Source: Psychromonas sp. SP041 (GTDB lineage: Bacteria > Pseudomonadota > Gammaproteobacteria > Enterobacterales > Psychromonadaceae). From it: a stretch of DNA of 59,090 bases. Positions 1-59,090 of the stretch are shown here, piece by piece. Position 1 is the stretch's first letter; every line of letters begins with the position of its first letter. The DNA lies in the NCBI RefSeq assembly GCF_000470315.2, contig NZ_CBRF02000031.1, positions 1-59,090 on the forward strand. The letters run 5' to 3'. The translations under genes were made by a program, and so were the position numbers. Below the pieces are notes generated by a model. That model was not told the DNA's origin. It was given only the letters and a program-made list of their open reading frames with translations, and ran no database searches.

Positions 1-106
1 CTTTTTGAGTACAAAATAATGCTTCTTCAATCCATTTAGAATCAATCGCTGTTAATACATTGTCGTAAGCATCTTTATTTTCAAATGATTCATACACCAA
101 TTCCAT
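1..106 (-). CDS. IS4-family transposase, N-terminal fragment (cut by window edge)
   Basis: The minus-strand frame begins with ATG at 106 and gives 35 residues (MELVYESFENKD...), including AIDSKWIEEALFCTQ. This resembles the segment of IS4-family transposases just before their conserved RRRRLP motif. The frame is open to the window edge. Function is known from the family: DDE transposition of the element. No DDE residue lies in the visible part, so the call rests on this short match plus the IS4-like end at 215. The start could lie a few codons upstream. Confidence 0.6.
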   Translation of the reverse strand, partial: MELVYESFENKDAYDNVLTAIDSKWIEEALFCTQK

Positions 107-118
107 TTCTTGATTAAA

Positions 119-156
119 CAAAAAAAAATCCCCAACCTTAAATAAGAGTGGGGATT
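119..156 (-). terminator. Terminator-like hairpin inside the IS, upstream of the transposase
   Basis: On the minus strand an 8-bp stem AATCCCCA/TGGGGATT with a 14-base loop is followed by nine T. It lies between the IS end and the transposase start. It would stop transcripts arriving from the cfa operon, which may protect against read-through into the transposase. Confidence 0.65.
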
Positions 157-263
157 ATGTTCTATCTGCAAGATCGTTCAAGTTTTCTTCTTAGATCCTT
201 AACCGATCGGCATTAGAATCAATATTCGGCTTTTTATGGCTACTTTATTATGCCCAATTAACG

Positions 264-1502
264 TTATTTTCTTGCTACTAAATGAACCGTACTTATAGAA
301 CGTTCTAAAAAAGCACCTTCACAATAAGCGAAGTAATATAACCAAAGTCGTTTAAACTCTTCATCGTAACCATGTTGTGTTAACTCACTCCAAGAAGCAA
401 GGAAGTTAGTGCGCCAATCGGCTAAAGTCTTAGCGTAGTCTAAACCGATATCGTGCAAACCTTCTATCACTAAGTCACTACTTGTTGTTAACTGTTGAGA
501 CAGAATATTTACCGACGGTAAAAAACCACCAGGAAATATATAACGCTGTATAAAATCAACATTATTTTTATAGTGATTAAAGCGTTGGTCTGCGATAGTA
601 ATAGACTGGATAAGTAACTTACCACCGTCTTTTAAACGTGCATTACATTGTTCAAAAAAGCTTGGTAAAAATTCATACCCAACGGCTTCAATCATTTCAA
701 TTGAGACGACTTTGTCAAAAGTCCCAGTTAAATCTCGATAGTCTTTTTTCAATAAAGTAATATTTTCTTCTAATTTTAACGCTTTAACTTGTTGTTGAGC
801 ATAATCGAATTGTGCATCAGAGATAGTTGTGGTTGTGACTTTACAGCCATAATGCTGAGCCGCATAAATAGCTAAGCCACCCCAACCTGTTCCTATTTCT
901 AATAAGTGGTCGTCTTTTGTTAATGCTAATCTGTCGCAAATAGTTTTAAGTTTATATAACTGTGCGTATTCTAACGACGTTGTTTCAGAAGGATAGATAG
1001 CCGAAGAATACATCATTTGAGGATCAAGAAATCGAGTGTAAAGTTCATTACCGAGATCATAATGCGCCAGTATATTACGCTTTGAACCCGATTGTGTATT
1101 ACGGTTCTGCCAGTGACTAATTGCATTCTTAATTTTATTAAGTAATGATCTATTTGAATCTAATTTATCCGTTTGCTGCTGTGCTTTAGCAAAAATTCGG
1201 ATCACATGTGTTAAGTTAGGGCTACTCCACTTTCCTGCAATGAATGCTTCTGCGACACCAATGCTTCCCCCTTTAACAAAATCACGATATAGGCTCATAT
1301 CATGGATATGTATTTTTGCCTTGAGCGTACTATCATCTGCATCTTGTAATGTATTTTCTGGAAAAAAAAGATGCTCAGAACCTTCAACAACCTCTAACTG
1401 GCCATAACTCAGTTTTAAAAATACAGAATGGACTAATGAACGACAGCGTTTGTCAAACCAAGTTGTTGTTTCTACTGCTGTAACATTTTGTATTTCTTCC
1501 AT
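264..1502 (-). CDS. cfa: Cyclopropane-fatty-acyl-phospholipid synthase family methyltransferase
   Basis: The 412-residue protein belongs to the CFA synthase family, which transfers a methylene group from S-adenosylmethionine to double bonds of membrane phospholipid acyl chains. The SAM-binding motif LEIGTGWGG lies near residue 202, preceded by the family segment HYDLGNELYTRFLD (about 146-160). VSIEMIEAVG follows near 267. Length is typical. It is the last gene of a nine-gene minus-strand operon headed by an ECF sigma factor and ChrR-like anti-sigma; cfa homologues are known members of the singlet-oxygen RpoE/ChrR regulon in Rhodobacter. It may instead make another modified lipid such as a furan fatty acid, since paralogues in such clusters do not all make cyclopropanes. 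Confidence 0.85.
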   Translation of the reverse strand: MEEIQNVTAVETTTWFDKRCRSLVHSVFLKLSYGQLEVVEGSEHLFFPENTLQDADDSTLKAKIHIHDMSLYRDFVKGGSIGVAEAFIAGKWSSPNLTHVIRIFAKAQQQTDKLDSNRSLLNKIKNAISHWQNRNTQSGSKRNILAHYDLGNELYTRFLDPQMMYSSAIYPSETTSLEYAQLYKLKTICDRLALTKDDHLLEIGTGWGGLAIYAAQHYGCKVTTTTISDAQFDYAQQQVKALKLEENITLLKKDYRDLTGTFDKVVSIEMIEAVGYEFLPSFFEQCNARLKDGGKLLIQSITIADQRFNHYKNNVDFIQRYIFPGGFLPSVNILSQQLTTSSDLVIEGLHDIGLDYAKTLADWRTNFLASWSELTQHGYDEEFKRLWLYYFAYCEGAFLERSISTVHLVARK

Positions 1503-1535
1503 TGAATTCTCCTAGAATGTAAACTTTATAAAGCT

Positions 1536-2330
1536 TTAATTAATTTTTTGATAGCCGATAAAAGGTATTTTTTTAATAAATAGCTTTAATGCTTGCCAAT
1601 AAATACCGATAACTATCTTTCCTGTCATAATTGGAATTTGAGCCCAAATATGAAATAAATTTCGTTTACTGAATGCTTTTTTCTTTAAGATTAAACTGGC
1701 TTCAAATAGCTTAGTAATCTCGCCATCTTCTTCATTAGTTCGCTTGTTTTCTATTTTCACTAATAATTTATCGCTATTCACCTCAGGTGCCTTGATATGC
1801 CAGATGTAGCTCATATCAAGATCCATAAAAGGTGATACCTGAAAAACCTTCTTACTTGTTTTAGGTTTATCTTGTTCTAATAAATCGACTAAATAATAAT
1901 GACGTTCATTCCAAGGTGTATTGCTTACTTCTGCTAACATTTGCGTACAATTGTTATCTTTGTCATAACAAAAATAAAAGTTAGCTGGGCTGAAATAAAT
2001 GCCAAAACACCTGACCTGAACTAACATCAATATTCTTTCAATATCAGGAAAACCATTCAGCAGATTAACTTTATCTTTTATACGCTGTGATAATGAGTTA
2101 GGTTCACTTCTTAGGTAATCTTTCTCAACAAAACGCAATGGGTGATACCAAGAAAAACCGAACACCCCTTGTCCCTTATCTGCCTGTTCAACCTCATCAA
2201 CATCTAACGCCAACATAAATAAAGTCGTGTTAAAGCGATGAGTTTTAGGCAAAAACCGTTTATGGACAACGTTACCCACGTAAATATTACTTTGACCAAA
2301 TACTGTAGTGGTTGATTTAACAGAAGGCAT
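1536..2330 (-). CDS. DUF1365 family protein
   Basis: The 264-residue protein matches the DUF1365 family: early YVGNVVHKRFLPKTHRF, a central HPLRF, and CFGIYFSPANFYFCYD (about 110-125). The biochemical function is not established. DUF1365 genes nearly always sit beside an FAD-dependent amine-oxidase-like protein and a CFA-type methyltransferase, as here (33 bp from cfa, 5 bp from the FAD gene), so a shared lipid-modification pathway is likely. There is no signal peptide; a hydrophobic stretch near residues 233-250 may associate with the membrane. Confidence 0.85.
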   Translation of the reverse strand: MPSVKSTTTVFGQSNIYVGNVVHKRFLPKTHRFNTTLFMLALDVDEVEQADKGQGVFGFSWYHPLRFVEKDYLRSEPNSLSQRIKDKVNLLNGFPDIERILMLVQVRCFGIYFSPANFYFCYDKDNNCTQMLAEVSNTPWNERHYYLVDLLEQDKPKTSKKVFQVSPFMDLDMSYIWHIKAPEVNSDKLLVKIENKRTNEEDGEITKLFEASLILKKKAFSKRNLFHIWAQIPIMTGKIVIGIYWQALKLFIKKIPFIGYQKIN

Positions 2331-2335
2331 GACAG

Positions 2336-3610
2336 CTATTTACTCGCAAATGCATCAAGAAAACAATCGAATCGCTGCGCTACTTCAACAGCACTTCTTA
2401 CTCCGTCCTCATGAAAACCACTATGCCAATATGCACCGGCAAAATGTGTATGCTGTTTTCCGCAAATAAGATCTCGTTGTTGTTGTGCTCTGATAGATGC
2501 TGAAGAGAAAATTGGATGATGATAATTATATTCTTTCAATATTTTATCTGGATCAATATCTTGCTTCTGATTCAATGTAACGCAAAAAGTATGGTCGCTA
2601 TAAAACCCCTGTAGAATATTCATATTGTAGGTAACACTGGCAGGTTTAGAGCGATCTTGACTCAATTGATAATTCCAACTTGCCCAAGCGGTTTCTCTGT
2701 CTGGCAATAAACTAACATCAGTATGCAGAATCACAGAGTTCTCACTATAAGGCATATCTGAAAGCAACGCCTCTTCATCTTCCGTAGCATCACTTAATAG
2801 CGCCAACGCTTGATCAGAATGACAGGCAATAACCACTTCATCAAATGTTTGTTTATCATCGGGATTATCAAAATGAATGTGGACTTTATTATCATTTCGC
2901 GTGATACCCAAAATATTAGCATTAAGATGAATATTATTTTTAAAGGGTTCACATAATGGTGCTAAGTAACTTCTTGAACCATTTGGGATAACATACCATT
3001 GAGGCCTATCAGCAATATTCAATAATCCATGATGATGGAAAAATTGAACAAAAAATCTAAATTCAAACTCTTCCATCTGCTCTAATGAACTAGACCAAAT
3101 AGCAGCGCCCATTGGTAAAATATAATGTTCAGCAAAGAAATCACTGAATTTATGCTCAGTTAAAAACTCACCTAGCGTTAATCCAGGTAAATAAACGTTA
3201 GCTTCAAAAATACTTTTACACAATTTATTGAATCGTAAAATTTCTTTGACCAATAACCAAAATTTAGGATTAAGTAAGTTTCTTCTTTGTGCGAACAATG
3301 TATTTAGGTTATGCCCATTATATTCCAAACCAGTGTGGCAATTGTGGACTGAAAAACTCATCTCAGTCGCTTTTTTACCAATGCCGATTTCATCGAGTAA
3401 TGCTAAGTAATTAGGGTATGTTTTATCATTGAAGACAATAAAACCGGTATCAATTGCGTAAGGTATTCCATCTTTTTCTATATCGACAGTGGCAGTATGC
3501 CCTCCAATATAATTATTCTTTTCGAATACGGTAACATTATGTTTTTTAGATAATAAATAAGCAGATGTAAGACCAGAGATGCCCGAACCAATAATTGCGA
3601 TATTTTTCAT
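2336..3610 (-). CDS. FAD-dependent oxidoreductase (amine-oxidase/desaturase-like)
   Basis: The protein begins MKNIAIIGSGISGLTSA, a Rossmann dinucleotide-binding motif (GxGxxG) at its N-terminus, followed by an acidic residue at the end of the second strand (VFEKN). The start at 3610 is preferred: a longer frame from 3643 would overlap the SDR stop and put extra residues before the nucleotide-binding strand. At 424 residues it fits the NAD(P)/FAD-binding family found with DUF1365 and CFA-type enzymes. Substrate is unknown; oxidation of a membrane lipid intermediate is inferred from context. Its own stop lies 5 bp before the DUF1365 gene, indicating co-transcription. Confidence 0.85.
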   Translation of the reverse strand: MKNIAIIGSGISGLTSAYLLSKKHNVTVFEKNNYIGGHTATVDIEKDGIPYAIDTGFIVFNDKTYPNYLALLDEIGIGKKATEMSFSVHNCHTGLEYNGHNLNTLFAQRRNLLNPKFWLLVKEILRFNKLCKSIFEANVYLPGLTLGEFLTEHKFSDFFAEHYILPMGAAIWSSSLEQMEEFEFRFFVQFFHHHGLLNIADRPQWYVIPNGSRSYLAPLCEPFKNNIHLNANILGITRNDNKVHIHFDNPDDKQTFDEVVIACHSDQALALLSDATEDEEALLSDMPYSENSVILHTDVSLLPDRETAWASWNYQLSQDRSKPASVTYNMNILQGFYSDHTFCVTLNQKQDIDPDKILKEYNYHHPIFSSASIRAQQQRDLICGKQHTHFAGAYWHSGFHEDGVRSAVEVAQRFDCFLDAFASK

Positions 3611-3615
3611 GAAAG

Positions 3616-4332
3616 TTAATCCTTTACGATAATTTTCTGCCAAACAAAATCAGGCAATAATGAGATAGCTTTTAGTAGTAAGGTTAAACGTTTGGGAAAG
3701 TGTGCGTATGATTTTCGTTTTTCAATGGCCGTTATAATACGAGAAGCAGCTTCATCACTAGACAGTAAGAATGGCATTGAGAAATCATTTTTGTCTGTAA
3801 GAGGTGTTTTGATGAATCCAGGATGGATTAATGTGACATCAATTTCTTCTTTTATTAAATCTAATTTTAAACTTTTTGCTAAATAATCGACACCAGCTTT
3901 AGAGGCCCCGTAGGCTTCACTTCTTTGAAAAGGTAACAATGTTGCGCTTGAACTAACAAACACGACTTGTCCTCCCTTTTTTACTTTAGGTAAAAGATAT
4001 TGCAACAACCACCCTAGTGAAATTAAATTAGTTTGAATAACATCAGCAAATAGCTCACCATCAAAATGTTTGGCATCATCAATATACCGGCAGTTACCTG
4101 CATTTAAAATTAACACATCTAATGATTCTATAGTTCTTGAGGCTTCTTCAATGGCTTGTTGGTCTGTAATATCAAAGCAACAGGTTTTAAAAGCGACATC
4201 ACCCATCGAAGAGAGCTGTTGTTGATTTCTTCCACAAGCAATGACTTGTTCTCCCTGTTCGCTATACTGTTCAAACAAAGAATAACCAATACCAGACGTT
4301 GCCCCTGTAATTAAAATAGTTTTATTAGACAT
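3616..4332 (-). CDS. Short-chain dehydrogenase/reductase (SDR)
   Basis: The 238-residue protein is a classical SDR. The cofactor motif TGATSGIGYSL is at residues 8-18, NAG near 77-79, the catalytic serine in VFVSSSATLL (about 125-134), and the YGASK catalytic Tyr/Lys pair near 140. The substrate cannot be read from sequence. It overlaps the upstream NTF2-like gene by one base and ends 5 bp before the FAD oxidoreductase, so it is within the ECF/ChrR operon. In related marine bacteria an SDR of this kind often accompanies the FAD/DUF1365/CFA genes. Confidence 0.85.
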   Translation of the reverse strand: MSNKTILITGATSGIGYSLFEQYSEQGEQVIACGRNQQQLSSMGDVAFKTCCFDITDQQAIEEASRTIESLDVLILNAGNCRYIDDAKHFDGELFADVIQTNLISLGWLLQYLLPKVKKGGQVVFVSSSATLLPFQRSEAYGASKAGVDYLAKSLKLDLIKEEIDVTLIHPGFIKTPLTDKNDFSMPFLLSSDEAASRIITAIEKRKSYAHFPKRLTLLLKAISLLPDFVWQKIIVKD

Positions 4333-4784
4333 TATTTAGCCGCCTTACTTTTAACTAAACGAATCACTTTCCCTAAGACAGGTAGTTGCTCATATAGCAT
4401 AGAGCCTAAATCTAAAAAATCACGATGATAAATCACCTTTCCGTCTTTAGAGCGTAAATGAGAGCTGCCAAACACAGAAACTTCATTACCTTTATTAAGT
4501 TTAGGGTGCTGATAAATCATCTCCCAATATATGGCCGCTTGATCTGGTTGAGCAATAACATTACTGATAATAAACTGACAACTATTAAGGTTCTGGTACA
4601 AACCTTGAAAGTATTGTTGCAGGTCAGCTAGCCCATTTATTTCATGAATAGGATCAATAAAAGTCACTTCCTGATGATAAATGGAGTCTAGTAAGTCTAA
4701 ATTATTAATGTTGAGTTTTTGATATACCGAATTAAACTCATTTAACCAATCAGGTGACTTATCATGTAAAGATTCATTATTCAT
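4332..4784 (-). CDS. NTF2-like (SnoaL-type) domain protein
   Basis: The small protein (about 150 residues) has the pattern of a nuclear-transport-factor-2-like fold: an N-terminal helix region, then YHQEVTFIDPIHEINGL, where a polyketide-cyclase-like pocket begins, and later paired strands. Members act as small cyclases, isomerases or ligand-binding proteins; no specific activity is assignable. Start is taken at 4784 (MNNESL); a second ATG at 4796 is also possible. It lies 90 bp after phr and touches the SDR gene. Confidence 0.75.
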   Translation of the reverse strand: MNNESLHDKSPDWLNEFNSVYQKLNINNLDLLDSIYHQEVTFIDPIHEINGLADLQQYFQGLYQNLNSCQFIISNVIAQPDQAAIYWEMIYQHPKLNKGNEVSVFGSSHLRSKDGKVIYHRDFLDLGSMLYEQLPVLGKVIRLVKSKAAK

Positions 4785-4874
4785 ATTGCCTGCCATATAC
4801 AGTGAGAAACTAAAAGTGACACTATCGATATAATCATTAACAACGGACTTAATTAATATTTTAGTGTCAAACGC

Positions 4875-6263
4875 CTATTTATAAAAAGCTAAAGCATTTA
4901 ATCTGGCTTCTTTGTGATCAACAATCGCAGGCCAATAAACAGATAAGTGTTGTTGCTTAATATATTTATGTGGAAAGTGAATTTGTTTGTCAGATATTTT
5001 ACTTAGCTCCGGTATATATTTACGGATAAAAGTCCCTTTAGGATCAAATCTTTCGCTCTGGGTAATGGGATTAAAGATTCTAAAGTAAGGTTGAGCATCA
5101 CAACCGGTACTTGAAGCCCACTGCCAACCACCATTATTTGAGGCTAAATCACCATCAATTAAATGCTGCATAAAATACTTCTCACCTAAGCGCCAATCTA
5201 TTAAAAGATGCTTTGTTAAAAAGCTAGCAACGACCATACGTAATCGATTATGCATCCATCCAGTTAGGTTAAGTTGTCTCATTGCAGCATCTACTAATGG
5301 ATACCCTGTCTTGCCTTCACACCATGCAGTAAAAAGCTTTTCATCATAAGGCCACATCGCTTGATGATACTTTTCATTAAAGCATTGATGTTTACATAAT
5401 CGAGGTTGGTCGAACATTAAATGGCGATAAAATTCACGCCATATAATTTCATTTAACCAACAAAACTCTTCACTATCACTAGAGATTAAAATGTCGGGAA
5501 ATTTATTAAGTAACGTATTGAAAATATAACCTGGACTTAATACACCCGCGGCGAGATAAGGAGAAAAGCCACTGGTGCCTTTAATCGAAGGAATATCACG
5601 TACCGTTTTATAATGAGTGACTTTATCTCGATAAAATTGTGGTATTGCTTTATCCATCACTACATTAACTAAAGGCCATTTACTCGAAAGTGAGTCTGAT
5701 TGAGTTGTTTTCTTTGACTCATCTGAAGTAGTGGTATTAATTGGTTCTATATTACCCAGATAATTAAAGCCAAATTCACGAATATAAGTTAACCAAGCTT
5801 TCTTAAAAGGTGTAAATACCTTATACATTTTGCCTGACTGATTAACTATCTTACCTTTCGGTACAATCACATCAGCTTCAAACAATGTTAAAGGAATACC
5901 CTGTTCTAGACACGTACGATCACGTTGGACTTCGTTATATTCAAGCTCGCTATTTGCTATTACGCTACTTATATCATGTTGTTCACAATATGATTTTAGA
6001 TAGTCAATTTGCGCGGTGAAATCATCGACCTCGACAATAGAGAACTCAATATTTAATGCTGCTAATTCATCGACCAAAGCTTGAGCATGGCGTTTGACAA
6101 AATCTATTTTTATAGCAGACCAATCATGATCTATCCATTGAGGTTCTGATATAAAGAATATAGCTTTAGCCGGTTTTTCTGAGGTAGATTGATTGATAAA
6201 AAATTGTAAGGCAGGATTATCGTTTGTTCTTAAATCATTACGAAACCAAAGTAATTGTGTCAT
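4875..6263 (-). CDS. phrB: Deoxyribodipyrimidine photolyase
   Basis: The 462-residue protein is a class I CPD photolyase/cryptochrome-family enzyme that repairs UV pyrimidine dimers using blue light and FAD. It opens MTQLLWFRNDLRTNDNPAL. The FAD-binding half contains TGYPLVDAAMRQLNLTGWMH, NRLRMVVASFL, and DGDLASNNGGWQWASSTG followed by PYFRIFNP. Start at 6263 is chosen over an upstream in-frame TTG at 6311 because the family begins at this motif. Photolyase genes belong to the known RpoE/ChrR singlet-oxygen regulon. An 11-bp hairpin lies between it and the upstream gene. Confidence 0.93.
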   Translation of the reverse strand: MTQLLWFRNDLRTNDNPALQFFINQSTSEKPAKAIFFISEPQWIDHDWSAIKIDFVKRHAQALVDELAALNIEFSIVEVDDFTAQIDYLKSYCEQHDISSVIANSELEYNEVQRDRTCLEQGIPLTLFEADVIVPKGKIVNQSGKMYKVFTPFKKAWLTYIREFGFNYLGNIEPINTTTSDESKKTTQSDSLSSKWPLVNVVMDKAIPQFYRDKVTHYKTVRDIPSIKGTSGFSPYLAAGVLSPGYIFNTLLNKFPDILISSDSEEFCWLNEIIWREFYRHLMFDQPRLCKHQCFNEKYHQAMWPYDEKLFTAWCEGKTGYPLVDAAMRQLNLTGWMHNRLRMVVASFLTKHLLIDWRLGEKYFMQHLIDGDLASNNGGWQWASSTGCDAQPYFRIFNPITQSERFDPKGTFIRKYIPELSKISDKQIHFPHKYIKQQHLSVYWPAIVDHKEARLNALAFYK

Positions 6264-6297
6264 AAGGTTAAAATATTTCCTTTCGCTTTTTATTAAA

Positions 6298-6327
6298 CAA
6301 ACGCGACTCAATATTAAGTCGCGTTTG
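6298..6327 (-). repeat. Intergenic hairpin within the ECF/ChrR operon
   Basis: CAAACGCGACT and AGTCGCGTTTG form a perfect 11-bp stem with an 8-base loop between the DUF523/DUF1722 gene and phr. There is no convincing T-run after it on the minus strand, so it may be an RNA processing or stability element, or a weak attenuator. Confidence 0.5.
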
Positions 6328-6351
6328 CAAATTAAGTATTAATTATCAGTA

Positions 6352-7311
6352 TTAATAAGCATATCTCAGTCTTAACTCATCAGGATAAGGCGATAAGTAA
6401 GATTGTCCTTTTAAGTAGTCTTTTGGATACTGCATCAAATAATGATTTATTAAGGTCAATGGGGCAATTAAAGGCAATAGCCCAAGACGATAACCATCAA
6501 TTTGCTCACACAACTCTTTACGCTGAGCTGCAACCAAATGTTTAGAAAAGTACCCTTGAATATGGGTTAACGTATTAACATGGTTTTTACGTGTAGCCGG
6601 AATTTTAAGTGCCTCCATTAAACCAGAAATATACTGCGATGCTTTTTCTGCTAATGGTAAATCAACATCTGCTAATAACTGCCCTAACTTTTTGTAAGCA
6701 ACTAAATTATGGCTCATTACCGTGTATTTATAATGACTATGAAAGGTAGTTAGTTTATGTTTTGTTAAACCAGTTTCACTTATATTTTGCCAATGTTTGT
6801 AAGCATAAATACGCGCTACAAAATTTTCACGAATATGCATATCATTTAGACGTCCATTTTCTTCACATGGCAACAAAGGGTTAGCTTCCATTATTTCTTT
6901 AGCAAAAGCGCCTATTCCTTCTGATGTTAAAGAATTACCCTCAGGTGAATAAACCTTAACCCGTTCCATACCGCAACTTGGACTTTTAGCACAAAAAACA
7001 TAACCACTTAAATGTTTAGTCATTGCTGCTACTTTTTTACCATAAGCATGTAAGGCTTCTGTTACATCACCACTTCCATCAGGTCTTGCAACAGTAATTA
7101 AGTCATCTTTTTTTATTAAGCGTATAGTTGGACGGGGTATTGGTAAACCTATCGCAACTTCAGGGCAAAAAGATTCGTACTCAACATGTTCACCTAATTC
7201 ATCTATACAGAATCTAGAAGGTTTATTGCTTGAATCAAATCTGACTTTTTGTCCAATTAAACAAGCACTAATACCAATTTTAATATCTTCTTTTTTTACC
7301 GAATAAATCAT
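6352..7311 (-). CDS. DUF523 and DUF1722 domain protein (YbgA-like)
   Basis: The protein (about 320 residues) combines an N-terminal DUF523 domain (IGISACLIGQKVRFD, then SPSCGMERV with conserved cysteines) and a C-terminal DUF1722 domain (from about residue 180: YTVMSHNLVAYKKLGQLL). This is the YbgA/DUF1722 arrangement often found next to photolyases; some fused homologues have been linked to DNA repair or tRNA thiolation, but no activity is certain. Start at 7311 is preceded by an AAGGGAG ribosome-binding site; an upstream ATG at 7368 would abut chrR. It is the third gene of the operon. Confidence 0.85.
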   Translation of the reverse strand: MIYSVKKEDIKIGISACLIGQKVRFDSSNKPSRFCIDELGEHVEYESFCPEVAIGLPIPRPTIRLIKKDDLITVARPDGSGDVTEALHAYGKKVAAMTKHLSGYVFCAKSPSCGMERVKVYSPEGNSLTSEGIGAFAKEIMEANPLLPCEENGRLNDMHIRENFVARIYAYKHWQNISETGLTKHKLTTFHSHYKYTVMSHNLVAYKKLGQLLADVDLPLAEKASQYISGLMEALKIPATRKNHVNTLTHIQGYFSKHLVAAQRKELCEQIDGYRLGLLPLIAPLTLINHYLMQYPKDYLKGQSYLSPYPDELRLRYAY

Positions 7312-7368
7312 TATTCGCTCCCTTGAATAAATAAACAGCTGCCGATCAATAGATAAACGTTTAATCAA

Positions 7369-8070
7369 TTAATAAATAAAATTACCAATAGGATTTAATA
7401 GTTTATTAATTCCTTGAGTAAAGTGTAGTGCATCATTAGCAACTGTGTAGCATAAGCAGCCTTTTTCAGACATTGGCGTGTGAGTGAAAGTGCCATCAAG
7501 CATGATGAAATCGCCCTTGTGATATTCACCTTTATGATCTTTAAATGACCCGTCTAATAACACCGTTAACTCAAAACCTTTATGAGTGTGCGCCGGAACG
7601 CCACCTCCAGCATTGATGTGAAGCAAATTCGAATGAATTTCATCTTCATTCAACTGTAAACGAGAACGAGACAATTTACCTACATTTGCCGTTTTACCAA
7701 AACCTACATTATTTAAAACAGTTGGTAGTACATAAGTTTTGTCTTTAAATGTGATGCTTCTATCAACGGGTTTTGCCACTTCGTCTAACGCTTCAGAGAA
7801 TGTAATATTACTTATCATTGAGTCAAAAAATGCATCATCTAAGCCATCATCGACAGTCGCTTCTGAGTAGTTAAAGTCAACTAAATCATCTAAACTAACC
7901 GCATCTTCTTCGAAACTTTGTTCTGCAACTTGTTCTGTTAATTGTGCAATTTTTTGTTGGCAAAGTGGGCACATCTCAGCGTGAATTGTAATTGCTATAG
8001 ATAATGAAGCTGGTAAATCACCATTAACAAACGCTTCAATTAACTCAAATTTAGGATGATGTTTAATCAT
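7369..8070 (-). CDS. chrR: ChrR-type zinc anti-sigma factor with cupin domain
   Basis: The 233-residue protein matches ChrR, the zinc-dependent anti-sigma factor that releases its ECF sigma factor in response to singlet oxygen. The N-terminal anti-sigma domain keeps the zinc ligands: His at 4/5, His30, Cys34 and Cys37 (HAEMCPLC). The C-terminal cupin domain has the HTH...E...H pattern (HTHKGFELTVLLDG, then DGTFTHTP) used as a second metal site in Rhodobacter ChrR. The gene overlaps the end of the sigma-factor gene by 8 bp, the usual arrangement for such pairs. Confidence 0.9.
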   Translation of the reverse strand: MIKHHPKFELIEAFVNGDLPASLSIAITIHAEMCPLCQQKIAQLTEQVAEQSFEEDAVSLDDLVDFNYSEATVDDGLDDAFFDSMISNITFSEALDEVAKPVDRSITFKDKTYVLPTVLNNVGFGKTANVGKLSRSRLQLNEDEIHSNLLHINAGGGVPAHTHKGFELTVLLDGSFKDHKGEYHKGDFIMLDGTFTHTPMSEKGCLCYTVANDALHFTQGINKLLNPIGNFIY

Positions 8071-8689
8071 TATCTTCTCCTAAGTGCACTTTCAATTTAG
8101 CTAACGCCAAACGTAATCTAGATTTAATTGTGCCTAGTGGTAAATTAAGATGGTTAGCCAATTGTTCCTGTGACATTTCCATCAGATAAAAGCCTTTTAC
8201 AACTTCTTGTTGAGTTTCTGGTAACGCATCAATAACGCGTAATAATTGTTTATTTTCAAGATGATCTTCATAAGGCTGTTCTTCAGACACTGCATTCTCT
8301 GCAATTGGCCAAATATCATCACTTAAATTATCTTCTTTATTACTTTTAATTTTACGTAGTATGTCAAAGGTAACGTTACGCATTACGGTATAAACCCATG
8401 TTGTCGCTGCACCTTTGTCTGAATCAAACAAATGAGCTTTACGCCATACGTTACTCATGGTCTCTTGAACGACCTCATGAGATTGCGCTTCATTGGGAAA
8501 TTTACTACGTGCGATACGTTGTATTTTTGGGGCAAAGAACTTAAATAAGTGAGTGAATGCAATTTTACATCTTGCATCTGCAACTTCTTTAAGCCATGCA
8601 CTAAGTTGAGTGTGGTCTATTTTATCTGTCATGTTGTTAGATTTAGCATGACTAACTCGTGTTGGCAATTCAGTTTGTATAACTACCAT
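8063..8689 (-). CDS. rpoE: ECF RNA polymerase sigma factor (RpoE/ECF11-like, ChrR partner)
   Basis: This 208-residue protein has sigma-70 region 2 (RIARSKFPNEAQSHEVVQET, then VWRKAHLF and TTWVYTVMRNVTFDILR) and region 4 (LPETQQEVVKGFYLMEMSQE, then LANHLNLPLGTIKSRLRLAL). Adjacent ChrR places it in the group that controls the response to singlet oxygen. The ATG at 8689 has a GGGA site and follows a candidate ECF promoter closely; an internal ATG at 8632 is an alternative start. As first gene of the operon it is probably autoregulated. Confidence 0.92.
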   Translation of the reverse strand: MVVIQTELPTRVSHAKSNNMTDKIDHTQLSAWLKEVADARCKIAFTHLFKFFAPKIQRIARSKFPNEAQSHEVVQETMSNVWRKAHLFDSDKGAATTWVYTVMRNVTFDILRKIKSNKEDNLSDDIWPIAENAVSEEQPYEDHLENKQLLRVIDALPETQQEVVKGFYLMEMSQEQLANHLNLPLGTIKSRLRLALAKLKVHLGEDND

Positions 8690-8719
8690 AATTTATTCCC
8701 AAATTTGGACTCTGGATAC

Positions 8720-8748
8720 TAATACGCAAACAAAATCTGATGAGATCA
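8720..8748 (-). promoter_or_regulatory. Candidate ECF (RpoE/ChrR) promoter of the photo-oxidative operon
   Basis: On the minus strand TGATCT (8748-8743) is separated by 16 bases from CGTATTA (8726-8720). The TGATC -35 agrees with the known RpoE/ChrR promoter class, and the same arrangement occurs at 11386-11414. It lies about 30 bp upstream of the sigma-factor start, consistent with autoregulation. Confidence 0.7.
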
Positions 8749-8785
8749 CTTATGGATAGATAATTATTAAAATAATTTAATAATT

Positions 8786-9358
8786 TTATATTTCTTTAGA
8801 AATAATTGACTTAACAAGTTTTTTAGCTTCTATATAAGAAGAATTAAATACAAAGTCATTTTTCACATCAAAAGGAATTGGTAACAACTCTAACCATCTA
8901 GATACGACCCAATATGGATTACTTGTTAACTTATTCGGATATAAATTATTTAATAGTACATTATTTTCAAATACAGATAATAATGACTCTGATAATAAAA
9001 TCAGATCTGAAGTTGAGTTTTTCTCAGACCAATGGCTTATTTCATTTACATCTGCAAACTGTAAATTATCTATATCTGATTCAGTAATAGACAAATGAAC
9101 TAGTGATTTACATTTAACATCAATTTCTAAAACACCATCTTCGCCGTTATCAAAATTAACTATTTCAACCCAACTACCCCAACGTGATGAATCACCATGA
9201 TTTTTTTTATTAGATGAAATAATAAAACCGCCCAACGTAGAAGATAAACCAACCATTTTTAAATACTTAGCTTCAAAAATCCTTAAGCGTGTAATACCAC
9301 CTGGTAATAAAAAGATATCTAGTGGGAATATGGGAAGATTATTAGTTTTGTTGGTCAT
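8786..9358 (-). CDS. LON substrate-binding-domain protein
   Basis: The 190-residue protein resembles the stand-alone N-terminal domain of Lon proteases (COG2802/PF02190): it begins LPIFPLDIFLLPGGITRLRI, then FEAKYLKMV, and has GFIISS and VEIVNFDNGEDGVLEIDV. There is no AAA ATPase or protease domain. Role unknown. A GAGG site precedes the ATG. It is the last gene in line with the DUF3833/chalcone-like/DUF2878 genes, but 236 bp separates it from DUF3833, so a separate promoter is possible. Confidence 0.85.
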   Translation of the reverse strand: MTNKTNNLPIFPLDIFLLPGGITRLRIFEAKYLKMVGLSSTLGGFIISSNKKNHGDSSRWGSWVEIVNFDNGEDGVLEIDVKCKSLVHLSITESDIDNLQFADVNEISHWSEKNSTSDLILLSESLLSVFENNVLLNNLYPNKLTSNPYWVVSRWLELLPIPFDVKNDFVFNSSYIEAKKLVKSIISKEI

Positions 9359-9442
9359 TATGGCCCCTCTTATTTTTTGTTACGTCGAGTGTCAGCTTTA
9401 TTTTTATATCTGTTCTTGGTATCGCTTCTTTTATATAGGGTC

Positions 9443-9520
9443 TACCATACATACTCAGTTTGTGATGTATGTGTATGGTCATCGTTATATACATTGTTAT
9501 ATACGTCGCATTGAGTAATA
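9443..9520. repeat. Short inverted and direct repeats between DUF3833 and LON genes
   Basis: ACCATACATAC and GTATGTGTATGGT form an imperfect stem (two-base bulge). Just after it GTTATATAC occurs twice, three bases apart. No promoter or terminator could be assigned. Confidence 0.35.
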
Positions 9521-9594
9521 AAGTTCAAATAGCTCGAGCAGACTTTAATTCAGTTTCAACTGTTTCATCTTCGGGTATTCTTAAAGCTATTCAC

Positions 9595-10155
9595 TTAAAT
9601 ATTGGATACACATGTTTTAACAGGCGATTCTTTATCGAAAAACAAAGTAACGTTAGCAACGTTAAATCCAAATTTAGAAATAGCGGTTTTATTCATTACT
9701 CGATATTGATCAATTTGATACATCCAATCATCCATACTCACATCATAAGTTGTGCCGTCGACAAGAAGTCTTAATGTATAGTTAAATTGAAATGAAAAAC
9801 CTTGGTGCTTACCAATAGCAGTTCCAATAACATCTTCAGCTGTTCCTCTATAACTTCCATCCTCTTGTTTAACAAGATTCCAATTTCGATAGCTTATTTC
9901 ACCGTCATTAAAATAAAATTTTTCAGCCAATACTCCATTATTGCCATCCCACTTTCCGTCAAGTTCAACACAGAATCGTCTTGTCACTTTATTGTTACTA
10001 TCTTGAATAGTTCCCCACGCGGTTACAGGGCCATTAAAATATTCTTTAATATCAAAATTATTAGCCTGTGGTTGATAATCAGTTAAGTTTGCTGAACAGC
10101 TAGATATCAATAAACATGCGGCGACTGTTAAAGATGTGTATTTATATTTAATCAT
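9595..10155 (-). CDS. DUF3833 family lipoprotein
   Basis: The 186-residue protein starts with a lipoprotein signal (MIKYKYTSLTVAACLLISSC), giving lipid attachment at Cys20. The body fits DUF3833: FDIKEYFNGPVTAWGTIQD, RFCVELDGKW, and a beta-rich remainder, probably a lipocalin-like barrel in the periplasm. Its function is not known. DUF3833, chalcone-isomerase-like and DUF2878 genes commonly travel together near CFA/DUF1365/FAD clusters, suggesting an envelope-lipid role. A 48-bp MITE-like palindrome lies just upstream. Confidence 0.85.
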   Translation of the reverse strand: MIKYKYTSLTVAACLLISSCSANLTDYQPQANNFDIKEYFNGPVTAWGTIQDSNNKVTRRFCVELDGKWDGNNGVLAEKFYFNDGEISYRNWNLVKQEDGSYRGTAEDVIGTAIGKHQGFSFQFNYTLRLLVDGTTYDVSMDDWMYQIDQYRVMNKTAISKFGFNVANVTLFFDKESPVKTCVSNI

Positions 10156-10182
10156 GATGATTCCCTACGATGTGTCAATATC

Positions 10183-10230
10183 ATACCAATCTGAATAAAT
10201 AAATGATTAGATAATTACTTAGATTGGTAT
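10183..10230. repeat. Compact MITE-like palindrome
   Basis: ATACCAATCT and AGATTGGTAT form perfect 10-bp ends enclosing 28 bases. The left part resembles the ends of the larger repeat at 13477-13641 (ATACCAAT...AATAAATGAT). It separates the DUF3833 and chalcone-like genes within one operon. Confidence 0.6.
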
Positions 10231-10244
10231 CAGTATGTATGTTA

Positions 10245-10862
10245 TTAATTGCCTAATAATGTTGTTCTTAATTTAGGCTCACTAGTGTTTTCTGATAACC
10301 AGATATCTAAAAACAAAGGCGCAAAATCCGCGTCGTCGATACTGCCCGCAAATTGATCATTAAAATAAAAGGCACTTCTGTTTTGTTCAACAACAAGCGT
10401 TAAGTTATCGCCTGATTTTACATCAGGCCAAATTTGCTTAAGTTTGGGAGTGAAAGCATTATAAACATCTTCTTTAATACCAAGATGTTGCCACTGCTCT
10501 ATCGTACGTTGTATTAACTCTTTCGACGAAATGCTTCTTAAATAATTAATTTTATAAATTAATGTGCCATTCTTTGATATTTCAGGGTACTGCCCAGAAG
10601 ACGTTGACAACTCACTTTCATATACATCCCAAATAAAAACTGAAAATACCGCTTTACCTATTTGTTTTACAGGTTGTTCTTTCTCAACTTCATCTAATGT
10701 ATTCCCCCATTTTCCTGATTCGACCATCTCATCTGCAAATGCACTGTTTTTAAGAAACACTGTAAAAAGCAGCGCTAGCAGGATGATTTTTGTCATCAAT
10801 ACCAGTGAATCTTTTAATGAAGATAGATCCCAATATATTGGATACTTAATAAACTTATGCAT
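10245..10862 (-). CDS. Chalcone-isomerase-like domain protein, exported
   Basis: The protein resembles the bacterial chalcone_isomerase-like family (PF16036 type): WGNTLDEVEK, then AVFSVFIWDVYESELST, YLRSISSKELIQRTIEQW, and a late FAGSIDDADFAPLFLDIWL. A hydrophobic signal segment (MTKIILLALLFTVFLKNSAFA) lies at about residues 23-43; translation may start at 10862, where AAGG precedes the ATG and the gene overlaps the DUF2878 stop, or at 10796 directly at the signal peptide. The family has no flavonoid role in bacteria and is thought to bind fatty acids. It sits between DUF2878 and DUF3833. Confidence 0.8.
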   Translation of the reverse strand: MHKFIKYPIYWDLSSLKDSLVLMTKIILLALLFTVFLKNSAFADEMVESGKWGNTLDEVEKEQPVKQIGKAVFSVFIWDVYESELSTSSGQYPEISKNGTLIYKINYLRSISSKELIQRTIEQWQHLGIKEDVYNAFTPKLKQIWPDVKSGDNLTLVVEQNRSAFYFNDQFAGSIDDADFAPLFLDIWLSENTSEPKLRTTLLGN

Positions 10863-11349
10863 GCACTAACCTTGTCTTCGTCATTACTGACTTTAAAAAG
10901 AAAAATAAGATGAACAACCCACCCCAAATGGCAGCAAGAATCAAATAAGTCGTCAGTAATGGATAACCAAAACTAACAGCCTCTAACCTTTCTCCTGCGA
11001 TATAGCTTAAAGGAGCGAATATCGCGCCAATTGTTATTTGTAACACCTTGGATGAACTTAAAAATGTTAAACTGTGGCAAACGGTACAAGCAAAACAAGC
11101 CCATAGGATAACTAACCAAAAAGGCATAAATGTAGAATCCGGGAACATAAAAAACATAAAGAAATGTAATAACGAATCAATTGAACTTCCGATGACCGTT
11201 ATCAATAACACTAATCGAGCTTCATTTTTTATGTGAGATAATTTAATCAGATGAAAAGCGATCATTGAAATAGCAACAGGGATAAAAGCGTTTCCCCAAT
11301 AAATAAGCCCAAACCACGCTAAATTAAACCCCAACATATTCATTAACAT
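10855..11349 (-). CDS. DUF2878 family membrane protein
   Basis: The protein of about 164 residues is strongly hydrophobic with four to five membrane helices and fits DUF2878: MLGFNLAWFGLIYWGNAFIP, GSSIDSLLHFFMFF, then FWLVILWACFACTVCHSL. Function unknown. The start at 11349 is preferred over 11364 because GGAGAG sits eight bases upstream of it. It is the first gene of the second operon, right behind a candidate ECF promoter, and its end overlaps the chalcone-isomerase-like gene. Confidence 0.85.
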   Translation of the reverse strand: MLMNMLGFNLAWFGLIYWGNAFIPVAISMIAFHLIKLSHIKNEARLVLLITVIGSSIDSLLHFFMFFMFPDSTFMPFWLVILWACFACTVCHSLTFLSSSKVLQITIGAIFAPLSYIAGERLEAVSFGYPLLTTYLILAAIWGGLFILFFFLKSVMTKTRLVHA

Positions 11350-11385
11350 TCTATATCTCTCCATGACGGTTATTGGTACAGGTAT

Positions 11386-11414
11386 AAATACGTTCTTAAA
11401 CTGCTTTTAGATCT
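11386..11414 (-). promoter_or_regulatory. Second candidate ECF (RpoE/ChrR) promoter
   Basis: Minus strand AGATCT (11414-11409), 16 bases, CGTATTT (11392-11386). This copies the motif and exact spacing found before rpoE-chrR (TGATCT-N16-CGTATTA), with one base changed in each half. It lies just upstream of DUF2878. Confidence 0.6.
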
Positions 11415-11761
11415 GTAAATAGAAATGAATATCAATAAATAATTTTATTCCTATCATTTCATTGCTAAAGGTTAGATATCTACATAATAGTCAGGTTAAA
11501 ACACTAAAAATACGAGGTTAAGTCCAACCAAAGCTTATCTAAGTTGATTTATCATTAATTAAAATCTTTATATAGAGTGATTAAAAAATTATTTTTTATA
11601 AGATTAAAGCCTACAAACTGGTCCGTATTAAATATATAATGTGCTTATAATTAATTAATAATCTTTACAGTCACTTATGCTTATTTTATAAAAGCATCAG
11701 TAAATAACTTTAAGGCCTACGAAATGTTTAAAAATACAAGTTCACAAGATAGCGAGGCTTT
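11415..11761. other. Intergenic region before hisF
   Basis: AT-rich with no gene or histidine-leader peptide seen. It should hold the hisF promoter (AATATATAATGTG near 11630-11645 is a possible -10 region) and the ECF promoter of the divergent operon at its left end. Confidence 0.5.
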
Positions 11762-12535
11762 ATGTTAGCAAAACGTATTATCCCTTGTTTAGATGTAAAA
11801 GATGGGCAAGTTGTAAAAGGTGTACAATTTCGCAATCATGAAATCGTAGGTGATATTGTGCCGCTTGCTAAACGTTATGCTGAAGAAGGCGCAGACGAGT
11901 TAGTATTTTACGATATTACTGCCAGTTCAGATGATCGCGTAGTTGATAAAAGTTGGGTGAGTCGTGTAGCTGAAGTTATTGATATTCCATTTTGTGTTGC
12001 AGGTGGAATAAAAACCGAAGAAGATGCCAAACGTATTCTTGAATTTGGTGCCGATAAAGTGTCAATCAACAGCCCTGCTCTGGCTGATCCAAGTTTAATT
12101 AATCGCTTAGCAGAAAAATTTGGTACACAATGTATTGTTATTGGTATTGATTCATACTTCGATGAAGAAACGGGTCAACACCAAGTAAAACAATTCACCG
12201 GTAATGAAAAAGCGACGGTAACCACTAAATGGAATACCTTTGATTGGATAAAAGAAGTTCAATCACGCGGTGCTGGTGAAGTTGTTTTGAATGTAATGAA
12301 CCAAGATGGCGTTCGTTGTGGGTATGATATAGCACAATTAAGCCAAGCTCGTGCAATTTGTAATATTCCATTAATCGCTTCAGGAGGCGCTGGTGAAATG
12401 AGCCATTTCGCTGATGTTTTTAATCAAGCTGACGTTGACGGTGCATTAGCTGCAAGTGTATTCCACAAACAAATAATTAATATTGGTGAGTTAAAATCTT
12501 ACCTTAAAACAGAAAAGGTAGAGATCCGACTATGA
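11762..12535 (+). CDS. hisF: Imidazole glycerol phosphate synthase, cyclase subunit
   Basis: The 257-residue protein is HisF, the (beta/alpha)8 cyclase subunit that with HisH makes IGP and AICAR in histidine biosynthesis. It shows [20 protein letters not shown] with catalytic Asp11, [20 protein letters not shown], the second catalytic aspartate in [10 protein letters not shown], and [12 protein letters not shown]. Length is normal. Its stop overlaps the hisIE start (ATGA). HisH and the other early his genes are not next to it, so this is a split-off end of the pathway. Confidence 0.96.
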
Positions 12536-13170
12536 ATTTAGTAACGACGAGTTTAATGAAACAAGAACAAATACAATCATTAGATTGGGCAAAAGTAGAT
12601 AATTTAATGCCAGTAGTTGTGCAAAACCGTACTTCAGGGAAAGTGTTAATGTTAGGTTATGTTAATGAAGAGTCATTAGCTGCAACATTAACATCTGGTA
12701 AAATGACTTTCTTTAGTCGTACTAAACAGCGTTTATGGTGTAAAGGTGAGCAGTCAGGTCATTTTTTAAATGTTGTTCAAATCACTAGTGATTGCGATAA
12801 CGATACGTTATTGGCCATTGTTGATCCTATCGGTCCAACTTGTCATTTAGGTCACGAAACTTGCTTCGAGGGCGCACAAGATCCTGCTTTGAGTTTCATT
12901 GCAGACCTAGAACAAATAGTTAAAAGCCGTAAAGGTGCGGATCCTAAGAGTAGTTATACTGCAAGTTTATATGCTCGTGGTACTAAACGTATTGCTCAAA
13001 AAGTAGGTGAAGAAGGTGTTGAAGTCGCTTTAGCTGCAATGGCAAAAGATATGGATGAGTTAACCAATGAAAGTGCTGATTTAATATATCACTTAACTGT
13101 TTTATTACAGAACGAAGGTCTTGCACTTTCAGACGTCGCTGCAAAGCTAAAAGAACGTCATAGTAAGTAA
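12532..13170 (+). CDS. hisI: Bifunctional phosphoribosyl-AMP cyclohydrolase / phosphoribosyl-ATP pyrophosphatase
   Basis: The 212-residue protein is HisIE. The N-terminal cyclohydrolase carries [32 protein letters not shown] and the metal-binding SDCDNDTLL...CHLGHETCF. The C-terminal pyrophosphatase domain (from about 120) has [20 protein letters not shown] and an acidic [10 protein letters not shown] motif. It catalyses steps two and three of histidine synthesis. Translation is coupled to hisF by a 4-base overlap, and a strong terminator follows. Confidence 0.96.
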
Positions 13171-13235
13171 GTTACCTGACTTAATAATCAGTCGACATTA
13201 ACACTTTAAAGACTGACTATTTGTTCAGTAAAAAT

Positions 13236-13273
13236 AAAAAGCCGCTAGTAGTTTCCTACTTAGCGGCTTTTTT
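13236..13273 (+). terminator. Rho-independent terminator after hisIE
   Basis: AAAAAGCCGCTA pairs with TAGCGGCTTTTT, extended inwards by GTAG/CTAC, followed by a run of T. Confidence 0.9.
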
Positions 13274-13298
13274 ATTGCTCATATTCAAGGCTATCGAG

Positions 13299-13686
13299 TA
13301 ATACCGATTACATTAAATATGTTATCTAAATTTTGCGCTGGAAAAACAGTTGAATTCAATGCGTAAATTGAGCCTTTAGAAGATTAAACGCGTTAATCGA
13401 CTATCGGTGAATTAACTAAAAGATGTTAATACTTTAATGGTTATTCTCTTTACGAAATTTACAATGAAGAAATAAGTTATACCAATGGAATTAAATAAGT
13501 GATCAGATATTGCGCAGGAAAAATTAATACTAATAAGGCGTGAGTTGTAGGAGATAGTTGTACTCACTTCAAAACTCACAACGCAGTTAGGGATGATTTT
13601 AACCAGCAAGAATGATCACCTTATTAATTCTTTTGGTATTATCTTATGTAGTAAAATAGATCAGTTAATTAGTATGATTGGTATAA
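13299..13686. repeat. Cluster of MITE copies between hisIE and the choice-of-anchor gene
   Basis: The clearest copy is 13477-13641: its ends TTATACCAATGGAATTAA and (reverse complement of the right end) TAATACCAAAAGAATTAA, each continuing to GTGATCA, are inverted repeats of about 29 bp. A diverged left half lies at 13299-13375 (ATACCGATTACATTAAAT then TTGCGCTGGAAAAA, matching TTGCGCAGGAAAAA of the main copy). A third end lies at 13659-13686 (TGATTGGTATAA). No transposase is encoded, so these are non-autonomous. A 65-codon minus-strand frame at 13412-13609 lies within the repeats and is not considered a gene. Confidence 0.7.
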
Positions 13687-13783
13687 TTTAATGCTTAGAG
13701 AAATTAAAGCTAATAACCTCTCTTTTTATAATCTAACTTCAATTAAAAGTTATAAATCAAATAATACTTATATTGGAATAGAT

Positions 13784-13814
13784 ACAAAAAAGGTTACCTC
13801 TTGGTAACCTTCTA
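13784..13814 (-). terminator. Terminator of the choice-of-anchor A gene
   Basis: AAGGTTACC/GGTAACCTT, a perfect 9-bp stem with a 4-base loop, is followed by six T on the minus strand. Confidence 0.9.
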
Positions 13815-13851
13815 TTAACGCACTTCATTACATAAAAAAATAAATAACAAT

Positions 13852-14829
13852 TTATTTTACTGTAACAGTTTTACGTCTCCATAGACCTAAACCTATTAAA
13901 GCAGAAGCAAAAATAATCATCGATGAAGGTGCTGGCACATCAACAACTGAATCTTGAGAGTCATCTGCTGCATCGTAATTAATTGTTCCTGCGAAAAGTG
14001 CATCATGAACTTCACCGCCTTGATCAAAATTATTAACTACAACAGAACCTTCAATTGGTGTTGCATTACTTAAATCAGCAAAAGGTGCTAATAAACTACC
14101 ATTCAATTGTTTAATAAGATCGATATCTGTTGCTTCAAAAAAGTTCCAAATGATATTTTCACGAAATGCATCAGTAACAATGTTACCCACTCCATTACCG
14201 TTGAAATTACTATCATCAATAACTTCACCTGAAACGTTAATAACAATCGCTGAAGGTGATTGACCATTTAAGTCAACATCATATTGTTGAATTGAACTAT
14301 TACTGAAGAAATCTTCAGCTGTAATATTAAAAACAGCAACATCAGTATCAATATCAGAACCAACTTCAAATGAAGCAGGTCCAGGTTGACCATTTGTAGA
14401 CGTTGTTAATATAGAATTAACTGCTAATTCAGATAAATAACCTGAAAAGTTAACAAATTCTGATTTTATTAAATTAAAATCATATTCAGAAGCATCACTT
14501 GATACTGAGCTAGCATTAACTTGACCATTATTATTACCTGCAATAACAACACTTTGACCATTAGCGTTAACGGTAGAACCTGAAACTAAGTCCCCAGCAA
14601 TAACTAACGCATCACCATTTGTTGGATCATTTTGTTGTAAACGAATGCCATAATTTGAAGTTCCTGATAAATCACCACCTATCAATGTTTTACCTTCAAC
14701 TTCACTTGTTGATGAAAGATCATTTAAAACAATAAGGTTGTATTCACTTAGTGTTTCAATTGGACCTGCTAAACTGTATTGAGAATAAAGTCCGACTAAT
14801 AATGCAACTACGATACGTGTTTTTTTCAT
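13852..14829 (-). CDS. Choice-of-anchor A domain protein with PEP-CTERM-like tail
   Basis: The 325-residue exported protein has a signal peptide (MKKTRIVVALLVGLYSQYSL ending at AGP), a choice-of-anchor A type domain (YNLIVLNDLSSTSEVEG, then TLIGGDLSGTSNYG; later LNGSLLAPFADL and EGSVVVNNF), and a C-terminal sorting tail: VPAPSS, hydrophobic helix MIIFASALIGLGL, then WRRK. Such tails are recognised by an exosortase, which anchors or exports the protein; here VPAP replaces the common VPEP. It is a surface or biofilm-type protein of unknown partner. No exosortase gene is in the window. It is monocistronic with its own terminator. Confidence 0.85.
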   Translation of the reverse strand: MKKTRIVVALLVGLYSQYSLAGPIETLSEYNLIVLNDLSSTSEVEGKTLIGGDLSGTSNYGIRLQQNDPTNGDALVIAGDLVSGSTVNANGQSVVIAGNNNGQVNASSVSSDASEYDFNLIKSEFVNFSGYLSELAVNSILTTSTNGQPGPASFEVGSDIDTDVAVFNITAEDFFSNSSIQQYDVDLNGQSPSAIVINVSGEVIDDSNFNGNGVGNIVTDAFRENIIWNFFEATDIDLIKQLNGSLLAPFADLSNATPIEGSVVVNNFDQGGEVHDALFAGTINYDAADDSQDSVVDVPAPSSMIIFASALIGLGLWRRKTVTVK

Positions 14830-15067
14830 TTATACCTCTAATTCAAAATTCATTATTTATAACTACATTAGCAATTCTTAGACCAACTTTGTAACTAACT
14901 GTAAGTACTAGTATTTTTAAATATATAATTAGAGGTAATTTAAGGTTCGTAAAGTATTTCGACTATATTTTAAAAATACCTATAAGGAATTAGAAAAATG
15001 ATTCGTGACCAACAACAATTATGATGAACCTTTACATTGAACTCTATCGCTTATAGCGAATTTATTT

Positions 15068-15628
15068 TTATGGTTGACGTCTTAAGCTACTGTTATCGTT
15101 ATGATCAAAGCTATTACCATAAATCTCTAATAACATATGTTGTGAATACTGTAACTTATCGCCAGATAACGTCATTTTTTGTTTAAATGTTTTTGTCATT
15201 GCTTTCTTTTGAAGAAAAACCGACTGAGTTATTGGCCACTGCTCGCTATCGAAACTGGCTTCAACATCAAATACTGTTGCATTTTTTGTCACTACCTTAC
15301 CGCCAGCTAATACACATAATCCACGTGGAATAGTAAGTGAATGAATTACATTGTCTGTACCTTGCTCCCAAAGCCAATACCCTACTTCTTGATGTATGAC
15401 TTTGTCGCTACTGATTCTTTGCACTTTTTGAGTGTACTGTACTGCACTCAATACTTCTTCTTCAGCATTAGATGTTTCACCAGCTTCTGTAAAAACAATC
15501 GTTTCATAATACTCATTAAGTTCAGTTGTACCATCGGCTTCAGGAGAAAGATCTTTTCCTTTATTACCCGACCAAACACCTATTAAACCTGCTAATGGGC
15601 CATAATCGATTGAGTTTAATGTTTGCAT
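15068..15628 (-). CDS. Nitrobindin-like heme-binding beta-barrel protein
   Basis: The 186-residue protein matches the THAP4/nitrobindin (DUF1794) family: GPLAGLIGVWSGNKGKDLSP contains the conserved GxWxGxG motif, and the C-terminal FDHNDNSSLRR provides the expected heme-ligand histidine. Family members bind ferric heme in a 10-stranded barrel and react with nitric oxide or peroxynitrite. Cytoplasmic, with no signal peptide. It stands alone, without an obvious operon partner. The heme site is inferred from the family and the histidine position. Confidence 0.8.
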   Translation of the reverse strand: MQTLNSIDYGPLAGLIGVWSGNKGKDLSPEADGTTELNEYYETIVFTEAGETSNAEEEVLSAVQYTQKVQRISSDKVIHQEVGYWLWEQGTDNVIHSLTIPRGLCVLAGGKVVTKNATVFDVEASFDSEQWPITQSVFLQKKAMTKTFKQKMTLSGDKLQYSQHMLLEIYGNSFDHNDNSSLRRQP

Positions 15629-15773
15629 TTTAGTTCCTTTAAAATTGGGGGGATTTTGTAAACTTATAACGGGGCTTATTATATAAAAATCAGACTGATT
15701 ATAGTAGTTTTTAGCGTGTTCAATTAATATAAAAAATTGTTATTGGGTGATTTTTTATAAAGTAATTTATTAG

Positions 15774-15820
15774 ACAATAAAAGATTAAGCGGAGTGTTAA
15801 CAAAGCTTAATCTTTATTGT
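15774..15820 (-). terminator. Long hairpin downstream of the membrane-protein gene
   Basis: ACAATAAAAGATTAAGC pairs with GCTTAATCTTTATTGT (one bulged A) around a 14-base loop; on the minus strand the stem ends in ATCTTTTATTG. A terminator for the gene at 15861-16472 is likely. Confidence 0.65.
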
Positions 15821-15860
15821 GTGTTTATTTACAATAACTTCAGTGTCAAAAATAAGTTCA

Positions 15861-16472
15861 TTAAACGTTAGTTAACGTATGTCGACGCTTTCGACAAATT
15901 AAGACTAACTCAATAGCGGAGATAAAAATTAAAGTGTAGCCTAACGTTTCTGTCCCCTCTTCAACTATATTTTTCACAATGCGCATATAATTTTCACCCA
16001 TGACAGATGTCCAAAAAGTTCCTCTTCCCATCACTCTTGAAAAAGCAAGCAGTACCACTAAACCTGCTAAAAAAGTGCCATAACAAGCTGTTTCAGAATA
16101 AGCTTTCAAAGAGGAATAAATCGTTGAAAATTTACCTCGTAAGAAAAAAGCTAAGACAATACCGATACAGAGAACCAATGTTTCCCAGGCACCATCATAT
16201 ACGTTTTGGTCTAATAGAGAATCAGACTCCCTTACAAACATCATGGCTAATAAAGCAGCAAGTAAAGTACTCGCTACTTTTAATTTATCGTCAAGGCGAG
16301 CTGCGTATAAAAATAGCAGACTACTCGAAAGTGTTAAAATATCTTGCATGTGTTCGGTTAAGGTATTCTCGTCGTAATGAGCAAGCGTTTTTAAATCATA
16401 TCCTTCTAAACCGATTAAGTAAGCAACGCCAGCCAGAGCAATTAAATAAATGAATGCACGAAAAATAAACAT
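15861..16472 (-). CDS. Membrane protein of unknown function
   Basis: The 203-residue protein has about six predicted membrane segments (near 4-20, 44-60, 67-82, 97-112, 131-147 and 180-195) separated by short loops, and a basic C-terminus (CRKRRHTLTNV). I do not recognise the family. Loops contain YDENTLTEHMQDILTLSS and EGTETLGYTLIF. It is preceded by an AAGG site. The upstream 16473-16566 stretch is A/T-rich with repeats of AATAATTAAAAT. Confidence 0.6.
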   Translation of the reverse strand: MFIFRAFIYLIALAGVAYLIGLEGYDLKTLAHYDENTLTEHMQDILTLSSSLLFLYAARLDDKLKVASTLLAALLAMMFVRESDSLLDQNVYDGAWETLVLCIGIVLAFFLRGKFSTIYSSLKAYSETACYGTFLAGLVVLLAFSRVMGRGTFWTSVMGENYMRIVKNIVEEGTETLGYTLIFISAIELVLICRKRRHTLTNV

Positions 16473-16566
16473 AAGAAAACCTTTATATGGTGAGTAAATT
16501 AATAAATAGAATAATAATTAAAATAATAATTAAAATAATAAAAAATAGAATGTAAATAGATTAAAT

Positions 16567-16591
16567 AAGCTATCTCAGAATAAGATAGCTT
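16567..16591 (-). terminator. Hairpin after the amino-acid ABC operon
   Basis: AAGCTATCT/AGATAGCTT is a perfect 9-bp stem located 26 bp after the ATPase gene stop; the minus-strand tail is ATTTAATC, only moderately T-rich. Confidence 0.55.
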
Positions 16592-16616
16592 TATAGATTA
16601 ATGAGTGATGTTCATA

Positions 16617-17357
16617 TTAATGCTGTTTAAGCGCCCTTTTTACAAACGCTTTAGTTCGTTCGTGTTTAGGGTTATCAAACACTTCTTTTGGAGAACCTTG
16701 TTCAACGATGAAACCATCTTCCATGAAGATCACTCGGTCAGCGACTTCTTTAGCAAATTGCATTTCATGAGTAACAACAATCATTGTTTGCTTTTCAATA
16801 GCAAGTTGTTTCATTACCGCTAACACTTCATCGACCCATTCAGGATCTAATGCAGAAGTGGGCTCATCAAATAAAATTACCTCACCTTTAGCTGCCATTG
16901 CTCTAGCAATACCAACGCGTTGTTGTTGACCACCAGAAAGTTGCGAAGGGTAAACATCAAGTTTATCTTTTAACCCCACTTTGATCAAAATAGCTTTTGC
17001 TGTTGCTAACGCTTCTTGTGTTGGTATTTTCCATACTGTAATGAGACTTTCTGCTACATTTTGTAAGGCGGTTTTATTAGCAAATAAAGAGTAATTCTGA
17101 AAAACAAAACTACTTTGCTGACGTAATGCCGTCACTTCTTTTACTTTATGTGACACTGCATCAATCGTCGCATTACCAATATGAATTTGACCTGTTGTAG
17201 GCGTCTCAAGGTAATTTAAACAACGTAATAACGTTGACTTACCTGTGCCAGATGGGCCAATAATCACAACAATTTCACCTTTAGCGACTTCAAAACTAAT
17301 ATCTTTCAGTACAGCTAAATCACCAAATTTCTTACTTAAATTGGATACTTTGATCAT
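16617..17357 (-). CDS. Polar amino-acid ABC transporter ATP-binding protein
   Basis: The 246-residue ATPase energises uptake of a polar amino acid at the inner membrane. Walker A is GPSGTGKST (about 33-41), the Q-loop [11 protein letters not shown], the ABC signature [16 protein letters not shown] (about 141-156), Walker [15 protein letters not shown], and the switch histidine VVTHEM. It follows the permease by 2 bp and is the last gene of a three-gene operon. Closest by feel to TcyC/YecC and GlnQ types; the binding protein argues for the cystine/FliY side. Confidence 0.9.
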
Positions 17358-17359
17358 GA

Positions 17360-18031
17360 TTAATATGCCTTATTCAATCTTTTTTCTAAAAGGTGTTGAA
17401 TGCGAGTAAAGAAAATAACAACCACCCAATAAATAACTGCAACAGCGAGGAAGCTTTCAAAGAATTTAAAGCTAGAAGCCGCTTCCATTTGCGCTTTTGC
17501 CATGATTTCAGCAACACCCAATGTAAAGGCTAGTGAAGTACTTTTAATCATATCGATAAAATAATTCATCAATGATGGCGTTGCCACACGAGATGCTTGC
17601 GGTAAAATAACACGCTTCATTGCTTGTAAACGCGTCATACCTAAGCTTAAACATGCTTCCATTTGAGACTTATCTATTCCTAGAATCGCTGCTCGAATAC
17701 TTTCCGCCATATACGCTGAGAAATGTAATGAAAGGCCAATAATAGCGGCAGTAAATGCATCCATTCCTATAAAAATAGGCATAAATTGTGGGAATCCGTA
17801 ATACAATAAAAATAATTGTACTAATAACGGTGTACCACGAAAAAATGAAATATAAAGTGACGCAAGGTGTTGTATAAAAGCAATTTTAAATACTCGCACT
17901 AACGCTAAACCAAGCGCGAGTATTAATGCAAATAAGAACCCCCAAAGTGCCATTTCCATTGTCACCCCAAGATATTTAAATAAAATGGGCATTAATTCAA
18001 TAATGTATTGAAGATCAAAAGAACTTTGCAT
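17360..18031 (-). CDS. Polar amino-acid ABC transporter permease
   Basis: The 223-residue membrane protein is of the HisM/GlnP/TcyL family. It shows [20 protein letters not shown] near residue 63, about five membrane segments, and the ATPase-coupling EAA loop [20 protein letters not shown] followed by ILPQA. It lies between the binding protein (25 bp) and the ATPase (2 bp). One permease gene suggests a homodimeric channel. Confidence 0.9.
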
Positions 18032-18056
18032 AAAAATGACTCTTTAAGGATTAATA

Positions 18057-18815
18057 TTATTGAGTGATGTCAGTATCAAACCACTTGTTAGAAATTTCAG
18101 CTAATTTACCATCGGCACGCATTGCTGCTAATGCAGTATTAACTTGATCACGAATAACCAATTGAGATGGTTTGTTTAAGAATGGCATCGCATTTTGAAT
18201 TTCTTCAAATGGGTGGCCAGCCAGTTGTAACGGTAAACCTGCTTCTTTGATTAATTGCACAGATGAAACGCGATCCATGATAAATGCATCTGCACGTCCT
18301 AAAGCAACATCTTGCTCAATACCTGTATCATAAGTAACAATGTTAATTTCATTATTCACATCATGCTTTCTTAACACTTGTTCAAAATTACTGCCTAAGT
18401 TTACCGCGACTTTTTTACCTTTTAAATCGTCAAGGCCTTGAATATCATCACGTCCTTTACGAACGGTGATTTGGACACCATCAATAACATACGGTACTGA
18501 GAATGCATATTTAGCAGTACGCGCTTCAGTGATTGTAATTTGGTTAGCAATCGTATCAATGTGTCCCGCTTCTAACATGCCAAATAAACCAGAAAAACTT
18601 GATGTTACATATTCAACTTTGTAATCAGAACGCTTTGCTATTTCATTCCAAACATCGACTTCAAAACCTTGTAGCACATCTCTTTTAGAAAACGTGAATG
18701 GAAAGTAACGACCAGACATGCCGACTTTAACGGTTTGTTGAGCAAATGCAGGTACAGTTAATAAACTACTCACTGCAACTAATGCAATTAATGCTTTTTT
18801 AAAAAAAATTTTCAT
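18057..18815 (-). CDS. Amino-acid ABC transporter periplasmic binding protein (FliY/TcyJ-like)
   Basis: The 252-residue protein has a Sec signal peptide (hydrophobic core ALIALVAVSSLLTV, cleavage after AFA). The mature part matches family 3 solute-binding proteins and aligns by eye with E. coli cystine-binding FliY: LQGFEVDVWNEIAKRS, HIDTIANQITITEARTAKY, NLGSNFEQVLRKHD, ADAFIMDRVSSVQLIKE and the ending ISNKWFDTDITQ. The ligand is probably cystine or another sulfur amino acid, inferred from this resemblance. It is first in the operon. Confidence 0.85.
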   Translation of the reverse strand: MKIFFKKALIALVAVSSLLTVPAFAQQTVKVGMSGRYFPFTFSKRDVLQGFEVDVWNEIAKRSDYKVEYVTSSFSGLFGMLEAGHIDTIANQITITEARTAKYAFSVPYVIDGVQITVRKGRDDIQGLDDLKGKKVAVNLGSNFEQVLRKHDVNNEINIVTYDTGIEQDVALGRADAFIMDRVSSVQLIKEAGLPLQLAGHPFEEIQNAMPFLNKPSQLVIRDQVNTALAAMRADGKLAEISNKWFDTDITQ

Positions 18816-19290
18816 ATTATTCCTATATTAATTGTTTAACGTGTCATTAAATGGTCATCTAAGTACGCTTAAATATACCGAGGCATAAATACTTGGTGAT
18901 GAGTTTGTTATGTTCAAATAATGTCTAAATTATTTAACGTTAGTGCCATAAATTGGTTTGATGATCATTAAAATGAGGTTTTTCGCTATTAAAAAGATAG
19001 CTCATTAAGCTTCACATTCAACATCGTAATAAACACAACAACACTAATATTTAATTAAATTGTTTTCTATCAGGAGAACAGCTGAATTCTACATGAAAAT
19101 AAATGATTAAATAATCTAAAATCACTGATTTTATTGTCTTTATACTAAATGATTCAGCACCCTATAAGGCGCATTAGAACATTAAGCTGTGCGTCTGTCC
19201 TCAATGAATTTATAACATAACGTTATATATTAGTGCCATAACAAACAAACTTTCATATTCTGATTGATTTTTAATTAATTTGCTTAATAT
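18816..19290. other. Intergenic region with a repeated 12-mer
   Basis: No gene seen. TTAGTGCCATAA occurs twice, near 18939 and 19231. Close to the first is AACGTTAGTG and before the second ATAACGTTAT, a perfect 10-base palindrome. The region must contain the promoter of the ABC operon and the end of the GST gene. The repeated 12-mer could be a regulator site, unassigned. Confidence 0.4.
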
Positions 19291-19893
19291 CTATCCAATA
19301 TGAATAAAGTTTGGTTGTTGTTCAACACGGGAAATCCATGTCAAAATAGCTGGGAAGTTATTCAAATCAAATCCACCTTCATAAGCGACATGGGTATAAG
19401 CAAATAAACAAAGGTCAGCAATACTGATCGTATCACCTAATAAATAAGCTGTTTTTTGTAATTGAATTTCCATTACTGCTAATGCTTTAAGCCCGCCTTC
19501 TTGTTTACTTTCTAATTCTGCCAGTCTGTCGGCTGGACTACCAAGGTATTTATTGATGAAACGAGCGACAGCAATATAAGGTTCGTGGCTATATTGCTCA
19601 AAGAACATCCATTGCAAACAAATCGATTGTTGTAATAGATCAGTGGGGAAAAATGAGGTTTGCTGAGAGAGGTAATACAAAATAGCATTAGATTCAGCAA
19701 TGAACTGTTTATCTTCTGTCACTAACAGTGGAATTTTAGCATTCGGGTTCATTGCCAAAAACTCACTAGAGCGAGTTTCTCCTTCTAAAATATTCACTTC
19801 AATCCATTGATGTTCAATTTGTAATAATGAACATAACAATTTAATTTTATAACAGTTTCCTGACAAGCTATCGCCATAAATTATTATCGACAT
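19291..19893 (-). CDS. Glutathione S-transferase family protein
   Basis: The 200-residue protein has the GST layout: an N-terminal thioredoxin-like domain (IIIYGDSLSGNCYKIKLLCS, NPNAKIPLLV with the cis-proline, and AESNAILYYLS) and a C-terminal helical domain (LLGDTISIADLCLFAYTHVA). It probably conjugates or reduces with glutathione; the substrate is unknown. It follows the DUF711 gene by 8 bp, so the two are co-transcribed. Confidence 0.88.
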   Translation of the reverse strand: MSIIIYGDSLSGNCYKIKLLCSLLQIEHQWIEVNILEGETRSSEFLAMNPNAKIPLLVTEDKQFIAESNAILYYLSQQTSFFPTDLLQQSICLQWMFFEQYSHEPYIAVARFINKYLGSPADRLAELESKQEGGLKALAVMEIQLQKTAYLLGDTISIADLCLFAYTHVAYEGGFDLNNFPAILTWISRVEQQPNFIHIG

Positions 19894-19901
19894 ATTTTTC
19901 C

Positions 19902-21170
19902 TTAAGGTACTGCTAATACAGTACAGTTACATAAGTCGTCACTTTCAAATGACGTTGAATCGCCTGCTTTTAAACCAGGTATTGGAAATACGCGTACCGT
20001 TAATGGTTTGTTTAATCTAAATGCCATCGTACCTGTATCACGCATTAAAGCTGAAATTTTATCAATCGGTGTATCACCGGGAATAGGTACAGTATCTAAA
20101 CCGATTCCACATACTGAGCTATAGGTTAATAAAGCACGAATATCGAAATGTGCTTGTTGGCTACCAGCTGCAAGTCCTCTGTCTTCAGTTAATGCTAACA
20201 TTAACCCTGAAAATCCCACCAGCGGCATATTTTTTATTGATTTGAATACCCGTGTTAATAATGAAGAAACTTCAACGGTTCCTGAGGCACCAAAGTACTC
20301 AACACCCATTAATTCATAGACATCTGTCATACTCGCACAATTTTTTGAGGGAGCCGCTGAGCTATCGATACCTGCAAATTTAAAATCTTTTTTAAAACCT
20401 GTATTAACGTGTTGGTTAAGGCGGCGATCTTCAATAATTATTTTTAATTGATCAACGTGATGTTGTATTTGTTGAGTTAAAGATTGGTAATAACCATCAA
20501 AAGCTTGCTGATGATCTAAGATTGAATTTTGCTCATTAAATGCTTTTAATGTGGCGACTAATAAGTCTGGTGTTTCCAACCCTATGACAAAATGATTATT
20601 AGTGGTTTTATCAGAATAGCTCGCAGGGAAATAAGGAATTAACGGCTTACAGTTAAAATTAACCGTAAAATTAAAGTTACCTTCTCCACGTGGAGTAATT
20701 TGACTAATTCGATTAACCGCTTTCGTTGCACTTTGAATTAACTGATTATCCAATAGAAAGTGTTCATCTATTGGAATATTCACACAAACATTGCATAAAT
20801 CACCGAATTCTTGAATTAATTCAGGAATGAGACTGAGTTGATGTGCAGTAGTCGCTTCACCAATAGCAAATCGAAGTCTTAAACCTGATTGTTGGCTATT
20901 ATTGAGTAACGTATTTAACGTTCGTAAATCTTGTTGAGCTGTTTGTAAGTTAGTTGTGTCGATATATTCAGCAAAAGCATTGGTCACAATCCGAATAGAC
21001 TGGACTGTATAGCCCTTTTCTTTGAAATCATCTGCTAACGATTGACAAAAATCATTCGCATTTTTAATTAATGAAGGCCATTGGCTTTGATCAAAATCTA
21101 AATGAATAAAGGTCGTAATGGTTCGGACTTTGCAAAGTGCTTTATCTAATATCAGTTCAGGTAGCTTCAT
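19902..21170 (-). CDS. DUF711 (UPF0210) family protein
   Basis: The 422-residue protein fits DUF711: KVRTITTFIHLDFD near the start, FKFAGIDSSAAPS near 264, GVEYFGASGTVEVSSLLTRV, GFSGLMLALTEDRGLAAG, LLTYSSVCGIGLDTVPIPGD, and the final LKAGDSTSFESDDL. Members have a fold related to glycyl-radical-type barrels, but the enzymatic activity is not established. It is co-transcribed with the downstream GST gene and may relate to the neighbouring sulfur/amino-acid transporter. That link is an inference. Confidence 0.8.
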   Translation of the reverse strand: MKLPELILDKALCKVRTITTFIHLDFDQSQWPSLIKNANDFCQSLADDFKEKGYTVQSIRIVTNAFAEYIDTTNLQTAQQDLRTLNTLLNNSQQSGLRLRFAIGEATTAHQLSLIPELIQEFGDLCNVCVNIPIDEHFLLDNQLIQSATKAVNRISQITPRGEGNFNFTVNFNCKPLIPYFPASYSDKTTNNHFVIGLETPDLLVATLKAFNEQNSILDHQQAFDGYYQSLTQQIQHHVDQLKIIIEDRRLNQHVNTGFKKDFKFAGIDSSAAPSKNCASMTDVYELMGVEYFGASGTVEVSSLLTRVFKSIKNMPLVGFSGLMLALTEDRGLAAGSQQAHFDIRALLTYSSVCGIGLDTVPIPGDTPIDKISALMRDTGTMAFRLNKPLTVRVFPIPGLKAGDSTSFESDDLCNCTVLAVP

Positions 21171-21390
21171 AAGTCATGTCATAAAATAAAATGTATTAAT
21201 AACATAGCATATATAGTAACAATTAGTCATTTTCAGCTTTATTATCAGTCACTTCTTTAATGTATAATGCTCATTCTGAAGGTATTAAACATAGAATCAT
21301 GCGCAATCATACAACTTAAATACTCAAGTTAAGGTAAATTGGTTCAGTATAATAGGCATGTTTCAATAAACAGAGTTCGCTATACCTTAA

Positions 21391-21446
21391 ATGAATAAGA
21401 AAATAAATAAGGAAGTGAATAAGAAAATGGATAAGGAACAGTCACA
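21391..21446 (+). repeat. Tandem 12-base repeat before dctB
   Basis: Four units: AATAAGAAAATA, AATAAGGAAGTG, AATAAGAAAATG, GATAAGGAACAG. The last supplies the dctB ribosome-binding site (AAGGA). The repeat also opens a 21-codon lysine-rich frame (21391-21456) overlapping the dctB start; it lacks its own Shine-Dalgarno and is not called a gene. Confidence 0.6.
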
Positions 21447-23327
21447 ATGCAGTTAATCATGGCGAAACTGAGTAAACACATAACAGCCGTTTATCTCTTC
21501 ATATATTGCTTAACCTTGATTGTAAGTATTAACCTCTTATGGCAGCACAGTTTTCAACAATTACAAACCAGTAATCAACAACAACTTGATCGTTTTAGTC
21601 GCCATCTAGAGAGCCAATTAGGACACTTTGCGTTCATTCCACAGCTGCTGTCTCGACAAGGTATAATAATCGACGCGTTAATGTCTCCCCATAATACCGC
21701 GCAACTTGATTTAACCAATCGCCATTTAAGATCAATCAATAATATAGTCGGCGCATCTGATACCTATTTATTAGATGCAAAAGCGAATACCATCGCAGCG
21801 AGTAACTGGTTAAAAGAAGCCTCTTTTGTAGGTGATAATTATGCATTCCGCCCTTACTATCACGATGCAATGCGCGGTGAGCAAGGACAATATTTTGCAT
21901 TAGGCTCAACATCGGGTAGAAGAGGTTATTATTTCTCATACCCTGTTAAGTATGCCGCTGAAGTGATTGGAGTTGTCGTAGTCAAGATGGATCTGTCGTT
22001 AATCGAAAAAGATTGGATAGGCAAAGAACAGCACTTTTTAGTCTCTGATATGAATAATATTGTCTTTATATCCTCTGAAGAAAAATGGCTTTTTAAGAGT
22101 TTATCTCCCTTATCTGATAACCAAAAACAAACAATATTAAACAGTCGTCGATATCTAGAAAAAACAATAGGGTCTGTTTCTATCAATGGTGATCTACAAC
22201 AAAATGCCAGCATCTTAACAACTGTAAATAAAAAACCTTTTTCAAATTATTATTTGTCACTCTTAAGTGTTGCTGAAAGCAAAAATTGGAACGTTAGAGT
22301 CTTTGCACCAATAGCCCCGATCATTATCGATATTTTAATTCTATTTACCTTCATTACATTGCTCTACTTACTACTCTATTTAACCTTTATTTTAATCAAA
22401 CAGAAAAGAAATAGATTTCAAGAGCAAGCTTTATTAGCAATAAAATCCAAACGAGAACTTGAATATACCGTGATGCAAAGAACATCAGCCTTACAAGCTG
22501 AAGTAGAAGAAAGGCACAAAGCAGAAGCGGCACTTCGCTCTACACAGAAAGAATTAATTCAATCTGCTAAATTAGCTGTATTAGGACAACTATCTGCCAG
22601 TATCAGCCATGAACTCAATAATCCTTTATCAGCGATACGCACTTACGCAGAAAATGCAGTATTATTTCTTGAAAGAAACCAATTAGAACATGTTAGCAAT
22701 AACTTAACTCGCATTGGGTTATTAACTGAACGCATGGCAAAAATCAGTTCACAACTTAAATCATTTGCACGCAAGCCTAATGGCGAATTACAAATCATCG
22801 CATTACAACCCGTTATCTTCGCTGCGCATGAATTACTTAAACCACAATTAAAAGCTAACAAAGCTAACTTAACAATCGCATTACCTGACACACCTGTTAA
22901 CGTAAAAGCTGAACCTATCCAATTAGAACAAATTATTGTTAACCTGCTATCTAACGCTCTGCAATCAATGCAACACAGTGACGACAAACAAATCATTATT
23001 AAACTAGCCGTTCAACTAGAAAATAAGCAGGATAGTAAAGGACCATTGGCTATCATTAAAGTACTGGATAAAGGAACAGGTATCGATAAAGAACATCTAC
23101 CGCATTTATTTGAACCCTTCTTTACCACCAAAGAAACAGGGCTGGGCTTAGGTCTATCTATTTCACAACAAATTATCAGTAATATGAAAGGGTCTTTATC
23201 TGCGCAAAATAGGCCAGAAGCAGGTGCTGAGTTTACGATTACCTTACCATTAGTCATTAACAACGTATTCAGTGAATCAAAGACTATTAAAGATAACAAC
23301 AGATCAGAAGACGAGTCATCACGTTAA
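21447..23327 (+). CDS. dctB: C4-dicarboxylate-type sensor histidine kinase
   Basis: The 626-residue inner-membrane kinase matches DctB. A membrane segment (about 15-33) and another near 290-318 flank a periplasmic PAS/Cache-like sensor domain; a coiled linker (EVEERHKAEAALRSTQKELI) leads to the dimerisation domain, with the phospho-accepting histidine in SISHELNNPLSAIRTYAENA (about H389), then NLLSNALQSM and GTGIDKEHLPHLFEPFFTTK...GLGLGLSISQQI of the ATPase domain. It pairs with the sigma-54 activator DctD 73 bp downstream and should control dctPQM. ATG at 21447 follows AAGGA. Confidence 0.92.
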   Translation: MQLIMAKLSKHITAVYLFIYCLTLIVSINLLWQHSFQQLQTSNQQQLDRFSRHLESQLGHFAFIPQLLSRQGIIIDALMSPHNTAQLDLTNRHLRSINNIVGASDTYLLDAKANTIAASNWLKEASFVGDNYAFRPYYHDAMRGEQGQYFALGSTSGRRGYYFSYPVKYAAEVIGVVVVKMDLSLIEKDWIGKEQHFLVSDMNNIVFISSEEKWLFKSLSPLSDNQKQTILNSRRYLEKTIGSVSINGDLQQNASILTTVNKKPFSNYYLSLLSVAESKNWNVRVFAPIAPIIIDILILFTFITLLYLLLYLTFILIKQKRNRFQEQALLAIKSKRELEYTVMQRTSALQAEVEERHKAEAALRSTQKELIQSAKLAVLGQLSASISHELNNPLSAIRTYAENAVLFLERNQLEHVSNNLTRIGLLTERMAKISSQLKSFARKPNGELQIIALQPVIFAAHELLKPQLKANKANLTIALPDTPVNVKAEPIQLEQIIVNLLSNALQSMQHSDDKQIIIKLAVQLENKQDSKGPLAIIKVLDKGTGIDKEHLPHLFEPFFTTKETGLGLGLSISQQIISNMKGSLSAQNRPEAGAEFTITLPLVINNVFSESKTIKDNNRSEDESSR

Positions 23328-23400
23328 GCATGGTTTGTGTAAGAAATATGTTTGACAATGAATCAAATAATTAGAATCGAAATAAGATCAGGGAGTAATA

Positions 23401-24750
23401 ATGAGCTTGGTATTTTTTATTGATGATGAATACGATATGCGTTTATCAAACGAACAAACCTTTGCATTATCTGATATTGATGCGGCATTCTTTGAAGACG
23501 CAGAATCTGCGCTAATAGCCGCAAAACAATCATTACCCCTAGTGGTGATCTCTGATATTAGATTACCTGGTATCACAGGGCAACAGTTGTTAAACACCTT
23601 ACAACAGCAAGATGCTGACCTGCCTATTATTCTGATCACCGGGCATGGTGATATCTCAATGGCGGTTGAAGCAATAAGAAATGGGGCTTATGATTTTATT
23701 GAAAAGCCCTTTTCGTCAGACAGGTTGATAGAAGTGACGCGTAAAGCGATTGAAAAAAGAAAGCTTACGCTTGAGAACAGAGAGCTAAAGAAAGCATTAC
23801 AAAGTAAAGAAACATTAGGCCCAAGAATTATCGGCAACACACCGAGTATTGTTTCATTAAAACAAATGGTATGCCGCGTTGCAGATAGCCATGCAGACAT
23901 ACTACTGTATGGAGAAACAGGCACGGGTAAAGAGTTAGTTGCACGCTCCTTACATGAACAAAGCCAACGTAGTTCGAACAACTTTGTCGCCGTTAACTGT
24001 GGCGCTGTACCAGAGAACCTCATTGAAAGTGAGTTATACGGCCATGAAAAAGGTGCTTTTACAGGGGCTGACTCGCAACGTATCGGGAAATTCGAATATG
24101 CTCAAGGAGGCACCCTATTTCTTGATGAAATCGAATCGATGCCGATGCAAGCGCAAGTACGTTTATTAAGAGTATTACAGGAAAGAAGTTTAGAGCGAGT
24201 TGGTTCTAACAAGGCCATTGACTTAGACATCAGAATTATTGCTGCCACTAAAGTCGACTTAAAAGAAGCACCGGATTTCAGACAAGACCTGTATTACAGG
24301 TTAAATATGGTCACGCTAGATTTACCACCTTTACGTCATCGCAAAGAAGATATCCCTAAGTTATTCCACCATTTTTTATTAGTCGCAGCTGCTCGATATG
24401 GCAAAGCCGCACCGGCATTACCCGCTCATTCATTACAAGCACTATTGAGCCATGATTGGCCTGGTAATGTGAGAGAATTAAGGAATGCCGCAGAACGCTT
24501 TATTTTATTAGGTTCGCTCTCTGACCTGAACGATGCAGAGAACGATGTTAACGCAGGTTTAAGTTTATCTGAGCAAGTTGATGCTTTTGAAAAGACCTTA
24601 ATAGAACAAGCCTTAAGCTTAACTAATGGCAGCATCAAAAATGCGATGCAAGCGCTTAACCTCCCACGTAAAACCTTATACGATAAAATGCAAAAGCACG
24701 GTATCGAAAAACAAAGTTTTAAAGCAGAGCATAATGAGCTAATGGAATAA
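23401..24750 (+). CDS. dctD: Sigma-54-dependent response regulator
   Basis: The 449-residue regulator has a receiver domain (phospho-acceptor Asp52 in VVISDIRLPG, Lys in FIEKPFS), a sigma-54 AAA+ domain (Walker A GETGTGKE near 171, ESELYGHEKGAFTGA containing the sigma-54-contacting GAFTGA loop, GGTLFLDEIES) and a C-terminal Fis-type HTH (GSIKNAMQALNLPRKTLYDK). It activates transcription at -24/-12 promoters when phosphorylated by DctB. Such a promoter lies before dctP at 28240-28255. GGGAG precedes the ATG. Confidence 0.93.
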   Translation: MSLVFFIDDEYDMRLSNEQTFALSDIDAAFFEDAESALIAAKQSLPLVVISDIRLPGITGQQLLNTLQQQDADLPIILITGHGDISMAVEAIRNGAYDFIEKPFSSDRLIEVTRKAIEKRKLTLENRELKKALQSKETLGPRIIGNTPSIVSLKQMVCRVADSHADILLYGETGTGKELVARSLHEQSQRSSNNFVAVNCGAVPENLIESELYGHEKGAFTGADSQRIGKFEYAQGGTLFLDEIESMPMQAQVRLLRVLQERSLERVGSNKAIDLDIRIIAATKVDLKEAPDFRQDLYYRLNMVTLDLPPLRHRKEDIPKLFHHFLLVAAARYGKAAPALPAHSLQALLSHDWPGNVRELRNAAERFILLGSLSDLNDAENDVNAGLSLSEQVDAFEKTLIEQALSLTNGSIKNAMQALNLPRKTLYDKMQKHGIEKQSFKAEHNELME

Positions 24751-24785
24751 GTGAGAAAGGAATATATAGAAAGAGAAGAATAGTT

Positions 24786-24817
24786 GAATTAAAGAATTAA
24801 AGAATTAAAGAATTAAA
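24786..24817. repeat. GAATTAAA microsatellite
   Basis: Four tandem copies of the 8-base unit GAATTAAA follow dctD. Confidence 0.7.
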
Positions 24818-24860
24818 GGACTAAGGTACTAAGGAAAAAGAAAATAAATGAGTTGAATAA

Positions 24861-24886
24861 TTGCTGGCGGGTTAGTCCACCAGCAA
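24861..24886. terminator. Bidirectional hairpin between dctD and dctM
   Basis: TTGCTGGCGG pairs with CCACCAGCAA (one mismatch) around six bases, in the convergent gap. T-runs are weak on both strands. Confidence 0.55.
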
Positions 24887-24909
24887 TAAGTTCATAATAT
24901 GAAGATTAA

Positions 24910-26283
24910 CTACTTAGTAATCACCTCAGGTCCCATCATCATGTTCGGTAACCACGTAGATACCGCAGGTACATAAGTCACAATCATCAAGAACAAGAAC
25001 ATCACCCCGACTAACGGTAATGACGCTTTGACCACTTTCATCATCGAGAGTTTGGCGACCCCCGCGGTGACAAAGAGATTTAAACCAACGGGTGGCGTGA
25101 TCATCCCTATCTCCATATTCACCACCATCATAATACCCAAGTGAATAGGATCAATGCCTAAAGCAATCGCAATTGGAAATACCAAAGGTGCCACAATAAT
25201 CAGCAAACCAGACGGTTCCATAAATTGCCCACCAATCAATAATAATAGATTAACGACAATTAAAAACTCTATTGGACCTAAGCCAGCCGACAACATTGAC
25301 TCTGTTATCATTTGTGGAATACGTTCTTCAGTTAATACATGCTTAAGGATTAGCGCATTAGCAACAATGAACATCAACATGATCGTTAACTTACCCGCAT
25401 CATATAATGTCTTACGCGTATCTTCATGGCAGAACACATGCATCGCTTTAAACCAATAAGCTTTGGCCTTTTTCTCTGCAGGTTCCTTATCTGATAATGG
25501 CCCCATATCTTTATAAACAAAGTTTGAAATAATAAAGGCATACACAGCGGCAACAGCAGCAGCTTCAGTCGGCGTAAAGACACCACCATAAATACCACCA
25601 AGGATAATAACAATCAGTAATAATCCCCAACCAGCATCTCTTGCAGAGCGGAACACTTCGCTCCAACCAACGAAAGGTTGCGCAGGAATGTTTTTATAAC
25701 GCGCGTAAATGTAAATGGCGATCATCAACATGATCCCTGCTAATAAACCAGGGATAACGCCCCCTAAGAACATGCGCCCTACTGATACATCCGTCGCGGC
25801 AGCATAAACAACCATGACAATTGAAGGTGGAATCAAAATGCCTAAGGTACCAGCATTACAAATAACCCCTGCAGCAAACTCTTTTGTATAACCATTTTTA
25901 ACCATACCAGCAATAACGATACCACCAATAGCAACAACCGTTGCAGGCGATGAGCCAGACAGAGCAGCAAACATCATACAAGCCACAACCGATGCCATCG
26001 CTAAACCACCTCGTAGTGACCCAACCAATGCAATTGCAAAGCGAATGATACGTTTTGCCACACCACCTGTTGCCATAAAGCTAGAAGCAAGAATAAAGAA
26101 GGGAATCGCCAATAAAGTATAATGACCAGTAAATGCATTAAGTAGCGTTTGTGCAATAGACGCTAACGACGCATCAGAATGCACCATTAAAAAGACAATA
26201 CTTGAAGCGCCTAGCGAAATCGCAATAGGCACACCGATGATCATCAAAGCAATCACCATAAGAAAAAGCATTAACATCGCCAT
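24910..26283 (-). CDS. dctM: TRAP transporter large permease
   Basis: The 457-residue protein is the 12-13-helix DctM subunit that carries substrate with sodium. Typical motifs: PFFILASSFMATGGVAKRII, GSLRGGLAMASVVACMMFAA followed by LSGSSPATV, ICNAGTLGILIPPSIVMVVY, and the mirrored second half EIGMITPPVGLNLFV. A hydrophilic loop (about residues 255-285, DKEPAEKKAK) separates the halves. It overlaps dctQ by one base, so the two are translationally linked. Confidence 0.93.
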   Translation of the reverse strand: MAMLMLFLMVIALMIIGVPIAISLGASSIVFLMVHSDASLASIAQTLLNAFTGHYTLLAIPFFILASSFMATGGVAKRIIRFAIALVGSLRGGLAMASVVACMMFAALSGSSPATVVAIGGIVIAGMVKNGYTKEFAAGVICNAGTLGILIPPSIVMVVYAAATDVSVGRMFLGGVIPGLLAGIMLMIAIYIYARYKNIPAQPFVGWSEVFRSARDAGWGLLLIVIILGGIYGGVFTPTEAAAVAAVYAFIISNFVYKDMGPLSDKEPAEKKAKAYWFKAMHVFCHEDTRKTLYDAGKLTIMLMFIVANALILKHVLTEERIPQMITESMLSAGLGPIEFLIVVNLLLLIGGQFMEPSGLLIIVAPLVFPIAIALGIDPIHLGIMMVVNMEIGMITPPVGLNLFVTAGVAKLSMMKVVKASLPLVGVMFLFLMIVTYVPAVSTWLPNMMMGPEVITK

Positions 26284-27026
26284 TAGTTATCCTCCTTTTT
26301 AACATTCGCTTGTTCAGCTTTCATTTTTTGATCACTATTTATTTGAGCATCATTTTTATGATCATGACTTTTATTGCCGAAGCTTTGCTTGATCTCATTG
26401 AGTTCGCTATTGCCCTGTTCTTGATGAAGCTCATCAAGCTGTTCTTCAGCTTCATGGCTAGCAATCATGCGGTCTAATTTATTGGTCATGATTAACCAAG
26501 CTATTTGTAAAAATCTAAACGTCATCATTGCCATACCAAGTGGCAATGCAAAGTAAGGAATAAAACGAGGTAATCTTTCGTATCGTTCCCCTTCATTAAA
26601 CCAACCAGAAAGGAACTGTAAGATGTCAGGCATTGGAATGTCTTCCGTCTCATACCAAGCTCGGTCAGTAATAAAAGGCACCCAATAATTCCAAGAGCCT
26701 ATTAATAATGAAACAGAAAAGAATAAACAAAAGAAGACTGCGACCAAAGCAAAGGTCTTTCTTAAGCCTTTGGGTGCAATATTAATAACAACATCCACAC
26801 CAATGTGAAAATGCTTTTTAACGCCATAAGAAGCGCCTACTAACACCATCCATGCAAACATAAATACCGTGAGTTCTAATGCCCATAATATATTGTCATT
26901 AAAGACATAACGCACCACTACATTGGCAAAGGTTAATAACGTCATTAACCCTAAAAATCCGGCAATTAATGTTTCTTCGGCATAGTCGGTGATTTTCCCT
27001 ATTCGGGCAAAAATTCCGCTTTTCAT
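26283..27026 (-). CDS. dctQ: TRAP transporter small permease
   Basis: The 247-residue protein is the four-helix DctQ subunit: EETLIAGFLGLMTLLTFANV, VVRYVFNDNILWALELTVFM, YGVKKHFHIGVDV, and ALPLGMAMMTFRFLQIAW. It is longer than many DctQ proteins because of a charged tail of about 55 residues after the last helix (SHEAEEQLDELHQEQG to the C-terminus, rich in Lys/Glu/Asn), and has a loop EDIPMPDILQFLSGWFNEGE. The start is preceded by AAGGGA. Order P-Q-M is that of dctPQM. Confidence 0.9.
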   Translation of the reverse strand: MKSGIFARIGKITDYAEETLIAGFLGLMTLLTFANVVVRYVFNDNILWALELTVFMFAWMVLVGASYGVKKHFHIGVDVVINIAPKGLRKTFALVAVFFCLFFSVSLLIGSWNYWVPFITDRAWYETEDIPMPDILQFLSGWFNEGERYERLPRFIPYFALPLGMAMMTFRFLQIAWLIMTNKLDRMIASHEAEEQLDELHQEQGNSELNEIKQSFGNKSHDHKNDAQINSDQKMKAEQANVKKEDN

Positions 27027-27126
27027 TTGTGTATCCCTTTCTTATTCACTATCTTTTACGCTATTAAATAACGCCATCACCTTAAAACCATTATGTCGAT
27101 TTTAAGGCAATGACTGAAACTAATAG

Positions 27127-28125
27127 TTACTGGTTAGACGCTTGTGCAGCTTCAAGTAAGTCACTACCAATATCTTTTTCATACTTTTTCCATACTGGTT
27201 TAAGTGCAGTAACCCAAGCTTCACGTTGCTCTGCTGTTAAAGTACGAACAACACCACCCGCTTTGATAATGTTTTGCTTGTTCGCTTCATTCACAACCGT
27301 TGATTCAGCATTTCGAACTTCAGTTACTTCTTTCAAGATAGTGCCTAATTGATTGCGAATATCATCAGGTAAGTTGTCCCACCAATCGCCAGACGTCACG
27401 ACTAAGTAATCTAAAATACCGTGATTCGTTTCTGTTACGCCATCTTGAACTTCGAAGAATTTTTTACCGTAAGTATTTGACCAAGTATTTTCCTGACCAT
27501 CGATAACTTTAGTTTGTAAGCCGCCGTAAACTTCTTTAAATGACATTTTCTGAGGATTCGCACCTAGTTGTTCAAATTGTGCCACTAACACGTCAGAAGC
27601 TTGTACACGGAACTTAAGCCCTTTAGCATCACTTGGTAATAACAAAGGCTTATTAGCTGACATTTGTTTCATGCCGTTATGCCAAAACTCTAATCCTTTT
27701 AGACCACGACGATTCATTGCATTTTTTAACTTATCGCCCGCTTCAGAGTTCTGAAATCTATCAACAGCAGCAACATCATCGAATAAAAATGGCAAATCAA
27801 AAAGTCGGTATTTTTTAGTGATTTTTTCAAACTTAGATAAAGAAGGAGCCGCTAGTTGCACGTCACCATTTAACAGTGCTTCTAATACTTGGTTGTCATC
27901 ATATAAAGTTGAGTTTGGAAAAACCTGCATACACGCTTTACCGTTCATTTCAGTATTCACACGTTCTTCTAATAATGATGCAGCAACTCCCTTAGGGTGT
28001 TTATCAGAATTAGTAACATGACTGAACTTGATCACCATTTCACCTGGATCACAATTAGCATAAGCATTAGCGCCACTTAAAAGTGCTGCACTACATAAAG
28101 ACATAACCGTTAATTTTTTAAACAT
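27127..28125 (-). CDS. dctP: TRAP transporter substrate-binding protein
   Basis: The 332-residue periplasmic protein has a signal peptide (MFKKLTVMSLCSAALLSGAN, cleavage near AYA) and DctP features: MVIKFSHVTNSDKHPKGVAA, PNSTLYDDNQVLEALLNGDV, a FRVQAS motif with the conserved substrate-carboxylate arginine near residue 170, and GGLQTKVIDGQENTWSNTYG. C4-dicarboxylates (succinate, fumarate, malate) are the likely ligands, given DctB/DctD. AGGAG precedes the ATG; a sigma-54 promoter lies about 115 bp upstream. Confidence 0.93.
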   Translation of the reverse strand: MFKKLTVMSLCSAALLSGANAYANCDPGEMVIKFSHVTNSDKHPKGVAASLLEERVNTEMNGKACMQVFPNSTLYDDNQVLEALLNGDVQLAAPSLSKFEKITKKYRLFDLPFLFDDVAAVDRFQNSEAGDKLKNAMNRRGLKGLEFWHNGMKQMSANKPLLLPSDAKGLKFRVQASDVLVAQFEQLGANPQKMSFKEVYGGLQTKVIDGQENTWSNTYGKKFFEVQDGVTETNHGILDYLVVTSGDWWDNLPDDIRNQLGTILKEVTEVRNAESTVVNEANKQNIIKAGGVVRTLTAEQREAWVTALKPVWKKYEKDIGSDLLEAAQASNQ

Positions 28126-28562
28126 GTTGAGCTCCTATATCCATATTGGTACGCATTGATTGCGTATGTGTATAAAACTGACTTTAATAAAATGATGTAA
28201 ATATTAATAACGAAAACGTTCTATCGTATGAACTGATATAGCAAGCAGCGCGCCAATGTTAAATTAATGTTAACAATGCAGTCATAGCAGGGTTTATAGA
28301 GAAATTATTAGGGAAATAGAAAATAGGTTGTTAACGCTATGGGGGGAAACCTACCCATCTAAAATGAGCAATGAGTCAAAAGCCGCCATTATTATTCTGA
28401 TCAATTATTTAAAGATTACAAAAGTATGGAGGTAGATAGATATAAGATAAATAGGTAAATAGACACATAAGTGCATAAAAGATTTAGACAGCGATTTAAA
28501 TAGAGCTGTAGCAATTATTTTCGAAGATCATAGGATTTTAAACGGAAGGTTTTTTAATAGAT
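28126..28562. other. dctP upstream region
   Basis: No gene. Besides the sigma-54 promoter, GTTAAC palindromes occur at about 28268 and 28331, and ATGGGGGG...CTACCCAT (about 28340-28359) is a partial inverted repeat; either could be DctD sites upstream of the promoter. 28430-28470 is rich in GATA/TAGATA repeats. Confidence 0.4.
28240..28255 (-). promoter_or_regulatory. Sigma-54 promoter of dctPQM
   Basis: The minus strand reads TGGCGCGCTGCTTGCT, matching the -24/-12 consensus TGGCACG-N4-TTGCW at all but one fixed position and with the correct GG-to-GC spacing. DctD, encoded nearby, is the expected activator. Confidence 0.85.
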
Positions 28563-28592
28563 ACAAAAAAGGCCACCGAAGTGACCTTTCTA
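28563..28592 (-). terminator. Terminator of the PEP-CTERM gene
   Basis: Minus strand: AAAGGTCAC-TTCG-GTGGCCTTT (9-bp stem with one G-T pair, stable TTCG loop) followed by TTTT. The flanking TTTTTTGTATC context is shared with the terminator at 13784-13814. Confidence 0.88.
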
Positions 28593-28636
28593 ACCATAGC
28601 GCTTAACACTAAGCCTATTTGTATCTGTCAGTGAAC

Positions 28637-29353
28637 TTAAGCCTTACGACGAGACGCCCCAGCAAAACCTAACAACGCTAAACCAAAAACAGCTAGTGTT
28701 GAAGGCTCAGGAACAGAAACGGTTGCATAATCAAAATTTAAATTACTGATAGCACCTGAACCATTAAGGTTTATTTCTAACGAGTAAACACCTGCTACAT
28801 CAAACAATAAACGATCCCAAGTATTATTACCGCCAGTACCCGGAGTGAAAAAAGTACCTGCACTAATTTCATCGCCATTTACATCGTATAAATTAATCTC
28901 ATTATGATCAGTTGCTTCTTCAGACTCAATATCAAAGAAATCAATACTGTTTAACGTAATAGCTTCAGAAAAGTCAATTGTAAAATATCCCGCAGGACGA
29001 TTACCTTCGTCATCTGGATTTGTACAAGTTAATGCATCACAAGTAGTAGGGTTTTCATGGATAACTAAAATATTACCTGGATTTGAAGTGCCCAAACTTG
29101 GATTATTAATATTCGTAAAAGGCGATTCTAAATCACTATCTTGAGTATTCGTTAGGCTACTGTCAAAAACAACAGCTAGATTGCTTTCATTTTGAAAAGC
29201 ATTAGTACCATTAAAAGTAATGCCATAATCAGCAAAGTACTCGTCATCGACAATCGTTCCGTTATCTAAACCGTCAAAAGAAATGGTAGTAGCAGATGCT
29301 AATGGCACCATTGCTGTTGAGGCAGCTAATACAATCCAGTGTTTTAATTTCAT
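28637..29353 (-). CDS. PEP-CTERM sorting-domain protein
   Basis: The 238-residue secreted protein has a signal peptide (MKLKHWIVLAASTAMVPLAS ending at ATT), a beta-rich central part (TISFDGLDNGTIVDDEYFAD, FTIDFSEAITLNSIDFFDIE) and a canonical C-terminal PEP-CTERM: VPEPST, hydrophobic LAVFGLALLGFAG, then ASRRKA. It is handled by an exosortase encoded elsewhere and is probably a cell-surface or extracellular-matrix protein. The two cysteines in TTCDALTCTNP may form a disulfide. It has its own terminator. Confidence 0.88.
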   Translation of the reverse strand: MKLKHWIVLAASTAMVPLASATTISFDGLDNGTIVDDEYFADYGITFNGTNAFQNESNLAVVFDSSLTNTQDSDLESPFTNINNPSLGTSNPGNILVIHENPTTCDALTCTNPDDEGNRPAGYFTIDFSEAITLNSIDFFDIESEEATDHNEINLYDVNGDEISAGTFFTPGTGGNNTWDRLLFDVAGVYSLEINLNGSGAISNLNFDYATVSVPEPSTLAVFGLALLGFAGASRRKA

Positions 29354-29556
29354 AATTGTTCCTTAATTTATAATATTAACTTAGCTCACGGAAAGTGAAT
29401 GGTTAATAAAGAGCATATAATTACAACGAATAATAAAAAATAAAAATGACCAAACATCAGCTTAATCGTTGATAACACACATTATATCATCTATTTATCT
29501 AGTCAAATATAAGTCATTAAAGCATATTTCGTAAACCTTTCTGAACTATCTACTCA

Positions 29557-30870
29557 TTAAGTATACAAACGTTTCGCTTTGAGTAATGCCCCAAAGACAA
29601 CAGAGCTAAATGCGTCTGCAACGGTGATTGACACTGAAGGGTAACGATCACTTAAAGCTTGTTGCACCAATGGAGATAATCCCATCCCTCCCGTTAAATA
29701 AATGATTTCAGGAATTCTCTGTGCCTGCTCAATTGCATCATCAATCATCACAAACATTTTATCTAACCAATTCACCATTGTTTCAGATACTTGTGGACGT
29801 TGAATATTCAGTTCTAGCTCACTTTCGACGAAGGATAGAGACAATTCAGCTTTATCATTGTCACTTAAATTGATTTTAGCGAGCTCAATCGAATGCATTA
29901 ACTGGTGTGTTAACCTTTCCGTTTGTACTTGTTGTAAGCGCATTAACGGTATTGGGTTTTCACTTTCGTTAATATATTCGGTAATCGACTTACTGCGAGC
30001 AGGCGAATAAAAATCACTCATTAATGGAATGTTATCAATGTCATAAACACCAGAAAACAACATATTAGGAATCGCTCTTCCCTTGTTAGTACGCGTACCT
30101 CTTCCAAATAAAGGAGAAACAATGCCGCTGGCTAATAACTTATCGCAAACAATCCCACCTTGGCGGATCCCTACTGTTGAATAGATATCAGCAGTACGGT
30201 CAAGTTTCTCTGCATTTTCTTGGCTTAACATACAGAAAGTAACATCTGACGTACCGCCACCTAAATCCACAACCATCGCATCGGTTGCTTTTTCGATATT
30301 CTGTTCAAAGTGATAGGCTGCGGCAAGCGGCTCATGGATAAACTCAACATCAGTAAATCCTACTTTATTAGCGGCACGCAACATTAATGCTTCAGCTTGT
30401 TTATTGCCTAATTCACCCATAGTGGAATGATAGTTAACTGGGCGTGCAATCACCGCTTTAGTAATAACAATAGAAAGTTGTTTCTCTGCACATTTCTTTA
30501 AATACGAAAGAAAACGAACCACTAGCTTTTCAAAGCTATCTAACAAGCGTTTAGGAATTTTTGCCCCTAAAAAGTTTTTAGGGCTATTAACATAACGACC
30601 TTCATGCGGTGTTTGTAAAAAAGCATTAAAGCCTTGTTCACCAAATAAAATCTCACCCGCTGCTAACATATCGTTTAAAGTTTGTTCATTTGCTTTAGCA
30701 TCATGGCTATCGTCACCTGACTCGTCATGAGCCAAGTAAATAGCAGAGCGTATTTTATAAGGGTTTTCGCTGTTCTCATCTACAACAATCAGTGTTGGTA
30801 AGTCATTAACAAGCGCTGCTACAGCACAATTACTCGTACCAAAATCAATGCCAATAAAATCAGTTGTCAT
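29557..30870 (-). CDS. yegD: YegD-type Hsp70-family protein
   Basis: The 437-residue protein matches E. coli YegD, a DnaK-like ATPase without the C-terminal substrate-binding lid. Nucleotide-binding motifs: FIGIDFGTSNCAVAAL (phosphate 1), AVIARPVNYHS, FIHEPLAAAYHFEQ, AMVVDLGGGTSDVTFCML (phosphate 2), and IIYLTGGMGLSPLVQQAL (adenosine). A chaperone or regulatory role is possible but not defined. It is monocistronic and divergent from nasT. Confidence 0.9.
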   Translation of the reverse strand: MTTDFIGIDFGTSNCAVAALVNDLPTLIVVDENSENPYKIRSAIYLAHDESGDDSHDAKANEQTLNDMLAAGEILFGEQGFNAFLQTPHEGRYVNSPKNFLGAKIPKRLLDSFEKLVVRFLSYLKKCAEKQLSIVITKAVIARPVNYHSTMGELGNKQAEALMLRAANKVGFTDVEFIHEPLAAAYHFEQNIEKATDAMVVDLGGGTSDVTFCMLSQENAEKLDRTADIYSTVGIRQGGIVCDKLLASGIVSPLFGRGTRTNKGRAIPNMLFSGVYDIDNIPLMSDFYSPARSKSITEYINESENPIPLMRLQQVQTERLTHQLMHSIELAKINLSDNDKAELSLSFVESELELNIQRPQVSETMVNWLDKMFVMIDDAIEQAQRIPEIIYLTGGMGLSPLVQQALSDRYPSVSITVADAFSSVVFGALLKAKRLYT

Positions 30871-31021
30871 AGGAATACCTAATGGAAAAAATTAAGGGGC
30901 GAGATATTACCTTATCAAGTCACAAATATAAATATGGATTAAGGTAATTCAGTCACATTGAGAAATAAATAACAATTAATTTTAAAATCACACTGATGTA
31001 ATCGTTTAACTCATCGCTCAA

Positions 31022-31042
31022 ATGAGTATTTAAAATACTCAT
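31022..31042. repeat. Perfect 21-base palindrome between yegD and nasT
   Basis: Arms ATGAGTATTT and AAATACTCAT surround a single A. It resembles a dimeric regulator site. It lies next to the NtrC-like sites; the owner is unknown. Confidence 0.5.
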
Positions 31043-31044
31043 CA

Positions 31045-31099
31045 ATATTGCACCTGTTCAGTGCGTCATCGCCATTGATTTACAGCATTGGTGCAATAT
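31045..31099. promoter_or_regulatory. NtrC-like binding sites upstream of nasT
   Basis: TGCACCTGTTCAGTGCG (31049-31065) has the GCAC-N7-GTGC layout of NtrC sites. GCATTGGTGCA (31085-31095) offers a second half-site. ATATTGCACC (31045-31054) and GGTGCAATAT (31090-31099) are also an exact inverted repeat. They lie about 75-140 bp upstream of the sigma-54 promoter, as expected for an enhancer. Confidence 0.55.
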
Positions 31100-31171
31100 A
31101 TGTATCCAAAAACTCACTTAAGCCCAACTAAAAAACCCTTAACACATTGATTTTAATTGAATAAATAAACA

Positions 31172-31187
31172 TGGCATTCAATGTGCT
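31172..31187 (+). promoter_or_regulatory. Candidate sigma-54 promoter of nasT
   Basis: TGGCATTCAATGTGCT keeps TGGCA at -24 and TGC at -12 with the correct spacing (GG-N10-GC). It is 48 bp before the nasT start. Confidence 0.65.
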
Positions 31188-31234
31188 ATAAGTAAATAGA
31201 GCGTTAAAGAAATAGGTTACCAAATTGATGTTAA

Positions 31235-31927
31235 ATGGATGTTGATCAATCGTTAATTGAGCAAGGAGTCACCATAGTGGGTGTAATACAAGATGAGCAA
31301 TTTAAAAGTAAACAGAAGAACTCTGTATTACTTGTTGAAGAGGTAAAGACGATTGAATTTATCATTGATGGTAAAAAAGACAACAATCAGTATCAAAACA
31401 CCTCATTAAAACAATCTCTTATCGATCTTAACTATAACGTCATTCATTGTGTCAGTAATTCTGCTTTATTATCTAAACAATGTTTACAGCATCTTCCAGA
31501 CATTTTAATCATCAATACAAATGAGCCTTCTGCTGAAATATTGAAAGAAATAAGCAACATTAATAAATTAACGCCTTTACCTGTTTTAGTGTTTGCAACA
31601 CAAGAAACACCCTCTTTAATTAAATCATCAATCCAAGCGGGTGTAAGCGCCTATATTGTTAATGATATTCAACCTAGCCGTTTAAATAGTTTGATCACGG
31701 TTGCTTGTGAGCGATTTAAAGAACATCAATTATTAGTTCAAGAATTACAACGCACAAAAAATCAATTGGCAGATCGTAAAATTGTTGAAAGAGCAAAAGG
31801 TTATATCATGCAACAACGAAAAATGACCGAACAAGAAGCCTTCACCTTACTAAGAAAAATGGCGATGAATAATGGGCAAACATTAGCCGAGGTTTCAAAT
31901 AATATCATCACTGTTTTTACTCATTAA
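31235..31927 (+). CDS. nasT: NasT-like ANTAR-domain antitermination regulator
   Basis: The 230-residue protein ends in an ANTAR RNA-binding domain (RKIVERAKGYIMQQRKMTEQ, then EAFTLLRKMAMNNGQTLAEV; about 180-225) preceded by a receiver-like domain. NasT binds paired hexaloop hairpins in leader RNAs and prevents termination. The receiver looks degenerate: the position of the usual phospho-acceptor aspartate is Asn in DILIINTNEPS, and the early acidic pair is reduced (LLVEEVKT). It has about 30 extra N-terminal residues compared with usual NasT. Its target RNA lies directly downstream before nrtA. No NasS-like sensor gene is adjacent. Confidence 0.88.
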   Translation: MDVDQSLIEQGVTIVGVIQDEQFKSKQKNSVLLVEEVKTIEFIIDGKKDNNQYQNTSLKQSLIDLNYNVIHCVSNSALLSKQCLQHLPDILIINTNEPSAEILKEISNINKLTPLPVLVFATQETPSLIKSSIQAGVSAYIVNDIQPSRLNSLITVACERFKEHQLLVQELQRTKNQLADRKIVERAKGYIMQQRKMTEQEAFTLLRKMAMNNGQTLAEVSNNIITVFTH

Positions 31928-32031
31928 AAGACAATATCAAAGCGAATTATCAAAACCAATAAGCATCAGTTAATAGAGTCGTTAAACGCATAAAAGAAAA
32001 CAGATAAAAAATAAGAAGTAGAAATAAAAAG

Positions 32032-32116
32032 TTTTATTATCAACGGCGATAATAAAATAAAAATTAATTAAGCTTAAACAATGGCGTTTAAGCAGTTTAA
32101 AAGAGCAATGGCGCTC
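32032..32116 (+). promoter_or_regulatory. ANTAR-type leader RNA: three hexaloop hairpins
   Basis: Three stem-loops precede nrtA. First: TTTTATTATC/GATAATAAAA, perfect 10-bp stem, loop AACGGC (32032-32057). Second: GCTTAAAC/GTTTAAGC, perfect 8-bp stem, loop AATGGC (32072-32093). Third: GAGC/GCTC, loop AATGGC (32103-32116). All three loops have A at position 1 and G at position 4, the ANTAR-recognised pattern. The third shares GCGCTC with the terminator's left arm, so the two structures exclude each other. Known ANTAR targets usually have two hairpins; here there are three. Confidence 0.85.
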
Positions 32117-32160
32117 ATTAACCTCCTTGTAATAAGGACGTTAATGAGCGCTTTTTTTTT
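32111..32160 (+). terminator. Leader terminator of the nrt operon
   Basis: GCGCTCATTAAC pairs perfectly with GTTAATGAGCGC; CCTT/AAGG extends the stem inside; nine T follow. It lies 34 bp before the nrtA start, where it acts as the regulated terminator of the ANTAR leader. Confidence 0.93.
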
Positions 32161-32194
32161 GCATCAAAATAACCAAAATAAAAGGATTTATATA

Positions 32195-33580
32195 ATGAGT
32201 TGGATTAAACCAGTCAAATTTGTCGCTAAAAAACTGGCACTAAGCATCGCAATATCAGCAACCGTGATCTCTTTTGCACAAGCCGAAAAGTTAGGCTATC
32301 CAGAAAAAGAAGAATTAAAATTTGGCTTTATTAAATTAACCGATATGGCACCGATCGCCATCGCTTATGAAAATGGTTATTTTGAAGACGAAGGTTTATA
32401 CGTCACGATTGAAGCACAAGCTAACTGGAAAGTGTTACTCAATGGTTTAATTGATGGCACGCTAGATGGTGCACACATGTTAGCGGGACAACCGATTGCA
32501 GCAACAATGGGCTTTGGTACAAAAGCCCATATCATTACGCCTTTTTCAATGGATTTAAATGGTAATGCGATTACTGTTTCTAATGAAATTTGGAAACAGA
32601 TGAAACCTAATATTCCTAAACAAGCAGATGGATGGCCAGTACATCCAATCAAAGCGGATGCGTTAAAGCCTGTTGTCGAGTCTTATAAAGCACAAGGTAA
32701 ACCATTCAATCTAGGCATGGTATTCCCTGTATCAACACATAACTATGAATTACGTTATTGGTTAGCAGCTGGTGACATTCACCCAGGATTTTACGCACCA
32801 CATAAAGGTGATACGAGCGGTCATATCGATGGCGATGCTATCTTATCTGTTACGCCTCCACCGCAAATGCCATCAACATTAGAAGCAGGCACTATCTACG
32901 GTTATTCCGTAGGTGAACCATGGAACCAACAAGCTGTATTTAAAGGCATCGGTGTACCTGTTGTGACTGATTACGAAATATGGAAAAACAATCCAGAGAA
33001 AGTATTTGGTTTAACTGCTGAATTTGCTGAAAAATACCCGAACACAACTATTCGTTTAACACGCGCATTAATTCGTGCCGCTATGTGGTTAGACGAAAAA
33101 GATAATGCAAACCGCCCTGCTGCAGTGAAGATTTTATCGCAATCTAACTACGTTGGTGCCGATTATGAAGTCATTGCAAACAGTATGACGGGAACATTTG
33201 AATACGAAAAAGGCGACAAACGAGATGTCCCTGATTTCAATGTATTCTTTAGACACAACGCAACTTACCCATACTACTCAGATGCCATTTGGTATTTAAC
33301 GCAAATGCGTCGTTGGGGTCAAATTTCAGAAGCTAAATCAGATGAATGGTACAAAGACTTAGCGAAGAAAGTTTACCGTCCAGACATTTACCAAATGGCG
33401 GCTCAATCATTAATTGATGAAAAACTAGCTGATGCTAAAGACTTCCCAGACTTTTCGACTGAAAAAGGCTTTAGAGCACCACAAACGCACTTTATTGATG
33501 ACTTAGTTTATGACGGTAACACACCAAACGCTTACATAGACTCTTTCAAAATTGGACTTAAAAAAGATGACAAAATTTAA
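32195..33580 (+). CDS. nrtA: Nitrate-type ABC transporter substrate-binding protein
   Basis: The 461-residue protein has a Sec signal peptide ([18 protein letters not shown]) and matches NrtA/CmpA-type binding proteins: [80 protein letters not shown]. The ligand is nitrate or nitrite by family and context; cyanate or bicarbonate relatives exist. Start at 32195 follows AAAGGA; the frame could open at 32081, but that ATG lies in a leader-hairpin loop. Controlled by the upstream terminator/ANTAR leader. Confidence 0.9.
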
Positions 33581-33644
33581 GGTTATTTAACCGTTACTAA
33601 AAAAAGTACATAAATAAAATTTAAATTTAGTCTTTAAAAAGCAA

Positions 33645-33679
33645 TTGATACCCGCTCCTACGTTTGGGTCGGGTATCAA
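33645..33679 (+). repeat. Intercistronic hairpin nrtA-nrtB
   Basis: TTGATACCCG and CGGGTATCAA form a perfect 10-bp stem with a 15-base loop. With no T-run, it probably stabilises the upstream binding-protein mRNA or attenuates partially. Confidence 0.6.
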
Positions 33680-33706
33680 AACAGCGTTCAAAAAGGAACA
33701 GTCACA

Positions 33707-34702
33707 ATGACAACCAGCTCACTTATCAATAAATTAGAACTTTCAGCAATAACCAGCCAAAAGCTACAAGGCTGGTTTAAATCAATCAGTAAATTATTGG
33801 TATTGCCTTTAATAGGCATCATGATCTTTCTGTTCTTATGGAGTGTTGCCGCTAAAAATATCCATACGTCTTTAGGTGATTTTCCAGGGCCGAATGCTGT
33901 ATTCCAACAGTTTGATTCTCTTTATGATGAACATACAGCAGAAAGAGCAAAAGCTGAAAAATTCTATCAACGTCAAGACATACGTAATGAAGCGCGATTA
34001 GCTGCCGATCCTACTTATGTTGTAAAAATCAGAAACTATACCGGTAAAGAAACCTTTCTAGACCAAATTGTCACGAGCTTAATCACTGTTACCAGTGGTT
34101 TTTTATTAGCGGCGATCATCGCGATTCCATTAGGGATTGCAATGGGGTTAAGTAAAAACCTCAACTCAGCCGTCAATCCAATTATTCAGATATTCAAACC
34201 TGTTTCACCATTGGCATGGTTACCTTTAGTGACAATGGTAGTGAGTGCACTTTATGTTTCTGACGATCCTTTAGTCTCTAAATCATTTGTTAACTCATTA
34301 TTAACAGTGACACTTTGTAGTTTATGGCCAATGGTCATCAACACCTCAATTGGTGTTTCATCGCTAGAACAAGACTTAAAAAATGTCAGCCGCGTGTTAC
34401 GTTTACCGCTGTTCACACACATTAAAAAAATTGTACTACCTGCCTCTGTACCGATGATATTCACTGGTATGCGTTTATCTTTTGGCGTCGCATGGATGGT
34501 ATTAATTGCCGCAGAAATGTTGGCACAAAATCCTGGACTGGGAAAATTTGTATGGGATGAATTTCAAAATGGGAGTTCTGATTCTTTAGCACGCATCATG
34601 GCGGCAGTTATTGTGATTGGTTTTATCGGATTCGTACTTGATAGAGGCATGTTGCAACTTCAACGCATGGCATCTTGGGATAAATCAGCAACAACGGTTT
34701 AA
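33707..34702 (+). CDS. nrtB: Nitrate-type ABC transporter permease
   Basis: The 331-residue protein is an NrtB/SsuC-type permease. A first helix (about 32-48), a long non-membrane segment (LGDFPGPNAVFQQFDSLYDE and following, about 60-115), then five helices: TSGFLLAAIIAIPLGIAMGL, FKPVSPLAWLPLVTMVV, LLTVTLCSLWPMVINTSIGV, the coupling loop VSRVLRLPLFTHIKKIVLPA, and FGVAWMVLIAAEML. The insert between helix 1 and the core fits nitrate permeases. Preceded by AAGGA. Confidence 0.9.
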   Translation: MTTSSLINKLELSAITSQKLQGWFKSISKLLVLPLIGIMIFLFLWSVAAKNIHTSLGDFPGPNAVFQQFDSLYDEHTAERAKAEKFYQRQDIRNEARLAADPTYVVKIRNYTGKETFLDQIVTSLITVTSGFLLAAIIAIPLGIAMGLSKNLNSAVNPIIQIFKPVSPLAWLPLVTMVVSALYVSDDPLVSKSFVNSLLTVTLCSLWPMVINTSIGVSSLEQDLKNVSRVLRLPLFTHIKKIVLPASVPMIFTGMRLSFGVAWMVLIAAEMLAQNPGLGKFVWDEFQNGSSDSLARIMAAVIVIGFIGFVLDRGMLQLQRMASWDKSATTV

Positions 34703-34709
34703 ATAAAGC

Positions 34710-34743
34710 AATTAGCGCGACTGACTTAGGTGTAGCGCTAATT
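34710..34743 (+). repeat. Intercistronic hairpin nrtB-nrtD
   Basis: AATTAGCGC pairs with GCGCTAATT (9 bp) around a 16-base loop, followed by TAAAAG. No strong T-run. Confidence 0.55.
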
Positions 34744-34814
34744 TAAAAGACTCATTTAACAGTACAGCTAATAACTAATTAATTAACGAACAATAAGCAA
34801 TTAAGGAAAAAAAC

Positions 34815-35651
34815 ATGAATGTTTTACTTGATATAAGCCATATAGATATGGAATTCCCAACCCCTACGGGTAGTTTTACAGCACTTAAAGATGTTGATTT
34901 AAAAATAAAAAAAGGCGAGTTTGTTTCACTGATTGGCCATTCAGGTTGTGGTAAATCAACGGTATTGAATGTGGTTGCTGGTTTATATCAAGCAACCAAA
35001 GGCGGCGTGATTCTAAGCGGTAAAGAAGTCACTGAACCGGGTCCTGAACGCGCCGTTGTTTTTCAAAATCATTCGTTGTTACCTTGGTTAACAGCTTATC
35101 AAAATGTAGAGTTGGCGGTTGAACAAGTCTTTGGTAAAACAATGAGTAAACCCGCTAAGAAAGATTGGATTGAACATAATCTAAAATTGGTTCACATGGA
35201 CCATGCAATGTACAAACGTCCTAATGAAATATCGGGCGGAATGAAACAACGTGTAGGCATTGCGCGTGCATTAGCAATGCAACCAGAAGTTTTATTAATG
35301 GATGAGCCTTTTGGAGCACTAGATGCGTTAACAAGAGCACACATGCAGGATTCATTAATGGAGATTCAAAATGAGTTGAATAATACCGTTATCATGATCA
35401 CCCATGATGTTGATGAAGCTGTATTGTTATCAGACCGAATTGTCATGATGACGAATGGTCCAAGTGCGACAGTCGGTGAAATTCTAGATGTCGATTTAGA
35501 ACGTCCACGTGACCGATTAAGTTTATCTAAGGATGCACATTACAATCGCTTAAGATCTGATGTGTTAACCTTCTTATATGAAAAACAACGTAAAGTTGAA
35601 AATATTAAGGGTAAAACGATTTCAACCAACGCTTCTATAAAAACGGCCTAG
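34815..35651 (+). CDS. nrtD: Nitrate-type ABC transporter ATP-binding protein
   Basis: The 278-residue ATPase is of the NrtD/CmpD/SsuB type. Walker A GHSGCGKST (about 41-49), Q-loop VVFQNHSLLPWLTAYQNVEL, signature [20 protein letters not shown], Walker B VLLMDEPFGALDALTRAHMQ, and VIMITHDVDEAVLLSDRIVM. It lacks the extra binding-protein-like domain of cyanobacterial NrtC. It completes the nrtABD-type operon. No nitrate reductase gene follows in the window. Confidence 0.9.
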   Translation: MNVLLDISHIDMEFPTPTGSFTALKDVDLKIKKGEFVSLIGHSGCGKSTVLNVVAGLYQATKGGVILSGKEVTEPGPERAVVFQNHSLLPWLTAYQNVELAVEQVFGKTMSKPAKKDWIEHNLKLVHMDHAMYKRPNEISGGMKQRVGIARALAMQPEVLLMDEPFGALDALTRAHMQDSLMEIQNELNNTVIMITHDVDEAVLLSDRIVMMTNGPSATVGEILDVDLERPRDRLSLSKDAHYNRLRSDVLTFLYEKQRKVENIKGKTISTNASIKTA

Positions 35652-35698
35652 GCTTATGTCGACTATAGCGTTAATAAATAAAGAGATACTAAGAGAAC

Positions 35699-35780
35699 AA
35701 GGGTTAACACAAAAACTAACCCTAACACTAATAAAAAGGCGAGAATTGACAATAATACGGGGATGTAAATCCCCTCTTTA
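35699..35780 (+). terminator. Weak hairpins after the nrt operon
   Basis: AGGGTTA/TAACCCT (35699-35722) and GGGGAT-GTAA-ATCCCC followed by TCTTTAAC (35759-35782). The second is the better terminator candidate, though its T-run is broken. Confidence 0.45.
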
Positions 35781-35933
35781 ACTTATCGTCAATCGTGAAA
35801 TCAAAGCATTTTTTTAAGAATCTCAAAAATCACCTTTAAGCCACAATTAAAAATATTTTAATAAGTAAAAAAATTAGTAAATGAAAGTAATCAAAAGAAA
35901 ACAAGCAAAATAAAACAATCGAAAGAAAAAATC

Positions 35934-36560
35934 CTACCGCACATAAAATGCAATTGAGATAAAGTGACTTATTGACCCCATTAAAACAAACAGATGCCAA
36001 ATACCATGTGCATGCTTCATTTTAGTTAGATCATCTAACACATAAAAGATAATACCAACGGTATAAGTAATGCCGCCAATAGTTAACCAACTAATACCAG
36101 GGCCCGGAATTGCTAGTTGTAACGCAGAATATTTAAAAACACATATCCAACCCATCGCTAAATAAATAATGATTTGTAACCACTCGATACGTTTAACCAC
36201 AAGTAAATCAATCACTAAGCCAATCACCGCTAATCCCCACACTAAGCCAAGCATCAACAGTCCATCATCACCTTGTAGTGTAAGCAGCATGTAAGGTGTA
36301 TAAGTGCCTGCAATCAATAGATAAATTGAAACATGATCTAACTGTTGAAAAATTTTTTTAAGTTTAGGTGGATGGAAACTATGATATAAAGTCGACATCG
36401 TATAAAGCATGATCAAGGTAGTTCCAAACACAATAAAACTAACGATAATTCGCCAATTATATTCTTGAAAAGCAATCGTTAATAATGTGCCAAAGCCAAT
36501 TAAAGCTAAGATGGCACCAATAAGATGGGTAATACTATTGAGTTTTTCGCCGTAATACAT
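35934..36560 (-). CDS. trhA: Hemolysin III/TrhA family membrane protein
   Basis: The 208-residue protein has seven membrane helices and PAQR/hemolysin III motifs: EKLNSITHLIGAILALIGFG, TMSTLYHSFHPPKLKKIFQQ followed by LDHVSIYLLIAGTYTPYM, and GIWHLFVLMGSISHFISIAF. Conserved Ser/His/Asp residues suggest a metal-dependent hydrolase fold. The family has been linked to membrane fluidity homeostasis in E. coli (TrhA); the hemolysin name is historical. Monocistronic, divergent from the peptidase gene. Confidence 0.88.
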   Translation of the reverse strand: MYYGEKLNSITHLIGAILALIGFGTLLTIAFQEYNWRIIVSFIVFGTTLIMLYTMSTLYHSFHPPKLKKIFQQLDHVSIYLLIAGTYTPYMLLTLQGDDGLLMLGLVWGLAVIGLVIDLLVVKRIEWLQIIIYLAMGWICVFKYSALQLAIPGPGISWLTIGGITYTVGIIFYVLDDLTKMKHAHGIWHLFVLMGSISHFISIAFYVR

Positions 36561-36659
36561 AAAAACCTTTCTATTAATGGTAGGATATTAAGCTCATCCA
36601 TAGTATGACTTAAATGGCGTATCTCACACTTAAAATAAATAATTATTAAGGAAAACATT

Positions 36660-37601
36660 ATGTCAGAGAATACATTTTACCCTATTGGTACGCCAGGCAC
36701 TCCTTGGTCTGATGACCAAAAAAAGCAATGGCATGATGCAGCTGTTAAATCTCGATCTTACCCGGATGAAGTGATAACGAAACTTAAATCACTTTCATCC
36801 CATGGTTTTAACCTATTACAATACGGTACGCTAAGTATTGACACGAATAGTTACCCATTGTTCGCACTACAAAGTAGAAATTGGGATATAAATAAACCAG
36901 TAATATTAGTCACTGGCGGTGTCCACGGTTATGAAACAAGTGGTGTACAGGGCGCAATTCAGTTTTTACATACTTCAGCTCAAGATTACCTCTCTCAGTT
37001 TAACCTTGTTGTTTTACCTTGCATTAGTCCTTGGGGATATGAACATATAGCACGTTGGAATCCTTATGCAGTTGATCCTAACCGTTCATTTACTACCGAT
37101 AGTCAAAGCCAAGAAGCCGTACACGCAATCAATTTCGTTAATGATTTAGAGGGAGAACTGCTTTTACACATCGATTTACATGAAACTACCGATACCGATG
37201 AAAGTGAATTTAGACCCGCATTAGCAGCCAGAGACGGCGAACAGTATATGGCAGATACTATTCCAGATGGTTTCTACTTAGTCGGCGACTCAGAGAATAA
37301 GTGCGTTGATTTCCAGAACACTATCATTAAAGCGGTTAAGCAAGTGACTCATATAGCGCCTGCTGATAACAATGGTAAAATCATTGGCTCTACAGCGGAA
37401 TATGAAGGCGTTATATATTATCCAGTAAAAGCATTAGGCTTATGTGCGGGTATGACGGATGCTAAGTTCACAACAACGACGGAAGTTTATCCCGATAGTG
37501 ACAGTGCGACACCTGAAGACTGCAATAATGCACAAGTTGCCGCGATTGAATCTGCCTTAGATTACCTAATACAAATCCATTTGCCTGAAATAGCTAAATA
37601 G
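36660..37601 (+). CDS. M14-family metallocarboxypeptidase-like protein
   Basis: The 313-residue cytoplasmic protein has zinc-peptidase motifs of the M14/succinylglutamate desuccinylase superfamily: VTGGVHGYETSGVQGAIQFL (HxxE metal pair), VDPNRSF, LLLHIDLHETTDTDESEF (third ligand), and a candidate catalytic glutamate in TTTTEVYPDSD. The substrate (peptide or acylated amino acid) is unknown. AAGGA precedes ATG. Just past the stop, TAGCTAAA repeats three times. Confidence 0.8.
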   Translation: MSENTFYPIGTPGTPWSDDQKKQWHDAAVKSRSYPDEVITKLKSLSSHGFNLLQYGTLSIDTNSYPLFALQSRNWDINKPVILVTGGVHGYETSGVQGAIQFLHTSAQDYLSQFNLVVLPCISPWGYEHIARWNPYAVDPNRSFTTDSQSQEAVHAINFVNDLEGELLLHIDLHETTDTDESEFRPALAARDGEQYMADTIPDGFYLVGDSENKCVDFQNTIIKAVKQVTHIAPADNNGKIIGSTAEYEGVIYYPVKALGLCAGMTDAKFTTTTEVYPDSDSATPEDCNNAQVAAIESALDYLIQIHLPEIAK

Positions 37602-37682
37602 CTAAATAGCTAAGCGTTTAGCCACATGTTAGTTGCTTCTTTATAAAAGATAAAAACTAGATTAAAAGTTAAAGATGAAAGA

Positions 37683-38468
37683 TTAGACAAAAGAAGCAAC
37701 TTCAAGTGGTGTTAAATAACGCCACTTTCCTAATTCAACATCGAGTTTCACGTCTCCAATTTGTTCTCGATGCAATTTAATCACCCGGTTACCAACAGCC
37801 GCAAACATACGCTTAACTTGATGGAATTTACCTTCAGTAATGGTTAATAACACTTCTTTTTCAGCTAGTTGAACAAGCGTTGCAGGTAAAGTTAACTTAG
37901 CTTCTCCTTGTAATTGAATACCTTGATTAAATTGTTCAATAAGATGCGCTTGTAAAGGCTTTGATAAACCCACTCGATATACTTTCTTACAATCGTTCGT
38001 CGGTAAAGTAATGTTAAATGTCCAACGGCCGTCGTCAGTAATTAAAATGAGCCCAGTCGTATCCGCATCTAAGCGCCCTGCTATGTGTAACTCAGTAGTT
38101 TCGAATATTTTTGGTGTATCGGTTGTATCTATTTCGGTTATATCTATATCGGGTGTATCGATGCCAGATTCATTCACATCACAGCTACCCGCTTCATTAT
38201 CTAAATCAGTTAAACGATTTAATACAGAAGGGTAAACTTCATCGACATTAGAACAAATGGTATTAGCAGGTTTATTCATTAACAAATAGCGGAATGGACG
38301 ACAAACTAACAATTGACCATCGAGTGTTACGTGATTATTTTCATGTACTTGAAAAGCTGCATCGCTAACAATCGCCTTATTAACCGCCACTTGGTTGTTA
38401 AGAAGCCTTTCAACGGCTTGCGCTTTAGTTAAGGCAGTACTCTTACAAATGAATTTATCTAGACGCAT
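37683..38468 (-). CDS. rsuA: 16S rRNA pseudouridine synthase (RsuA-like) with an acidic insert
   Basis: The protein begins MRLDKFICKSTALTKAQAVE (S4 domain) at 38468; a longer frame to 38501 has a non-family N-terminus. The catalytic aspartate lies in GRLDADTTGL (about residue 132), followed by TDDGRWTFNITLPTNDCKKV and VKRMFAAVGNRVIKLHRE. At 261 residues it exceeds the usual ~231: about 35 extra residues (SCDVNESGIDTPDIDITEID...) sit between the S4 and catalytic parts, rich in Asp/Ile/Thr with a repeated D-I/T pattern. RsuA makes pseudouridine 516 in 16S rRNA. Confidence 0.88.
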   Translation of the reverse strand: MRLDKFICKSTALTKAQAVERLLNNQVAVNKAIVSDAAFQVHENNHVTLDGQLLVCRPFRYLLMNKPANTICSNVDEVYPSVLNRLTDLDNEAGSCDVNESGIDTPDIDITEIDTTDTPKIFETTELHIAGRLDADTTGLILITDDGRWTFNITLPTNDCKKVYRVGLSKPLQAHLIEQFNQGIQLQGEAKLTLPATLVQLAEKEVLLTITEGKFHQVKRMFAAVGNRVIKLHREQIGDVKLDVELGKWRYLTPLEVASFV

Positions 38469-38501
38469 AATATAAAACGTACCTTGTAAACGGTGATGCA
38501 A

Positions 38502-38789
38502 TTAACAATCGATATTACTCTGCTAGTTATTTTTATCGTTGTTATCGCTGATAGTAAAATAGTGATTGTAGTGAATGCTAATACTGCTATTAGTTATGTT
38601 GCCGTTAATAATATTGTTAGCATAGTTCTGGTGTTAATAACCATGAGTAACGTCACCTAACCAATAACGTGGTAAACCATTCCATTAACGACTTTAACTA
38701 GCCATTTTAACGACCCATTTAAGCTAACCATTCCAACTAACTACTTCAGTGAAGCATGTTAACTAACCATTTGAATCAAGTTCAACTGT
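38502..38789. other. Intergenic region with TAACCATT-type repeats
   Basis: Imperfect repeats such as CTAACCATT, TAGCCATTTTAA, GACCCATTTAA are spread over 38650-38775. No gene or RNA recognised. Confidence 0.35.
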
Positions 38790-39641
38790 TTACACAAGTA
38801 TTTTACCTTGAAGATATAAAACCGCAGAACCAGACACTAACACTCGATCGTTTTCCATTTCACAATAGAGAATGCCACCACGTTTTGAAGCTTGGTAAGC
38901 GGTTAACCTATTTTTATTCAGTCGCGTTGACCAGTACGGAGCTAACCCTGCATGGATAGAGCCAGTAACTGGGTCTTCATCTCCTCCGCTAGCAGGCCAA
39001 AAGTATCGAGAAATAAAATCAGGGTTTATACCTGCACCCTTACTTTTGCTAACATTACCTTCATTGATACTTAAATTAGAATCAACGTTGCAACTTGATG
39101 TCACCACTAAGTCATACGGCGCTAACAACTTAAGCAACTCTGCGTTATATTCAACGTTTAATACATCGTTTGCCGAGGCTAGAACAGCAAAATAAGCTTG
39201 TCTATTCTTCATTACTACTAACGGTTTTATAGATAAGCCATCGAGTACCGCTGGTGGAATATCTTTCACGATCTCAGGCATTTGATTAGGAAAACTCATT
39301 TGAATACGTCCATTATCTAACTGCTGAACCGATAAAGTCCCTACTTCCAGCGTCACAAAATCAATTTCACCTTGAACATCAAACTGATTAAACAAGATAA
39401 ATGAAGACGCTAACGTAGCATGTCCGCAAAAATCAATTTCAGTTAACGGAGAAAACCAACGTATTTCGTAACGATTAGGCGTAATCTTTTTAATAAAAGC
39501 GGTTTCAGATAAGTTATTTTCAATGGCAATATTTTGCATTAACTCATCAGCGATCCATTCAGTCAACGGTACAACAGCAGCAGAATTGCCTTTAAATTGC
39601 TGCTCGGTGAACGCATCTACCACATATATTGCGAGTTCCAT
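38790..39641 (-). CDS. PhzF-family protein
   Basis: The 283-residue protein matches the PhzF isomerase/epimerase family (diaminopimelate-epimerase-like fold). IYVVDAFTEQQFKGNSAAVV is the family N-terminus, NLSETAFI contains the catalytic glutamate, IRWFSPLTEIDFCGHATLAS and RYFWPASGGDEDPVTGSIHA mark the two half-domains, with GCH-like CGHA and the DPVTGSAH-like motif. Most genomic PhzF homologues are not phenazine enzymes. The substrate is unknown. No linked biosynthetic genes. Confidence 0.88.
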   Translation of the reverse strand: MELAIYVVDAFTEQQFKGNSAAVVPLTEWIADELMQNIAIENNLSETAFIKKITPNRYEIRWFSPLTEIDFCGHATLASSFILFNQFDVQGEIDFVTLEVGTLSVQQLDNGRIQMSFPNQMPEIVKDIPPAVLDGLSIKPLVVMKNRQAYFAVLASANDVLNVEYNAELLKLLAPYDLVVTSSCNVDSNLSINEGNVSKSKGAGINPDFISRYFWPASGGDEDPVTGSIHAGLAPYWSTRLNKNRLTAYQASKRGGILYCEMENDRVLVSGSAVLYLQGKILV

Positions 39642-40132
39642 TATTTTTGCTCCGTTAACTTTACCAATATTGAATGGTTAGTATCAGGGGTGAGTGACAA
39701 AGATACAAGATAGAGTTGGGGTAATCTTATGTTAATATTTTCTAATGTCGTTTAATGTCATTGGCATAAAACCAAATTAACCTCATCATGAACAGTAAGC
39801 GTTCCATTTTTATTCAAGCTTAAATTGTTGGGATATTTAATTCTTTTCAATTGAAATGCTTATTTTACAAAATCTCAGACCTTACAAATTAACAATGCTT
39901 AAAAACTCATACTTAAAAATTCACACTTAAAAATCATAGCTGTATTTACATACAGTAGTCATTGAATATTAAAAAGAAATTACCATGAATACGTTTAAAA
40001 TAAGGAGGGATGGTTATTAATCGAGCAATACAAGCATATATGTCTGGTTTTTGGTTCAGTCTGCGAATAACAATATACTGGTTATTTATACAGTTAAATT
40101 TTAAATGTGACATTATCACCACAAATAAGCAT
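39642..40132. other. Intergenic region after gcvT
   Basis: No gene supported. A tiny frame at 39984-40019 (MNTFKIRRDGY) contains an AAGGAGGG stretch, followed directly by ATGG; a 46-codon frame starting there lacks SD spacing. The rest is AT-rich. Confidence 0.4.
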
Positions 40133-40157
40133 AAAAAAAGCAGGCAATAGCCTGCTC
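40133..40157 (-). terminator. Terminator of gcvT
   Basis: Minus strand AGCAGGC-TATT-GCCTGCT, 7-bp stem, followed by TTTTTTTATGC. Confidence 0.9.
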
Positions 40158-40197
40158 CATAAAATATTAACTTTCATTAAGGTTTTTAATAAAAGGT

Positions 40198-41316
40198 TTA
40201 GCCTCGGTAGTAACTTTGCGCAACAAAAGGCATTTTTTCTACTGTCATGGCTAGTTTTTTGCCACGTACTTCAGCAAAAATTTCAGTACCGATAGCAGTG
40301 AATGCCGTATAGATATAACCCATTGCAACCGGCATACCTTTTGACGGACCAAATGTACCGCTTGTAACCACGCCAATTTGATTGTCGTTGGCATCAAATA
40401 ATACTGCACCTTCACGAACAGGCGCTTTAGTTTTACCAATTAAACCAACACGTTTACGTGAAATATTTTTAGTTTTAATTTGCTCTAGGATTAACTCACT
40501 ACCAATAAAACCACCAGCACGTAAACCATCTTCACGGCGTACTTTGCTGATACCCCATAAAAGGCTCGCTTCAACAGGTGTGGTTGTTTCATCTAAGTCA
40601 TGGCCGTATAAACATAAACCACACTCTAAACGTAAAGAATCACGTGCACCTAAGCCAATCCATTCAACTTCATCGTTAGCTAATAGCTCACGAGCTAATT
40701 GCTCAGCTTGTTCAGCAGGTACTGATATTTCAAAACCATCTTCACCGGTATAACCAGAACGACTGACGTAACATTCAACACCAACAAGCTCTACTTTCTC
40801 GGCATCCATGAACACCATATTGCTAACACTTGGGTTTAGCTTCGCTAACATATCAACCGCTTTAGGACCTTGAAGCGCTAACAAAGCACGATCTTCAATA
40901 ACCTCTATTTCAACATCTGCTGGTAAGTTAGTTTTTAAGTGTGCGATATCTTGTGTTTTGCAAGCCGCATTAACCACCACAAATAAATGGTTGCCAAAAT
41001 TAGTCACCATCAAATCGTCACTAATGCCACCTTGTTCGTTAGTAAAAAAGGCATAACGTTGTTTACCCGCTGGTAAATCAATAATATCAACAGGCACTAA
41101 TTTTTCTAATGCTTTGGCTGCACCTTCGCCTTTTAAACGAAGTTGCCCCATGTGCGACACATCAAATAACCCTGCCGATTGGCGACAATGTAAATGTTCT
41201 TTTTTTACACCTAATGCATATTGAACTGGCATATCATAACCAGCAAAAGGCACCATTTTCGCGCCCATTTCAATGTGTAAAGCATGAAGAGGTGTAACTA
41301 ATAATTGTTCTGACAT
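40198..41316 (-). CDS. gcvT: Glycine cleavage system T protein (aminomethyltransferase)
   Basis: The 372-residue protein is GcvT, which moves the methylene group of the H-protein aminomethyl intermediate to tetrahydrofolate, releasing ammonia. Motifs: TPLHALHIEMGAKMVPFAGY, GLFDVSHMGQ, the folate region SRSGYTGEDGFEISVPAEQA, LGARDSLRLECGLCLYGHDL, and the late GVVTSGTFGPS. Start at 41316 (MSEQLL) fits the family. It is transcribed away from gcvH-gcvP and lies 128 bp behind the XRE regulator, with which it may be co-transcribed. Confidence 0.95.
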   Translation of the reverse strand: MSEQLLVTPLHALHIEMGAKMVPFAGYDMPVQYALGVKKEHLHCRQSAGLFDVSHMGQLRLKGEGAAKALEKLVPVDIIDLPAGKQRYAFFTNEQGGISDDLMVTNFGNHLFVVVNAACKTQDIAHLKTNLPADVEIEVIEDRALLALQGPKAVDMLAKLNPSVSNMVFMDAEKVELVGVECYVSRSGYTGEDGFEISVPAEQAEQLARELLANDEVEWIGLGARDSLRLECGLCLYGHDLDETTTPVEASLLWGISKVRREDGLRAGGFIGSELILEQIKTKNISRKRVGLIGKTKAPVREGAVLFDANDNQIGVVTSGTFGPSKGMPVAMGYIYTAFTAIGTEIFAEVRGKKLAMTVEKMPFVAQSYYRG

Positions 41317-41444
41317 CAGGTTGTACTCCAAAGGCTGTAAGGTTTAAACGTCATCTAACGTTTAGTCATTAATAAGGTTTATATTGTTTTTCATAAAGTG
41401 TTAATGGTTAAAATATTTACTGTTAAAAGTGAAACGTGAAGCAA

Positions 41445-42071
41445 CTAAGAAGCCGTTACCCATATAATTGAGGCATCTTCCTCACTCACTGAAACAAGCA
41501 TGTGTCCCATATTGGCATCGTAATAAACAGAATCACCTTCCTTTAAATTCACTGGTTCATAATATTCAGAGAAAAAAGTAAGCTCGCCACTGAGCACTAA
41601 TAAAAACTCTTCACCATCATGACGTATCCAATCCGCATAAGCATCAAAATCACGAGCTCGAATTAATGATTTAAACGGCATCATCTTTTTATTAGTGAGC
41701 TGAGTAGCCAATAATTCATGTTCATAAGTTGATGTAGGGTGAGCTTTGCCCTCCTCTTTACGCGTAATGTCACGACGACCAGTTGTATTCACTTGCTTAG
41801 GTGCAGCAAATAATTGTGGAATATTAATCTGCAATCCATTGGTCAGTTTTTGCATTGCTTGAAACGTAGGAGATATTTGCTCGTTTTCTATTTTAGACAA
41901 AGTAGATCGCGCTAAGCCTGTCTTCTGGCTTGCTTCTTCTAAGGTTAACCCTAACGAAGTACGTATCTCTTTTAAACGCTCACCTAGCTTAATAGGCGCA
42001 ATCTTTTGTGTTTGCTGATCGGTAGAAATGGTCATTGATGGATAAATATCTTGGTGTTGCTGATCAGTCAT
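41445..42071 (-). CDS. XRE-family regulator with cupin domain
   Basis: The protein of about 208 residues has an N-terminal helix-turn-helix (LKEIRTSLGLTLEEASQKTG, then LARSTLSKIENEQISPTFQA; about 35-85) and a C-terminal cupin-2 domain (EEFLLVLSGELTFFSEYYEP, EGDSVYYDANMGHMLVS). This architecture (PuuR/SutR type) senses small metabolites. Location between gcvT and gcvHP makes it a candidate glycine or one-carbon regulator. AGGAG precedes the ATG at 42071; a frame to 42110 is possible but less likely. A perfect palindrome at 42159-42180 may be its operator. Confidence 0.85.
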   Translation of the reverse strand: MTDQQHQDIYPSMTISTDQQTQKIAPIKLGERLKEIRTSLGLTLEEASQKTGLARSTLSKIENEQISPTFQAMQKLTNGLQINIPQLFAAPKQVNTTGRRDITRKEEGKAHPTSTYEHELLATQLTNKKMMPFKSLIRARDFDAYADWIRHDGEEFLLVLSGELTFFSEYYEPVNLKEGDSVYYDANMGHMLVSVSEEDASIIWVTAS

Positions 42072-42158
42072 TACTGCTCTCCTGTTAATGTTCTCTATAT
42101 TAACCTGCAAAAATAAAAGCGCACCTTAAAATAACGATCTAGATCACATTCGAGAAAT

Positions 42159-42180
42159 AAAGTTTCCTTTTGGAAACTTT
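42159..42180. promoter_or_regulatory. Candidate operator of the XRE-cupin regulator
   Basis: AAAGTTTCC-TTTT-GGAAACTTT, a perfect inverted repeat with 9-bp arms, lies 88 bp upstream of the regulator and between it and gcvH. A related TTCC-N6-GGAAACA occurs at 42334-42350. This is the only long palindrome in the 42072-42457 gap; no glycine riboswitch motif is visible there. Confidence 0.55.
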
Positions 42181-42457
42181 TGCTTAATTTAACTAAAATT
42201 AGACCATATAATGCTCGCCAATTGTTATTGCTTTGTTATATATTGTAGACAAACGTGCATTAAGCCTATTATTTAAGCTTGTTAGTGAGATGTTAAACAT
42301 TAATTTCTCAATTTAATTATGCAAGAAAACTAATTCCACTATTGGAAACAAGTTTATTTAACGGTATCTTAATGACTCATTAAATTTATTAAGTGAGTGT
42401 TATGCTTCATTGCACAACATTTATTCTAAACACCATTTACTAGCTAAGGATTTAACT

Positions 42458-42835
42458 ATGGAAAGTGCATTAAAGTTCACAGAATCACATGAGTGGGTAC
42501 TAGACAACGGCGACGGTACCATCACTATGGGCATTTCGAACCAAGCTCAAAAATTACTAGGTGATGTAGTATTTGTAGACTTACCAGACGTAGGTGATGA
42601 AGCAGAAGCAGGTGAAGCATTCTCGTTAGTAGAATCAGTTAAAGCAGCATCAGATCTTTATGCACCAGTAACAGGTGAAATCATTGAGATTAATGAAGAA
42701 CTTGAAGGTAGCCCAGAGCTAATCAACGAATCACCATATTCTGCAGGTTGGATTGTTAAAATCAAACTAGCAGACGCTGGCGAGTTAGATAACTTGCTAT
42801 CAAGCGAAGACTACCATGCAGCGAACGAGGAATAA
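42458..42835 (+). CDS. gcvH: Glycine cleavage system H protein
   Basis: The 125-residue lipoyl-carrier protein shuttles the aminomethyl group between GcvP, GcvT and the lipoamide dehydrogenase. The lipoylated lysine is Lys62 in SLVESVKAASD; FTESHEW marks the N-terminus and YSAGWIVKIK the late hydrophobic strand. Start at 42458 is set by AAGGA 7 bases upstream; an in-frame ATG at 42410 lacks family support. A terminator-like hairpin follows before gcvP. Confidence 0.96.
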   Translation: MESALKFTESHEWVLDNGDGTITMGISNQAQKLLGDVVFVDLPDVGDEAEAGEAFSLVESVKAASDLYAPVTGEIIEINEELEGSPELINESPYSAGWIVKIKLADAGELDNLLSSEDYHAANEE

Positions 42836-42892
42836 GCATTTTGCTTTTCTCAACACATTGCATCAACAGTAAAAAGAACCATTAACTTTATT

Positions 42893-42926
42893 AAGGCGAC
42901 TTCATTTGAATTCGCCTTTTTTTTAT
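42893..42926 (+). terminator. Terminator between gcvH and gcvP
   Basis: AAGGCGA-C-TTC-ATTT-GAA-T-TCGCCTT followed by eight T. Either partial attenuation or separate transcription of gcvP would follow. Confidence 0.85.
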
Positions 42927-43022
42927 AAAGCATTTAATTACTATTTGCTTCGTGCATGCTTAGTAATTGCTTATATAAAGAAGAAAACAACCTTTCTATA
43001 ACTGCAACTGTTTAGGATTAAT

Positions 43023-45935
43023 ATGACTGCCAAAACATTACTCGATTTATTAAGTGACCAACAAGAATTTGCAACTCGCCACAATGGCCCCGACTCAGCT
43101 CAACAGCAAGTAATGTTAGAGACGATTGGTGCAACTAGTTTAGATCAACTGATAGACCAAACCGTACCTGCGGCAATCCGTCTACCAGAGAAAATGAACC
43201 TAGCAGAGCCACAAAGTGAATCGGCTATGTTGGCATCATTAAAAACCATTGCACAAAAAAATGTCGTTAATCGTAGTTTTATAGGTCAAGGTTATTACAA
43301 CACCCTAACGCCTAACGTTATCCTACGTAACGTTTTAGAAAATCCAGGCTGGTACACGGCTTACACGCCTTACCAACCAGAAATTTCACAAGGTCGTTTA
43401 GAGTCATTATTAAACTACCAACAAGCAGTAATGGATCTAACGGCAATGGACTTAGCGAATGCTTCTTTATTAGATGAAGCAACAGCAGCCGCAGAATCAA
43501 TGACATTATGTAAGCGCGCAAGTAAAAGCAAAAGTAACGCTTTCTTCGTCAGTAATGAACTACATCCACAAACTGTAGACGTTATCCGCACGCGTGCTGA
43601 ATACATTGGTTATGAAATAATTACTGGTTCAAGTGAAGAGCTAGATAACCACGACGTATTTGGTGCAATTCTACAATACCCAAGCACAACCGGTAATGTC
43701 ACAGACCTAACAGACGTGATTGCACAAGCACATGCTAAAAAGACATTAGTCACCGTTGCATCAGACCTATTAGCATTAACCGTAATAAAAGCACCCGGCG
43801 AAATGGGCGCAGACGTAGTGATTGGTAGCGCACAGCGTTTTGGTGTACCAATGGGCTTTGGTGGTCCACATGCCGGCTTCATGGCAACACGTGATAAGTT
43901 TAAACGTACTATGCCAGGTCGTGTTATTGGTGTGTCAAAAGACAGTAAAGGCAAGCAAGCATTACGTATGGCAATGCAAACGCGTGAGCAACATATTCGC
44001 CGTGAAAAAGCCACGTCAAACATTTGTACTGCTCAAGCATTACTCGCCAATATGGCTGCATTCTACGCGTTATACCACGGACCTGAAGGTCTATTGAAAA
44101 TTGGTCGTCGTGTACATCATTACACGGCTATTTTAGCGGCGGGTTTGCAAAGTGAAGGTATTGAATTAGAAAATACAGCTTTCTTTGATACCATCACCAT
44201 TAATACCAATGAACAGAGTAAAGCAATTTACCACCGTGCATTAGCAGAAGGTATGAACCTACGTAAGTTCCCATCATTAGATGCAACAACAGACAATGCA
44301 CCCGTGCAATTAGGCATCAGCTTAGATGAAACAACCACTGCAAAAGATGTTGAAGATCTATTACTAGCGATCACAGGCAAAGCACTTCAAGTTAGTGAAT
44401 TCAGTGACACCATTGCAAAAGATGAATTTGCAGCGATTCCAGAAGCATGTCGTCGTACGAGTCAATACCTAACACACCCAGTATTTTCAGCGCATCACAG
44501 TGAAACACAAATGATGCGTTACATGAAAAAACTAGAAAACAAAGATTACTCATTAACACACGGTATGATCCCATTAGGCAGCTGTACCATGAAGTTAAAC
44601 GCAGCCGCTGAAATGTTACCTGTGACATGGCCTGAATTTGGTCAAATGCACCCGTTTGCACCAACAGAGCAAAGCTTTGGTTATCAAGAACTCGCTGAAA
44701 AACTATCTACTATGTTATGTGAGATCACGGGTTACGACGGAATGTCACTACAGCCTAACTCAGGTGCACAAGGTGAATACGCAGGTTTAATCGCGATTCA
44801 ACGCTACCATCAACACAATGGCGATGCGCACCGTAATGTGTGTTTAATTCCAAGCTCAGCACACGGTACTAACCCAGCCTCTGCTGCCATGGTTTCAATG
44901 AAAGTAGTTGTTGTCGGTTGTGATGCTGAAGGTAATATCGACCACGCTGATCTTAAAGCTAAAATCGAAAAACACCGTGAAAACCTATCTTGTATCATGA
45001 TCACCTACCCGTCTACACACGGCGTATATGAAGAGTCAATTCAAGAAGTGTGTGAATGGGTACATGAAGCTGGTGGTCAAGTTTACCTAGATGGCGCAAA
45101 CATGAATGCACAAGTTGGTTTAACTACACCGGGCTTTATCGGCTCTGATGTATCACATCTTAACTTACACAAAACATTCTGTATTCCACATGGCGGCGGC
45201 GGCCCAGGTATGGGACCAATCGGTGTTAAAGCACATTTAATTCCGTTCCTACCAGGACACATCGAAGTCACTGAATCTGCAGACAACAAACATTACGCAG
45301 TATCAGCAGCCGAGTTAGGTTCAGCGTCAATTCTTCCTATTTCATACGCGTACATTGCGATGATGGGTGAGCAAGGGTTAACTGAAGCGACTAAACTGGC
45401 TATCTTAAATGCCAACTACGTAATGGAACGTTTACGTCCACACTACCCTATTTTATTCCGTGGTAAAGGTGGCCGAGTAGCGCATGAATGTATTATCGAT
45501 ATCCGCCCTATTGAAGCTGCTTCTGGCATTTCAGGCGAAGATATTGCTAAACGTTTAATGGATTACGGTTTCCATGCACCAACCATGTCATTCCCAGTAG
45601 CGGGCACACTCATGATTGAACCAACTGAATCTGAAAACTTAACTGAGTTAGATAGATTCTGTGATGCAATGATTGCTATTCGTCATGAAGCAAGCAAAGT
45701 TGAATCAGGTGAATGGACACTAGAAGATAACCCATTAGTAAACGCACCACATACTCAAGTCGACCTAATGGATGCACAATGGACACACGCTTACTCTCGC
45801 GAACTCGCTTGTTTCCCAACTGAATTCAGTAAAGGCGCTAAATACTGGCCAACCGTAAACCGTGTAGATAATGTTTTTGGGGATCGCAACTTGATTTGTT
45901 CATGCCCAAGTATTGAAAGCTATATGGAAGATTAG
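43023..45935 (+). CDS. gcvP: Glycine dehydrogenase (decarboxylating), P protein
   Basis: The 970-residue PLP enzyme decarboxylates glycine and passes aminomethyl to GcvH. It is the single-chain form: N-terminal half ([39 protein letters not shown]) and catalytic C-terminal half with [20 protein letters not shown] and the PLP lysine in [20 protein letters not shown] (about K716). Length is normal for fused GcvP. Preceded by AGGA 5 bases from the ATG. A terminator follows. Confidence 0.97.
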
Positions 45936-46033
45936 GATGGTATTAAAAACGAGTTTATGTCGCTAATCATCAATATTTTTAGCCTTTAAATTCGTTATTT
46001 TGATACTTTCCATGATCAACATACATACCAAAG

Positions 46034-46080
46034 AGCTACATCTTATTCATTGAATATAATGTAGCTCTGCTTTTACTTTC
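46034..46080 (+). terminator. Terminator after gcvP
   Basis: AGAGCTACAT/ATGTAGCTCT, a perfect 10-bp stem with a 17-base loop, followed by GCTTTTACTTTC. Confidence 0.75.
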
Positions 46081-46314
46081 TAAAAAGTTACTATTTTAAA
46101 AGTTATTTTTTGAAAAACCACTTTATAAACAGTTCGTTTAAATATCATCAAGTATCTTAAAAAATTCCCCCTTTTTAAGGGTAAGGGATTCATTCGTTCA
46201 AAAATTACTATTAACCATCATTTACGACAAGAAACAGTCTCCACACACAATTTAAATACATAGAAAGACACTCTTTAATCATCAAATTTTGTTGAAATAC
46301 CAAAAGGATTTAAA
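46081..46314. other. purU upstream region
   Basis: AT-rich; contains CCCTT-TTT-AAGGG (about 46167-46179). No gene or promoter could be assigned. Confidence 0.35.
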
Positions 46315-47193
46315 ATGAAGGATATTGAATCAGCAGCACAAACCTACATCATCACTGCAGATTGCCCAAGTCGAACGGGTACCGTTGATGTGGTGACTCG
46401 CTTTTTATTTGAACAGCAATGTTACATTAACGAAATTCATTCTTTTGTAGACACCACGGAAAATAGATTTTTTATTCGTGTGGAATTCAGACTCGATTCA
46501 GATGCAATATTTAACCAAGATGGCTTCACAGAGCAGTTTGAGCAACGTGCGAGTCAGTTTGAAATGAAATGGCAACTAGCGCCAAGACCTTATAAATCAA
46601 AAGTCGTTATTATGGTGTCAAAACATGACCATTGTTTAAATGACCTTTTATATCGTTACCGTACGGGTGATCTTAATATCGAGATACCGGCGATCATTTC
46701 AAATCATCCTGATTTAGAGGAATTAGCAAAGTGGCATGGCATCCCTTATTACCACCTCCCGATCACAAAAGAAACTAAACCAGAACAGGAAGCAGAAGTT
46801 TATAAAATAATCGAAGAAAGTAAATCTGATTTAGTCGTACTAGCACGTTACATGCAAGTACTTTCAAGTGACATGTCTAAAAAATTATCTGGTCGAGCAA
46901 TTAATATACATCATTCCTTATTACCGGGCTTTAAAGGTGCAAAACCTTATTATCAGGCATACGATCGCGGTATAAAGTTAGTCGGCGCAACGGCGCATTA
47001 TGTCAGTGACGATTTAGATGAAGGTCCCATTATCACGCAAAGCGTAGACACGGTTGATCACAGTTATTACCCAGAAGACCTAGCAGCCAAAGGACGACAT
47101 ATAGAATGCTTAACCCTATCTCGTGCTGTGCGTTACCATATTGAAAATAGAATATTTCTTCATGGCAATAAAACTGTTGTGTTTGGTAAGTAG
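46315..47193 (+). CDS. purU: Formyltetrahydrofolate deformylase
   Basis: The 292-residue protein is PurU, which hydrolyses 10-formyl-THF to formate and THF and balances one-carbon pools with the glycine cleavage system. An N-terminal ACT domain (ADCPSRTGTVDVVTRFLFEQ) precedes the formyltransferase fold with INIHHSLLPGFKGAKPYYQA (catalytic His) and GATAHYVSDDLDEGPIITQS (catalytic Asp). AAAGGA precedes the ATG. Its place after gcvP fits a one-carbon cluster, though spacing suggests its own promoter. Confidence 0.95.
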   Translation: MKDIESAAQTYIITADCPSRTGTVDVVTRFLFEQQCYINEIHSFVDTTENRFFIRVEFRLDSDAIFNQDGFTEQFEQRASQFEMKWQLAPRPYKSKVVIMVSKHDHCLNDLLYRYRTGDLNIEIPAIISNHPDLEELAKWHGIPYYHLPITKETKPEQEAEVYKIIEESKSDLVVLARYMQVLSSDMSKKLSGRAINIHHSLLPGFKGAKPYYQAYDRGIKLVGATAHYVSDDLDEGPIITQSVDTVDHSYYPEDLAAKGRHIECLTLSRAVRYHIENRIFLHGNKTVVFGK

Positions 47194-47357
47194 TACAAGT
47201 GTTCCTATTAAACATCGATGCGATGGAAGAGCCCTATTAGTAAGTTATCTGGATTTGAATCGATGTTGAAGCGGTAAATAAAGCTTAGCTAAGTCAGCTA
47301 AATGGCTAAGTGTTGGAAAATATAAAGCGGATCGGTTCCTTTTCAGAATTATTTACA

Positions 47358-47380
47358 GGGTCGAAATGACCCGCTTTTTG
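47358..47380 (+). terminator. Terminator-like hairpin after purU
   Basis: GGGTC-GAAAT-GACCC followed by GCTTTTTG. It lies in the convergent gap with the toxin gene. Confidence 0.65.
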
Positions 47381-47391
47381 ATATACATTCA

Positions 47392-47925
47392 TTATTGATT
47401 AAATAATTGCTCAACCGTTTTCATTGGTAAAAATAAACGTGTACGTCCACGATATTCGCACAATACTTCAAAACCATATTTAACGTAAAATTGTTGGGCT
47501 GAGTCAGTCAAGCAATCGACAATAATCGCATAAGCGCGCATGTGATGATTAACTTCCCACAAATACTTCAACGCTTTAATGAGACTGATTTTTCCTAATC
47601 CATGTCCATGGAATTCATTATGAACGGCTAATTGAGCCAGTAAAAAAACAGGGATTGGATACTGAGGTAACTTTTTGGCAAGTTTGGCGGGTAATGTTTC
47701 CCTAGAAATTGAACTTGGTGCAACGCTGTAAAACGCGCAGATTGAAAACTTATTATTTAACAATGGTATGTTAGAGGGTAATACCATTGTTCTACTAATA
47801 CCTGCTTGCATGTGTTTAGCGGCTTGTGTTTTTATAAACACATTTAACTCAAGTTCACCACAATCGAATGAGTTACGATCATGAACTGACTTATCTAATT
47901 CTTCAAAGGTTTTAGACCAACTCAT
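47392..47925 (-). CDS. tacT: GNAT acetyltransferase toxin (TacT-like)
   Basis: The 177-residue GNAT protein has the TacT/AtaT-type pattern: HDRNSFDCGELELNVFIKTQ, KHMQAGISRTMVL, FLLAQLAVHNEFHGHGLGKI (acetyl-CoA loop), AYAIIVDCLTDSAQQFYVKY, and GFEVL. Such toxins acetylate the amino group of charged tRNAs and stop translation. It overlaps the upstream DUF1778 antitoxin by 4 bp. First gene of the likely defence island running to the NYN gene. Confidence 0.88.
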   Translation of the reverse strand: MSWSKTFEELDKSVHDRNSFDCGELELNVFIKTQAAKHMQAGISRTMVLPSNIPLLNNKFSICAFYSVAPSSISRETLPAKLAKKLPQYPIPVFLLAQLAVHNEFHGHGLGKISLIKALKYLWEVNHHMRAYAIIVDCLTDSAQQFYVKYGFEVLCEYRGRTRLFLPMKTVEQLFNQ

Positions 47926-48191
47926 TCAACGTGACTTTCTTTCGTAAATGCAGCAGCGGCTAATAATGCGGCATTAGGGTTATTAGCTTTGTCACAAGCT
48001 TCGACGAACTGATCAAAAACATTACCCTCCACAACCATCATTTCATGTTCAGCAATAACATTCGATGCATCTTCATCCATTAAACGAACTACATACTCAG
48101 TTAAACTTTTTAAGCCTAAAAGAGCAGAAGCTTTTTCAGCTTTTACTTTTATGTCTTTATCCAATCGAATATCTAAGCGTGCAGTAGCCAT
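47922..48191 (-). CDS. tacA: DUF1778 antitoxin (TacA-like)
   Basis: The 89-residue protein is a ribbon-helix-helix DUF1778 antitoxin: ATARLDIRLDKDIKVKAEKA at the N-terminus (DNA-binding strand and helix), with a C-terminal toxin-binding tail (FVEACDKANNPNAALLAAAA). It neutralises the GNAT toxin and represses the operon. A perfect inverted repeat lies just upstream. Confidence 0.88.
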   Translation of the reverse strand: MATARLDIRLDKDIKVKAEKASALLGLKSLTEYVVRLMDEDASNVIAEHEMMVVEGNVFDQFVEACDKANNPNAALLAAAAFTKESHVE

Positions 48192-48210
48192 AACTTGCTC
48201 CCATTTATTG

Positions 48211-48227
48211 TACGGAACATTTCCGTA
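48211..48227. promoter_or_regulatory. Candidate TacA operator
   Basis: TACGGAA-CAT-TTCCGTA, 7-bp arms, 20 bp upstream of tacA. TACGGATATATG (about 48268) may be a second half-site. Confidence 0.6.
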
Positions 48228-48371
48228 ATTAATAAAGTATAAGCCTAAAAAAAACTAATGGCAACTGTACGGATATATGACGGATTTTTATTTATTTTCG
48301 TGGGTTTTTATATGAATAGGCTCACCCATTACTTCTGATTAATAGTTAAAAAAACCAAAATCTAGTCTCCT

Positions 48372-50447
48372 TTAGATATAAACCACATCCCAAAGGTCTG
48401 TATTGATAGTTAATTCATTAAATCTATTTTCTTCTACAGCAAAGGCTAATAAATGAGTTGGCCTAGAAAAGCCGACGTAAAGCATTTTAGAATATTTTTT
48501 TATGTTATCTATTTTTGTATTTAACTTTTTAATTTCTTTTTCTCGCGTAATAGCTCCTTGTTTTCCTTTTTCATTTAATGTCATTATTTCTAGTCTTAGC
48601 TGGTTAATTTTATTCCCTATATTTTTAATTAACTCCAAACTACTTGAACCATTAAATACTTCACTCATTTGGGTAGATTCATACTCGCTATAATAAAAGG
48701 ATTCTAAATATAGTGTCGCTAAATGTGTTTGACCTTTTACACCATGTACAGTGCTAAACATTAAATTACAGTCTTCTTTTTCAGGATGAGCTGAAACATC
48801 ATTTATCGCATAAACATCATAGATAAAAGCTCTATTAGCTGTACACCCTGGAAAAAACGCCCTAAAGATTGAAATTATATAAGCTTGTAATTCACCTAAT
48901 ACATGCTTGTGGTTACCTCTCATTACATTGATTGACCATAAATAAATATTCTTTTCAAAAAAAACTACTTTTTCATCTAAAGTTGATTTTTCTAGCAGTA
49001 GTTTTTTAAACGTAGATTCTTTGAAAAATTTTTCGTCATCATCTTTAACATTTGTCACTCTAAGCGATTTAAGAATTGCATTTTTAATATTGGAAGCAAT
49101 TGGCTTTAAACTGTCATTCGTCTGTTCAAAGCAAATTAAATATTGAGCCAAACAGTCATATTCGTTTTTGGGCTTTGTTTGCTCACGGCTATAATTTGGA
49201 TAGTAACTAGGTAGCGTGACTTTTGTTGCGTCGTCTTTTTTTGTTGTAACCCATGCTACAACGGAGAGCACTTCTGAAGAGGTATTTGGAAGTAAACCAC
49301 CTTCTGTTAACTTATTAATTATTAATGTGTAGCACTCTATTAACCGTTCTTTATTAGCAAGGGTATAAACAAATAAGATAGGCTTGATTTGACTATCAGA
49401 ATTTAAACCTACGATATTTGATTTTGTTAAACTAAATATATTTGTAAGGCTAGCATTTAGAGGAGATAGACGATGACTACCTGTGATTTCTTTTACTGTT
49501 TCTCTGTCTATCCAAATTTCATCTAATTTAACCTCTCCATTAAAAATTGCTTGATTTTTATCTCCAATACGTTGATATACAGATTTAGAACGACCACCAT
49601 CAAAAAATAACATTTCCAAAATTTGATATTGATGCTTATCCATATCTTGCATTTCATCAACAAACACATAAGAAAAACGGCGTTGAATAATATTGATTAT
49701 CTGTGGCTTAGCGAATAAATATTTATAAGCTAAAGCATAAGCATCATCAAAGTGTAAATAGCCTTCCTCAAGAACTTTCCTCTTTAATTTGAATAAATAA
49801 TCTAAAATATCTGATTTTTCTTCATCTGAATAATCTTGATAGTTTTTCGATTTCGGCTTTGGTTTACTTATTTCTAAATCAGAACCATTTATTGTACTGA
49901 CTAAGTTTGTACTATTGGGTTCCTGTGAAAAACGATAATTAAATATTTTTGATTCATTACAGGAAAAAATATACTTAACTTTTCTGAAAGTCTCTCTTTG
50001 ACTAAGTAAATCGAAAGTTAATTTATTTTTTATTTGCTGAGCATATGCTTGGTCACATATTCTAGTAATGTCATTTCCAAAGCTTTGCTTAAAATAAGGT
50101 TTAGCCAAAAATTCATTAACAAAGCCCTGTATTGTTCCAACAAAATTTGGATGAGAGAATAGTTTTGGGCAATAAGCACCAATACGGCTTTTTATCTCAT
50201 CAATTGCCGCATTTGTATGAGATATTACTAATATCCCCGAGCCATTTTTGAAAGGCATATAGCGCTCTAAAATCAATAACTTTGCTAATAGTACAGTTGT
50301 TTTTCCACTGCCAGGGACGGCCTGTAAATCAAGCGTGTTTAAGTCTTTTAAGAACTCAATTCGTTCATCATCGAATTTTTGCTCAGCTTTTAATAAAATA
50401 GATTCAGCATATTCAATATCCTCATCAGTAATACTAATTACAGACAT
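48372..50447 (-). CDS. gajB: UvrD-like helicase of a Gabija-type system (GajB-like)
   Basis: The protein of 691 residues is a superfamily 1 helicase: Walker A VPGSGKTTVLLAKLL (about 42-56), motif Ia ISHTNAAIDEI, motif II VFVDEMQDMDKHQYQILEML (about 260), GDKNQAIFNG (motif III), STVHGVKGQTH (motif V-like) and YVGFSRPTHLL (motif VI, about 655). Start at 50447 is preferred over 50492; it overlaps the end of the nuclease gene by 14 bp. Helicase after an OLD-family nuclease is the Gabija (GajA/GajB) arrangement, where the complex degrades phage DNA when nucleotide levels fall. It is longer than typical GajB (about 500), so a related OLD/helicase system is possible. Confidence 0.8.
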   Translation of the reverse strand: MSVISITDEDIEYAESILLKAEQKFDDERIEFLKDLNTLDLQAVPGSGKTTVLLAKLLILERYMPFKNGSGILVISHTNAAIDEIKSRIGAYCPKLFSHPNFVGTIQGFVNEFLAKPYFKQSFGNDITRICDQAYAQQIKNKLTFDLLSQRETFRKVKYIFSCNESKIFNYRFSQEPNSTNLVSTINGSDLEISKPKPKSKNYQDYSDEEKSDILDYLFKLKRKVLEEGYLHFDDAYALAYKYLFAKPQIINIIQRRFSYVFVDEMQDMDKHQYQILEMLFFDGGRSKSVYQRIGDKNQAIFNGEVKLDEIWIDRETVKEITGSHRLSPLNASLTNIFSLTKSNIVGLNSDSQIKPILFVYTLANKERLIECYTLIINKLTEGGLLPNTSSEVLSVVAWVTTKKDDATKVTLPSYYPNYSREQTKPKNEYDCLAQYLICFEQTNDSLKPIASNIKNAILKSLRVTNVKDDDEKFFKESTFKKLLLEKSTLDEKVVFFEKNIYLWSINVMRGNHKHVLGELQAYIISIFRAFFPGCTANRAFIYDVYAINDVSAHPEKEDCNLMFSTVHGVKGQTHLATLYLESFYYSEYESTQMSEVFNGSSSLELIKNIGNKINQLRLEIMTLNEKGKQGAITREKEIKKLNTKIDNIKKYSKMLYVGFSRPTHLLAFAVEENRFNELTINTDLWDVVYI

Positions 50448-52263
50448 ATTTAATTGCTCCCATAAGAGAAGCAATTGGCTGATCTGTTTCATCTAGTTTT
50501 ATTGAATCATCATAACCATCTGAATTTGGGTCTATTAAATTTGCAAGTTGGTAAGAAAATTCAGTTTTTTTAATGTCTTTCCCTAACAGTTTTTTGGCTA
50601 ATTCGCTTCCGTAATTTGAGGTATCTATTTTAGGAAACATATCTAATAGAACAGATTCTACATGTTCCCCTAAAGTACTAGAAATAAGTAAACTATATTC
50701 CAGAGTCCAGCTTTCTGTTACAAATACACGAGTAGATTGCTTATCAAACTCTTCTTTTATTTTTTCTTTTTCTAGTAACGATTGTTTAGTAACTTCAATT
50801 TCACAACACTTGAGGTAGTTATATGTATTGTTTTTACCTTTTTTAATGGCTTTGCCTTCGCTGTCTATAGCTAACTCTTTTTCATAAGCAGGTACATCAA
50901 CATCGGTGATGATAGCTACAGGTAAATTTAGACAAGGTTTTCTTTGTCTTAAAAATATTTTGGCAAATTTTATAAACTCAGCACTAGCAACATTTACAAT
51001 AGAAACGCCTGCTTCTGTTAAATCTTTGGTAATTAAACCATCTTTTTTCATTTTTCTAGCAAGGGCGGGAATGAGTATTTCTTCAGACCAACCTTCTACC
51101 ATAATCACACCTTTCGCAAAAAACAAGTTTGCTTTAGTTGTGTCTAAAAATCGCTCTAAATGTTTATAATCATCAGGATCTAATAATGTGTGCTTATTGT
51201 TCAAGGGATAAGCATTTTTATTATGGCAAATAATAATGTTTTCTAGTTTAACTTTCGATACTAAGTTTGGGCTATGTGTAGTTAATATTAGCTGTATATT
51301 TTGCTTATTTTGTAATGCTTCAATTACCTTCATCTGAGCTTGAGGGTGCAAATGTGCCTCTAACTCTTCTATCAAGCCTAATCTTAAACCTGTCCAATTA
51401 TCTTTCTCTAGATGTAGTAATTCCGTCGCCATAAAAAGCTTATTCATCGTGCCAAGGCCAGGGTTTATCTGATCTAGAATTTGTAATTCTAACTTTTCTA
51501 AAATCGATTTTAAATTCGCGTTAGTTACATCAAAATTAGTCGCATGATTTTCATCAATAAATAATTTAACGAACGTATCAATTTTATCCTTTAATTCTTT
51601 GCCTTTTATATCATCTTTTAGAGAGGCACCATCGGCATCTAAGCCCTTAAAATATGCAGCGACATTTTCATTAAACTCCTGAAAAAGAAAAACTAATCTA
51701 TGTTCATCTTTATTTTCAAAAGCTTCATGTGTTTGAAGGATATTTGATAGCCTGGAATTTTTCTTAGGGGTTAAGTCGAGATTAGCATCGCGAAGTGGCT
51801 TTAAGTACGTAGCTTTTAGATATTCACGAGCAGCAGCTTTTAGTGGTGTACCTTGAATGTCAACTCCGGCACATATATCGGTAGGTAATATGCGGTGATC
51901 AGTTCTCGACACATCATAAATTATTCTTAAATATGGCTTTGCTTCGTCGCCTTGCCCCTCAAATCCAAGCCACTCTGTAAAGTGAAAAGCTTCTTTTTCC
52001 ATATCCTCAAAACGAAGCTCAATTCTAAATCTATTAGATGAGTCAAAAAAATCATTGTCATCTAATTTAATCCATTCATAACTGTGGGTCTTCAAAACTA
52101 ATTTAATAGCATCAACTATCGCAGTTTTACCGGAGTCATTCTCACCGATAAGAACATTTAGACCTTTTGTAAAGTTCAAATCTAAATTAGGATTGCTTAA
52201 GTCTATTTTACTTGAAGAGCCATACTTTCTAAAATTCCATATTTTAATATTTGCTAAAAACAT
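50434..52263 (-). CDS. gajA: OLD-family ATPase-nuclease (GajA-like)
   Basis: The 609-residue protein combines an ABC-type ATPase and a TOPRIM nuclease. Walker A is GENDSGKT (40-47); the signature/Walker B region GLIEELEAHLHPQ is near 295-308 with LTTHSPNLVSKV after it; the TOPRIM glutamate lies in VEGWSEEILIPAL (about 386) and the acidic DxD in ITDVDVPAYE (about 452). This matches class 2 OLD proteins such as GajA. It is first in the operon, with 250 bp to the divergent NYN gene. The 14-bp overlap with the helicase supports co-translation. Confidence 0.82.
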   Translation of the reverse strand: MFLANIKIWNFRKYGSSSKIDLSNPNLDLNFTKGLNVLIGENDSGKTAIVDAIKLVLKTHSYEWIKLDDNDFFDSSNRFRIELRFEDMEKEAFHFTEWLGFEGQGDEAKPYLRIIYDVSRTDHRILPTDICAGVDIQGTPLKAAAREYLKATYLKPLRDANLDLTPKKNSRLSNILQTHEAFENKDEHRLVFLFQEFNENVAAYFKGLDADGASLKDDIKGKELKDKIDTFVKLFIDENHATNFDVTNANLKSILEKLELQILDQINPGLGTMNKLFMATELLHLEKDNWTGLRLGLIEELEAHLHPQAQMKVIEALQNKQNIQLILTTHSPNLVSKVKLENIIICHNKNAYPLNNKHTLLDPDDYKHLERFLDTTKANLFFAKGVIMVEGWSEEILIPALARKMKKDGLITKDLTEAGVSIVNVASAEFIKFAKIFLRQRKPCLNLPVAIITDVDVPAYEKELAIDSEGKAIKKGKNNTYNYLKCCEIEVTKQSLLEKEKIKEEFDKQSTRVFVTESWTLEYSLLISSTLGEHVESVLLDMFPKIDTSNYGSELAKKLLGKDIKKTEFSYQLANLIDPNSDGYDDSIKLDETDQPIASLMGAIKYVCN

Positions 52264-52513
52264 AATAGTTTCTTCCTTGTGAAACTTTAGAACCTGTTGA
52301 GACAGATATTACCTTTGGATTATAAGTCAAAGTAAGTATTTTTATTTTGAAGAGGCTCATGTTGTTTGATCTAATAAAAATACATACTACAATACTGATT
52401 TTAAAGTTAATTATAGATAAATATCTATCATAAAAGTACGTTGACAATAAGATTCCTTTCTACTTCTTTTGGTCAGAAAAATACTTTATTGTTTGTAGAA
52501 ATGGAGTTTAATA
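52264..52513. other. Divergent promoter region of gajA and the NYN gene
   Basis: AT-rich with no clear operator. A 67-codon minus-strand frame (52244-52447) overlaps gajA and is judged spurious. Confidence 0.35.
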
Positions 52514-53251
52514 TTGAAAGATAAAGAGAAGATTGCGTTATTTATAGATGCTGATAACGCCCCAGCTGTAAAAATTGACGTTGTATTATCTGAGCTAGCC
52601 AAATTTGGTGTAGTTACGATCAGAAAAGCATATGGAAACTGGAAATCCTCTCGCTTAAAAAGATGGGAAGATGTTTTACACGAATATGCAATTCAGCCTA
52701 TTCAACAATTTGATTTAACAAAAGGAAAAAATGCCAGTGATATGGCTCTCATCATAGATGCAATGGATATTCTTTATACAAAAGATATTGATGTAATCTG
52801 TTTAGTTTCTTCCGATTGTGATTTTACCCCCCTTGTTACCCGTACTCTAGCTGATGGTAAATTAGTGATTGGTTTTGGCGAACGTAAAGCACCGATCGCT
52901 TTTGTAAATAGTTGCTCTAAGTTCCTATATTTTGATAATGACAAAAAGAAAGTCGATTCTGATATTAAAGAAATATCTATTACTTCAACGAAGCTAGTAA
53001 AGACTTTAAATCGAGATACAAAGTTAATTAATTTGCTTAGGCAAGCTATAGAGGCTGTTGAGGATGACGATGGTTGGGCAATGCTCGGCCATATAGGTAC
53101 ACATATATCTAATCACACATCCTTTGATCAGCGAAATTATGGTTTTGCCAAATTAGGTGATTTATTTGGTGCAATAGATCTTTTTGAAATAAAGAAAACG
53201 CATGGTTCAGTACTTTGGATAAGAGACAAAAAGAAAGCTAAAAAAAATTGA
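52514..53251 (+). CDS. NYN (PIN-like) and OST-HTH domain protein
   Basis: The 245-residue protein starts at TTG (52514) eight bases after a GGAG site; an upstream ATG at 52501 is in another frame. The N-terminal NYN/LabA-like nuclease domain has the acidic set: IALFIDADNAP (Asp13/Asp15 area), KGKNASDMALIIDAMDILY, and VSSDCDFTPLV. The C-terminal part (about 160-240, INLLRQAIEAVEDDDGWAML, NYGFAKLGDLFGAIDLF) fits an OST-HTH/LOTUS RNA-binding module. A probable RNase; substrate unknown. Placed beside Gabija genes, it may take part in defence, but homologues also occur outside such islands. Confidence 0.82.
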   Translation: MKDKEKIALFIDADNAPAVKIDVVLSELAKFGVVTIRKAYGNWKSSRLKRWEDVLHEYAIQPIQQFDLTKGKNASDMALIIDAMDILYTKDIDVICLVSSDCDFTPLVTRTLADGKLVIGFGERKAPIAFVNSCSKFLYFDNDKKKVDSDIKEISITSTKLVKTLNRDTKLINLLRQAIEAVEDDDGWAMLGHIGTHISNHTSFDQRNYGFAKLGDLFGAIDLFEIKKTHGSVLWIRDKKKAKKN

Positions 53252-53367
53252 TTTGTTGATATGGTGCGATATTGCTACTTTAACCTTGTTTCCGATGAAC
53301 TTAGACTTCAATAAAATCATGATGTTATCATACGAATAAGAATCGCAATATTCTTTGATAATACTGT

Positions 53368-53580
53368 TTTTGACCTAACCTTCTCCATCCTTCAAACCTT
53401 CGTGGTTCAATCGGTTTTTGATTTTAAAAGTCAACAAGCAACCACGAAGCCGCTTCGCTGCACGAAGGACACGAAGAAAACCTTTACAATAAATATTTTG
53501 AATTAACCTTCTTCACCCTTCGTGCCTTCGTGGTTAAATAGTTTTTTGACTTTAAAAGACAACAAGAACACGTCAAAGCA
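53368..53580. repeat. 128-bp tandem repeat, left array (about 1.7 units)
   Basis: The landmark TTTTGA(A)TTAACC recurs exactly 128 bp apart (unit starts about 53368 and 53496). Each unit carries CTTCGTGGTT and, 33 bases later, AACCACGAAG, plus GCTTCGCTGCACGAAGGACA. The same unit makes the right array at 58595-59090. The second unit is diverged and breaks off at the palindromic element. The rest of the 53252-53367 gap is plain. Confidence 0.8.
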
Positions 53581-53666
53581 GAAAATTGTGGAAAGCCATT
53601 AGTTGATCGCAACAAATTCAATCTATTACGATCTAAAGTCACTGGCTGTCCAGCACTTTTTAATAT
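53581..53666. repeat. ~85-bp palindromic element, copy A
   Basis: Imperfect inverted repeat: plus-strand ATTGTGGAAAGCCATTAGTTG at the left against ACTGGCTGTCCAGCACTTTT at the right, with GATCGCAACA/ATTACGATC inside. Related copies lie at 57557-57638 and 58452-58536. Confidence 0.75.
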
Positions 53667-53795
53667 TTTTATAATCCATATTTCTCATTAACCCAACTCA
53701 CTTTGATAAATTTATAATGCATAGAATCTAACGTTGCAAGCCTTAGAAGCAATATGTAACCAACGTTTGATATTCTTAACACTAGGTAACCACAA

Positions 53796-56700
53796 TTACG
53801 GGACCAGTTGATTAGAAACAATATGCAAGTCTCTTTGCGGAAAAGGTATCGAGATATTATGTTCTGCAAGAGTCCGGTTAAAACTACTATTAATCGCATG
53901 TGTAACAGGAAGACGATATTCAGTTTTTTCTACATAGACACGGGCTTCAAAGTTAAGTGAGCTATCACCGTGCTCTAAAAAGAAAACTTGTGGTCCTGGT
54001 TGAGTTAATATATCTGTTTTATTTTTAAGCTCTTGTATTAATAAATCACGAACTTGTTCCACATCAGAGCCATAAGCGACTCCAATTTTAATAACAACCC
54101 TAGTCACTGCATCGTTTAAAGTCCAGTTCGTTACATTTTCAGTAATAATCGATTTATTTGGAAGCAGAACCTCTCGATTGTCAAAATCTGTAACCGTAGT
54201 CGCTCGAATTGAAATATTAGTCACGGTACCCGATTGGTCGCCAATAGTGACTAAATCCCCTACCCGAATTGGCCTTTCAAACAAGATAATAATACCCGAC
54301 ACAAAGTTAGCAACAATTTCTTGTAAGCCAAATCCTAATCCGACACCTAAAGCCGCAACAATCCACTGTAATTTTGACCAATCTATACCCAATAGAGATA
54401 GACCAACAACACAACCGGTGCCTACTAAGATGTAACCTAAAATAGTAATTAAAGCATAACGAGCCCCGTTATCCATTTTGAATCGTTCAAAAAATCCAAT
54501 TTCAATAACACCACGAATATTTTTAGCCGCAACCACCCCACCTGTTATAAAACTGATGCCTAGAATAATTTGCAACAATGTCACATCGCTAGCTAACTCT
54601 ACACCACCTACTACAGTCACTTCTTGCCAAAGAACAATATCATCAACAATACCTAGTGCAGGTAATAAAGGTTTCCAGACAAACCAAAGACAAGCTATAA
54701 ATAATAATCGAGAGATCCAAAGTATGATTGATCGACTTTGTCTTATTACTTCATCATTGTTTACCTCATTATTTATCTCATTGTTTATAGTTTGAGGTGG
54801 ATTTGATTCATCATGACTTTGTGCTAAAAGTTCCTCTTGTTGAAGCTTCGCTTCTAAGCGTTTCTTTTTCATTATGTGGCGACGAAAAGTAACTAAAAAG
54901 ATACGTAACATAATGCCATAAACAACTGCTACTAATACCAATAATATACCTGATAGGAAGATCTTTGATTGTAATTCGACTGCAGTATCAAAAAAACCAA
55001 ATAACGGAAGTAAACCTATAATAAATGGAGAAATAACAATAAAAGGAAATGATAAATACATAAATGTACTGGCAGATGAATCGCCTTCGACACTATTTGC
55101 TACACCATTATTAGGTTGAAAAAATTGGTAGGTAAATATGGTAATAAAGAGCGACCCAGTAATAAAAGCAATAATAGCTATGCCATAACGCAATTCAGGC
55201 TCACCACTCGCAATTGCACTTGCAAATACAAAAGTGACTAAGGATTGTGTCGGCACAAACCACGTTAACATCTTTCTGAGTTTATTTCGTGCAATATCAC
55301 TCCATCCAAAATGTTTATCAAATATACCATCTTGGCGACTCATTGACCGAAAGAAAAGTAAAATCAAACTGACTGAAGAAGCTAATGCTAAGCCTGTAGC
55401 AATCGCAGCTGAAAAGCTGCTAGATTCAGCATTATTTAAAATAAAACCTGCTAGAGCGCATAAAGCAAGGGGAACAGGCAACGCTAAAACAAACGTTAAC
55501 AATAGAGCAAGTGGCGTTGTAAAATAGGTATCCTTTCCTACTTTACCAACTTGATTAACTAATGATTGTAAAACATGAATAATTTTAGATTTTAAGGCTA
55601 AAATAGTAATTGGGATGATAAGTGAGATTAAAAACAAAGTCGGCGTTTTTAACATGCCTGAATATAAAAGATTAAATGAGTTTAACCATGAATCTGGCGA
55701 AACATACCATTTAATATTGTTAATAAAATTATTGACAAGATTACTCATATTTCCTGAGTTTGAAGGTAACCAAATAAGTCTACGATCTAAGAGTTCTCTT
55801 AATTCTGCGCTTGATAATAAAAGCTGATTAATAAGTAACTTTTCTTCATTGATACCATCAGACTTTTCATTTGATGCTTCAATTAATAAACTTAATAACT
55901 CACGGCGTGTTTCAACCAGTTTTTGCGCAGATTCGATATCAGAGTAGGTAAACAACGTGCTATTATCACTTTGTTGCTTGACTAAACTCTCCTGATTATT
56001 TTTCATTGCATCTTCCAGAAACTGTCTAGCAGTAACCGAAACGTCAGAGATATTACGTACTCTTTCCTGCCACAATATCACATCAAGTTGATTTCGAATT
56101 GCATCTTCCTCAATGGTATATTTGCGTTGCTCAATCAAACTATCATTGGGTAAAGACGTTCTCAACTTACGTAATAATTCACCTAATTCATCTGTTACTC
56201 TTCCAGTTGCCAGTACACGCTCAACTGTTTCTGATGATTGTTGCACTTCAAGCTTTTGGCTCCTTAGCGTACTAATATTTTCTTTGTTTTTGGTTGAGTC
56301 GGCTTGCATTTTTATGAGCAATTCGGCCAGTGAAATATTTTCACTGGCAATAGTATAAAGTGGAGATTGTGGCTCAAATTCGGCACGCGTTTCTTTGTTT
56401 TTGTTAACCGTCTCTTGTACTTCCATATTACGAGTCTGCGATAAATAATCACTAAGTGCCGTAATTTTTTTTTCATAAAATTCGCTTTGCATTCGCAACT
56501 GGATAAGTTGTGCATTCACTAAAGTTTGCCTTGTCGATATAGTATCGAGTTCGCGCTCTAGTTTATTTATTGTTGCAGTATATTTATCTACATTTGCACT
56601 TTGTTTTAAGAAATTTGCTAATTCAATGGGGTTGGTATTTTGACTTGATTGTTTACTAACCGCCTCACTAATTATTTTTTTATTTGCTAATGCTTCGCTC

Positions 56701-57155
56701 AGCTCATTGGCAACTGCACTCCCACGGACACTTAAATCACTTTGTTCTTTTTGCTTATCTTTTAAACTGTTCAAACGGTTTTCTTGATCTGCAAGCTCTA
56801 GTAAAAGCTGATTTTGTAATTGATTAACAGGCAACGATGAATCAATTTCAATTGTTCTATTTTTTAAACGCTCATTTTCATTTTGAATAGTTAATATTTG
56901 TTGTGGTGTGGAAGTGGCTATTTCATCAAAATTTTCAGCTAGTTTGACTTGCTCATTTGCATTAATAAGTGATTTTTGTGCATCTTTAAGAGTTATGAGA
57001 ACTTGTTGTTTTTGTTCCTCAACTAATTCTGTGTTTTGCTCAACACTATCTATTGCATCCACTACTTGTTTTTCTAGGGTATTTTCTTGCGCGAATGCAA
57101 GTGAAATTAATAAGTTAAGTGTAACGAGTACGAGTACGAGTATAAAAAACTTCAT
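53796..57155 (-). CDS. mscK: Mechanosensitive channel MscK/KefA-type
   Basis: The 1119-residue protein has the length and architecture of MscK. A signal peptide (MKFFILVLVLVTLNLLISLA, cleavage near FAQ) leads to a long coiled periplasmic domain to about residue 480 (e.g. KQVVDAIDSVEQNTELVEEQ), about 11 membrane segments, and a C-terminal MscS domain: KLQWIVAALGVGLGFGLQEI (TM3), VANFVSGIIILFERPIRVGD, GTVTNISIRATTVTDFDNRE, VLLPNKSIITENVTNW. It opens on membrane tension and relieves osmotic shock. A CGAGTA hexamer repeated three times (57125-57142) encodes part of the signal peptide. Confidence 0.93.
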   Translation of the reverse strand: MKFFILVLVLVTLNLLISLAFAQENTLEKQVVDAIDSVEQNTELVEEQKQQVLITLKDAQKSLINANEQVKLAENFDEIATSTPQQILTIQNENERLKNRTIEIDSSLPVNQLQNQLLLELADQENRLNSLKDKQKEQSDLSVRGSAVANELSEALANKKIISEAVSKQSSQNTNPIELANFLKQSANVDKYTATINKLERELDTISTRQTLVNAQLIQLRMQSEFYEKKITALSDYLSQTRNMEVQETVNKNKETRAEFEPQSPLYTIASENISLAELLIKMQADSTKNKENISTLRSQKLEVQQSSETVERVLATGRVTDELGELLRKLRTSLPNDSLIEQRKYTIEEDAIRNQLDVILWQERVRNISDVSVTARQFLEDAMKNNQESLVKQQSDNSTLFTYSDIESAQKLVETRRELLSLLIEASNEKSDGINEEKLLINQLLLSSAELRELLDRRLIWLPSNSGNMSNLVNNFINNIKWYVSPDSWLNSFNLLYSGMLKTPTLFLISLIIPITILALKSKIIHVLQSLVNQVGKVGKDTYFTTPLALLLTFVLALPVPLALCALAGFILNNAESSSFSAAIATGLALASSVSLILLFFRSMSRQDGIFDKHFGWSDIARNKLRKMLTWFVPTQSLVTFVFASAIASGEPELRYGIAIIAFITGSLFITIFTYQFFQPNNGVANSVEGDSSASTFMYLSFPFIVISPFIIGLLPLFGFFDTAVELQSKIFLSGILLVLVAVVYGIMLRIFLVTFRRHIMKKKRLEAKLQQEELLAQSHDESNPPQTINNEINNEVNNDEVIRQSRSIILWISRLLFIACLWFVWKPLLPALGIVDDIVLWQEVTVVGGVELASDVTLLQIILGISFITGGVVAAKNIRGVIEIGFFERFKMDNGARYALITILGYILVGTGCVVGLSLLGIDWSKLQWIVAALGVGLGFGLQEIVANFVSGIIILFERPIRVGDLVTIGDQSGTVTNISIRATTVTDFDNREVLLPNKSIITENVTNWTLNDAVTRVVIKIGVAYGSDVEQVRDLLIQELKNKTDILTQPGPQVFFLEHGDSSLNFEARVYVEKTEYRLPVTHAINSSFNRTLAEHNISIPFPQRDLHIVSNQLVP
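57125..57142. repeat. CGAGTA hexanucleotide repeat in the mscK signal peptide
   Basis: Three copies of CGAGTA; change in copy number would keep the frame and lengthen or shorten the hydrophobic core (VLVLV). Confidence 0.6.
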
Positions 57156-57286
57156 TATTCACAACCTGTTTTATGTTTTCAATGCATTCATTTGATTAGG
57201 TTTAAAGACTATAATTTACGTATTACTATCGCAATGGATATTTAAAAACGTTTTTGTTAAATCTATAGACGATTCGAAGATAGTAA

Positions 57287-57295
57287 CCCCCCCCC
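57287..57295. repeat. C9 homopolymer tract upstream of mscK
   Basis: Nine C (G9 on the mscK strand) about 132 bp before the mscK start; a potential length-variable tract. Confidence 0.6.
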
Positions 57296-57336
57296 TATCC
57301 TACCTTGTATTTCAAAAATTGATCATCACAAACCTA

Positions 57337-57468
57337 TCAAACCATACTCACCACATCATTTTTTTGTAATGGATGAATCATATCGTCCAATAACTTACAG
57401 GGTTCTAAGTTGTAATGGGCTGTTAACTCGATAACATCTAACAGAGCGATATCTAAGCAATCCAATTA
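57337..57468 (-). pseudogene. Relic coding fragment of unknown family
   Basis: A minus-strand frame without a start ends at TGA (57337) and reads ...LLDVIELTAHYNLEPCKLLD then DMIHPLQKNDVVSMV. It looks protein-like but is preceded by a stop and has no start codon. I do not recognise it. Low confidence. Confidence 0.3.
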
Positions 57469-57556
57469 AAATTGAAGTAACCGTTAACTAATATACCCGT
57501 CACTTCCTTTATCTACTTGAACAAATAAACAATCTTATATTTCTGTTCCATTTAGA

Positions 57557-57638
57557 AATAAAGTTGTGGACAGCCAATAGTTGATCGTAAAAAATCAATC
57601 TATTAGGATCTAAAGTCACTGGATCTCCAACATTTTTT
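57557..57638. repeat. ~85-bp palindromic element, copy B
   Basis: AAAGTTGTGGACAGCCAATA ... GGATCTAAAGTCACTGG..CCAACATTTTT, aligning with copies A and C. It overlaps the end of the truncated HU-like frame. Confidence 0.75.
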
Positions 57639-57707
57639 TACCTTAGCTTCAAATATTGGAAAACCTGTTCGTTTAGCTACTTCTTTTATTATTTCTGATT
57701 TATTCAT
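57603..57707 (-). pseudogene. Truncated HU-family DNA-binding protein fused to repeat B
   Basis: The frame begins MNKSEIIKEVAKRTGFPIFE, close to the N-terminus of HU/IHF proteins, with an AAAGG site upstream. After about residue 22 it runs into the palindromic element and stops (KKCWRSSDFRS, 34 residues). HU is about 90 residues, so the remainder is lost. No HU remnant was seen beyond the repeat. Confidence 0.55.
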
Positions 57708-57709
57708 GC

Positions 57710-57983
57710 TCACTTACCTTTAAGTTGCATAACGAGGCTGTAGAATTTCTCATTTTCAGCCTGTTTATTTAAATAAAAATAATATTAACAGTAACTTACA
57801 TTTACTTGAGATTAAATAGGTTATTGTTTTTATTAACTAATTGATTAAATTGAGCCATAAATGGGATTAAAGGGTTGTACAAACTCCAATGGGGGCGACA
57901 ATATACTTAACATCATGCTTATTCTAAGATAGTATAAATTTCTTTTATGCGTCATGCATATCCCCTTAAAAAAAGGATTTTTT
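57710..57983. other. Upstream region of the RidA gene
   Basis: No gene. It should contain the promoter of the RidA-family gene; AAAAGGA precedes its ATG. Confidence 0.4.
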
Positions 57984-58376
57984 ATGAAAAAAGTTATTTT
58001 TAGTTTAATGTTGGTTTTGTTTGGTTCACAAGTTGTCTCTGCTGAACTTCCTTTTTCACCTTATAGAGTAGCTGGTGATACAGTTTACCTTTCAGGGCAG
58101 ATTGCTTTAAAAGCAGAACGAGGTGAAAAACCTACAATACAAAAAGAAACACGTATTGTGCTTGATAAAATAAAAATGCTTTTGACAAAAGAAGGGTTAA
58201 ACTTAAGTAATGTTGTTAAAGCAACGGTATATCTTGAAGATATTAAAGCTTACTCAGAAATGAATAAAGTATACGCAGAATACTTTAGTAAACCATATCC
58301 TGCTAGAGTTGCATTAGCAGTAAAAGAGTTACCACTCGGAGCGCAAATTGAAATTTCAGTAATAGCGCATAAATAA
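57984..58376 (+). CDS. ridA: RidA-family protein with a signal peptide
   Basis: The 130-residue protein is a RidA/YjgF homologue preceded by an export signal (MKKVIFSLMLVLFGSQVVSA, cleavage before ELPF). The RidA core follows: LPFSPYRVAGDTVYLSGQIA, LTKEGLNLSNVVKATVYLED, and the catalytic arginine and glutamate in YPARVALAVKELPLGAQIEI. RidA hydrolyses reactive enamine/imine intermediates in the cytoplasm, so a periplasmic form is unusual but known in some families. Start at 57984 is set by AAAAGGA; a frame from 57954 would hide the signal. Confidence 0.88.
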   Translation: MKKVIFSLMLVLFGSQVVSAELPFSPYRVAGDTVYLSGQIALKAERGEKPTIQKETRIVLDKIKMLLTKEGLNLSNVVKATVYLEDIKAYSEMNKVYAEYFSKPYPARVALAVKELPLGAQIEISVIAHK

Positions 58377-58414
58377 CTCCTTATTGTCATAACATGCGTT
58401 AATCGCAGTAATTA

Positions 58415-58440
58415 GGGCTATCTAAACGGTAGCCTTTTTT
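58415..58440 (+). terminator. Terminator after the RidA gene
   Basis: GGCTATC-TAAAC-GGTAGCC (one T-G pair) followed by TTTTTT. Confidence 0.85.
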
Positions 58441-58451
58441 ATACCTGCCTA

Positions 58452-58536
58452 TAAATAAAGTTGTGGACAGCCAATAGTTGATCGCAACAAAATCAATCTA
58501 TTACGATCTAAAGCCACTGAGTGTCCAGCACTTTTT
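58452..58536. repeat. ~85-bp palindromic element, copy C
   Basis: AAGTTGTGGACAGCCAATAG with the right end GAGTGTCCAGCACTTTTT. Best-conserved copy. On the minus strand it closes a short frame starting MSKYDQVKSAGH, which has GGAG upstream. Confidence 0.75.
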
Positions 58537-58594
58537 ACTTGATCGTATTTACTCATTTTTCAGACTCCAATTGGTAGTTTTTTCTGTATATCTA

Positions 58595-59090
58595 TTTTGA
58601 ATTAACCTTCTCCACCCTTAAAGCCTTCATGGTTAAATAGTTTTTTGATTTTAAAAGACAACAAGTAACCACGAAGCCGCTACGCTGCACGAAGGACACG
58701 AAGAAAGCCCTTACAATAAATGTTTTGAATTAACCTTCTCCACCCTTCAAACCTTCGTGGTTAAATAGTTTTTTGATTTTAAAAGACAACAAGCAACCAC
58801 AAAGTCGCTTCGCTGGACGAAGAACACGAAGAAAGCCCTTACAATAAATGTTTTGAATTAACCTTCTCCACCCATCAAACCTTCGTGGTTAAATCGGTTT
58901 TTGATTTTAAAAGACAACAAGCAACCACAAAGTCGCTTCGCTGGACGAAGAACACGAAGAAAACCCTTACAATAAATGTTTTGAATTAACCTTCTCCACC
59001 CTTCAAACCTTCGTGGTTAAATAGTTTTTTGATTTTAAAAGACAACAAGCAACCACAAAGTCGCTTCGCTGGACGAAGAACACGAAGAAA
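58595..59090. repeat. 128-bp tandem repeat, right array (at least 3.9 units, off the edge)
   Basis: Unit starts at 58595, 58723, 58851 and 58979, each exactly 128 bp apart. Units share CTTCCACC...TTCGTGGTTAAAT, a 33-base spacer with GATTTTAAAAGACAACAAGC, AACCAC(G/A)AAG, and GCTTCGCTG(C/G)ACGAAG. The array continues past the window. No open frame persists through it, and no CRISPR-like spacers exist. Confidence 0.9.

Follow-up and report, generated by a model that had tools for sequence, protein, structure and literature searches.

The window, a stretch of 59,090 nucleotides of Psychromonas sp. SP041, carries on its plus strand an ANTAR regulator gene (31235..31927) followed by genes for a nitrate-type ABC transporter: an nrtA-like substrate-binding protein (32195..33580; PF13379, 1.9e-93), an nrtB-like permease (33707..34702; TIGR01183, below its cut-off) and an nrtC-like ATPase (34815..35651; TIGR01184, above its cut-off). 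The nrtA-like protein is probably exported, judging by a signal-like N-terminus read from the sequence by eye. The regulator, whose translation more likely begins at a GTG (31277) preceded by AAGGAG, joins a degenerate receiver domain (Response_reg 25.0 bits, cut-off 30.2) to an ANTAR domain that scores above its cut-off (PF03861, 4.6e-19). It matched PDB entries 1s8n, 6wsh and 4akk, its ANTAR domain matching solved-structure chains of EutV and NasR. The nearest named relative found was an uncultured Psychromonas (69% identity). Divergent from this gene, 28637-30870 on the minus strand encodes a protein with a PEP-CTERM-like tail, recognized by eye, and a relative of YegD-type Hsp70.

Two motifs on the plus strand point to nitrogen-responsive transcription: an NtrC-like site, GCACC-N5-AGTGC (31050..31064), agreeing at nine of ten half-site positions, and, 5' of the ANTAR gene, a weak sigma-54-like promoter, TGGCATTCAATGTGCT (31172..31187), agreeing at six of eight scored positions. 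Both were scored against what we take to be the NtrC and sigma-54 motifs. On both strands of the whole window there were two NtrC-like sites of 9/10 and ten of 8/10 or better, and 11 sigma-54-like scores as good as that of the promoter.

Between the ANTAR gene and the nrtABC-like genes lie three hairpins, all on the plus strand, with hexaloops that have A at position 1 and G at position 4 (A1/G4) and are each closed by a C-G pair. HP1 (32031-32058), identified by sequence, folding and covariation, is GUUUUAUUAUC-AACGGC-GAUAAUAAAAU, with ten Watson-Crick pairs and an outer G-U. HP2 (32072-32093), which rests on the same three lines of evidence and corresponds to P1 of the classical motif, is GCUUAAAC-AAUGGC-GUUUAAGC, with 8 bp. 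HP3 (32103-32116), identified by sequence and folding and corresponding to P2, is GAGC-AAUGGC-GCUC, with only 4 bp. An intrinsic terminator stem-loop (32110-32152, plus strand, -26.4 kcal/mol) followed by a U tract completes the leader. Positions 32110-32116 are common to HP3 and the left arm of the terminator, so the two are mutually exclusive. The first-pass annotation had described three A1/G4 hairpins, the first with a long 10-bp stem and the third sharing bases with the terminator, and each element was found where it had placed it.

Folding of 32026-32158 gave a minimum free energy of -45.8 kcal/mol (z -7.4; none of 200 shuffles as good), and the minimum-energy form consisted of HP1, HP2 and the terminator. 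When the right arm of the terminator was left out, all three hairpins folded as drawn (z -5.0). The weakness of HP3 (-5.5 kcal/mol) relative to the terminator (-26.4 kcal/mol) fits the expectation for a default-off switch that needs a protein. In dinucleotide shuffles of the 130 nt 5' of HP3, at least one such hairpin arose in three of 500 and two in none of 500.

The leader thus has the tandem A1/G4 hexaloop hairpins of an ANTAR-target RNA, the last of them overlapping an intrinsic terminator, and its linkers of 13 and 9 nt lie within the range of 2-25 nt given in PMC8164766. It departs from the exact number of two hairpins, having three, as do the leaders of 14 relatives. Two hairpins or dual stem-loops are what the available text of PMC3369931, PMC8934654, PMC7496416, PMC8164766 and PMC5424462 describes, and the portion available of PMC6759348 does not state a hairpin number for ANTAR leaders. 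The phrase 'three hairpin' is absent from the main text of PMC3369931, PMC8934654 and PMC7496416, and among the open-licence matches listed we found no description of a three-hairpin ANTAR leader. PMC3369931 mentions no fewer than 13 attenuators, spread over six units in a single organism, and its tables may include multi-hairpin leaders. Rfam gave no match over the gathering threshold in the whole window; the three matches in 31900-32260 were weak, unrelated and all below gathering.

Conservation and covariation of the leader

Loci for comparison were picked by homology of the ANTAR protein, without regard to hairpins. Within the genus, 10 of 24 genomes, our own included, had a strong match (E < 1e-38; 12 genomes at 1e-3), and eight of the ten had a three-hairpin leader; in G001, counted among the two without one, the match lay close to a contig end. 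Of the 246 genomes of family f7 that were searched, 88 matched at 1e-20, nine of these (E 5e-54 or better) grouped with the window's protein, and seven of the nine had a three-hairpin leader. HP1 was present in every one of these 15 leaders. The ANTAR gene of G185 lies 7 kb off, yet the leader is still found in front of nrtA. In G022 (L021, L083), the ANTAR gene lies directly before nrtA, and neither a hairpin leader nor a terminator was found between them; its ANTAR protein forms a long branch (0.72) in the protein tree. No leader was found in the fetched loci of G413 (L093) and G356 (L094), and no NrtA or NasS match in either genome; in both, the clade ANTAR gene is an orphan regulator. In G394 (L095:2226-2368), there are possibly four A1/G4 hairpins, with two similar TGGC-AGCGWT-GCCA hairpins between HP1 and HP3; the candidate fourth has the loop AGCGTT.

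The 15 HP1 hairpins aligned without gaps, with 85.5% of stem cells paired and 14.5% unpaired. Nine of the 11 stem pairs had changed on both sides and the two innermost were invariant. There were 23 doubly changed cells compared with 8.8 in shuffles (none of 500 as high), and in slid registers pairing fell to 63% or less; the shuffles ignore relatedness, which the slid registers keep. HP2 behaved alike, with seven of eight pairs changed on both sides and 25 such cells compared with 8.6 in shuffles, for the 13 leaders that remain when G003 and G497 are left out; HP2 of these two, with an internal loop and a bulge, respectively, has an interrupted stem and was read by eye. An alignment of 11 of the 15 leaders (A1) was not used for counts. 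The HP1 loop was AAYGGC in 13 of 15 leaders, AATGAA in G003 and AGTGTT in G185. Since the finder demanded A1, G4 and a C-G closing pair, the invariance of these features is to some extent a product of the search, but the presence of such a hairpin in every clade leader is not. Together, the shuffles and the covariation rule out a chance origin of HP1. Comparison of relatives' leaders had been set beforehand as the test of the first-pass proposal that HP1 is an additional ANTAR-type site before nrtABC, with an unconserved HP1 and a variable loop as the outcome against it. The proposal came through this comparison with support, since the putative site is kept in all 15 clade leaders with A1/G4 intact and compensatory changes in the stem.

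The finder was also relaxed, so that 3 bp sufficed for the last hairpin and the terminator had to reach -14 kcal/mol, and applied to 51 other ANTAR-gene loci from the order, where it yielded 34 candidates. One upstream hairpin was seen in 16 of them and two or more in none; the remaining 18, many of which are probably something other than ANTAR leaders, had no upstream hairpin. Leaders whose imperfect hairpins show up on folding escaped this count. One locus in the order (L103, G415) had two upstream hairpins before a weak terminator (-10.6 kcal/mol) outside the -14 limit: an inner one, CCTC-AATGTA-GAGG, and, 67 nt upstream of it, an outer TATTC-ATCGCC-GAATA that may be due to chance. Two loci of the same genus, L099 and L107, had one upstream hairpin. 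The wider class contributed matches in 80 of 369 genomes, and 14 of 28 new loci examined gave candidates. Four of these, from three genera (L125, L129, L134 and L140), had two upstream hairpins (0/1000 shuffles each) and are probably independent three-hairpin ANTAR leaders of distant Gammaproteobacteria; L120 may have two as well, with a short middle stem. At L129, L134 and L140, the next reading frame looks NrtA-like.

In a protein tree of 78 rows, from which L047 (G174) was dropped because it had no significant match, the 19 rows of the Psychromonas/f7 clade formed a moderately supported fork (84/83) within a branch of 22 rows that is itself supported (99/97). The other three rows of that branch are L119, with one upstream hairpin, and L122 and L127, in which no leader was found. 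Since the distant three-hairpin rows fall outside the 22-row branch, three-hairpin leaders probably arose more than once.

The promoter motifs gain from the same comparison. In the genus, a sigma-54-like site stands 706-859 nt before HP1, 5' of the ANTAR gene, in all eight leaders; an NtrC-like site was found at 9/10 in four of the eight, at 8/10 in two more and not in the other two, and lies 91-122 nt above the sigma-54-like site in six. In all seven f7 leaders, the sigma-54-like site is 31-145 nt before HP1. It is this shared position that makes the sites credible, their individual scores in the genus being weak, and the short distance in f7 suggests that HP1 is part of the nrtA transcript. 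The arrangement suggests that in the genus regulator and transporter share one transcript and that in f7 the leader has its own promoter. NtrC control of nasT has been reported in Paracoccus (PMC5424462).

Inputs to the regulator

The window's protein had been called NasT-like, a description that holds for its domains, receiver-like followed by ANTAR, and needs qualifying for its inputs, as a search of the genome gave no NasS and the receiver has lost its Asp. In a first set of 11 three-hairpin genomes, a NasS query returned exactly one protein each, at the nrtA place, compared with two in each of two control genomes that have NasS (G029 and G241). In our own genome (G000), the query matched NrtA only, the other PF13379 matches scoring 49 bits or less. 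No NasS was found in five further clade genomes, with one NrtA-strength match each in G566, G497 and G394 and none in G413; in G445 (84% complete), the query gave two short pieces on different contigs. Overall, a NasS partner was found in none of the 15 genomes with a three-hairpin leader and in 15 of 16 comparison genomes (331 bits or more), G476 being the exception. The phospho-acceptor column of the receiver holds Asp in none of the 19 clade members, and Asn in the window's protein; elsewhere in the tree Asp is kept in 43 of 54 rows and lost in 11.

With no NasS found and the receiver Asp lost, nitrate sensing through NasS and NasT cannot be carried over unchanged from the known systems, and neither NasS nor Asp phosphorylation can be the switch here. 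The coincidence of both losses in one clade points to a nitrate input other than these. That three hairpins always go with absence of NasS was rejected, as G174 and G476 have two-hairpin leaders and no NasS beside the ANTAR gene (G476 was judged genome-wide, with no NasS-level match, and G174 at the ANTAR locus only). All five distant three-hairpin rows keep the receiver Asp, a second ground for this rejection.

Mechanism and alternatives

We consider it quite probable that the leader is an ANTAR-controlled transcription attenuator of nrtABC with three putative protein-binding hairpins, of which HP1 is a genuine third site. In such an attenuator, presumably transcribed under NtrC and sigma-54 and responsive to nitrate, RNA polymerase would make HP1 first, then HP2 and finally HP3. 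If active ANTAR protein were lacking, the terminator would displace the weak 4-bp HP3, built from the same bases, and transcription would stop before nrtA; ANTAR protein on the A1/G4 loops would hold HP3 and let polymerase pass. HP1 might recruit the protein early, as a second dimer or as one dimer handed from HP1-HP2 to HP2-HP3, and would thereby raise local occupancy before the short HP3/terminator decision. A second dimer and tuning of the response, the two roles named for HP1 in the first-pass annotation, are both conceivable. HP1 may also be dispensable, since leaders with two hairpins seem to be enough in other bacteria.

Antitermination leaders of this type are already known; the third conserved hairpin is a departure from the two-hairpin definition, and the regulator is not a normal NasT. 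The NasS-NasT leaders of Paracoccus denitrificans, as described in PMC5424462, are similar in that a receiver-ANTAR protein is encoded next to the operon, hairpins precede the structural genes, these genes serve nitrate assimilation and an NtrC site lies above nasT. They differ in having two hairpins (HI and HII) where the window has three, and in that NasS, a partner not found in the window's genome, senses nitrate and holds NasT (PMC5424462; PMC3795266 deals with the NasS-NasT complex). The nasF leader of Klebsiella oxytoca shares A1/G4 hexaloops, the C-G closing pair and a second hairpin overlapping the terminator; unlike here, NasR is described as one protein with a nitrate-sensing NIT domain for which two hairpins are enough for full binding (PMC7496416). 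The EutV dual-hexaloop motif shares loop chemistry, mutual exclusion with the terminator and a related ANTAR protein (PDB 6wsh), but is reported to have two hairpins, a phosphorylated receiver that promotes dimerisation and a linker whose lengthening abolishes antitermination (PMC3369931, PMC8934654).

Linkers without an insert measured 3-22 nt across the 15 leaders. In nine of the 15, one linker was 29-84 nt long and foldable (-5.4 to -26.5 kcal/mol), and discounting the inserted fold left 5-25 nt. Compared with 500 shuffles each, eight of these nine were equalled by only 0-15, whereas the insert of G013 folded no better than chance (102/500 as good). In G021, G013 and the f7 genome G394, the insert separates HP1 from HP2; the remaining six f7 leaders have it between HP2 and HP3. 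Since 20 nt added between P1 and P2 abolished EutV antitermination (PMC8934654), the folded inserts suggest that the effective distance between all three hairpins is under selection. The number of ANTAR proteins per leader and the need for two hairpins are questions raised in PMC8934654, and they can be put directly to natural leaders such as these, with three hairpins that covary and linkers bridged by a hairpin.

HP1 could instead be a structural element, a stability hairpin at the 5' end or between cistrons, leaving only HP2-HP3 as the classical dual motif. Its stem is the longest of the three, a promoter 5' of the ANTAR gene would make it intergenic within a single transcript, many leaders of the order have just one upstream hairpin (16/34 candidates) and two hairpins are enough for full NasR binding (PMC7496416). 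Stability alone, however, needs neither the A-N-N-G loop found in 15 of 15 leaders (partly by search design) nor AAYGGC in 13 of them, and the G185 leader stays with nrtA rather than with the ANTAR gene; we consider this reading distinctly improbable. Spacing speaks both for and against a further idea, that HP1-HP2 is the dimer-binding unit and HP3 only an antiterminator fold, with binding acting on polymerase or on HP3 indirectly. In six of the seven f7 leaders (all but G394), HP1 and HP2 are 12-17 nt apart and HP2 and HP3, with the insert, 29-35 nt, a distance at odds with the EutV linker result (PMC8934654). In the genus, the closer pair is HP2-HP3 in seven of eight leaders (3-10 nt), G014 has 9 and 10 nt, and the long gap of G021 and G013 is on the other side; moreover, HP3 has A1/G4 in all 15 leaders (by search design). 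A division of labour of this kind thus seems unlikely.

The losses described above also allow that the clade's ANTAR protein is no longer gated by a signal and gives constitutive read-through, the three sites sensing its dosage and nitrogen control acting only through NtrC and sigma-54. The missing NasS, the loss of the receiver Asp in 19 of 19 members and the NtrC- and sigma-54-like sites upstream are in its favour. Against it, all 15 leaders retain a strong terminator together with the hairpin that competes with it; if the state were simply permissive, the terminator would be left to decay, as may be the case in G022. We give this reading a low but appreciable probability. Returning to a signal-gated attenuator with three binding sites, a more specific version, which we put forward as a rather long shot, is that a NasT descendant that has lost NasS and its phosphorylation site, and that dimerises weakly, uses the three spaced hairpins as a template for cooperative assembly on the nascent leader, nitrate acting through a new input, possibly the NasS-homologous NrtA.

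Other candidate targets and ANTAR loci

A covariance model of the three hairpins, applied in each genome to 150 of the 1300-2390 candidates from a first look, found one site in each of the eight same-genus genomes that built it and none in four other genomes. Our own genome has one other ANTAR gene (L003:7549-8154, on C14), which we take to be AmiR-like, with AmiC-like, amidase-like and urea/branched-chain-type ABC transporter genes as presumed neighbours; the strict finder gave no leader in this 17-kb region. Fifteen stretches with nirB/nasA loci from 13 genomes, one of them (L167) cut by a contig end, were scanned with the same finder, which gave no ANTAR leader overlapping a terminator. One of these loci, L168 in G006, has a lone A1/G4 hairpin with a 9-bp stem. 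In our own genome, the locus on C20 (L164), without an ANTAR leader, combines nirB with a nasA-like reductase of 936 aa and an MFS nitrate-type transporter, the latter two named by eye, and a second nirB is found on C8.
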